Assembly: GCF_007120195.1 (NCBI RefSeq)
Contig: NZ_SKOG01000218.1
Location: 1-34,471, forward strand
Direction: 5' to 3'
Source: Aquisalimonas sp.
GTDB lineage: Bacteria; Pseudomonadota; Gammaproteobacteria; Nitrococcales; Aquisalimonadaceae
DNA length: 34,471 bases
Position 1 is the first letter of the stretch. Each line of letters starts with the position of its first letter. Of the stretch, positions 1-34,471 are shown in pieces. The position numbers and the translations under genes were made by a program. Below the pieces are notes generated by a model. It did not search any database and was not told where the DNA came from. It was given only the letters and a program-made list of their open reading frames with translations.

Positions 1-164
1 AGTGTCCTGTCCCGTAAATAAGTTGCGAAAATTGGCGTGGATCCTGACGGTTCCTGGCAAGGCGCGCCGAGGAGGCGTAGCGGGGACTACGGCGAGGAGG
101 CGCAACGCCGCCAGGGGCCGTCAGGGCCGCGACAATCGTAACGTTATTTGCGGGACAGGACACT
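1..164. mobile_element. MITE-like element with terminal inverted repeats
   Basis: The first 21 bases, beginning AGTGTCCTGTCCCG, match the reverse complement of the last 21 bases (144-164) with one mismatch. Symmetry continues inward: a block at 43-58 matches the reverse complement of the right arm at 14 of 16 positions, and the centre contains a small GTAG/CTAC hairpin and a duplicated GAGGAGGCG. The whole element can therefore fold back on itself. It has no room for a transposase, so it looks like a non-autonomous MITE or a relic of an insertion sequence. The left flank lies outside the window, so a target-site duplication cannot be checked. The window starting exactly at the repeat end suggests a contig break at a multicopy repeat. 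Confidence 0.7.
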
Positions 165-194
165 AGCCAGCGGCCCAACCGCCCTCACATCGGT

Positions 195-223
195 TTGTGG
201 GGTGCCCGGCGGCCCGTTATGCT
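195..223 (+). promoter_or_regulatory. candidate lpxH promoter
   Basis: A TTGTGG hexamer at 195-200 and a TATGCT hexamer at 218-223 are separated by 17 bases and sit 35 bases upstream of the lpxH start. The match to sigma70 consensus is partial. It lies just outside the repeat element that ends at 164. If real, it rules out the upstream ATG at 195 as the translation start. Confidence 0.4.
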
Positions 224-257
224 GCAAGGTACTCTCCAATTGGCAAGGAGTCGGATC

Positions 258-1004
258 ATGCGACCGACTGTTTTCATCGCCGACCTGCACCTGGACGAGC
301 GTCGACCGCAAATCGTGCAGCTGTTTCTGCGATTCCTCCGGGAGACCGCGGGCCGTGCCGACGCCCTGTACATCCTCGGCGACCTGTTCGAGGCATGGAT
401 CGGAGACGACGCCGCCCCCCCCGATCACCCCGTGCTCGCCAGCATGCGGGCCTTCTCAGCCACGGGCACCCCGCTGTACGTGATGCACGGCAACCGCGAC
501 TTTCTGCTGGGCAGCCAGTTCGCCGAAATCACCGGCGCCCAGCTACTCGATGACCCCACCGTCACGCGCCTGGGGGACGAGCCCGTGCTGCTCACGCACG
601 GCGACCTGCTGTGTACGGACGACCATGAATACCAACAGTTCCGTGCCATGGTGCGCGACCCGGACTGGCAGAAAGTCTTCCTCGCTCGCCCGGTGGAGGA
701 ACGCATCGCCATGGCGAAAGAAGCGCGCGACGAGAGCACCTCACGCAACAGCGCACTGGCCGAAACCTCCGATACCATCATGGACGTCAATGGTGACGCG
801 GTTGTCAAGGCCATGCGCGAGCATGGCGTCCACCGTATAATCCACGGCCACACCCACCGGCCGAACACCCATACCTTCGAGTTGGACGGTCGCCCGGCCA
901 CCCGTATCGTGCTCGGCGACTGGTACGATCAAGGGAGCGTGCTGTGGTATCAGGAGGGCGATTACGAGCTAAAGCACCTGCCGCTGGCAGGGCGCGAGGC
1001 ATGA
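258..1004 (+). CDS. lpxH: UDP-2,3-diacylglucosamine diphosphatase LpxH
   Basis: LpxH hydrolyses UDP-2,3-diacylglucosamine to lipid X and UMP in lipid A synthesis, at the cytoplasmic face of the inner membrane. The 248-residue product has the calcineurin-like metal site: D9 and H11 in DLHLD, D42 in GDLFEAWIGDD, N79 in GNRD, H114 in THGD, and the C-terminal GHTH (H198, H200). These positions fall within a few residues of those in the roughly 240-residue E. coli enzyme. ATG 258 is chosen over the in-frame ATG at 195 because AAGGAG lies at 245-250 and the protein then begins as the family does. The gene stands alone; the next gene points the other way. Identification is secure. Confidence 0.95.
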   Translation: MRPTVFIADLHLDERRPQIVQLFLRFLRETAGRADALYILGDLFEAWIGDDAAPPDHPVLASMRAFSATGTPLYVMHGNRDFLLGSQFAEITGAQLLDDPTVTRLGDEPVLLTHGDLLCTDDHEYQQFRAMVRDPDWQKVFLARPVEERIAMAKEARDESTSRNSALAETSDTIMDVNGDAVVKAMREHGVHRIIHGHTHRPNTHTFELDGRPATRIVLGDWYDQGSVLWYQEGDYELKHLPLAGREA

Positions 1005-1086
1005 AGCGGCGCGCAGGCGGTGGATGAGGTCCTGCCCCTCCATTTCCTGCGGCTTGCCGCAGATCGCACAGCGCCATCATGCTGAC

Positions 1087-2550
1087 TCATCGGGCCATGA
1101 ACCACTGAATCAGCCGCTGCACGACGCCGCCGTAAGGCGGGTAGAGCAGCCGTGTGGGATTGACGCGGCCGCGGGTGAATACCGCCTTCTGGTGGGAGAA
1201 GGTCAGGAACCCGTGGTGGCCGTGATAGTGGCCCATGCCGGACTCGCCCACCCCGCCAAACGGCAGTTCCTCCTGCGCCACATGGAGCATGGTGTCGTTA
1301 ATGCAGACCCCCCCGGCGTGACTGTGGGTCAGCACCCGCTGCTGACGCGCGCGCTCCTGCCCGAAGTAGTACAGTGCGAGCGGCCGCGGCCGGGCTTGCA
1401 CGTACGCAAGCGCCGCCTCCAGGTCCGGCACGGTCACGATCGGAAGAATCGGGCCGAACAGCTCCTCCCGCAGCACCCGGGCCTGTGCCGGTGCCTCCAG
1501 CACCAGATGTGGCGCCAGTTTGCGGGTGCCCTGCAAGTCGTCGCCGCCCGGATTCAGTGGCAGCACCTGCGCCCCCCGTTCGCGCGCATCCTCAAGCAGG
1601 CCCTGCAAGCGCGCGTATTGCGCCTCGTTGATAATGCTCGCGTAATCGGTGTTTTCCCGCAGGCGCGGATACAAACGCGGCAACGCCCCCTGGATGCCCG
1701 CCACCAGCGCCTCCCGGCGGGCAGGTGTGCACAAAACATAGTCCGGCGCGATGCACGTCTGCCCCGCATTCACCAGCTTGCCAAACAGCAGCCGCTCCAC
1801 GGTGGGCCCCAGCGGCGCGTCCTCATCCACGATCACCGGCGACTTGCCGCCAAGCTCCAGGGTCACGGGTGTGAGATTCTCCGCGGCCGCGGCCATGACC
1901 CGCCGCCCCACAGTGGTGGAGCCGGTAAAAATCAGATGATCGAATGGCAAGCTCGCAAACGCCTGGCTGACCGGCACATCACCCAGCACCACCGCCACTT
2001 CGTCCGCGCTGAACGCCTCGGCCAGCAGCTTGCGCAGCACGGCGTTGCTCTCCGGGGTGAACTCCGAGAGCTTCATCATGGCCCGGTTACCCGCGGCCAG
2101 TGCACCCGTGAGCGGCGCCAGGGCGAGGAGGACGGGATAATTCCAGGGCACCATGATGCCGACTACACCCAGGGGCTGATAGACGATGCGCGCCCCGGCC
2201 GGCTGCATGATCGGGTGGAGCGAACGCCGGCGGCTGCGCATCCAGCGCCCCGCGTGGCGCTTTGCGTGCCGGATGCCCATGAGGGTGGGCACGATGTCGA
2301 CCGTCATCGTCTCGAATCGAGAGCGTCCGCCGAAATCCCGGGAAATGGCCTCTGCCAGCTCGCCCTGGTAGGCCGACACCGCCCGGCGCAGGCGCTCCAG
2401 GGCATCACGGCGAGATGCGGCATCCGGGTACGGCGACGCCCGAAAGGCCTCACGCTGGCGCTCCAGGCAACGGGGCATCCACTCGATGATCCCCATTTCG
2501 TCCGCCGCGCTCCCGGAACCTGAGGGCATGGCATTCGTTGTCGCGCTCAT
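1087..2550 (-). CDS. coniferyl-aldehyde-type aldehyde dehydrogenase
   Basis: This is an NAD(P)-dependent aldehyde dehydrogenase of 487 residues, oxidising an aldehyde to its acid. The Rossmann and catalytic parts are intact: PWNYP with N137, the general-base region LELGGK with E232, and the nucleophile in GQTC at C266. A late GGVGESGMGHYHG segment followed by a TFSH element is typical of the coniferyl aldehyde dehydrogenase subgroup, which accepts aromatic and medium-chain aldehydes. The ATG at 2550 is preceded by GGGAG and gives a normal length; the open frame continues about 109 codons further but that part is low-complexity and unlike the family. It lies 91 bases downstream of the ThDP enzyme on the same strand, so it may process that enzyme's aldehyde product. 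The exact substrate is not readable. Confidence 0.88.
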   Translation of the reverse strand: MSATTNAMPSGSGSAADEMGIIEWMPRCLERQREAFRASPYPDAASRRDALERLRRAVSAYQGELAEAISRDFGGRSRFETMTVDIVPTLMGIRHAKRHAGRWMRSRRRSLHPIMQPAGARIVYQPLGVVGIMVPWNYPVLLALAPLTGALAAGNRAMMKLSEFTPESNAVLRKLLAEAFSADEVAVVLGDVPVSQAFASLPFDHLIFTGSTTVGRRVMAAAAENLTPVTLELGGKSPVIVDEDAPLGPTVERLLFGKLVNAGQTCIAPDYVLCTPARREALVAGIQGALPRLYPRLRENTDYASIINEAQYARLQGLLEDARERGAQVLPLNPGGDDLQGTRKLAPHLVLEAPAQARVLREELFGPILPIVTVPDLEAALAYVQARPRPLALYYFGQERARQQRVLTHSHAGGVCINDTMLHVAQEELPFGGVGESGMGHYHGHHGFLTFSHQKAVFTRGRVNPTRLLYPPYGGVVQRLIQWFMAR

Positions 2551-2641
2551 GGCAGCTCCCGCATCGGGCAGCGGACTGCAGCCGTCATGGAGCCAGTGTC
2601 TCCCGCCCTCCTGGGCACCCGGCCGCTGCGCTCCCGCATGC

Positions 2642-4189
2642 TCAAAGCACCACCTCCAGGAGCTGCGGGCCGCGCGCTTGCATGGCCGCGGCGAACTGGC
2701 TGTTGAATGATTCGGTGGATTCGATTCGGTGCGACTCGAGACCCATTCCACGGCCCAGGGCCACCCAGTCGAGGGTCGGCTCGCCGATATCCATAAGCTG
2801 CCGGGCGCCCTCGCCCACGTCGCCGAGTCCAAGCCGCTCGAACTCGTGATGAAGGATGCGGTAGCTGCGGTTGGCATAGACCACCACGGTGATATCCAGC
2901 CGCTCCCTGGCCATGGTCCAAAGGGACTGCACGTTGTACATGCCGGCTCCGTCGGCCTGCAGACACAGCACCTTGCGGTCCGGGCAGGCCACGGCAGCGC
3001 CGAGGCCCACAGTCAGGCCGCCCCCGAGCGCGCCACCGGTCAGCGACAGCCAGTCATGGGGCGGACATCCCGCGGTCGCCTCGGGCAATCCCCCGCGGGA
3101 GGTCACTGCCTCGTCGGAGACAATGGCGTGCTCGGGCAGATAAGCAGCAACACTCTGGCCGACGGCCTCGGGCGTCAGCGCCCCAGTGGCCGGCGCGGGC
3201 ACCGACGCCTCCTGCACCGTGGCCCCATCTTCCGGGGCGCCGAGCATTTCACACAACGTCTCCAGCGCCGCCACGGAATCCTCCCCCGGGGCCGCCAGCG
3301 TGTGAATCCGGCAGCTCTCGGGGGTCAACCAGCTCGGTTGCCCCGGATAGGCAAAGAAACCCACGGGCGGGACGGTCTCCACCAGCACCAGGTGGCGCGT
3401 TTGACCCAACAGCGCCGCCCCCTGCTCCGGGTAGCGGGGGAAGCGTTGCACGGGGCTGCGCCCCGCACCACGCTGCAGCCGCGAGGTGAACGTGTCCGCC
3501 AGGACGGTGGCCCCGGTGGCGTTGGCCAATCGGCTCGCCGCATGCAGCCCGTCGGCGCGCACGGCCGCACCGTTCATGAGGAGGACGGTGGGCTCACCGG
3601 AGCGAAGCGCCGTCGCCACCTCCTGCAATACGGCGTCGTCCACGGCCCGTCGCCGGGGTGGCGGCAGCGCGGCACCGGGCTCACCGGCCTCGTCCCAGCT
3701 GCAGTCCGCCGGCAGGATCAGGCTGGCGATCTGCCCGGGAGGCCCGTGGGCGGCCTGCACGGCAGCGCGCGCATCGGCCGCGAGCACACGCGCCGAGGCG
3801 CAGGTCCGCAGCCAGCCGGAAACCGGCCTGGCATAGGCCGCCACGTCCGAGGCCAGCGGTGTCTCATAGCGTCGATGCCAGGTGGCATGCTCGCCCACCA
3901 CGTTGACAATCGGCGTGCGGGCACGCATGGCATTGTGCAGCTGCGAGAGCCCGTTACCCAGGCCCGGCCCCAAGTGAAACAGGGTCGCGGCCGGCTTGTC
4001 CGCCATGCGGGCGTAACCGTCCGCGGCGCCTGCCACCACCCCCTCGAACAGCCCCAGCACGGGCCGCATGCCGCGCACACGATCCAGGGCGGCGACGAAG
4101 TGCATTTCGGATGTGCCCGGGTTGGCGAAACACACTTCCACTCCGCCGTTCATCAGGGTGCGCAGCAACGCCTCGGCGCCGTTCATCAT
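2642..4189 (-). CDS. ThDP-dependent decarboxylase (benzoylformate decarboxylase / acetolactate synthase-like)
   Basis: A 515-residue thiamine-diphosphate enzyme with the three-domain layout of the pyruvate oxidase / acetolactate synthase superfamily. E49 in the FEGVVAGAADGYAR stretch is the conserved cofactor-activating glutamate. The cofactor motif is an ADG at 412-414 with its asparagine at N440, a variant of the usual GDG-N. S27 in NPGTSE and H72 in FHLGPG sit where benzoylformate decarboxylase has active-site Ser and His, so a 2-oxoacid decarboxylase is more likely than a biosynthetic acetolactate synthase; no regulatory subunit gene is nearby. Two tandem ATGs (4189, 4186) follow AGGAG; the second has the better spacing. 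The neighbouring aldehyde dehydrogenase fits a decarboxylase that releases an aldehyde. Many relatives are annotated acetolactate synthase, so function is inferred. Confidence 0.8.
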   Translation of the reverse strand: MMNGAEALLRTLMNGGVEVCFANPGTSEMHFVAALDRVRGMRPVLGLFEGVVAGAADGYARMADKPAATLFHLGPGLGNGLSQLHNAMRARTPIVNVVGEHATWHRRYETPLASDVAAYARPVSGWLRTCASARVLAADARAAVQAAHGPPGQIASLILPADCSWDEAGEPGAALPPPRRRAVDDAVLQEVATALRSGEPTVLLMNGAAVRADGLHAASRLANATGATVLADTFTSRLQRGAGRSPVQRFPRYPEQGAALLGQTRHLVLVETVPPVGFFAYPGQPSWLTPESCRIHTLAAPGEDSVAALETLCEMLGAPEDGATVQEASVPAPATGALTPEAVGQSVAAYLPEHAIVSDEAVTSRGGLPEATAGCPPHDWLSLTGGALGGGLTVGLGAAVACPDRKVLCLQADGAGMYNVQSLWTMARERLDITVVVYANRSYRILHHEFERLGLGDVGEGARQLMDIGEPTLDWVALGRGMGLESHRIESTESFNSQFAAAMQARGPQLLEVVL

Positions 4190-4261
4190 CTTCTCCTGTA
4201 ATGGTGGTTATGCCGGCCATCTGTCTCCAGGGTGAGCGCCCTGGGTCAAAGGCGGGTCGCC

Positions 4262-5482
4262 TCAGCCGATGACGCGCTGCCGGCGCAGCTCGGCGATGGC
4301 CTCGTCGGAGTGGCCCAGGATGTCACGAAGTATAGTATCGGTCTGCTCGCCCAGCCGTGGGGCCGGCCGGGTGCTGTCCAGCGGTGTCGCCGAGTAGCGG
4401 ATGGGGTTGGCCACCGCGGGGACGGCCCCGAGCTGCGGGTGCTCCGTGACGGTCTGCATGCCCCGGGCCTGGATCTGGGGGTCGGCGAACACGCGATCGA
4501 TGCTGTTCACCGGGCCGCAGGGCACGCCGGCGGCTTCCAGGTCGGCAAGCCAGGCACCCGTGGCGCGGGTGCGGAATACGGCGCTAAGCTCCGGGATCAG
4601 CACCTCCCGATTCGCCACCCTGGCGGCATTGGTGGCGTAGCGGTGATCGTCTGGCAGATCGGGCCGCGCCATGATCTCACACAGCCGCCGAAACTGCTCA
4701 TCGTTGCCCACGGTCAGCACCAGGTAACCATCGCGGGTGGGAAACGTTTGATAGGGCACGATGTTCGGGTGCGCATTGCCCATGCGCCCCGGCACCTGAC
4801 CGCCGACGAGGTAGTTCATGGCCTGATTCGCCAGGGTGGCCACCTGCACATCCAGCAGCGCGAGGTCAATGTGCTGGCCCTCGCCGGTGCGCTCCCGGTG
4901 GGCCAGTGCGCCCAGGCTGGCGACGGTGGCGTACAGGCCGGTAAGAATATCCGTGAGTGCCACCCCCACCTTGGTGGGCTCGCCGCCGTCGGCATCCGGT
5001 GCCCCGGTAATGCTCATGAGCCCGCCCATGGCCTGGAGCAGAAAATCGTACCCCGCGCGCTCTCGGTAGGGGCCCGTCTGACCGAAGCCCGTAATCGAGC
5101 AATAGATGAGCCGCGGATTCACGCCCCGCAGGCTGGCGTAATCCAGCCCGTAGCGCCTCAGGCCGCCCACCTTGTAGTTCTCCAGCAGGATGTCGCTTTG
5201 CGCCGCGAGCGCCCGCACCAGTGCCTGGCCCTCAGGGCGGGTAAGATCGATGGCAACGGAGTGCTTGCCGCGATTGGTCGAGAGGTAGTAGGCGGACTCG
5301 GCGGGGTGGCCATCGGCGTCATTGAGATATGGCGGGCCCCAGCCCCGGGTGTCATCACCACGCCCGGGCCGCTCGACCTTGATCACCTCCGCGCCCAGGT
5401 CGGCGAGCAACTGGCCCGCCCAGGGACCGGCGAGGATGCGACTCAGATCGAGCACACGGACAGTTTCGAGGACGGCGGGCAT
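4262..5482 (-). CDS. CaiB/BaiF family (class III) CoA-transferase
   Basis: A 406-residue class III CoA-transferase, which moves CoA between an acyl-CoA donor and a carboxylic acid through an aspartyl-CoA thioester. The N-terminal start (VRVLDLSRILAGPWAGQLL), the GADVIKVE-like strand, the GRGDDTRGWGPP loop and the SITGFGQTGPY segment are family hallmarks. The likely catalytic aspartate is D178 in the LTDILTG element. The DDTRGWGPP loop recalls the SUGCT subgroup, but donor and acceptor cannot be told from sequence. The ATG at 5482 is chosen because the family begins here; a further 24 in-frame codons upstream look non-coding. The ribosome site is weak. It follows etfA by about 100 bases and precedes the ThDP enzyme on the same strand. 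Confidence 0.88.
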   Translation of the reverse strand: MPAVLETVRVLDLSRILAGPWAGQLLADLGAEVIKVERPGRGDDTRGWGPPYLNDADGHPAESAYYLSTNRGKHSVAIDLTRPEGQALVRALAAQSDILLENYKVGGLRRYGLDYASLRGVNPRLIYCSITGFGQTGPYRERAGYDFLLQAMGGLMSITGAPDADGGEPTKVGVALTDILTGLYATVASLGALAHRERTGEGQHIDLALLDVQVATLANQAMNYLVGGQVPGRMGNAHPNIVPYQTFPTRDGYLVLTVGNDEQFRRLCEIMARPDLPDDHRYATNAARVANREVLIPELSAVFRTRATGAWLADLEAAGVPCGPVNSIDRVFADPQIQARGMQTVTEHPQLGAVPAVANPIRYSATPLDSTRPAPRLGEQTDTILRDILGHSDEAIAELRRQRVIG

Positions 5483-5531
5483 GGGTGGAAGGGATCCCGT
5501 TGAGTTGTGGACGTGTGGCGCCACGGAGACA

Positions 5532-5559
5532 ACGGGGCACCCGATGGTGGGCACCCCGT
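5532..5559 (-). terminator. hairpin between etfA and the CoA-transferase gene
   Basis: On the minus strand AACGGGG pairs with CCCCGTT seven base pairs deep, followed by a two-base internal loop and three more G-C pairs. There is no clear T-run after it, so it may be an attenuator or a transcript-stabilising structure rather than a full terminator. Confidence 0.3.
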
Positions 5560-5586
5560 TTGCTGAAGCGATGTCGCCGGAGCGCC

Positions 5587-6528
5587 TCAGCGAACCTTGT
5601 CCAGCGCCTGCGAGAACTCAGGAACCGCCTGGAACAGGTCGGCGACCAGCCCATAATCCGCCACCTCGAAAATCGGCGCCTCTTCGTCCTTGTTGATGGC
5701 AACAATCACCTTGGAGCCTTCCATTCCGGCCAGGTGCTGAATGGCACCGGAAATGCCCACGGCGATGTAGAGGTCCGGAGCGACAATCTTGCCCGTCTGC
5801 CCGACCTGATAGTCATTCGGCACGAAACCGGCATCCACCGCCGCCCGGGAGGCGCCCAAGGCAGCATTAAGCTTATCGGCGACGTCTTCCAGGATCTTGA
5901 AGTTCTCGCCACTGCCCATGCCGCGGCCGCCAGAGACCACAATCTTCGCTGAAGTCAGCTCCGGGCGGTCGGACTTGGTCAGCTCCTGGCTGACGAAATC
6001 GGCAAGGCCGCTGTGCTCGGTTGCCTCGACCGCCTCTACGGCGGCAGACCCGCCCTCGGCCGCAGCCGGCTCGAAGGCGGTGGGCCGCACGGTAATGACC
6101 TTGGTACTGTCCGTGGACTGTACGGTGGCCATGGCATTACCGGCATAAATCGGCCGTGTGAAGGTGTCTTCGGACTCCACCTCGGTGATTTCGGAGATCT
6201 GGGCCACATCCAGCAGGGCCGCCACGCGCGGCATGAAGTTCTTGCCGAAGGTGGTCGCCGGGGCGAGAATATGGCTGTAGTCACCGGCCATACCCGACAC
6301 CAGGCTGGCCAGATCCTCGGCCAGGCCGTGCTCGTAGTGCGCCGCATCGGCGACGCGCACCCGGCTCACCCCGTCCACTTTGGCGGCGGCCTCGGCCGCG
6401 GCACTGCAGTCCTTGCCGGCAACCAACACATCGACATCGCCGCCGATCGCTTTGGCGGCACTGACCGTGCCCAGGGTCGAGGACGCCAGTGCCGAGTTGT
6501 CATGTTCTGCTACGACGAGAATGGTCAT
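5587..6528 (-). CDS. etfA: electron transfer flavoprotein alpha subunit
   Basis: EtfA carries the FAD of the electron transfer flavoprotein, which takes electrons from acyl-CoA dehydrogenases and passes them to ETF-ubiquinone oxidoreductase. The 313-residue product has a short N-terminal half opening with ILVVAEHDN and the diagnostic C-terminal FAD domain: [14 protein letters not shown] around 197-210, the [22 protein letters not shown] stretch near 241-262, and [25 protein letters not shown] to the end. It starts one base after the stop of etfB, so the two are translationally coupled. The window encodes three acyl-CoA dehydrogenases (22.6-27.0 kb) that would use such an acceptor. No gene for the quinone oxidoreductase partner is in the window. 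Confidence 0.96.
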
Positions 6529-6529
6529 G

Positions 6530-7279
6530 TCAGATCACCTTCGCTTCATTCTTGAGCTTATCCACCAACTCGGCCACATCCGCCACCTTGACGCCGCCCT
6601 TGCGCTTCGGCGGCTCGGAGACCTTGACCGTCTTCAGGCGCGGGGTCGTGTCGACGCCGAGATCAGCGGGCGTCAACTTGTCAAGCTGCTTCTTCTTCGC
6701 CTTCATGATGTTGGGTAGCTTGGCATAGCGCGGCTCATTGAGGCGCAGATCGGTGGTCACCACCGCCGGCAGCTTCAAAGCCACGGTCTCCGCACCGCCG
6801 TCGATCTCTCGGGTGACCTGGATCTTGCCCTCCTCCACCGCAACTACGGAGGCGAACGTGCCCTGGCCCCAACCCATCAGCGCGGCGAACATCTGCCCGG
6901 TCTGGTTGGCATCATCATCGATCGCCTGCTTGCCGAGGATCACCAAGTCGGGGGGTTCCTTCTCGGCCACCGCCTTGAGCAACTTGGCGACCGTGAGCGG
7001 CTCCAGCGGATCACTGGTTTCCACCAGGATGCCACGGTCGCCCCCCATGGCCAGCGCCGTGCGGATGGTCTCCTGGCACTGGCTCACCCCCATGGACACC
7101 ACCACCACCTCTTCCGCGACACCCTTTTCCTTGAGGCGCACGGCTTCCTCAACGGCGATTTCGTCGAAGGGGTTCATGGACATCTTCACGTTGGCGGTCT
7201 CTACGCCGCTGCCATCCGCCTTGACGCGGACTTTGACGTTGTAGTCCACCACGCGCTTCACAGGGACCAGAATCTTCAT
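6530..7279 (-). CDS. etfB: electron transfer flavoprotein beta subunit
   Basis: EtfB binds AMP and forms the ETF heterodimer with EtfA. The 249-residue product begins [18 protein letters not shown], continues with [19 protein letters not shown] near 45-60, and holds the beta-subunit signature [20 protein letters not shown], followed by a basic KKK run. ATG 7279 is favoured over 12 further upstream codons because it has GGAG five bases upstream and matches the family N-terminus. It is first in the etfB-etfA pair, and a good minus-strand promoter lies about 140 bases upstream. Order and spacing are typical of bacterial ETF operons. Confidence 0.96.
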
Positions 7280-7416
7280 AGCATCTCCGTTCTGCATTGT
7301 GCGCTTGGCGAGCAATGGGTGTAACAGGCTGACCGGGATCGCTTGGGGAGCGTCGCCCGACCGCGTAATTTATTCCGCGCTGCAAAACTCTATTTCGTTT
7401 TATCCTACCGAGCACA

Positions 7417-7445
7417 GATATAGATAACGAGCACAACCGTGTCAA
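7417..7445 (-). promoter_or_regulatory. etfBA promoter
   Basis: Reading the minus strand, a perfect TTGACA -35 box (7440-7445) is followed after 17 bases by TATATC (7417-7422), which keeps four of six -10 consensus bases. It points at etfB, with about 138 bases to the start codon. Confidence 0.7.
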
Positions 7446-7581
7446 ATTATCTCATCCGCGTTCGGTCATCCGAGCTAAGAGTATTGTACAGAATGTCCCC
7501 GACTTGTCGCCTGCGCCGAGGGCGCCGCTGAGCTACCTCTGGGCGTGGCTCGCCCCGTTTTCGATCACCCACGCTGCAGCC

Positions 7582-7597
7582 ATGTTATAGTATTGCA
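7582..7597 (+). promoter_or_regulatory. Zur operator upstream of zur
   Basis: The site reads ATGTTATAGTATTGCA, an imperfect palindrome close to the gammaproteobacterial Zur box (TGTTATA-N-TATAACA). Over 17 positions it agrees at 14 with the operator in front of the zinc-uptake operon at 17552-17573. It overlaps a TATAGT hexamer that could serve as a -10 box for zur, 34 bases or less from the start codon, so it suggests zinc-dependent autorepression. Confidence 0.7.
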
Positions 7598-7624
7598 GAG
7601 ACTGAACGAGAGACGCGCTCACGT

Positions 7625-8155
7625 ATGGGTACGAATGTTGTCACGCCGTTCAAGCATGCCGATCACGACCACGAACATTGCGTGGACGATGCCCTCAACC
7701 GTGCCGAACGGCAATGTCGGGACAACGGCGTTCGGCTAACGGCGATCCGGCGGCGCGTCCTGGAGCTTATCTGGCGCCGTCACGAGCCCATGAAGGCTTA
7801 CGATCTGCTCGATATGCTGCGTTCAGAGCGCCGCAGCGCCGCGCCGCCGACGGTCTACCGCGCATTGGACTTCCTGCTGGAAGAGGGCCTCGTTCATCGC
7901 ATCGAGTCCCTGAACGCCTTTGTCGGCTGTGGCGATCCCAAGCAGCCGCATGTGGGGCAATTCCTGATCTGCCAGCACTGTAATGCCGTGGCCGAACTTA
8001 ACGATGGCGACGTTTACCGGGTGCTGAGCAACAAAGCGGCGGAACTGGGATTCCAGGTCAATTCCCAAACCATCGAGATCAACGGAATCTGCCCAGCCTG
8101 CCGGCAGGCGACCCAGGCCGCGGACAGCTTAGAATCGCCCCCGAACGGTGGCTAA
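7625..8155 (+). CDS. zur: zinc uptake regulator Zur (Fur family)
   Basis: A 176-residue Fur-family repressor that, when zinc-loaded, shuts down zinc import genes. The winged-helix recognition segment APPTVYRALDFLLEEGLVHRI lies at about 73-92. The structural zinc site is two CxxC pairs, C116/C119 and C156/C159. The N-terminus carries a His-rich stretch (HADHDHEHC, 11-19) beyond the core. Assignment to Zur rather than Fur rests on the 'NAFVGCGDP' and 'FLICQHCNAVAEL' segments, on a Zur box in its own promoter, and on the znu operon 5.5 kb away with a matching box. The ATG at 7625 has only a weak ribosome site. The gene is divergent from etfBA. Confidence 0.92.
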   Translation: MGTNVVTPFKHADHDHEHCVDDALNRAERQCRDNGVRLTAIRRRVLELIWRRHEPMKAYDLLDMLRSERRSAAPPTVYRALDFLLEEGLVHRIESLNAFVGCGDPKQPHVGQFLICQHCNAVAELNDGDVYRVLSNKAAELGFQVNSQTIEINGICPACRQATQAADSLESPPNGG

Positions 8156-8245
8156 TCCCGCGGGCCTGACCGCACGGTCGGCTTGCCACTGACCGCCATC
8201 CGTCATATTGTGACCCCGCCATTGCTTATGGAGTCGAGCCACGCC

Positions 8246-9721
8246 ATGCGCGCATTCGTCTGGAGGCTTGGTGTTACCCTCGGCCTCGGTAGTGCCCTAT
8301 TGATCAATGGCCAGAGTCTGGCCGGCGGCGACCGCATGGATCTCAGCGAGGCTTACCGCCTTGCGGTGGAGCAGGATCCCAGCCTGCGCGCCGCCCAGGC
8401 GCGGTTGCGGGCAAGCGAGGAGCTGCAACCCCAGGCGCGCGCCCTGTTTCTGCCCCGCATCAACCTGGAAGCCGGCGTCAACCAGAATTGGGAGAACCAA
8501 GAATTCGGCGACCTGGGGCGCGATAGTGCCGACTTCCAGAGCTGGTCCGCCGGGGTCACCCTGACGCAGCCGCTATTCCGCCGGGAGAGTTTTGCCCTGG
8601 CCGACCAGGCCGACATTCTGCAGAACCAGGCCGGCCTGCAATATGCGCAGAGCCAGCAGGCTATTCTCCTGCGCGTGAGCGAAGTCTACTTCGACACGCT
8701 ACTGGCCCAAGACACACTACGGTTCACGGAAGCCGAGCTGGAAGCCGTCGAGTCGGAGCTGCGCCGTGCAGAACGCGCCCTGGAGGTCGGCAGTGGCACC
8801 GTCACGGACCGTGATGAGGCGCAGGCCCGTTTCGATCAGGTTGAGGCGCAACGACTGCGCGCGGAGAACGACCTCCGGGTCGCCCGCCAGAATCTGCGCA
8901 GCGTGATCGGTCAGCCACCGCGCGAGTTGGCAGAACTGCGCGAGGATTTTACCGCCCAACCCCCCTCGCCGGACTCCGCGGATATCTGGGCCGACCGCGC
9001 CGAACGCAACAATCTGAACGTGCGCCTGGCTGAAGGCGAGTTCGAGCGCTCGCGCACCGAGATCCGACGGGTACGCGGCGAGCGTTTCCCCCGCGTCGAT
9101 CTGGTTGCCAGTTACGGCCGCAATTACCAGAGCGACAGCCTTGGCTTTCGACAACCAGGTGCGACGCAACCGGGGTTCGATGGCGCCATCGACGCAGAAC
9201 AGACGACTGTGGGGCTGCAACTCACCATGCCGCTGTACGCCGGCGGCTCGGCATCATCCCAGGTGCGCGAAGCCCAGGCCGAGCGGGACGCCTTCTTCGA
9301 GGACTCCATTGACGCCAAGCGCCAGGCCAGCCTGGAGGCGGAGTCCGCCTACCTGAACCTGGTCTCCAATCTGCGCCAGATCAGTGCCTTCGAACAGGCG
9401 CTGCAATCGGTCATGAGCACGGAACGCTCGACCCGCCGCGGCCTGGAAGTCGGTCTTCGCACCACCCTGGACGTGCTCAACGTCCAGCGCGACCGCTTTG
9501 CCACCCAACGGGATCTGGCGCAGGCGCGGTATAACTACCTGCTCAACTACCTTCAACTTCAGGTCGCCGTCGGCTCCGCCGTGGACGCGTCCACCATCGA
9601 CGACGTGAATTTCTTCCTGGCTGACGAGGCGGCCGACGAAATCGAGGACCTCTCCAGTCTCGATGAGGTGGAAACTCCCGAAGACCCGGACAGGCTGGAG
9701 CAGGATAACGACCTGGAATGA
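8246..9721 (+). CDS. TolC-family outer-membrane channel protein
   Basis: Trimeric outer-membrane tunnel protein for type I secretion or efflux. From ATG 8246 the product is 491 residues with a signal peptide (basic MRAFVWR, hydrophobic core, cleavage near SLAG). The mature part has the two repeated halves of TolC: a first 'LSEAYRLAVEQDPSLRAAQARLRAS' helix, VTLTQPLFRRESFA, a long coiled coil 'ESELRRAERALEVGSGTVTDRDEAQARFDQVEA', then LQLTMPLYAGG and 'RGLEVGLRTTLDVLNVQRDRF' in the second half. An acidic tail follows (after about residue 455). In-frame starts at 8183 and 8228 exist, but 8246 places the signal peptide at the N-terminus. It is followed four bases later by the peptidase-like lipoprotein, so the two are probably co-expressed. 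No inner-membrane transporter or adaptor is adjacent. Confidence 0.92.
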   Translation: MRAFVWRLGVTLGLGSALLINGQSLAGGDRMDLSEAYRLAVEQDPSLRAAQARLRASEELQPQARALFLPRINLEAGVNQNWENQEFGDLGRDSADFQSWSAGVTLTQPLFRRESFALADQADILQNQAGLQYAQSQQAILLRVSEVYFDTLLAQDTLRFTEAELEAVESELRRAERALEVGSGTVTDRDEAQARFDQVEAQRLRAENDLRVARQNLRSVIGQPPRELAELREDFTAQPPSPDSADIWADRAERNNLNVRLAEGEFERSRTEIRRVRGERFPRVDLVASYGRNYQSDSLGFRQPGATQPGFDGAIDAEQTTVGLQLTMPLYAGGSASSQVREAQAERDAFFEDSIDAKRQASLEAESAYLNLVSNLRQISAFEQALQSVMSTERSTRRGLEVGLRTTLDVLNVQRDRFATQRDLAQARYNYLLNYLQLQVAVGSAVDASTIDDVNFFLADEAADEIEDLSSLDEVETPEDPDRLEQDNDLE

Positions 9722-9725
9722 CGCC

Positions 9726-10718
9726 ATGAAAAAGCGCCTGGCGGCGGCCGGATCCCTGTCCCGGTGGCTGCCGGCCGTGCTCCTGGTGCTCTCACTCGGC
9801 GGCTGTGCCGCCTTGACCGCGCTCGACCCGGACGAGGCATTCAGCGAACCGCCGCAGGCGGTGGAGCTGACCGATGTGCCCCACCACCCGCAGGAGGCGT
9901 TGCAATGCGGACCGGCCGCTCTGGCGGCAATGCTCCAGTGGAGCGGCCACGACGTTGCGCCCGAGACCTTGAAACCGGACCTTTTCGTCCCCGCCCGGAG
10001 AGGCACCTTTCAGAGCGAGATCAAGGCACAGTCCCGTGCCCGGGACCGCGTCCCTTATCGGATCCCAGGCACCCACGATGCCATTGTCGCCGAGCTGCAC
10101 GCCGGCAACCCGGTCATGGTCTTCCAGAACCTGGGCCTGGGCTGGCTACCCGTGTGGCATTACGCCGTGGTGGTCGGCTACAAACCGGACAACCACGCGT
10201 ATGTCCTCCGGTCTGGTGAGCACAAGCGCCAGATCACAACGCTGGACCGCTTCCGCCGCACCTGGGAGCGCGGTGATAACTGGGCCATCGTGGTCGTTCG
10301 CCCCGACGAGCTGCCCGCCACGGCGCAACCTGCCCACTGGCTGCGCGCTGGCCTCGACCTGGAGGAGACGGGTCGCGCCAGTGCAGCGCGCGCTGCCTAC
10401 GAGCGCGGCCGTGCACACTGGCCGCGGCACGGCGGCTTCCATGTCGCCCTGGTCAATCTGCATCACGGCGAAGGCGACGCACGGGGCGCGGCGGCCGCCG
10501 CCCGCCGGGGGCTCGATGAAGCCGAAAGCCTGCGTGGCGTACTCAACAACAACCTTGCCATGCTCCTGCTGGAGCAGGGGCGGTACGCGGACGCGGAAAA
10601 CAAGGCCCGGGCAGCGCTGGAAGTCGACAGCCCATTCACCGACGCCTTCAAGGACACGCTGGAGACCATTTGCCAGCAACGCACAGACGGCGCCGCCTGC
10701 GACGCGCAAGCCGACTGA
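9726..10718 (+). CDS. C39-like cysteine peptidase lipoprotein with TPR repeats (PA2778-like)
   Basis: A 330-residue predicted lipoprotein. The signal peptide ends in LGGC, making C27 the lipid-attachment cysteine. Residues about 46-195 are a papain-like C39 domain: Q60-C61 in LQCGPAALAAML and H145 in VWHYAVVVGY are the expected oxyanion glutamine, nucleophile and base; the third residue is not obvious. Residues about 200-315 form two or three TPR-like repeats (AGLDLEETGRASAARAAYERG, NNLAMLLLEQGRYADAENKARAALE). Both features recall the PA2778 family of Pseudomonas, whose role is unknown to me. The start ATG is four bases after the TolC-family stop. C39 domains normally cleave double-glycine leaders of exported peptides, so the pairing with a TolC channel is suggestive, but a free lipoprotein version facing the periplasm is not the classic arrangement. 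Confidence 0.85.
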   Translation: MKKRLAAAGSLSRWLPAVLLVLSLGGCAALTALDPDEAFSEPPQAVELTDVPHHPQEALQCGPAALAAMLQWSGHDVAPETLKPDLFVPARRGTFQSEIKAQSRARDRVPYRIPGTHDAIVAELHAGNPVMVFQNLGLGWLPVWHYAVVVGYKPDNHAYVLRSGEHKRQITTLDRFRRTWERGDNWAIVVVRPDELPATAQPAHWLRAGLDLEETGRASAARAAYERGRAHWPRHGGFHVALVNLHHGEGDARGAAAAARRGLDEAESLRGVLNNNLAMLLLEQGRYADAENKARAALEVDSPFTDAFKDTLETICQQRTDGAACDAQAD

Positions 10719-10777
10719 CGGGCGCCAGGATTGTTACACTGGTGGCGGATCGCTCACTCGCCTCACCGGAGGGCCCA

Positions 10778-11023
10778 ATGGACGAACAGACCCGCACCGA
10801 ACTGGAAGCCGCCGCATTCCGTCAGCTCGTCAGTCACTTGCGGGAGCGCACGGACGTCCAAAACCTGGACCTCATGAACCTCGCCGGTTTCTGCCGTAAC
10901 TGTCTATCCAAGTGGTACCGCGCCGCCGCCGAGCAGCGCGGCGTGGTCATGACCGACGAGGAGGCAAAGGAGATCATCTACGGCATGCCGTACAGCGAGT
11001 GGAAGGAGAAGTACCAGAAGTAG
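10778..11023 (+). CDS. DUF1244 family small protein
   Basis: An 81-residue protein with the DUF1244 signature: a helical N-terminus, then NLAGFCRNCLSKWY with C39 and C42, and a closing MTDEEAKEIIYGMPYSEWKEKYQ. The cysteine pair could bind a metal or form a disulfide, but no function is known. The ATG at 10778 is chosen because GGAGGG lies at 10768-10773 and the family begins here; 36 upstream in-frame codons are dominated by arginine and unlike the family. It is 59 bases from the lipoprotein gene and may be transcribed with it. Confidence 0.88.
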   Translation: MDEQTRTELEAAAFRQLVSHLRERTDVQNLDLMNLAGFCRNCLSKWYRAAAEQRGVVMTDEEAKEIIYGMPYSEWKEKYQK

Positions 11024-11068
11024 CAACACGCCCTGAATCCGGCCAGATCGAGTGCAGCGCGAGTCACA

Positions 11069-11086
11069 ATGATATAAGATAACGAT
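11069..11086 (+). promoter_or_regulatory. weak Zur-box-like / -10-like site
   Basis: ATGATATA, one base, then GATAAC resembles a degenerate Zur palindrome: seven of eight positions match on the left arm and about five on the right, with a one-base offset. It also contains TATAAG, which could be a plain -10 box for the gene at 11112. No convincing -35 box accompanies it. Confidence 0.3.
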
Positions 11087-11111
11087 TTTCGCTCGGACAA
11101 TCCCGGACCCC

Positions 11112-13706
11112 ATGCCCCGCGTCGTGATCGCCGCCACCGCCGGCCTGTTCCTGCTGTCCGGCTTCGCCGCCCTGGTATACCAAGTCCTATGGGTCCGGGA
11201 GTTGGGGCTGCTGTTCGGCAACACCGCCCAAGCTGCCGCCCTGGCCATCGCCATTTTCTTCGCCGGCCTGGCCGCGGGGGGCTGGCTCTGGGGGCGGCTC
11301 GCTCCAACGGTCCGGTCTCCGCTCAGGGCTTTCGGACTGCTTGAGCTTGGCGTGGCCGCGACGGCCCTGGGCCACTTCTTTCTGCTAGACCTCTACCACA
11401 TGGTTTATCCATGGCTTTTCGCGGCGACCGGTGGAGCCGAGTGGGCGGTATCTGCCCTGCGTGCTGGCCTCGGAGCCGTCATCTTGTTTCCGCCCGCATT
11501 CCTGATGGGTGGAACACTGCCGATGATGGGCCAGCACCTGGTCCGAACGACTGGCCGGCTCGCCACCACCGGCACCGCCGTCTACGCCCTCAACACCTTC
11601 GGCTCCGCCCTCGGTGCCCTGGCCGCCGGATTCATCCTGCCGCCGGCACTCGGGTTCAACGGCGCCTACCTCCTGGCCATCGGCATTGACGCGGGCGTCG
11701 GCGTCGCCGCAATCCTGCTCGCGCTGTGTGCCGTATCAGCAGCCACCGCCGCCCGCAGTGGCACAAAGCAGCGGCGTGAGCGGGAACGGAGGTTGCGGCG
11801 GCAAACGCGACCCACCCCCGCTGTCACCGAGGCAGATGCCGCGTTGCCTCATCGCCTGATCTTGCTGGTTGCCCTGGTGTCCGGTCTGGCCACCCTGGGT
11901 GTGGAGGTGCTGTGGACCCGCCTGTTCGCCCAGGTGCTGCAGAACTCGGTGTACACGTACGCCGTGGTGCTGGTGGCGTTTCTCATGGCGTTGTCCCTGG
12001 GATCGCTGGTCGCGAACGCCCTGGCCCGCCTGTCCCGCCCGGCGCCCCGTCACCTGCTGCTGGCCATGCTGGCGGCGTCAGCCGCGGTGACGGCGGCCTC
12101 ACCCTGGGCATTCCATGCGGTCACGGGAGGCCTCGCCTACGTCGGTCCGGGAGCTTCGTGGCTGGAATACCTGGCGGCGGTGTCGGTGGTGGCGCTGCTG
12201 GTGATGGTGCTGCCGGGGATTCTGCTCGGGCTGACGCTGCCCTATCTGCTTCGGCTCGCCGAGGCAGCCAATCCGCAGCCGGGGGAGATCCTGGGGCGCC
12301 TGGTCGCGGTAAACACCACCGGCGCCATTCTCGGCTCCCTGGCGGCCGGTTTCGTTCTGCTCCCCTGGCTTGGCGTCACCGGTAGCCTGCTTGTCCTCGC
12401 GGGGCTATACCCCCTGCTGATGTTGCCGCTGATCCTCCGCGAGCCGCTGCCGTGGCACCGGCGGGTGGCGTGGGCCGCGCCGGCGGCCCTGGCCGCCGGT
12501 GTGCTCCTGACAGTGCGGGTCGATGGGCCTGCCGCAACGCGGGTGGATGCGTCCGCCGGCGAGGCGCTCGTCGAGGTAATCGAAGGCACCCACGCGACCG
12601 CTGCTGTCATCGAGCGCGGCCCCCATCGCCTGATCCGGGTCAACAATTTCTACACGCTGGGCGGCACGGGGGCCCTGGAGTCCGAGCGCAACCAGACTCT
12701 GATCCCCATGCTGACGCACCCGGCGCCGCGCTCGGTCTTTTATCTGGGCATGGGGACCGGCATCACAGCGGGTACATCGTTGCTGTTCCCGGTGGAGCGA
12801 GTGGATGTCTGCGAGCTGCTGCCCGAAGTGGTGGAACTCGCCGAGCGGCATTTCGAGCCCTGGACCCAGGGGCTGTTCAGTGACGCGCGCGTGGACGTGC
12901 GCGCGGAGGACGGCCACCACTGCCTGCGCCACGCGGACACGGACTACGACCTGATCATCAGCGATCTCTTCACCCCCTGGAAGGCGGGCACCGGCAACCT
13001 ATACACCTTGGAGCACTATCGCCTGGGTCGCGAACGCCTGGCGGACAATGGACTGTTCGTCCAGTGGCTCCCCTTGTACCAGCTGACCGAGGGGGAGTTC
13101 TCGACCATCGCACGGACCATGCAGGCGGCGTTTCCGCAGGTGGTCATGTGGCGCGGAGATCTCTTCGCCGACGGCTCCATCGTCGCCCTGGTGGGAACCG
13201 AGGAAGGCGTGACGGTCAATCCCGACGCGCTGGTGGAGCACGGACGCTCCTTGGCCAATAATCCCGCGCTGCCCGACGATCTGCTGCAAGCGGTGAGCTT
13301 GCGGTTCTATGCCGGGAACATCAGCGAAAGCACCCTGTTCGACGATGCGCCGCTCAACACCCGCGACCGCCCCGTGATCGAATACGCCGCGCCGCGGAGC
13401 CAGCGGCGGGTCCAGGCGGGTGAGGACACCTGGATGATCGGCTCACAGCTCGGCCTTCTGTACCAGCAACTGGCCGAGGAGACTTCGCCGGCGCGGGACC
13501 CCTACCTGGCACCGCTGGACCGGGCCGGCCATGACTACGTGCATGCAGGCCGGCATTACTACTTCTATAACGTGCTGCGGCTGAACAATCAGGAGGACCT
13601 CGCTCAGGCCCAGTTGCAGCGTTTCCTGGAGCTTACGCCATTTGATCAGCCGCCGCCCGCTCCGGACAGCCCCGACACCCGTTCACGCTGGGAGGAAGGC
13701 CGCTGA
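11112..13706 (+). CDS. membrane / spermidine-synthase-like fusion protein
   Basis: An 864-residue fusion. Residues 1 to about 455 hold two similar membrane halves, each opening with a comparable motif (LVYQVLWVRELGLLFGN and LGVEVLWTRLFAQVLQN) and containing several hydrophobic helices; a basic linker (KQRRERERRLRRQ) separates them. From about 480 a soluble domain with the spermidine synthase fold follows: nucleotide-binding GMGTG at 546-550, an acidic strand end in VDVCELLPEVVELA, and D618 in ISDLFTPW at the catalytic position. The glycine loop is GMGTGIT rather than the GGGDGG of true SpeE, so polyamine synthesis is not assured. Such fusions are widespread and poorly characterised. It runs up to 11 bases from the convergent znuB gene. 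Confidence 0.85.
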   Translation: MPRVVIAATAGLFLLSGFAALVYQVLWVRELGLLFGNTAQAAALAIAIFFAGLAAGGWLWGRLAPTVRSPLRAFGLLELGVAATALGHFFLLDLYHMVYPWLFAATGGAEWAVSALRAGLGAVILFPPAFLMGGTLPMMGQHLVRTTGRLATTGTAVYALNTFGSALGALAAGFILPPALGFNGAYLLAIGIDAGVGVAAILLALCAVSAATAARSGTKQRRERERRLRRQTRPTPAVTEADAALPHRLILLVALVSGLATLGVEVLWTRLFAQVLQNSVYTYAVVLVAFLMALSLGSLVANALARLSRPAPRHLLLAMLAASAAVTAASPWAFHAVTGGLAYVGPGASWLEYLAAVSVVALLVMVLPGILLGLTLPYLLRLAEAANPQPGEILGRLVAVNTTGAILGSLAAGFVLLPWLGVTGSLLVLAGLYPLLMLPLILREPLPWHRRVAWAAPAALAAGVLLTVRVDGPAATRVDASAGEALVEVIEGTHATAAVIERGPHRLIRVNNFYTLGGTGALESERNQTLIPMLTHPAPRSVFYLGMGTGITAGTSLLFPVERVDVCELLPEVVELAERHFEPWTQGLFSDARVDVRAEDGHHCLRHADTDYDLIISDLFTPWKAGTGNLYTLEHYRLGRERLADNGLFVQWLPLYQLTEGEFSTIARTMQAAFPQVVMWRGDLFADGSIVALVGTEEGVTVNPDALVEHGRSLANNPALPDDLLQAVSLRFYAGNISESTLFDDAPLNTRDRPVIEYAAPRSQRRVQAGEDTWMIGSQLGLLYQQLAEETSPARDPYLAPLDRAGHDYVHAGRHYYFYNVLRLNNQEDLAQAQLQRFLELTPFDQPPPAPDSPDTRSRWEEGR

Positions 13707-13712
13707 GCCTTC
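13695..13712. terminator. small hairpin between convergent genes
   Basis: GAAGGC and GCCTTC form a six-base-pair stem with a six-base loop that contains the stop codon of the fusion gene. The two convergent genes are only 11 bases apart, so this is the only candidate for a shared terminator, but it lacks a T-run on either side. Confidence 0.3.
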
Positions 13713-13717
13713 GGGGT

Positions 13718-14506
13718 TCAACGCCACCGCGGCAGCAGACGCAGAATCGCCAGCACCACGACGATGGCGACGAGCGTGGGGCCAAAGGGCAGATCACCGA
13801 CCAGCGCCATGACGAAGGCGACCAGGTACGCCGCAATCCCGATCAGCATCGTAAGCAGCAAGGCAACCCGCCACCCGGGTGCGAGGGCGAAGGCCACCCA
13901 TGGGGCAATGAAGATCAGGGCGAAAGAGGCCATCACCCCCATGGCCATGGACGCTAGCGCCACAGCGGCCGCGACCAGGATGTTAAAGCCAAAGCCGAGC
14001 ATGGCGACGGGGCGACCATTGGCGCGATCTTGCCCGGGAAACAGGCGCGCCCGCAGCAGGTGGGGAGAGAGCCAGGGCATGACAGTCGCGAACACCACAG
14101 CGAATACCAGCGCCGTGACCAACTGCTCGATGCCGGTGAAGTAGAGCTGGCCGTCCACCAGGGTCTGCGCGAGGGTGCGGGCGTGGTGGCCGAACTGAGA
14201 CCCAAGGATCATCGCGGCCCAGCCGCCGAGAATCATGACGGCATACAGGTCGTTGCCGGTGCGCCGCACCAGCCCGCGCGCCGCCACGCCGCCCCCCGCC
14301 ACGCCAAGTGCCGCCAGCACCGGTGGCAGACCCATCAGGCTGCCAACGACGCCCCCGGCACCGCCAAGGTGCGCAAACCCCAGCGCCGCAAGCCACTCCT
14401 CGCGCATGCGCAGGTACAGGCCGAGTACCGGAAGCACCACCGCAAAGACCAGGCCGGTGAAAAACGGCAGCCTGAAGAGTGGATCAAACAGCAGATCCCA
14501 CGGCAT
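13718..14506 (-). CDS. znuB: zinc ABC transporter permease ZnuB
   Basis: A 262-residue ABC-3 family permease that forms the membrane channel of the zinc importer. It shows about eight hydrophobic segments with family motifs such as FTGLVFAVVLPVLGLYLRMREEW, FAHLGGAGG and LYAVMILGGWAAMILG, and a late FALIFIAPWVAFALA stretch. Its start codon overlaps the stop of the ATPase gene by one base (ATGA), so translation is coupled. It ends the zinc operon. Length and topology are normal for ZnuB. Zinc rather than manganese specificity is inferred from the Zur operator and the His-rich barrel gene at the head of the operon. Confidence 0.9.
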   Translation of the reverse strand: MPWDLLFDPLFRLPFFTGLVFAVVLPVLGLYLRMREEWLAALGFAHLGGAGGVVGSLMGLPPVLAALGVAGGGVAARGLVRRTGNDLYAVMILGGWAAMILGSQFGHHARTLAQTLVDGQLYFTGIEQLVTALVFAVVFATVMPWLSPHLLRARLFPGQDRANGRPVAMLGFGFNILVAAAVALASMAMGVMASFALIFIAPWVAFALAPGWRVALLLTMLIGIAAYLVAFVMALVGDLPFGPTLVAIVVVLAILRLLPRWR

Positions 14507-15081
14507 CAGGCGATCTCCACCATACGGTCCGCGACCTGCTCCAGGAAATCCCGTTCGTGGGAGATCACCAGGGCGGCCCGGCCCGGTGCCAGGGCGCGCA
14601 GGGTTTCCGTCAGTAACGCTTCGCCGTCGGGATCCAGGTTGTTGGTGGGCTCGTCAAGCAGGAGGAGCTCCGCCGGGTGGCCGATGGCGCACCATACGAA
14701 CAGCAGCTGCTGCTCCCCGCCGCTCAGCCGATCGACCCGCACATCGAGCAGGGCCTTGAGCCGCGCCGGCAAATCAGCCGGCGCCACATCCATCAACCGC
14801 ACAACCTCGCGCACACGAAGCGGGATCTCGCCGCTGCTGGGATCCAGGTTCAGGCCGGACTGTGCCTGATACGCCACCCGCAACCCTTCACGGCGCGTCA
14901 CCGTCCCGGCAAAGACTCGCGCCCCGCCGGTGAGGACACGCATGATGGTGGACTTGCCGCAGCCATTCGGGCCGGCGAGTCCGACGACCTCGCCGGCCCC
15001 CACGGAAAAGCCGAGGGGCCCGACAACGGGCCCCTCGTAACCGGCCTGCAGGCCGTCGAAAGTCAGCAAACGTTCAGCCAT
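14506..15081 (-). CDS. znuC: zinc ABC transporter ATP-binding protein ZnuC (short form)
   Basis: A 191-residue ABC ATPase that would power zinc import through ZnuB. All nucleotide-binding motifs are present: Walker A GPNGCGKST (37-45), signature LSGGE (119-123), Walker B LLLLDEP ending D143-E144, and the switch histidine in ISHERDF (H175). It is about 60 residues shorter than E. coli ZnuC, ending soon after the H-loop. The TNNLDPDGE and SHERDFL wording resembles compact ABC-F or lipoprotein-type ATPases, but the gene overlaps its neighbours on both sides by a single base and is clearly part of the znu operon. The start at 15081 is set by the TAATG overlap with the znuA stop. Confidence 0.85.
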   Translation of the reverse strand: MAERLLTFDGLQAGYEGPVVGPLGFSVGAGEVVGLAGPNGCGKSTIMRVLTGGARVFAGTVTRREGLRVAYQAQSGLNLDPSSGEIPLRVREVVRLMDVAPADLPARLKALLDVRVDRLSGGEQQLLFVWCAIGHPAELLLLDEPTNNLDPDGEALLTETLRALAPGRAALVISHERDFLEQVADRMVEIA

Positions 15082-15980
15082 TAGTCCAAGGGAGAGCGCA
15101 ACGCCTCCACCCACTGCTCCAGCAGCGCAAAGTAGTCATCGGCGTCGCCACCGATCTCCACGCCGTTCATCAGCGTGTAGTACTCCCAACCGAGCTGTTC
15201 GGCCACGAACTGCGCGTGGTCCTCGCGCTGATAGGGATAACGGATAATGACGCCGTCTTGCCCCTCCAGATCACGGATCAGCGAGCGCAGGTGCGACCCC
15301 GTCGGCGGTACGCCGGGCACTGGCTCAAGGTAATCGAGATCCGGCACCCCGAGGCGTTCGAGCAGGTACGTGGCATCGGCATGATACAGAACCACGCCGG
15401 GTGCGCCATCCACACTCTCGCGCCATTGCGCCACGTGCTCTTCGGCGCGCTCGGCGAACGCCCGGGCGTTGCTCTCGTAGGTTTCGGCGTTGGCAGCGTC
15501 CTTGTTCGCGAGGCGGCCGGCCAATGCCTCGGCCACTTCCCCCATGCGGATCGGGTCCAGGTAGACGTGCGGGTTGCCCGCCGGGTGCACGTCGCCCCGC
15601 GAGCGGTCCGCCGGACCACCGCCACCGAGCAGCTCCACCTGCGCCGCGGCCTCGAAATATCCGCTCTGGCCCGCCCGCACGCCCGGGTTGTTGGCGCCGC
15701 GAATCGCGGCGGGCAGCCAGCCATCCTCCAATTCGGCGCCCACGGATACCACCAGATCGGCGCCACGGATGGCGGCCATCATGGACGGACGCGCCTCAAG
15801 AAAGTGCGCATCGCGATCCGGCGGCGCCATGGTGGTGACATCCACATGCTCGCCGCCCACGTGCTTCGCGAGCATGCCCATGTTGGAGGTGGTGGCGGCG
15901 ATGTCCAGCGCCTGCGCCGCCGGTGCGACGGCAAGCGCCGCACTCAGCAGGCCTGTCAGGATCGTGCGTTTCGGCATCAT
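15081..15980 (-). CDS. znuA: periplasmic zinc-binding protein ZnuA
   Basis: A 299-residue cluster A-I solute-binding protein that captures zinc in the periplasm for ZnuBC. The signal peptide ends near AQA (residues 22-24). Likely metal ligands are H59 in PPDRDAHF, H138 in GNPHVYLDP and H200 in LYHADATYLLERLG. The long His/Asp-rich loop of classic ZnuA is missing; the His-rich segment of this operon sits instead in the outer-membrane protein encoded just upstream. Two tandem ATGs (15980, 15977) follow GGGAG; the first is used here. It lies 14 bases after the barrel gene. Manganese specificity is possible for the family but disfavoured by the Zur control. Confidence 0.9.
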   Translation of the reverse strand: MMPKRTILTGLLSAALAVAPAAQALDIAATTSNMGMLAKHVGGEHVDVTTMAPPDRDAHFLEARPSMMAAIRGADLVVSVGAELEDGWLPAAIRGANNPGVRAGQSGYFEAAAQVELLGGGGPADRSRGDVHPAGNPHVYLDPIRMGEVAEALAGRLANKDAANAETYESNARAFAERAEEHVAQWRESVDGAPGVVLYHADATYLLERLGVPDLDYLEPVPGVPPTGSHLRSLIRDLEGQDGVIIRYPYQREDHAQFVAEQLGWEYYTLMNGVEIGGDADDYFALLEQWVEALRSPLD

Positions 15981-15994
15981 TACTGCTCCCTCGC

Positions 15995-17458
15995 TCAGAA
16001 CGGGTGGGCGCCGTGTGCGCCGAGGCTCAGGTTGTACTGGAGCATGAAGCTCCACTCGTCGTGACGGTCGCCGTTGCTGGGGTCGTCACTGGCGAAGTCG
16101 GCCAAGTTCACCTGCGCCCGCAGATAGGAGAAGTGCGACGGGTAGAACGTCGTGTTCAGGGAATAGCGGTAACTGGTGTCGAAATCGGCGAACCCGTTGC
16201 CCTCGTCGCGGTCATGCCAGGCCTGATTCTTGGCAATCCCCAGCGCTTCGGCGCGAACACCCGTGCGCCAGCGCGGGGCGATGCCATACACTGCCTGAAG
16301 ATAGGCGCCATCCTGCTGAAAGCGCCCCGACGTGCCGTCGGCGGCGGCGGTTCCGCGCTCCCACTCGTTCGCGTCCTCGTGGTTGAAGTACGAAAAGTCG
16401 GTGTCGATGTTGCGATAGAAATACTCCCCCTGCAGGGTCAGGTCACCTTGACCCAGGTAGCCTCCGCCGTCGTATTTGTACACTGCGTCCACGCCGGCGA
16501 ACCACGCGTCACCGTCCCAGGTTTCGACCCGCAGCCCCTGGCTGTGTTCATCCATGCGCTGGAAGGCTCGGGCATATCCACCGGAGATTCCGAACTGCGC
16601 CGCGTGGTCGAAACCGAGATCCGGGCCCCATTTCAGGAAGCTTGTAAACAATCGTGGACCGGACGCATCGTCGAAGGGCAAATCCTGAGCGTCGGTGCGT
16701 TCGCGCCGCGGATTGCTGCCATCAGGTTCGGACACGATCCATTCCGGACGCACGTCCATCTCACCCTCGAAGGTGGCGATGCCGGACGTCTCACCCTGCA
16801 GCACCTCGACACCTGCCTTGAGATAGGTGCGCGTCGGCAGCAGCCAGTTGAGCTGTACGCCAGTGTCCTGGAGACCGTGGTCGCCGAACAGGTACTCGCT
16901 GACCAGCGGCCGGTCGACGAAATCCCATTCGTGGGCGTGCTGGCGGTTGATATAGCCGATATCGGAGAGGAATCGACCACCCTTGATCTGCAGGCCCCAA
17001 GGCAGGCTGGTGGTGGTAAAATAGGCTTCTTCCAGGTCGACGGTGTCCGTACCCTCGATGACCAGCATGGCGAAGGCGTCGAAGTACGGGTCGACGGACG
17101 CCTCGAAGGCAAACTCTGTCTCACGAAGCTGAAACCCCTCTTCCATGCCATGGGCGTGACCGTGGCCATGCCCGTGGTCGTGACCTGCGACGAAGCCGCC
17201 CGGTTCGTGGGCATCACCACTGAACGTGTTCTTGTAAACGCCGTCCAGGATGACGGAGATGGAGGGATTGAAGGCGGTGCCAGCGCCGATGCGCTCCGTG
17301 GAGCCTGGACGCAGGCCGCCGAGAACACCACCCTCCTCCGCCAGCATGTCCTCCTGGGTGCCGCCTTGTCCCTGGCCGTCCTGTTGCGCCAGGGCGACAC
17401 TCGACCCAAGCAGGAGCGCCGCCGCTGCGGCCCCCTGAACCCAATACGCTCCCTTCAT
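15995..17458 (-). CDS. zinc-regulated His-rich outer-membrane barrel protein
   Basis: A 487-residue exported protein, first in the znu operon. The signal peptide runs to about ALA at residues 22-24. The mature protein alternates polar and aromatic residues typical of beta strands and ends in Phe, as outer-membrane barrels do. A histidine run, GHDHGHGHGHAHG, lies at 92-104 with another His at 84. There is no TonB box or plug domain that I can see, although relatives are often annotated as zinc-regulated TonB-dependent receptors. It probably concentrates or passes zinc across the outer membrane for ZnuA; this is inferred from position and the histidines. The start is 17458, with GAGG upstream; an ATG at 17470 is an alternative. 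A Zur box precedes it. Confidence 0.82.
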   Translation of the reverse strand: MKGAYWVQGAAAAALLLGSSVALAQQDGQGQGGTQEDMLAEEGGVLGGLRPGSTERIGAGTAFNPSISVILDGVYKNTFSGDAHEPGGFVAGHDHGHGHGHAHGMEEGFQLRETEFAFEASVDPYFDAFAMLVIEGTDTVDLEEAYFTTTSLPWGLQIKGGRFLSDIGYINRQHAHEWDFVDRPLVSEYLFGDHGLQDTGVQLNWLLPTRTYLKAGVEVLQGETSGIATFEGEMDVRPEWIVSEPDGSNPRRERTDAQDLPFDDASGPRLFTSFLKWGPDLGFDHAAQFGISGGYARAFQRMDEHSQGLRVETWDGDAWFAGVDAVYKYDGGGYLGQGDLTLQGEYFYRNIDTDFSYFNHEDANEWERGTAAADGTSGRFQQDGAYLQAVYGIAPRWRTGVRAEALGIAKNQAWHDRDEGNGFADFDTSYRYSLNTTFYPSHFSYLRAQVNLADFASDDPSNGDRHDEWSFMLQYNLSLGAHGAHPF

Positions 17459-17531
17459 GATTGCCCTCATGGTTGCGTAGCTCCAGAAACTCGGAATGGA
17501 TGTCAGGCCCGGCGTCGACCGGAAAAATGGA

Positions 17532-17573
17532 ATTATATAACGTCGCCTCACGAATGCAATATTATTACATTTC
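17532..17573 (-). promoter_or_regulatory. Zur operator and promoter of the zinc-uptake operon
   Basis: On the minus strand the core ATGTAATAATATTGCAT lies inside 17552-17573, flanked by GAA and TC that extend the palindrome, a near-ideal gammaproteobacterial Zur box. Within it TTGCAT (17554-17559) serves as a -35 box, and TATAAT (17532-17537), a perfect -10, follows after 16 bases. Bound Zur would cover the -35, so zinc-dependent repression is expected. Confidence 0.85.
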
Positions 17574-17651
17574 TTTCCCGTAACACAGGACCAACCCCCG
17601 GCCCCTGCAGCCAACCCGCGGGCTCGCTCGACCACAGGCCCACAGCGCACA

Positions 17652-17686
17652 AAAGAGCCCGGCCACCATCGGATGTTGGCCGGGCT
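17652..17686 (-). terminator. rho-independent terminator of the kinase gene
   Basis: AGCCCGGCCA (17656-17665) and TGGCCGGGCT (17677-17686) form a perfect ten-base-pair stem with an 11-base loop. On the minus strand it is followed by CTTTTG. It sits 22 bases beyond the stop of the gene ending at 17709 and shields the zinc operon promoter from read-through. Confidence 0.7.
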
Positions 17687-17708
17687 TGCACGGGTGCGAG
17701 TGTTCCCC

Positions 17709-18779
17709 TCACCGCTGAAGGCGTTGCGCCTCCTCCCAGCCGGCGTCGGCGAGGATGGTGGCGCCTTCACCGACCTTGAGGGCGTCAGCGTTGGCGGCGT
17801 TACCGTCCAGGGCGCGCTTGTAGACGCCCTGCAGAATGGCCGCGAGGCGGAACAGTGCGAAGGCGGTGTAAAACGGCCAGTCGCTGATACCGCCCCGGCG
17901 GCCGGCCCGCTCGCAGTACATCTGCACGAACGCTTCTTCCGAGGGGATATTGCGCGCCTCCAGGTCCAGATCCTTGAGACCGCGAATCCCCGGCAGGCCA
18001 GAGGGTAGATGGTAGGGAATGCAGCAGTAGGCCAGATCCGAGAGCGGGTGGCCCAGGGTGCACAACTCCCAGTCCAGTACCGCCACCACTTCCGGGCGCT
18101 CCGGATGGAGCATCAGGTTCCCCAGGCGGAAGTCGCCGTGGGCGATGGTGGTCTCGTCGCTGTCCGCGGGGATATTCTCCGGCAGCCAGGCCATGAGCTT
18201 CTCCATGGACGGGTTCTCGCCGGTCTTGGAGGCCTCGTACTGCTTGCCCCAGCGGCCGATCTGCCGACCCAGGAAGTTGCCCGGCTTCCCGAAGTTGGCC
18301 AGACCCACGGCCTCGTAATCGACGTTGTGCAGTCGCGCCATGGTGTCCGCCTTCGCCTGGAAGATCTGGCGACGCTCTTGCGGCGACACCTCCTCCAGGG
18401 CCGGGTGGCTGTAGACCCGCCCCCGGATAAACCGCATGACGTAGAACGGCGTTCCGATGATGCCATCGTCCTCGCACAACAGGAGCATTTCCGGCACCGG
18501 CACATCGGTGTGGCGCAGGGCGGACATGACCGTGTACTCCCGCTCTATCTGATGCGCGGACGGGAGCAGTTTGCCTGGCGGCTTCTTGCGCAGGACATAG
18601 CGGCGACCACCGCACTCCAGCAGGAATGTGGGGTTGCTCTGACCACCCTGGAACTGCTTGACATCGAGCGCCCCACCGAACTCCTCCGGGAGCTGCTGCG
18701 CCAGGTAGTCGGCCAGCCTGCGCTCGTCGAATCGATGGGAGTCCAGGACATCCACCAGCTGTTGGCTCTCTTCGCTCAT
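17709..18779 (-). CDS. APH-family kinase, ACAD10/11- and LvaA-like
   Basis: A 356-residue aminoglycoside-phosphotransferase-fold protein of the group found as the N-terminal part of eukaryotic ACAD10/11 and as free kinases in bacteria. It has the lysine strand YVLRKK (61-66), the catalytic loop HGDFRLGN (H214, D216, N221) and the metal aspartate D236 in LDWE, followed by LCTLGHPLSDLAY. Members are known to phosphorylate 4-hydroxyacyl-CoAs (LvaA in Pseudomonas levulinate catabolism), so that role is likely here, not drug resistance. It follows an SDR gene on the same strand after 57 bases. Start 18779 gives the family N-terminus; 18797 is an in-frame alternative, and neither has a strong ribosome site. 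Confidence 0.85.
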   Translation of the reverse strand: MSEESQQLVDVLDSHRFDERRLADYLAQQLPEEFGGALDVKQFQGGQSNPTFLLECGGRRYVLRKKPPGKLLPSAHQIEREYTVMSALRHTDVPVPEMLLLCEDDGIIGTPFYVMRFIRGRVYSHPALEEVSPQERRQIFQAKADTMARLHNVDYEAVGLANFGKPGNFLGRQIGRWGKQYEASKTGENPSMEKLMAWLPENIPADSDETTIAHGDFRLGNLMLHPERPEVVAVLDWELCTLGHPLSDLAYCCIPYHLPSGLPGIRGLKDLDLEARNIPSEEAFVQMYCERAGRRGGISDWPFYTAFALFRLAAILQGVYKRALDGNAANADALKVGEGATILADAGWEEAQRLQR

Positions 18780-18836
18780 AACTGTCAGTGCCCCCATGCA
18801 CGTCAGCGCCCGTCAACGGGCGAAGTGGCCTGCGGT

Positions 18837-19595
18837 TCAGCCGGATACCGTCTCGCCACCGTCGGCCACGATGGTCTGCCCGGTCACGTATGCCCCCATG
18901 CGTGAGCCGAGGAACAAGGCCACGCCGGCGATATCCTCCGGCTCACCGATACGCCGCAGCGGCGTCTGATTCTCCACGCGCTTGAGACGCTCCGGGTCTT
19001 CCCACAATGCACGGGCGAAGTCAGTCTTGACCAGTCCCGGCGCTATGGCGTTGACCCGCACGTTGGACGGCCCCCACTCCAGCGCCATGTTGCGCGCCAG
19101 CGCCGCCTCGGCGGCCTTAGACATGCCATAGGCGCCGATCACGGTATTGCCGCGCAGTGCAGCGATGCTGGAGAGCAGGATCACGGCGCCGTTGTTTCGC
19201 TCGGCCATCTGCGGCACCACCATGTTGCACAGTTGCCACGTGCTCTTAACATTGGTGTTCATGATCTTGTCGAAGGCTGCATCCGTGAGCTCGGTCATGG
19301 GGCCGTAGACGGGGTTGGTGGCGGCATTGCAAACGAGAATGTCAATGCGCCCCCACTGCTGCATGGTTGCGTCCACGAGTTGCTGCAGCTCTTCCTTGAC
19401 GCCAATGTTGCACGGCACCGCAATGGCCTCGTGCCCCTTGCCCGTGAGCTCCTTTGCCACGGCCTCGCAGGCTTCGGCTTTGCGGCTGGAGATCACGACC
19501 TTGGCCCCGTGCGCGGCGTACGCCTCGGCAATGGCCTTGCCGATGCCGCGGCTTGAACCGGTAATCAGCGCGACCTTGTCTGTGAGATCAATCAT
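18837..19595 (-). CDS. short-chain dehydrogenase/reductase
   Basis: A classical 252-residue SDR that oxidises or reduces a hydroxyl/keto group with NAD(P). The cofactor loop TGSSRGIG is at 12-19, the CNAAT element at 89-93, the catalytic serine near S142/S143 and Y156-K160 in YGMSK. A C-terminal GQTIVADGG is typical of the FabG-like group. The start MIDLTDKVALITG at 19595 fits the family; AAGGGGG lies upstream. The gene leads a two-gene unit with the APH-family kinase and is divergent from surE. Similar SDR, kinase and acyl-CoA dehydrogenase genes occur together in levulinate (4-hydroxyvalerate) degradation, so a hydroxyacyl-CoA substrate is plausible. Confidence 0.9.
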   Translation of the reverse strand: MIDLTDKVALITGSSRGIGKAIAEAYAAHGAKVVISSRKAEACEAVAKELTGKGHEAIAVPCNIGVKEELQQLVDATMQQWGRIDILVCNAATNPVYGPMTELTDAAFDKIMNTNVKSTWQLCNMVVPQMAERNNGAVILLSSIAALRGNTVIGAYGMSKAAEAALARNMALEWGPSNVRVNAIAPGLVKTDFARALWEDPERLKRVENQTPLRRIGEPEDIAGVALFLGSRMGAYVTGQTIVADGGETVSG

Positions 19596-19750
19596 GGTGT
19601 CTACCCCCTTGGCTGGTGCTGATGGAATGAGGGCAGCTCGTGCCCCGATGCCCGTGCACCTGGGTAGAGCTGCTGCGGGCGCAACTGGCCCGAAGGTTCG
19701 CGGCGGCGCATAATGGGCTGCCCGAATCCGCCACGAGTCAGGAGCTGCCG

Positions 19751-20539
19751 ATGACGGCCACCCTCTCCCGCGTTCTCCTGACCAATGATGACGGCATTGA
19801 TGCCGACGGCTTGGCCCATCTTGGGGAGATTGCCGCAGAAGTGGCGCATGAGGTCTGGATCGTCGCACCGGAGGTGGACCAGAGCGGCAGCTCCCACAGT
19901 GTGACACTGCACGACCCGGTCCGATGCCGGCGCCTTGGCGCCCGGCACTATGCGGTCTCCGGCACTCCCAGCGACTGTGTGCTCATGGCGACCCAACACC
20001 TCATGCGCGACGCACTGCCGGAGATGGTGCTCTCGGGCATCAACCGCGGCGCCAACGTCAGCGATTCGGTGGCCTATTCGGGCACCCTCGGCGGCGCCAT
20101 GACAGCCCTGGTCATGGGCGTCCCGGCGATTGCGCTCAGCCAGGCCTTTCACAGCCCGGAACCGGTTCCGTGGGAGACGGCGCGCCGTTTTGCGCCGGCA
20201 CTGATCCGCGACCTGGCCGCCACCCCATGGCGAAAAGACCTGTGTTTTAGCGTCAACTTCCCCGCCGTTGAACCGAACGCGGTTGCCGGGCGGGCGGTCT
20301 GCCGTCAAGGTCGCGGTTCGATCGCCGGCGTGCGCATCGAGGCGCGGACCGACACACGGGACAAGCCCTATTACTGGTTCGCCTTTCACCATGACTACTC
20401 CGCTATCAGGGCGCCGGACACGGACGTTGAAGCCCTGAGGCGTCACTACATCGCCATCTCACCGCTGCGCCTGGAACGCCACGACGAAAGCCTGGAGGCA
20501 CAGCTTGCGGAACACCTGGGCGCGGAGCGGCCGCGCTGA
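19751..20539 (+). CDS. surE: 5'/3'-nucleotidase SurE
   Basis: SurE is a metal-dependent nucleotidase that dephosphorylates nucleoside monophosphates and can act on short polyphosphate. The 262-residue protein has the metal ligands in order: D13-D14 in LLTNDDG, a serine in the DQSGSSHS loop (S45 or S47), and N98 in SGINRGAN. The SGT and GGAMTAL segments and the C-terminal DTDVEALRRHYIAISPL region are typical. ATG 19751 is set by AGGAG at 19740-19744; upstream in-frame codons are rejected. A CATAAT at 19709-19714 may be the -10 box. In many gammaproteobacteria surE lies beside pcm, nlpD and rpoS; here it stands alone among acyl-CoA genes. Confidence 0.93.
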   Translation: MTATLSRVLLTNDDGIDADGLAHLGEIAAEVAHEVWIVAPEVDQSGSSHSVTLHDPVRCRRLGARHYAVSGTPSDCVLMATQHLMRDALPEMVLSGINRGANVSDSVAYSGTLGGAMTALVMGVPAIALSQAFHSPEPVPWETARRFAPALIRDLAATPWRKDLCFSVNFPAVEPNAVAGRAVCRQGRGSIAGVRIEARTDTRDKPYYWFAFHHDYSAIRAPDTDVEALRRHYIAISPLRLERHDESLEAQLAEHLGAERPR

Positions 20540-20578
20540 TGACGCCGGGCGCTGGCCCTCGCGGTTGCACACCATCTG

Positions 20579-21037
20579 CTAAGGCAGGCAAAGACTCACT
20601 GACTCGGCAATGCATGCGGGCTTGTCCTGGCCTTCGACTTCAATCACGACCTCGGCGATCATTTGCACGCTACCGTCGTCCCGCTCGCTGATGGCCTTCA
20701 AGCCCTGGCGCAGGCGCACCCGCGAGCCCGCGGGCACCGGGCCGGTAAAACGCAGCTTGTTCAGCCCATAGTTGATACGCGCACTGACACCGCGAATCTC
20801 GAGTAACTGCCGAGCCAGCAGCGGCAGGAGCGAGATGGTCAGAAAGCCGTGGGCAATGGTGGTGCCATAGGGTGATTCCCGCCGCGCGCGTTCTTCATCC
20901 AGGTGGATCCACTGATGATCGCCCGTGGCTTGCGCGAATGCGTTGATCCGATCCTGATCCACAGTGACCCAGTCGGAGACGCCAAGATCCCGCCCGCCAA
21001 GTGTCTTCAGTTCGTCCAGGCCATTGACTACCAGCAC
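20579..21037 (-). CDS. MaoC-like (R)-enoyl-CoA hydratase
   Basis: A 152-residue single hot-dog-fold MaoC protein, expected to hydrate enoyl-CoA to 3-hydroxyacyl-CoA. The hydratase-2 active-site pattern is visible as D40 and H45 in ATGDHQWIH, followed by AHGFL with H63, and a later 'NYGLNKLRFTGPVPAGSRVR' stretch. The start is taken as GTG at 21037: it has a strong GGAGGAG seven bases upstream and gives the family N-terminus, whereas the nearest ATG would add about 31 unlikely residues. It is divergent from the thiolase gene and shares an intergenic region of 308 bases with it. It would supply the hydration step between the dehydrogenases and the thiolase. Confidence 0.87.
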   Translation of the reverse strand: MLVVNGLDELKTLGGRDLGVSDWVTVDQDRINAFAQATGDHQWIHLDEERARRESPYGTTIAHGFLTISLLPLLARQLLEIRGVSARINYGLNKLRFTGPVPAGSRVRLRQGLKAISERDDGSVQMIAEVVIEVEGQDKPACIAESVSLCLP

Positions 21038-21162
21038 GTGGGTTCTCCTCCATTTGCTCTGCAAGGGCACTGTGGGCGAGGGCAACAGCGTGCATTGCAC
21101 GCTGGCCGAGTGTCGCCTGCCACGCCGCAAGCCATCCTCTTAATTTCGCCTAGCGGAATCAG

Positions 21163-21191
21163 ATTTTAAAAATTTTGCTTCTGAAAGCCAA
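21163..21191 (-). promoter_or_regulatory. promoter of the MaoC-like gene
   Basis: On the minus strand TTGGCT (21186-21191) and TAAAAT (21163-21168) are separated by 17 bases and point at the hydratase gene. The -35 box lies inside the spacer of the opposed thiolase promoter. Confidence 0.55.
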
Positions 21192-21202
21192 CACCCTATA
21201 CT
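21175..21202 (+). promoter_or_regulatory. promoter of the thiolase operon
   Basis: TTGCTT (21175-21180) and TATACT (21197-21202) are 16 bases apart, close to sigma70 consensus, with about 143 bases to the thiolase start codon. Confidence 0.6.
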
Positions 21203-21345
21203 GATTCAAACTCGGTGGGAAGCAGCCGAAAGCCTCATGCTGCCCTGCACAATAAGGGGTTGTCGCGCTTGCCCGGTGGCTCCGCGTGAGGCCGTGTGCC
21301 TGTAACGGCGAGACCCCGCAACCAATGTCCGACGAGGAGAACACC

Positions 21346-22527
21346 ATGTCCGACGCTGTAATTGCATCCACCGCACGCACGCCGCTTGGGAAGTCATTCC
21401 GCGGGGCATTCAACATCACCCACGGGGCCGATATGGGGGGCCACGCCCTCAAGCATGCCGTGGAGCGCGCGGGGGTGGATCCGGCGGAAGTCGAAGACGT
21501 GATCATGGGTTGCGGCATCCCCGAGGGTGCCACCGGGCACAACATCGCCCGGCAGATCGCCCTGCGCGCCGGCATGCCGATCACCACCGGCGGCACCACT
21601 GTCAACCGGTTCTGCAGCTCGGGCCTGCAGACCATCGCCATGGCCGCGCAGCGGGTGCTGGTCGATCGCGTTCCGGTGATGGCCGCCGGCGGTGTGGAAT
21701 CCATCAGTCTGGCCCAGGCCAATATGAACAAGGTCCACCTGTACAACGAGTGGCTGAAAGAGCACAAGCCGGAGATCTACCTGTCCATGATCGAGACGGC
21801 GGACATCGTCGCCGAGCGCTACGGGGTCTCCCGGGAGTACCAGGACGACTACGCGCTGAAGAGCCAGCAGCGCACCGCCGCCGCCCAGAAGGCCGGCCAC
21901 TTCGACGACGAGATCGTGCCCATGACGGTCACCCAGGCGTTCAAGGACAAGGAATCCGGCAAGACCTGGACCGAGCAGCGCACGGTGGAGATGGACGAAT
22001 GCAACCGGCCGAATACCACCCTGGAGGGCCTGGCCTCGCTGGAGCCGGTAATGGGCCCGGGCAAGCACGTGACGGCCGGTAACGCCAGCCAGCTCTCGGA
22101 CGGCGCCTCTGCCTGTGTGGTCATGGACGGCAAACTGGCGGAGCAGCGCAACATCAACCCCCTGGGCATCTTCCGCGGCTTTGCCGTGGCCGGCCTGGAG
22201 CCGGACGAGATGGGCATCGGCCCGATCTACGCCGTGCCGCGGCTGCTGGAGCGGACCGGGCTGAAGGTGGACGACATCGACCTCTGGGAGCTCAACGAGG
22301 CCTTCGCCGTTCAGGTGCTTTATTCCAAGGACCAACTGGGCATTCCGGACGACAAGCTCAACGTCAATGGCGGATCCATATCCATTGGCCACCCGTTCGG
22401 CATGAGCGGTGCCCGCATGACGGGCCATGCTCTGATCGAGGGCAAGCGCCGCGGCGCCAAGTACGTGGTTGTCACCATGTGCGTGGGTGGCGGCATGGGC
22501 GCGGCCGGCCTCTTCGAGGTCTGCTGA
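21346..22527 (+). CDS. thiolase (acetyl-CoA C-acyltransferase)
   Basis: A 393-residue thiolase that cleaves 3-ketoacyl-CoA with CoA, the last step of beta-oxidation, or condenses acetyl-CoA. The active site is complete: nucleophile C90 in NRFCSSG, H349 in GHPFG and C379 in MCVGGG. The N-terminal [14 protein letters not shown] is typical of the degradative class often annotated acetyl-CoA acetyltransferase. ATG 21346 has GAGGAG at 21334-21339; an in-frame ATG at 21325 would place that site inside the gene. It heads a rightward run of acyl-CoA genes. The chain length of its substrate is not evident. Confidence 0.93.
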
Positions 22528-22544
22528 GCCGAGCAATCAACCCC

Positions 22545-22579
22545 CGCCCCCGGCGGCCCGCGGCTGCCGGGGGCGTTCT
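22545..22579 (+). terminator. strong hairpin between thiolase and dehydrogenase genes
   Basis: CGCCCCCGGC (22545-22554) and GCCGGGGGCG (22566-22575) form a perfect ten-base-pair stem with an 11-base loop, followed by TTCTT. It lies 18 bases after the thiolase stop, so it may end or attenuate transcription before the next gene. Confidence 0.5.
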
Positions 22580-22618
22580 TGCGACGGGTTCCATCAACCG
22601 GCTGGAGAGTTTCAAGTC

Positions 22619-23815
22619 ATGGATATCAATTTCACCCCAGAAGAAGAGGCGTTCCGCAATGACGTGCGGGCGTTTCTAAACGAGAAGCTGCCCCCCGCTC
22701 TCAGCGACAAGGTGCTCAACCACAAGCACCTCGGCAAAGAGGAGTTCGTGCGCTGGCAGAAGATCCTCTATGAGAAAGGCTGGGCCGCCCCGGGGTGGCC
22801 GGAGAAGTACGGCGGCCCCGGCTGGACACCCGTGCAGAAGTCCATCTTTGAAGAGGAAACGGCGCTGGCGGGCGCTCCACCGTTACTGCCGTTTGGCCTG
22901 GCCATGGTGGCACCTGTGATCATGAACTTCGGCAGCGAGGAACAAAAGCAACAGTTCTTGCCCCCGATCCTGTCGGCGGATACCTGGTGGTGCCAGGGGT
23001 ACTCGGAGCCCGGTGCCGGCTCCGATCTGGCCTCACTGAAAACGCGCGCCGAGCGCCAGGGGGATCATTACATCGTCAGTGGCCAGAAGACCTGGACCAC
23101 CCTCGCCCAGCACGCGGACTGGATCTTCTGCCTCGTGCGTACAGACCCGCAGGCCAAGAAGCAGGAAGGCATCTCGTTTCTGCTCATCGACATGAACACC
23201 CCCGGCATCAGCGTACGGCCAATCATCACCCTCGACGGTGCCCACGAGGTCAACGAGGTCTTCCTCGACAACGTCAAAGTGCCGGTTGAGAACCTGGTCG
23301 GCGAAGAGAACAAGGGCTGGACCTACGCAAAATTCCTGCTGGGGCACGAGCGCAGCGGCATCGCCGGGGTCGGCCGTGGCAAGATGGAGCTGCGCCGGCT
23401 CAAGGACATCGCCTCCCGGGAGAAGAAAAACGGCCGGCCGCTGATCGAGGATCCGACGTTCCGCTCCAAGGTCGCGCAGATCGAGATGGAGCTGGACGCC
23501 CTGGAGATGACCGACCTGCGCGTCATCGCCGCCGTCCAGCACGGGCAGGCACCGGGGCCGGAGGCATCCATGCTCAAGATCAAGGGTACGGAGATCCGCC
23601 AGGAGATCTACCACTTGATCCGCCAGGCCGTGGGGCCGTACGCCCTGCCCTTCCAGCCGGGAGCCCTGAGCGAGGCAGGCACGGACGACGCCGTGGCGCC
23701 GGACTACGCGCTGACCGCCGCGGCCACGTATTTCAACAACCGCAAGCTGACCATCTTCGGCGGCTCCAACGAGATCCAGAAGAACATCGTCTCCAAGATG
23801 ATTCTGGGCCTTTGA
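22619..23815 (+). CDS. acyl-CoA dehydrogenase, PimC-like large subunit
   Basis: A 398-residue FAD-dependent acyl-CoA dehydrogenase that introduces a 2,3 double bond and passes electrons to ETF. It has the N-terminal helical domain (PEEEAFRNDVRAFL), the middle-domain FAD/substrate loop WCQGYSEPGAGSDLASL and SGQKTWTT, and a C-terminal helical domain ending FGGSNEIQKNI. In the YEGTxEIQ motif that carries the catalytic glutamate of medium-chain enzymes the Glu is replaced by Gly, which is usual in the pimeloyl-CoA dehydrogenase large-subunit group. It is 31 bases ahead of a second, shorter dehydrogenase, matching that two-subunit arrangement. Ribosome site GGAGAG lies upstream of ATG 22619. Confidence 0.88.
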   Translation: MDINFTPEEEAFRNDVRAFLNEKLPPALSDKVLNHKHLGKEEFVRWQKILYEKGWAAPGWPEKYGGPGWTPVQKSIFEEETALAGAPPLLPFGLAMVAPVIMNFGSEEQKQQFLPPILSADTWWCQGYSEPGAGSDLASLKTRAERQGDHYIVSGQKTWTTLAQHADWIFCLVRTDPQAKKQEGISFLLIDMNTPGISVRPIITLDGAHEVNEVFLDNVKVPVENLVGEENKGWTYAKFLLGHERSGIAGVGRGKMELRRLKDIASREKKNGRPLIEDPTFRSKVAQIEMELDALEMTDLRVIAAVQHGQAPGPEASMLKIKGTEIRQEIYHLIRQAVGPYALPFQPGALSEAGTDDAVAPDYALTAAATYFNNRKLTIFGGSNEIQKNIVSKMILGL

Positions 23816-23846
23816 GCGGGCAACACGGTTTACGGAGCACACAACC

Positions 23847-24998
23847 ATGGATTTCTCTCTGACCGACGAACAACGTATGCTCCAGGACACGGTGGAGCGC
23901 CTGGTGCAGGACCAGTACGGGTTCGAGCAGCGACACAGCTACATGCAGGCCGAGGAGGGCTTTACCCGCGAGATGTGGCATCAGCTCGCCGAGCTCGGCC
24001 TGCTGGGCGTGCCCTTTTCCGAGGAGCTTGGCGGCTTCGGCGGCGGACCGGTGGAGACGATGCTGGTCATGGAAGCCTTTGGCAAAGGCCTCGTGCTGGA
24101 GCCTTACGTGGCCTCCATTGTCACCGCGGGCCAGCTGATCGGTGATTCCGGCAGCGACGCCCAGAAAGAGGCCATACTGGAGCCGCTCATCAGTGGCGAG
24201 CTCCTACTCGCTTTCGCCCACGGCGAGCCGGACAACCGCTACAGCGACACCCAGGTGAGCAGCCGCGCGGAACGCTCCTCCGGCGGCTATGTCCTCAGCG
24301 GCCACAAGGCTGTCGTGCTGCACGGCGACAGCGCCGACAAGCTGGTGGTCAGTGCCCGCACCGGCGGCGACACCATGGACGCCGACGGTATCAGCCTGTT
24401 CCTGATCGACGCCACGGCCCAGGGCGTCAGCATCCAGGGCTACCCCACCATCGACGGCCTGCACGCCGCTGAAGTCCGCCTGGACCGCGTACAGGTGGGC
24501 GAAGACGCACTGATCGGACAAGACGGCAAGGCGGCTGACCTGATCGAGCTCACCCAGGACCGCGGCGCCTTCGCCGTGTGTGCCGAGGCCGTGGGCGCCA
24601 TGACCGTCGCCTGCGACCTGACCCTCGACTACCTCAAGCAGCGCAAACAGTTCGGCGTGGCCATCGGCACCTTCCAGTCGGTGCAGCACCGCATGGTGGA
24701 AATGCGCATGGAGCTGGAACAGGCCCGCTCGGCCACCATGAAAGCCGCGGCCAAGCTCGCCGGCAACGACGTTGCCGAACGCCGGCGCGCCGTCTCAACG
24801 GCCAAGAACCAGGTGGGCAGGGGCGGGCGCTTCGTCTCCGAGCAGTCCATCCAGCTGCACGGCGGTATTGGCATGACGGAAGAGTACAACCTCGCCCACT
24901 ACGCCAAGCGCATCGCCATGATCGACAATCAGTTCGGGGACGCCGACGCGCACCTGGACCGCTTCTCGAGCCACATGACGGTGCCGAAGGAGCTTTGA
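23847..24998 (+). CDS. acyl-CoA dehydrogenase, PimD-like small subunit
   Basis: A 383-residue acyl-CoA dehydrogenase. It starts MDFSLTDEQRMLQDTVERLV, has a shorter, less conserved middle domain (LLAFAHGEPDNRYSDT instead of the usual TEPxAGSD) and a C-terminal domain with KQRKQFGVAIGTFQSVQH and QLHGGIGMTEEY. The altered middle loop and missing EGT motif fit the partner chain of a heteromeric dehydrogenase with the preceding gene, as in pimeloyl-CoA dehydrogenase or the mycobacterial steroid side-chain enzymes. GGAG lies nine bases before the ATG. Which chain holds the catalytic base is not clear from sequence. Confidence 0.87.
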   Translation: MDFSLTDEQRMLQDTVERLVQDQYGFEQRHSYMQAEEGFTREMWHQLAELGLLGVPFSEELGGFGGGPVETMLVMEAFGKGLVLEPYVASIVTAGQLIGDSGSDAQKEAILEPLISGELLLAFAHGEPDNRYSDTQVSSRAERSSGGYVLSGHKAVVLHGDSADKLVVSARTGGDTMDADGISLFLIDATAQGVSIQGYPTIDGLHAAEVRLDRVQVGEDALIGQDGKAADLIELTQDRGAFAVCAEAVGAMTVACDLTLDYLKQRKQFGVAIGTFQSVQHRMVEMRMELEQARSATMKAAAKLAGNDVAERRRAVSTAKNQVGRGGRFVSEQSIQLHGGIGMTEEYNLAHYAKRIAMIDNQFGDADAHLDRFSSHMTVPKEL

Positions 24999-25007
24999 GG
25001 CCGCTGA

Positions 25008-25034
25008 CTGCCCGGGGCGTTCCACTCCGGGCAG
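25008..25034 (+). terminator. hairpin after the paired dehydrogenase genes
   Basis: CTGCCCGG and CCGGGCAG form an eight-base-pair stem ten bases after the stop at 24998. There is no T-run, so a terminator role is uncertain; the next gene begins 110 bases later. Confidence 0.3.
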
Positions 25035-25144
25035 CGACTGCACGGGGCCCGGGACCACTCGGGCCAGGGCCATCCGGCACCGTGGGTAAACAATGGCACG
25101 ACCGTGCCCAACGATTTTCTCATCAACCAGCGACGGCAGCCATC

Positions 25145-26950
25145 ATGGACAGCCCTATCGTCAACCGCCGCGACTTGGACTTTCTACTCTACGAACTGCT
25201 CCATGTGGAGCAGCTCACCGCGCGCGAGCGCTACGCCGAGCACAGCCGCGAGACCTTCGACGCCGCGATCGAGACGGCCCACCGCGTGGCCGTGGACTAC
25301 CTCTACCCGCATAACCGCAAGGCCGACCTCAACGAACCCGAATTCGACGGCCAGCGCGTGACCACCATTCCCGAGGTCAAGCAGGCCCTGGCTATCTACT
25401 GCGACACCGGCCTCATCGCCGCCGGCCAGGACTTCGAGCGCGGCGGCATGCAACTGCCGGCCACCGTCGCCCAGGCCTGCACCGCCATTGCCAAAGGCGC
25501 CAACGTCGGCACCTTCGGCTACATCGGGCTCACCGTGGCCGCCACCAACCTGATCCTCGCCCACGGCAGCGACGAGCAGATCGAGCGCTACACCCCGCAC
25601 ATGCTGAGCGGGCGCTTCTTCGGCACCATGTGCCTGAGCGAGCCCCAGGCCGGCTCCTCCCTGGGTGACCTGCGCACCCGGGCAACACCGCAGGCGGATG
25701 GCACCTACCGCATCCAGGGGAACAAGATCTTCATCTCGGGCGGCGACCACGAGCTCTCCGAGAACATCGTGCATATGGTGCTGGCGCGGTTGCCCGACGC
25801 GCCAGCCGGGGTCAAGGGTATCTCACTGTTCATCGTGCCCAAGTACCTGGTTCACGACGACGGCTCCCTGGGGCGCCGCAACGACGTGCAACTCGCCGGG
25901 CTTATCCATAAGATGGGCTACCGTGGCACCACCTCCACCATGCTCAACTTCGGTGAGAACGACGACTGCGTGGGCTATCTGGTGGGCAAACCCGGCGACG
26001 GCCTCAAGTGCATGTTCCACATGATGAACGAGGCCCGCATCGGCGTCGGCCTCGGGGCCGTCATGCTCGGCTACGGCGGCTATCTTCACGCCCGCAACTA
26101 CGCCATGGAGCGCCGCCAGGGCCGGGCTCCCGGCGACAAGGACCCCACCTCGCCACAACGGCTGCTCGTCGAGCACACGGATGTGCGCCGCATGCTCCTG
26201 GCGCAGAAGAGCTACGTGGAAGGCGGACTCGCCCTGGGGCTGTACTGTGCCACCCTGGTGGACGACGAGCGCACCCATCCGGATGCATCGGTGCGTGGGG
26301 ATGCCGCCCGGAAACTGGCGATCCTCACTCCCATCATCAAGTCCTGGCCGTCGGATTACTGCCTGCGGGCCAACGACCTGGCGATCCAGGTCCTAGGAGG
26401 CTATGGCTACACCCGGGAATACCCGGTGGAGCAGTATTACCGGGACAACCGCCTGAACCCGATCCACGAGGGCACCCATGGCATCCAGGCCATGGACCTG
26501 CTGGGCCGCAAGGTACGCCAGGAAGACGGGGCGGCGTTCCGCTGCCTGATCGATACCATGCGCGCGAGCGCCGATGCCGTGGACGAGAACGGCCCAGCAT
26601 CCATGGCCGGCCACGCCGCCGCGCTGCGACGCGCCCTGGACACCCTGTGCGACACTACCCAGGCCCTGGGCACGGTCGCCGCGACGGGCGATCAAGAGCG
26701 CTACCTGGCCAATGCCAGCTACTATCTGGACATGACCGGCCACATCGTCATGGCATGGCTATGGCTGCGCCAGGGCGCCACCGCGGCCGGGGCCGACGCG
26801 GCAACGGACGAAGACCAGGCGTTCTACCTGGGTAAATTGGCCGCTTGCCGCTACTTCTTCCACGTCGAACTGCCCAAGATCTACCACCTGGCGGAGCTGC
26901 TCCGCCAGGTGGAAGACACGCCACTGACCACCGATCCCGCCTGGCTATGA
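25145..26950 (+). CDS. large acyl-CoA dehydrogenase, DmdC-like
   Basis: A 601-residue acyl-CoA dehydrogenase of the long type that carries an extra C-terminal domain, as in 3-methylmercaptopropionyl-CoA dehydrogenase (DmdC) and AidB relatives. The core shows the FAD loop MCLSEPQAGSSLGDLRT, GNKIFISGG, and the catalytic glutamate E442 in NPIHEGTHGIQAMDLLGRK. Residues about 460-601 form the helical extension. The true substrate is uncertain: most members annotated DmdC are unproven and may act on ordinary acyl-CoAs. The ATG at 25145 is chosen by the family N-terminus; the open frame extends far upstream in antisense-like low-quality sequence. The ribosome site is weak. Confidence 0.88.
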   Translation: MDSPIVNRRDLDFLLYELLHVEQLTARERYAEHSRETFDAAIETAHRVAVDYLYPHNRKADLNEPEFDGQRVTTIPEVKQALAIYCDTGLIAAGQDFERGGMQLPATVAQACTAIAKGANVGTFGYIGLTVAATNLILAHGSDEQIERYTPHMLSGRFFGTMCLSEPQAGSSLGDLRTRATPQADGTYRIQGNKIFISGGDHELSENIVHMVLARLPDAPAGVKGISLFIVPKYLVHDDGSLGRRNDVQLAGLIHKMGYRGTTSTMLNFGENDDCVGYLVGKPGDGLKCMFHMMNEARIGVGLGAVMLGYGGYLHARNYAMERRQGRAPGDKDPTSPQRLLVEHTDVRRMLLAQKSYVEGGLALGLYCATLVDDERTHPDASVRGDAARKLAILTPIIKSWPSDYCLRANDLAIQVLGGYGYTREYPVEQYYRDNRLNPIHEGTHGIQAMDLLGRKVRQEDGAAFRCLIDTMRASADAVDENGPASMAGHAAALRRALDTLCDTTQALGTVAATGDQERYLANASYYLDMTGHIVMAWLWLRQGATAAGADAATDEDQAFYLGKLAACRYFFHVELPKIYHLAELLRQVEDTPLTTDPAWL

Positions 26951-26978
26951 CCGCGCAGGCCAACGAGGACACAAGACC

Positions 26979-27743
26979 ATGGACATAAAGACCGACGATC
27001 CCGCCCTCAAGCAGGATTTCGAGCAAATGAACGAATGGGACGTGCGCGTCCAGCTCGCAGCGGCCTACCGCTTGGTGGCCCATTTCGGCTGGGACGATCT
27101 CATCTTCACGCACCTCTCCTGCCGCGTCCCCGGGCCGGCGCATCATTTTCTGCTCAACCCCTACGGCTACCTGTTCCACGAGATCACCGCCTCCTCCCTG
27201 GTGAAAGTGGATGAAGAGGGCAATGCCGTGGACGACGACGGCAAGGGCAAGATCAACCCCGCCGGGTTCACCATCCACAGCGCCGTGCACATGGCCCGGG
27301 AGGATGCCCACGCCGTCATGCACCTGCACGAGCCCAACTGCATGGCGGTGTCCGCCCAGGAGGGCGGGCTCAAGCCCCTGAGCCAGACCGCCATGCTGTG
27401 CCAGGCCCATCTAGCCTTCCACGAGTACGAGGGCGTGGCGCTGAATCTCGACGAGCGCGAGCGCCTGATCCGGGACATGGGCGACAAGAACATCATGATG
27501 CTGTGGAACCACGGCGTGCTCACCGCCGGCGCCACGGTGCCGGAGGCGTTCATCTACCTCTACTTCTTCACCCGCGCCTGTGAGATCCAGGTCCGCGCCG
27601 GCAGCGGCCCCCATCACGTGCCTGACCAGCAGGCCATCAAGACCACGCACGAGCAAGGCCAGATGCTCGGCGCCGCCAGCAAGCTCGCCTGGCCGGGACT
27701 GATACGCATCGCCGATGAGAATTACCCGGGATTCCGGGAGTAA
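26979..27743 (+). CDS. class II aldolase / adducin family protein
   Basis: A 254-residue aldolase-II-fold protein. The zinc site is present as H115 and H117 in MHLHEPN and H178 in LWNHGV. The catalytic glutamate of fuculose-phosphate aldolase should lie four residues before H104, but that position is H100, so a normal aldol cleavage is doubtful and an adducin-like or decarboxylase-type role is possible. It is 28 bases after the large dehydrogenase gene and has GAGGA before its ATG, so it is likely co-transcribed. Its end lies two bases from the convergent patatin gene. Function is not known. Confidence 0.82.
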   Translation: MDIKTDDPALKQDFEQMNEWDVRVQLAAAYRLVAHFGWDDLIFTHLSCRVPGPAHHFLLNPYGYLFHEITASSLVKVDEEGNAVDDDGKGKINPAGFTIHSAVHMAREDAHAVMHLHEPNCMAVSAQEGGLKPLSQTAMLCQAHLAFHEYEGVALNLDERERLIRDMGDKNIMMLWNHGVLTAGATVPEAFIYLYFFTRACEIQVRAGSGPHHVPDQQAIKTTHEQGQMLGAASKLAWPGLIRIADENYPGFRE

Positions 27744-27745
27744 AT

Positions 27746-28699
27746 TTACGCCTCGAACAAATCCTTTAACGCCGGCGCCACGCGGCGGACGCTCGCCTCG
27801 CCCTCGGCGATGGCTTCGGCGGCGCGATCGAACTCAAGAAGACCGATCTGGGCGAGGCGCGGTGAGATCAGCAGGTCCGGCGGATCACCGGCCATGCGGC
27901 TGCGGGTGATGCGGTCCTGCATGATATTCAGGGAGTTCGCGGTCACCTGGAGGAGGCCGGGAGACGGCTCCATATGGCCACTGCCGATGTAGGGTACCGG
28001 GGGCATGATGAGCCAGGGTGCGTGTTCACGGATACCGGCTGCCAAGCGCTCCACCCAGTTGGGGTCGGCGCGCTGACCGCCGGCACCCACCTGCGCCACC
28101 TGAGAGCCGGCACGGCGAAAGTGGCGCCCCAACAGATCCCCGTTCAGGCTGACAGCGATGACCCGCTCAGCGCCCATGGCACGGCACAAGGACACGGGCA
28201 CTGGATTCACCAGGCCGCCGTCCACCAGCCAGCGCCCCCGCTGATAGGCCGGTGTGAAGATCCCGGGCAGGGATATGGAGGCGCGCACCGCGTGCGCCAC
28301 CGACCCTTCACGCAACCAGACCTCCAGGCCGGTATCGAGTTCCGTCGCCACGGCCCCGAACGGCAACCGCAAGTCGTCGAACTGCGGATCACCAAAGTGG
28401 TCCTGGAACGTTCTCACCAGACGCTTGCCTTCGAAAAAGCCGCCACTGGAGAAGCCAACGTCCATGTAACCGATGATGTCACGCCGGGTCATGCGTAACA
28501 CCCACCCTTCGAACCCGGACAGGGCATCCAGCCCGTAAATGGCGCCGACGATGGCGCCGACCGAAGTGCCCGCAACCAGATCCGGCTCGATATCCATCTC
28601 CGCCAGGGCCTTGATTACGCCGATATGCGCCCAGCCGCGGGCCGAGCCTCCCCCCAAGGCAAGACCGATGCGGGGCCGATCTGTGATGTTGTCCTCCAC
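27746..28699 (-). CDS. patatin-like phospholipase, RssA-like
   Basis: A 317-residue patatin-fold serine hydrolase. The oxyanion hole is GGGSARGWAHIGV (17-29), the nucleophile S46 in GTSVG, and the dyad aspartate D160 in VDGG. This is the RssA/RssA-like bacterial group, predicted to cleave acyl esters of lipids. No signal peptide or membrane helix is visible, so it is likely cytoplasmic. GTG at 28699 is chosen as start because GAGGAAG lies just upstream and the family begins close by; ATGs at 28759 and 28744 lie further out with weaker support. Confidence 0.88.
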   Translation of the reverse strand: MEDNITDRPRIGLALGGGSARGWAHIGVIKALAEMDIEPDLVAGTSVGAIVGAIYGLDALSGFEGWVLRMTRRDIIGYMDVGFSSGGFFEGKRLVRTFQDHFGDPQFDDLRLPFGAVATELDTGLEVWLREGSVAHAVRASISLPGIFTPAYQRGRWLVDGGLVNPVPVSLCRAMGAERVIAVSLNGDLLGRHFRRAGSQVAQVGAGGQRADPNWVERLAAGIREHAPWLIMPPVPYIGSGHMEPSPGLLQVTANSLNIMQDRITRSRMAGDPPDLLISPRLAQIGLLEFDRAAEAIAEGEASVRRVAPALKDLFEA

Positions 28700-28809
28700 G
28701 GGAATGCTTCCTCGTCCTGGTTGCCGAGGCCACACCAACAGCATAGTGGCATCACACACTCGCCGGGCAACGCGTCACGCGGCTGCCGCGTAACCGCTCC
28801 CCCAGGTCG

Positions 28810-29283
28810 TCAAACCTCGGGGCTATGCGGCGGCGTATGTGTCCCGGTCAGCTGGGCGAAGATCACGCCGCCCGCAGCACCCCCCAGCGCCATCAGCGCC
28901 ATACCTAAGGGGCTGCGCGCCGCGGCGACTATGGTCACAGGCAAGACTGCCGCCATGAGGACCAGTGCGCACATGACACCGACCCCGCCGGCGAGGAAAT
29001 AGACCCCCATACGCGCTTCCGGCATCCGCCGCGCCAGCAGGGCAGCCACAGGAAATGCGATCAGCAGGGCCGCAGCCACGACCACCGCCCACAGAGGCGC
29101 AAAACCCACAAGATCCTGCAGGGTAACGCTAATCCACTGCCTGGGCGTCACCTCCACGCCCAACGAGACGATGGCCGCCATGTTGAACTGGCTCTGGACC
29201 ACCGACCCCAGCGCCGCAGCCGCCAGGACAGCGGCGAGCCAGGCCATAACGAGCCGTGCGGGTGAGGTCGATTCACGCATCAT
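28810..29283 (-). CDS. small membrane protein of unknown function
   Basis: A 157-residue protein with four predicted hydrophobic segments: residues about 12-30, 60-82, 92-118 and 124-143. I do not recognise a family or catalytic motif. It begins with tandem ATGs (29283, 29280), with a GTG two codons upstream; none has a clear ribosome site. It is divergent from the sugar dehydrogenase gene with about 66 bases between them, and upstream of the patatin gene on the same strand by about 110 bases. The pattern of hydrophobic segments and codon usage make it look like a real gene. Confidence 0.6.
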   Translation of the reverse strand: MMRESTSPARLVMAWLAAVLAAAALGSVVQSQFNMAAIVSLGVEVTPRQWISVTLQDLVGFAPLWAVVVAAALLIAFPVAALLARRMPEARMGVYFLAGGVGVMCALVLMAAVLPVTIVAAARSPLGMALMALGGAAGGVIFAQLTGTHTPPHSPEV

Positions 29284-29349
29284 GCACACAGAGTCAACAG
29301 TATGCTGCTATGGTGTCAAATCCTGAGATCAGGGAATTGGGCAGAATCC

Positions 29350-30462
29350 ATGACCAGAGAGACCATGGCGCTCCTTACGGCGACACTGGGGTTGACTTTA
29401 AGCGCCGCACTGCTGGCCGATGACATCCATCACACCCGCGAGGTCATCGCCGACGACCTGGAACACCCCTGGTCACTGGCCTTCCTGCCGGACGGCCGCA
29501 AGCTGGTAACGGAACGGGTCGGCCGCCTGCGGGTGATCGACGATGGCAGGCTGCTCGACGAGCCGGTGGCGGGCCTGCCCGACGTTTATGTGCGCAATCA
29601 GGGTGGTCTATTTGAGGTCGCGCCTCACCCGGACTGGGAAGTCACCGGCTGGATCTACCTGACATTTGCTCACGGCACCGACCGCGCCAATACCCTGCGC
29701 GTGATCCGCGGCCGCCTGGAGGACCACCGGCTGGAGGATGTGGAGATCATCTTCACCGCTGAGCCCGAGCGCGACACGCCCGTGCACTTCGGCGGCCGGC
29801 TGCTGTTCCTTCCGGATGACACCCTGCTCATCACCCTGGGCGACGGGTTTGACTACCGTGAGCGGGCGCAGAAGCTCGACAGTCATATCGGCACCATTGC
29901 CCGGGTGATGCGCGACGGCGAGGTGCCAGCGGACAATCCCTTTGTGAATGCCCCCGACGCGCTCCCGGAGATTTTCAGCTACGGGCACCGCAACGTGCAG
30001 GGCGTCGTCCGCGATCCGGACACCGGGCTTCTCTGGGCCCTTGACCACGGCCCGCGGGGCGGCGACGAACTGAACATCCTCTCACCGGGCAGCAACCACG
30101 GCTGGCCAGTGGCGACCCACGGGGTGGATTACTCGGGCGCCCGCATCACACCCCACCAGACCCTGCCGGACATGGAGGACCCGATCCACGTCTGGACCCC
30201 CGCAATCGCTCCGGCGGGCATGGCGCAGTACCGTGGCGACGCGTTTCCGGAGCTGCAGGGGGACCTGCTCATCGCCGGTCTCGTCGCCCGTAGCGTGATC
30301 CGGGTGCGTCTGGACGGCACCGCAGTGGCGGGCACCAGCCGCTTGTTCGAGGACCTCGACCGGCGCATGCGCGACGTGCGCGTGGGCCCGGACGGCGCGC
30401 TCTACCTGCTGACCGACCACGCCGACGGTGAGCTCATCCGCATCACCCCTGCCGCCGACTGA
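29350..30462 (+). CDS. PQQ-dependent aldose sugar dehydrogenase (soluble GDH-like)
   Basis: A 370-residue periplasmic beta-propeller dehydrogenase of the GSDH/YliI family, oxidising aldose sugars with pyrroloquinoline quinone. A signal peptide covers about residues 1-23 (SAALLA). The core shows HPWSLAFLPDG, RVGRLRVID, ITLGDGFDYRERAQ, YGHRNVQG (histidine and arginine of the active site) and the cofactor-binding DHGPRGGDELN. No PQQ synthesis genes are in the window, so cofactor supply is unknown. ATG 29350 is used; ATG 29365 is possible and would still leave a signal peptide. It is transcribed away from the patatin and membrane protein genes. Confidence 0.88.
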   Translation: MTRETMALLTATLGLTLSAALLADDIHHTREVIADDLEHPWSLAFLPDGRKLVTERVGRLRVIDDGRLLDEPVAGLPDVYVRNQGGLFEVAPHPDWEVTGWIYLTFAHGTDRANTLRVIRGRLEDHRLEDVEIIFTAEPERDTPVHFGGRLLFLPDDTLLITLGDGFDYRERAQKLDSHIGTIARVMRDGEVPADNPFVNAPDALPEIFSYGHRNVQGVVRDPDTGLLWALDHGPRGGDELNILSPGSNHGWPVATHGVDYSGARITPHQTLPDMEDPIHVWTPAIAPAGMAQYRGDAFPELQGDLLIAGLVARSVIRVRLDGTAVAGTSRLFEDLDRRMRDVRVGPDGALYLLTDHADGELIRITPAAD

Positions 30463-30469
30463 TCCCATC

Positions 30470-30625
30470 GGCTCCGCACGCGGCGCCCCCCACCCCAGCG
30501 ACGCCGATCGGCGCGTCACCCGGCGACTGAAGGAGGCGTTGAGGCTGCTGGAGCTGCTGGTCATCGATCACATCGTGGTCGGGAGCGAAGGGTGCGAGTC
30601 ATCCGCTGAGTTATCGAACGGAACG
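30470..30625 (+). pseudogene. C-terminal fragment of a RadC-family protein
   Basis: In the frame of the codon at 30482 the sequence reads PHPSDADRRVTRRLKEAL, then LLVIDHIVVG and GCESSAE, which matches the end of RadC (JAB/MPN domain: HPSG-x-DxxxTxxLxEA-x-LDHxIxG). Everything before it, including the catalytic HxH motif, is missing, and the reading frame joins the sugar dehydrogenase stop region. It is a remnant. RadC-type genes are common in mobile islands, so the fragment marks a former island edge. Confidence 0.7.
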
Positions 30626-30671
30626 CACGACGCGATCACCCCTTAAGGTCAGGTATTGGCTCTTGCACGGA

Positions 30672-30698
30672 TGCATGCAAAAGTTGAAAATGTATGCA
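30672..30698 (+). promoter_or_regulatory. inverted repeat upstream of the toxin-antitoxin operon
   Basis: TGCATGCA (30672-30679) and TGTATGCA (30691-30698) form an imperfect eight-base inverted repeat separated by 11 bases, 25 bases before the antitoxin start. FitA and VapB antitoxins bind such repeats to repress their operons. A TTGCAC at 30663-30668 may be a -35 box; no convincing -10 was found. Confidence 0.45.
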
Positions 30699-30723
30699 TT
30701 GAATGCGACGAGAGACAGTGAAC

Positions 30724-30978
30724 ATGGCCATGCTGACGGTACGCAACCTACCCGATGAGGTACACCGTGCCCTTCGCGTGCGGGCCGCCCAACACGGTCA
30801 CAGCATGGAAGCGGAGGTCCGAGAGATCCTGGAAGCCGCTGTATCGCCGGAAGGCCGGATAAAGCTGGGCTCTCTGCTGGCCGACATCGGCCGTCAGGCC
30901 CGGCTGACCGATGATGAGTTCGCTGTTTTCGGGGAGGTCCGCGACAAGACTCCGGCATGCCCGTTGAACTTTGAATGA
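30724..30978 (+). CDS. FitA/VapB-type ribbon-helix-helix antitoxin
   Basis: An 84-residue antitoxin. The N-terminal ribbon-helix-helix motif is MAMLTVRNLPDEVHRALRVR with AAQHGHSMEAEVREILEAAV following, as in FitA and plasmid stability proteins; the C-terminal part would block the toxin active site. The stop TGA overlaps the toxin ATG. ATG 30724 gives MAML; a second ATG at 30730 is in frame, and seven upstream codons are rejected. The overlap ensures co-translation, and the operon is likely autorepressed through the inverted repeat upstream. Confidence 0.87.
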   Translation: MAMLTVRNLPDEVHRALRVRAAQHGHSMEAEVREILEAAVSPEGRIKLGSLLADIGRQARLTDDEFAVFGEVRDKTPACPLNFE

Positions 30979-31394
30979 TGCTGCTCGACACCAACGTCAT
31001 CTCCGAACCACTGCGCTGGGAGCCGGAGCCTCGCGTCATCGAGTGGATCGATGCTCAGCCCCTGGAAACCGTTTTTCTCTCGGCCATCACCGTGGCTGAA
31101 CTGCGGGCTGGCGTCGCGCTGCTACCGGCTGGAAAGCGCCAGGCTGGACTGCAGGAGAATCTGGAGAAACGGGTGTTGCCCCTCTTCGCCGGGCGCGTAC
31201 TCTCATTCGACCTGGCCTGTACCCGGGCCTACGCGGAGTCGATTGCCAGGGCTCGCAAGGCGGGATTCGCTATTGCAGCATCTGATGGCTATATCGCGGC
31301 CATTGCGGCTACCAATGGGTTATCCGTGGCAACGCGAGACACCAACCCGTTCGAGGCCGCAGGTATAGCGGTGGTCAATCCTTGGAGCAGCTAG
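30975..31394 (+). CDS. FitB/VapC-type PIN-domain toxin
   Basis: A 139-residue PIN-domain ribonuclease toxin. The acidic metal site is complete: D5 in LLDTNVISE, E42 in ITVAELRAG, D104 in AASDGYIAAIA and D122 in RDTNPFEAAG. The LDTNVISE opening and the closing VVNPW are typical of FitB. Its start overlaps the antitoxin stop (ATGA). With all residues present it is probably active, restrained by the antitoxin. It sits between two broken genes, so the pair may be the stable remains of a mobile island. Confidence 0.9.
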   Translation: MMLLDTNVISEPLRWEPEPRVIEWIDAQPLETVFLSAITVAELRAGVALLPAGKRQAGLQENLEKRVLPLFAGRVLSFDLACTRAYAESIARARKAGFAIAASDGYIAAIAATNGLSVATRDTNPFEAAGIAVVNPWSS

Positions 31395-31447
31395 CGTCCT
31401 GTAACCGACTTCCCGGCCGAACCGCTTAGCGACAATGACCGCGGTAA

Positions 31448-31726
31448 CTCATAATCCCCCGTGCCTTCACACCCGGCCGCGACCACTACTTTCTGCTGGA
31501 CCCACGCGGCACGGGCAAGACGTCGTGATGTGCACAGCAGTACCCCGAGGCCTTGCGGATCGACCTGCTGGACCCTGCCGTACTACGCACGTATTCCGCC
31601 CGTCCCGAGTACCTCAAGGAGGTCGTCACGGCAAACTCCTCCCGGAAGCACATCGTCATTGACGAGATTCAGAAGCTCCCGGAACTGCTGGAAGTCGTGC
31701 ACCTGCTCATCGAGTGCAAAACCTGA
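31448..31726 (+). pseudogene. AAA ATPase (DUF4143-type) N-terminal fragment with a nonsense codon
   Basis: One frame reads PRAFTPGRDHYFLLDPRGTGKTS, then an in-frame TGA at 31526-31528, then QQYPEALRIDLLDP, EYLKEVV and HIVIDEIQKLPELLEVVHLLIE to a stop at 31724. This is the start of the AAA_14/DUF4143 ATP-binding family, including a Walker A (RGTGKTS) and Walker B (HIVIDEIQ). The TGA replaces a residue after the Walker A where family members often have Trp. About 85 codons remain of a roughly 400-residue protein, and no start codon is clear. It is a broken gene. Confidence 0.8.
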
Positions 31727-31931
31727 CAATAGTTTCTGAGAGCTGTGTTAAAGGCGGGGGAAGGCGTCGTCAGCTGATACCGGACGTTACTATTTGGGGT
31801 GAGCGCCGGCTCTCCGAGGGGCCACGGCACTGGTGGGTGTCCCGCGATACGTACTTTCCGGCCTATTCGGGATGCGATTGGAGGAGGTGAAAAGGACCGA
31901 GCCCCCTCCGCCGACCACATCCCAAGAGGCG
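31727..31931. other. unassigned sequence inside the scar region
   Basis: Between the ATPase remnant and the channel gene no reading frame on either strand resembled a known family and no clear repeat was found. Together with 31395-31447 it forms the non-coding part of a 537-base stretch without an intact gene. Confidence 0.4.
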
Positions 31932-34471
31932 TCAACGTACATCCCCGCCCCCGTCACCGCCGGGCGAATCGACTCCGCCACGGCCGCCTTCGCCCAACTC
32001 GCCCCTTTTGCGTCGGCTGGCGACGAGGCGCGGGGTTTCCGCGCGGCCGTCGGCGCCTTCGATCCGGCCCTCCCACGGCTCTTCGGCCTCGTGCTCGCGT
32101 CCGTCCTGCAGGCCGGAACGGATGTGGACGTCCTGTTGCGGGAAGGAGATGGTAATTCCTGCCTGATTGAACGTCTCGGTGATCGCGAAGTGCAGATCGC
32201 TCTGTACGATCAGGAAAAGGTCGGTCTCGCGAATGAAGCAGCGCAGTTCGAAGTGCATCCCGGAATCCCCAAAGCGGCGGAACAGCGCCAGCGGAACCGG
32301 ATAGCGCACCACGTCCCTGTGCTTCTCGGCGCAGCGCAGCAGCAGGCGCGCGACCTCCTTCGGATCGGTGCCGTATGCCACACGAACGGGAATGATGATG
32401 CGCGCGATGCGGTCCTTGTGCGTCCAGTTCGTCACCGCCGTCGTGATCAGGTCGGAGTTCGGGACGATCACCGCCGAACGGTCGAAGGTCTCGATCTCGG
32501 TGGAGCGAACCGAGATGTGCTTGACGATCCCCTCGTTGCCGCCGACCACGATCCAGTCGCCGACCTTGATCGGCCGCTCGATCAACAGCAAGAGCCCGGC
32601 GACGAAGTTCTCCACCACCGCCCGCAGCCCGAAGCCGATGCCCACCGAGAGTGCGCCCGCCACCAGCGCGAGGTTCGAGAAATCGACGCCCAGCGCGGAG
32701 ATCGATAGCAGGAGCGCGATGCCGACGCCGAGATAGCCGACGCCCGAAGCGATCGAGTTACGCGCGCCGTAATCGAGCTTGGTGTTCGGCAGCACCTTAT
32801 TGGAGAGCCAGCGGCGGAAGATGTTCGTGACGAAGAGCGCCACCGCGAACACGAGCGCTGCCGCCATGATGTCGAACAGGGAGATCGTGACCCCCGCGAC
32901 CTCAACCCCCGAGATGATCTGCCGGGTCCAGATCTCCAGCGTGGTCGCCGGCACGCCGTAAATCAGCAGAAGCAGGTAGACCAGCGGCAGGAAGATCAGG
33001 ACGTCGACGAGAAGCCCGATCCAGAAGTTCGTGAGTTTGTAGCTCGCCACGGAGCCGCCGGCTTCGTGGCGAGCGAAGGCGTGCTGCCCGGATCGCATCC
33101 ACCAGGCGAGCAGACGGTCGATGATTTCGTGCGCGGCTAACCGTATCAAAAGAGCGAAGCCAAGAAGAACTATCGTGATAACGATGCGCGACTGCACGAA
33201 ATAGGCTAAGCGGCTGTAGCCCGCCACGGCGGCAAAGGGCGCCAGAAAGACCATAAGCCGCAGAAGCGCCCGCATCCGGTCTAGCCATTGGCTGCCGCGG
33301 GCTTCCGCGCCGCCCTTGGCCTCTGGGGATTCGGCCTCGGCGCCGGGCACCGGTTCGACCTCTTCACCTGCCTGCACCTTTGCGCCGCGCTGGGACTCCG
33401 CAATCGATCCCACCCAGTAGTCGGGCCGCAGAACCCAGACAAGCTGCATCGCCACGATGGTCGTGATAATCAGGAAGGATACCGCCTCAAGTTCCGGCGT
33501 CAGGCGCCCGGAGCTATAGGCCGTGACCAGCAGCACGCCTGAGAGCGCAATGACCGCCGCCAAGCTCCGGATTGCGTGAAGCAGAGTCCACGCATGGTCC
33601 GGATGCACGGGCAGAATGCGCCAGGCGACCATCCGGGGCGAAAGCGCGGCGCGGCTAAGGCCAGTCACCAGCAGAAAGCCCCCGATCCCGGCGGCGGAGG
33701 CATAAATCAGCGTCGCGAAGTGGCCGGTGAGGAGATCGTAGAAATAGAGCCCCGCCACGACGAAGGCAATGATCACCGCTGGAATGACCGCATTCGCTAA
33801 CCCGTCCGCGAGCGCCGCCACAAGCCTTCGGCCATAGCTTGGGCTTTCTGCCTCGGGCTCGCTGCCAAATCTCCGAATAATCCAGCGCCTGAGCGGCCAG
33901 CCGATCACAACGCCGATGATCGGCACACCAAGAAGAACGCCGAGTCCGCGCCATGGCCTTTCGTGTGTTTCCTGGCGCTCTTCCCACCAGGTCAGCGGCG
34001 CGCGAATGATGAGCGCCACGAAGTTCAGGGCCTCGCTGAAGCCGGACTGCCAGACCTGCGGCGTGACCGGCGGCGGATTTTGGACGAGGATCACTTCGCG
34101 AAAGCGTGCCTGCTCCCACGTCGCGATATCTCCCAGCAGTTCGTTCGCCCTGACGCGCGCCAGATTGGCCTGTCTCGACCTGCCCTCGAAGGTGCTGACC
34201 TGATCGCGCAGATTTTCGCGCAAGCGGGCGATCGTCGCGTCCTCCGCCGGTGCGTCTTCCGCGGGCGGCGGGCCGAGCGCTTCCAGTTGCTGACGCACGG
34301 TGACAAGTCGGGCGACGGCCGTTGCCTGCGCCTGTTCGGCGCCGCTTACGGCGTCTTGAAGGGCGCGCCTCACCTCGTACACATCGTCGGCCAGGAAGTC
34401 GACTTCCAACGCCCGCTCCGCGCGTTCGATCGTGCGCTCCCATTCGGCTTGCCGTTCCTCGAAATCGGGCA
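31932..34471 (-). CDS. MscS-family mechanosensitive channel, DUF3772-type (5' partial)
   Basis: The frame is open to the window end, so the N-terminus is missing; 845 residues are visible. They start with a charged helical, coiled-coil-like domain (EWERTIERAERALEVDFLADDVYEVRRAL and beyond), continue through about ten hydrophobic segments, and end with the MscS core: the pore-lining region near GALSVGIGFGLRAVVENF, the beta domain ERPIKVGDWIVVGG and GIVKHISVRSTEIETFDRS, then VPNSDLITTAVTNWT. A roughly 55-residue polar tail follows. The N-terminal domain resembles DUF3772 of large mechanosensitive channels. The codon that could be read as a start near 34409 is TTG and in-frame coding continues upstream of it. 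The wording recalls alphaproteobacterial homologues, so foreign origin is possible. Confidence 0.85.
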   Translation of the reverse strand, partial: PDFEERQAEWERTIERAERALEVDFLADDVYEVRRALQDAVSGAEQAQATAVARLVTVRQQLEALGPPPAEDAPAEDATIARLRENLRDQVSTFEGRSRQANLARVRANELLGDIATWEQARFREVILVQNPPPVTPQVWQSGFSEALNFVALIIRAPLTWWEERQETHERPWRGLGVLLGVPIIGVVIGWPLRRWIIRRFGSEPEAESPSYGRRLVAALADGLANAVIPAVIIAFVVAGLYFYDLLTGHFATLIYASAAGIGGFLLVTGLSRAALSPRMVAWRILPVHPDHAWTLLHAIRSLAAVIALSGVLLVTAYSSGRLTPELEAVSFLIITTIVAMQLVWVLRPDYWVGSIAESQRGAKVQAGEEVEPVPGAEAESPEAKGGAEARGSQWLDRMRALLRLMVFLAPFAAVAGYSRLAYFVQSRIVITIVLLGFALLIRLAAHEIIDRLLAWWMRSGQHAFARHEAGGSVASYKLTNFWIGLLVDVLIFLPLVYLLLLIYGVPATTLEIWTRQIISGVEVAGVTISLFDIMAAALVFAVALFVTNIFRRWLSNKVLPNTKLDYGARNSIASGVGYLGVGIALLLSISALGVDFSNLALVAGALSVGIGFGLRAVVENFVAGLLLLIERPIKVGDWIVVGGNEGIVKHISVRSTEIETFDRSAVIVPNSDLITTAVTNWTHKDRIARIIIPVRVAYGTDPKEVARLLLRCAEKHRDVVRYPVPLALFRRFGDSGMHFELRCFIRETDLFLIVQSDLHFAITETFNQAGITISFPQQDVHIRSGLQDGREHEAEEPWEGRIEGADGRAETPRLVASRRKRGELGEGGRGGVDSPGGDGGGDVR

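Follow-up and report, generated by a model that had tools for sequence, protein, structure and literature searches.

A zinc operon of Aquisalimonas sp. opens with a gene for an outer-membrane barrel whose relatives carry the name of TonB-dependent receptors, which raises the question of whether this protein is such a receptor or admits zinc in some other way. What is known of how scarce zinc gets through the outer membrane concerns mainly TonB-dependent receptors and metallophores. The locus lies in a stretch of 34,471 nucleotides (contig NZ_SKOG01000218.1 of assembly GCF_007120195.1), here called the window, and its features are collected in Table 1. The leading gene, designated omr-like, has an ATG start, and its product has a signal-peptide-like N-terminus and a C-terminal Phe. 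The distance from the omr stop to the znuA start is 14 nt, the ends of znuA, znuC and znuB overlap, and all four genes are on the minus strand. From this gap and these overlaps omr, znuA, znuC and znuB are predicted to be co-transcribed, which agrees with a first-pass annotation of the sequence that had placed the barrel gene in one transcript with znuA. A scan for sigma-70 promoters found no candidate. A terminator-like hairpin at 15012-15037 was discarded: it falls within the reading frame of znuC, and the search returned 2 sites versus 2.9 expected by chance.

Table 1. Positions of the omr-like operon, its motifs and the zur gene in the window
Feature	Position	Strand	Remarks
omr-like gene	15995..17458	-	487 aa, stop codon inside coordinates; predicted 16-stranded plugless outer-membrane porin
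His run GHDHGHGHGHAHG	17147..17185	-	residues 92-104; predicted extracellular loop L1 (residues 82-107)
QHAHEWDFVD	16913..16942	-	residues 173-182; long loop L3 (165-196)
C-terminal tail GAHGAHPF	15998..16021	-	residues 480-487; predicted periplasmic
Zur-box-like palindrome GAAATGTAATAATATTGCATTCG	17551..17573	-	~95-115 nt upstream of omr start codon
ZnuA-type zinc-binding protein	15081..15980	-	PF01297, 148.8 bits; His ligands H59, H138, H200; without His-rich loop
ZnuC-type ABC ATPase	14506..15081	-	same strand, downstream of znuA
ZnuB-type permease	13718..14506	-	ABC-3, PF00950
zur repressor gene	7625..8155	+	closest model NCBIfam NF008646 Zur, 132 bits, under the 167-bit cut-off

Gene neighbourhood and Zur-box-like sites

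The omr-like gene occurs in 22 of 59 related genomes. Sampling a single genome from each species turned up at least 559 related loci, and we kept 80 of these for study. The kept loci come mostly from Gammaproteobacteria, plus Betaproteobacteria, with many metagenome bins among them; other genome labels are Kiritimatiellae, Acidobacteriota, Desulfobacterales, Brocadiaceae and Planctomycetota, and further copies were found in Sulfurovum and Vibrio campbellii. About 30% of the sampled gammaproteobacterial genomes carry the family (81/274), and no omr-like relatives were found on viral contigs. The neighbour is fixed: the next same-strand gene encodes the same ZnuA subfamily in 81/83 loci, the two exceptions being contig ends, and znuA is also next in all 20 sampled loci of a second, Vibrio-like clade with the order omr-znuA-znuB. 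Combined, all 101 loci with enough flanking DNA have this subfamily directly after omr. Most of the 83 loci continue with znuC and then znuB. In the three-gene modules (L111 5944-8800; L133-L152) there is no ATPase gene alongside, so that their permease may depend on a ZnuC encoded at another locus of the genome.

The V. campbellii homolog (28.8% identity, E 5e-26) lies in such an omr-znuA-znuB module, and the window locus follows the Vibrio plan in having a homologous omr, then the special ZnuA subfamily, then ZnuB. In V. parahaemolyticus, V. vulnificus and V. campbellii this cluster has been described as a Zn-regulated TonB-dependent receptor, 'omr', with ZnuA2 and ZnuB2, and RNA-seq of V. 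parahaemolyticus in zinc-limited medium showed omr, znuAII and znuBII to be up 1034-, 543- and 283-fold (PMC9817125). The substrate-binding protein of the cluster, Vpa1307, supports growth of one strain under zinc depletion via conserved histidines (PMC3794297), and deletion of znuAII in RIMD2210633 left growth under zinc limitation unimpaired (PMC9817125). The Vibrio module thus resembles that of the window in family, in neighbours, in its induction by zinc limitation and in having a substrate-binding protein that deletion in one strain showed to belong to a zinc transporter; it differs in that the V. campbellii protein has 380 aa, the His cluster sits in L5 instead of L1 and there is no dedicated ATPase gene. 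Our literature search found no transport, binding or deletion study of the omr outer-membrane protein of any member, and none on a 'zinc porin' with the phrases tried.

The first-pass annotation had also put a Zur box ahead of the operon, and this was borne out by the 23-mer palindrome at 17551-17573, the core of which is ATGTAATAATATTGCAT (17554-17570, minus strand). The 23-mer agrees with the gammaproteobacterial consensus at 17/22, against a shuffle mean of 10.9, and none of 100 shuffles scored that high. A degenerate pattern of the core occurs once in the 4.05-Mb genome (reversed control, 0), but this pattern was designed from the window's own site after seeing it, so that its uniqueness is a weak argument and the weight is carried by the shuffles and the cross-species footprint. 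Scores of at least 15 were found upstream of omr in 29/80 loci versus 1/80 control stretches; the 80 are those loci whose upstream DNA was long enough, and a majority of them showed no Zur box. The three-gene clade scored low in the short upstream stretch that was examined (10-14 of 22).

When the 4.05-Mb genome was scanned with the Zur consensus, allowing at most two mismatches, three other Zur-box-like sites came up. One precedes a canonical znuABC, one a CobW-family (COG0523) GTPase with a DksA-type gene (L132 7484-9860, contig 292), and one stands directly before an operon of ABC ATPase, FtsX permease and DUF3299 (L131 3445-6371, contig 63) with a likeness to the ZrgABCDE zinc system of Vibrio. 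Since these three sites precede typical zinc-starvation genes, we read the site in the window as a Zur box as well. The zur gene on the same contig, some 6-10 kb away from the omr operon, probably controls it. Given a Zur box at the omr promoter and zur in the same genome, the operon would belong to the Zur regulon, and zinc starvation probably turns on the omr-like gene. Contig 292 also carries a plug-bearing receptor gene, at 3145-3480.

Predicted fold and the receptor label

The window protein has no Pfam match at E<=1 and no significant NCBIfam match, and neither single-sequence nor profile searches of solved-structure sequences brought up a relative. Structure prediction, with strand count and plug presence in view, gave an AlphaFold2 model (built with 81 homologs; pLDDT 83, pTM 0.83) with 16 long strands, at residues 66-81, 108-123, 126-135, 139-149, 156-164, 197-206, 212-220, 270-278, 285-305, 310-329, 340-359, 377-394, 397-415, 429-441, 444-456 and 465-480. 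The barrel is confident, whereas residues 1-60 are of low confidence and contain no plug. In the predicted barrel the outer loops are long and the inner turns short, as expected of the 16-stranded porin superfamily, and according to VIA-align its closest solved folds are OprP (Z 27.9) and OprO (Z 27.8), with an rmsd of ~3.1 A over ~315 residues, followed by PorB, DcaP, OmpF and similar porins. The fold assignment is based on this one predicted model, that of the window protein.

TonB-dependent receptors are 22-stranded barrels, and their plug domain alone takes up ~150 residues. The stretch before strand 1 has a median of 76 residues in the homologs, signal peptide included; the N-terminal plug domain (PF07715) gave no Pfam match in the window protein at E<=1 and is absent from its model, and a simple motif search N-terminal to strand 1 found a TonB box in 0/87 members. 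The absence of a visible TonB box or plug, noted before from the sequence of the window protein, thus extends to its homologs. In 33/87 of these, mostly within L065-L108, a coiled-coil-like stretch lies between signal peptide and barrel, which the window protein does not have. Some trimeric porins carry such a stretch at the N-terminus, and it is suggestive, but only that, of a trimer here.

These observations bear on the possibility that the protein is a TonB-dependent zinc receptor like ZnuD, as its relatives are annotated. That reading can point to what the Vibrio relative has been called (PMC9817125), to weak matches with the TonB-dependent receptor beta-barrel profile PF00593 in 14/81 members and to the frequent occurrence elsewhere among bacteria of TonB-dependent receptors under Zur control (PMC6103462). 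Against it stand a plugless model with no room for a plug, protein lengths of 379-564 aa, 16 strands in the place of 22 and a list of top folds made up entirely of porins; the missing TonB-box-like motif together with the short stretch before strand 1 makes a TonB-dependent receptor very unlikely. ZnuD of Neisseria and ZnuD1/ZnuD2 of Acinetobacter share with the omr-like protein a zinc-regulated role in outer-membrane zinc uptake, but they are plug-bearing TonB-dependent receptors of a different fold. The 'TonB-dependent' label of Vibrio omr was likewise not borne out by our analysis.

The label itself appears to have arisen from the weak PF00593 matches, and the earlier comment that the receptor annotation of relatives has a weak basis holds: BBP2/OmpL-like porin profiles pick up 25/81 members, as against 14/81 for PF00593, and the 25 families listed for the 81 members include no Plug profile. 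Weak matches were further obtained with Porin_O_P (PF07396; 5/81 members, best E 2.2e-4) and with LbtU (6/81, best E 0.003), neither of which matches the window protein. The presence of TonB in a genome was uninformative: TonB_C and Plug proteins occur in 76/76 omr-bearing genomes tested, so that genome content is no proof of TonB-independence.

Histidine sites and the proposed route of zinc

The Gly/Asp/His run that the first-pass annotation had picked out, GHDHGHGHGHAHG, is real, with 6 His in 13 residues and one Ala that had gone unmentioned. As the whole protein has just 18 His in 487 residues, the cluster is not a matter of chance. A cluster in L1 (at least 4 His per 12 aa) is kept in 76/87 aligned homologs and one in L5 is present in 18/87; four homologs without the L1 cluster, Vibrio included, have one in L5 or L6, and seven have none. 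All clusters map to predicted extracellular loops and none to the seven periplasmic turns, and in the model the run of the window protein would lie in outer loop L1 if the termini are periplasmic, as in other outer-membrane barrels.

Two other sites are more constant. The long loop L3 (165-196) is highly conserved, with the motif QHxHxWDFVD, and its HxH is present in 87/87 homologs and in 20/20 loci of the three-gene clade. In the C-terminal tail H482 and H485 are invariant in homolog alignment A2, and nearly all members have a His-bearing tail. Since 15/20 three-gene loci have the L3 HxH and the C-tail but no His cluster, the His run looks like an accessory feature that does not define the family, and the L3 pair and the C-tail like its core; it is here that the earlier annotation most needs correcting. 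One genome (G027) has two omr-like copies on different contigs (L030 and L017), and in one of them the C-terminus has diverged to HPHEH.

The His-rich outer loops would also suit a surface protein that binds or buffers zinc, or an adhesin, built on a barrel scaffold and with little role in transport. We regard this as quite improbable, because the importer adjoins in every one of the 101 testable loci and members without His clusters keep both these neighbours and the L3 motif.

With a model that lacks the plug needed by TonB-powered receptors, the omr-like protein instead looks like a dedicated zinc pore. The computation supports the gene order, the Zur box, the conservation, the predicted loop positions and the predicted 16-strand plugless fold, and we consider it likely that the product of omr is a zinc-dedicated outer-membrane porin with 16 strands and no plug, which is repressed by Zur and feeds the co-encoded ABC importer; transport, zinc selectivity, L3 as a filter, hand-over, TonB-independence and oligomeric state are what we infer beyond this. 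The first-pass view of a plugless barrel in a zinc operon is supported, and its suggestion of TonB-independent zinc entry is retained as the best reading, in keeping with 16 strands, no plug and porins as the top folds.

In the proposed mechanism, Zur would leave its box when zinc is scarce and the four genes would be made together. The His-rich extracellular loops would concentrate free or weakly bound zinc at the mouth of the pore, from where it would cross a histidine-bearing narrowing made by L3, which we assume, by porin precedent, to line the pore. Zinc would then exit by the periplasmic C-terminal tail, close to its histidines (HGAHxF), be taken up by the high-affinity ZnuA-type protein and be imported by ZnuCB. 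The sink of the importer would provide the driving force, and TonB would not be involved. The closest working analogy is OprP, which together with the Pst importer serves phosphate uptake. OprP and OprO, the phosphate and pyrophosphate porins of Pseudomonas aeruginosa, are starvation-induced, substrate-specific porins paired with an ABC importer, and with 16 strands and a Z of ~28 they are the closest solved fold. Unlike the omr-like protein, they are anion channels with an arginine ladder, at 13-15% identity and in a different regulon, and we know of no His motifs in them that match those described here. The fuller version of this idea, in which a chain of His sites (outer loops, L3, tail) forms a zinc-selective channel to the co-encoded ZnuA that works without TonB energy, as a widespread and mislabelled metal-cation counterpart of OprP, is put forward tentatively, with the balance tilting somewhat against it.

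The strongest rival is a porin that passes not hydrated zinc but ligand-bound zinc (bound to an amino acid, citrate or a metallophore) or another co-limited nutrient. OprP/OprO and DcaP, to which the fold is related, carry anions. Six members have weak matches to LbtU-type plugless siderophore porins, and Francisella provides precedents in FslE (siderophore iron) and FupA (ferrous iron), which are TonB-independent (PMC5378763). LbtU of Legionella and FslE/FupA resemble our proposal in acquiring metal at the outer membrane without TonB, but they handle iron, and the window protein does not match them. The invariant His pairs of L3 and of the C-tail and the His-rich outer loops suggest that the metal itself is what passes, and no gene for ligand synthesis was noticed beside the module in an unsystematic inspection of the flanks. 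A chelate porin is unlikely in our view, though clearly less so than the receptor or the surface protein. If the zinc-dedicated pore is correct, zinc would have a second route in several phyla: a porin without a plug, induced by starvation, linked to an importer of its own and hidden under a receptor label that is probably wrong. The four invariant histidines are the obvious targets for mutation.

The co-encoded ZnuA and other importers of the genome

The first-pass annotation had noted that the ZnuA of the operon lacks its usual His-rich loop, and this is true both here and of all 81 partner proteins compared, which have at most 4 His (mean 1.7) in the 45 residues leading up to the second ligand. 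The ligands themselves are kept: H59 and H138 in 81/81 and the third His ligand in 80/81. The best NCBIfam match of the partner protein is AztC, a zinc-binding protein, but with 81 bits the likeness is far under the 350-bit cut-off.

From the absent loop it had been suggested that metal scavenging had moved from ZnuA to the outer membrane, and this part is weakened. The source genome keeps a second, canonical znuABC, the ZnuA of which has the His loop and which has its own Zur-box-like site, so that the omr module would work in parallel with it and there has been no simple transfer of scavenging. A third ABC system of this genome (L124 294-2972, contig 256) includes a ZnuA-family protein in which E replaces the third His ligand, and it possibly serves another metal such as manganese.
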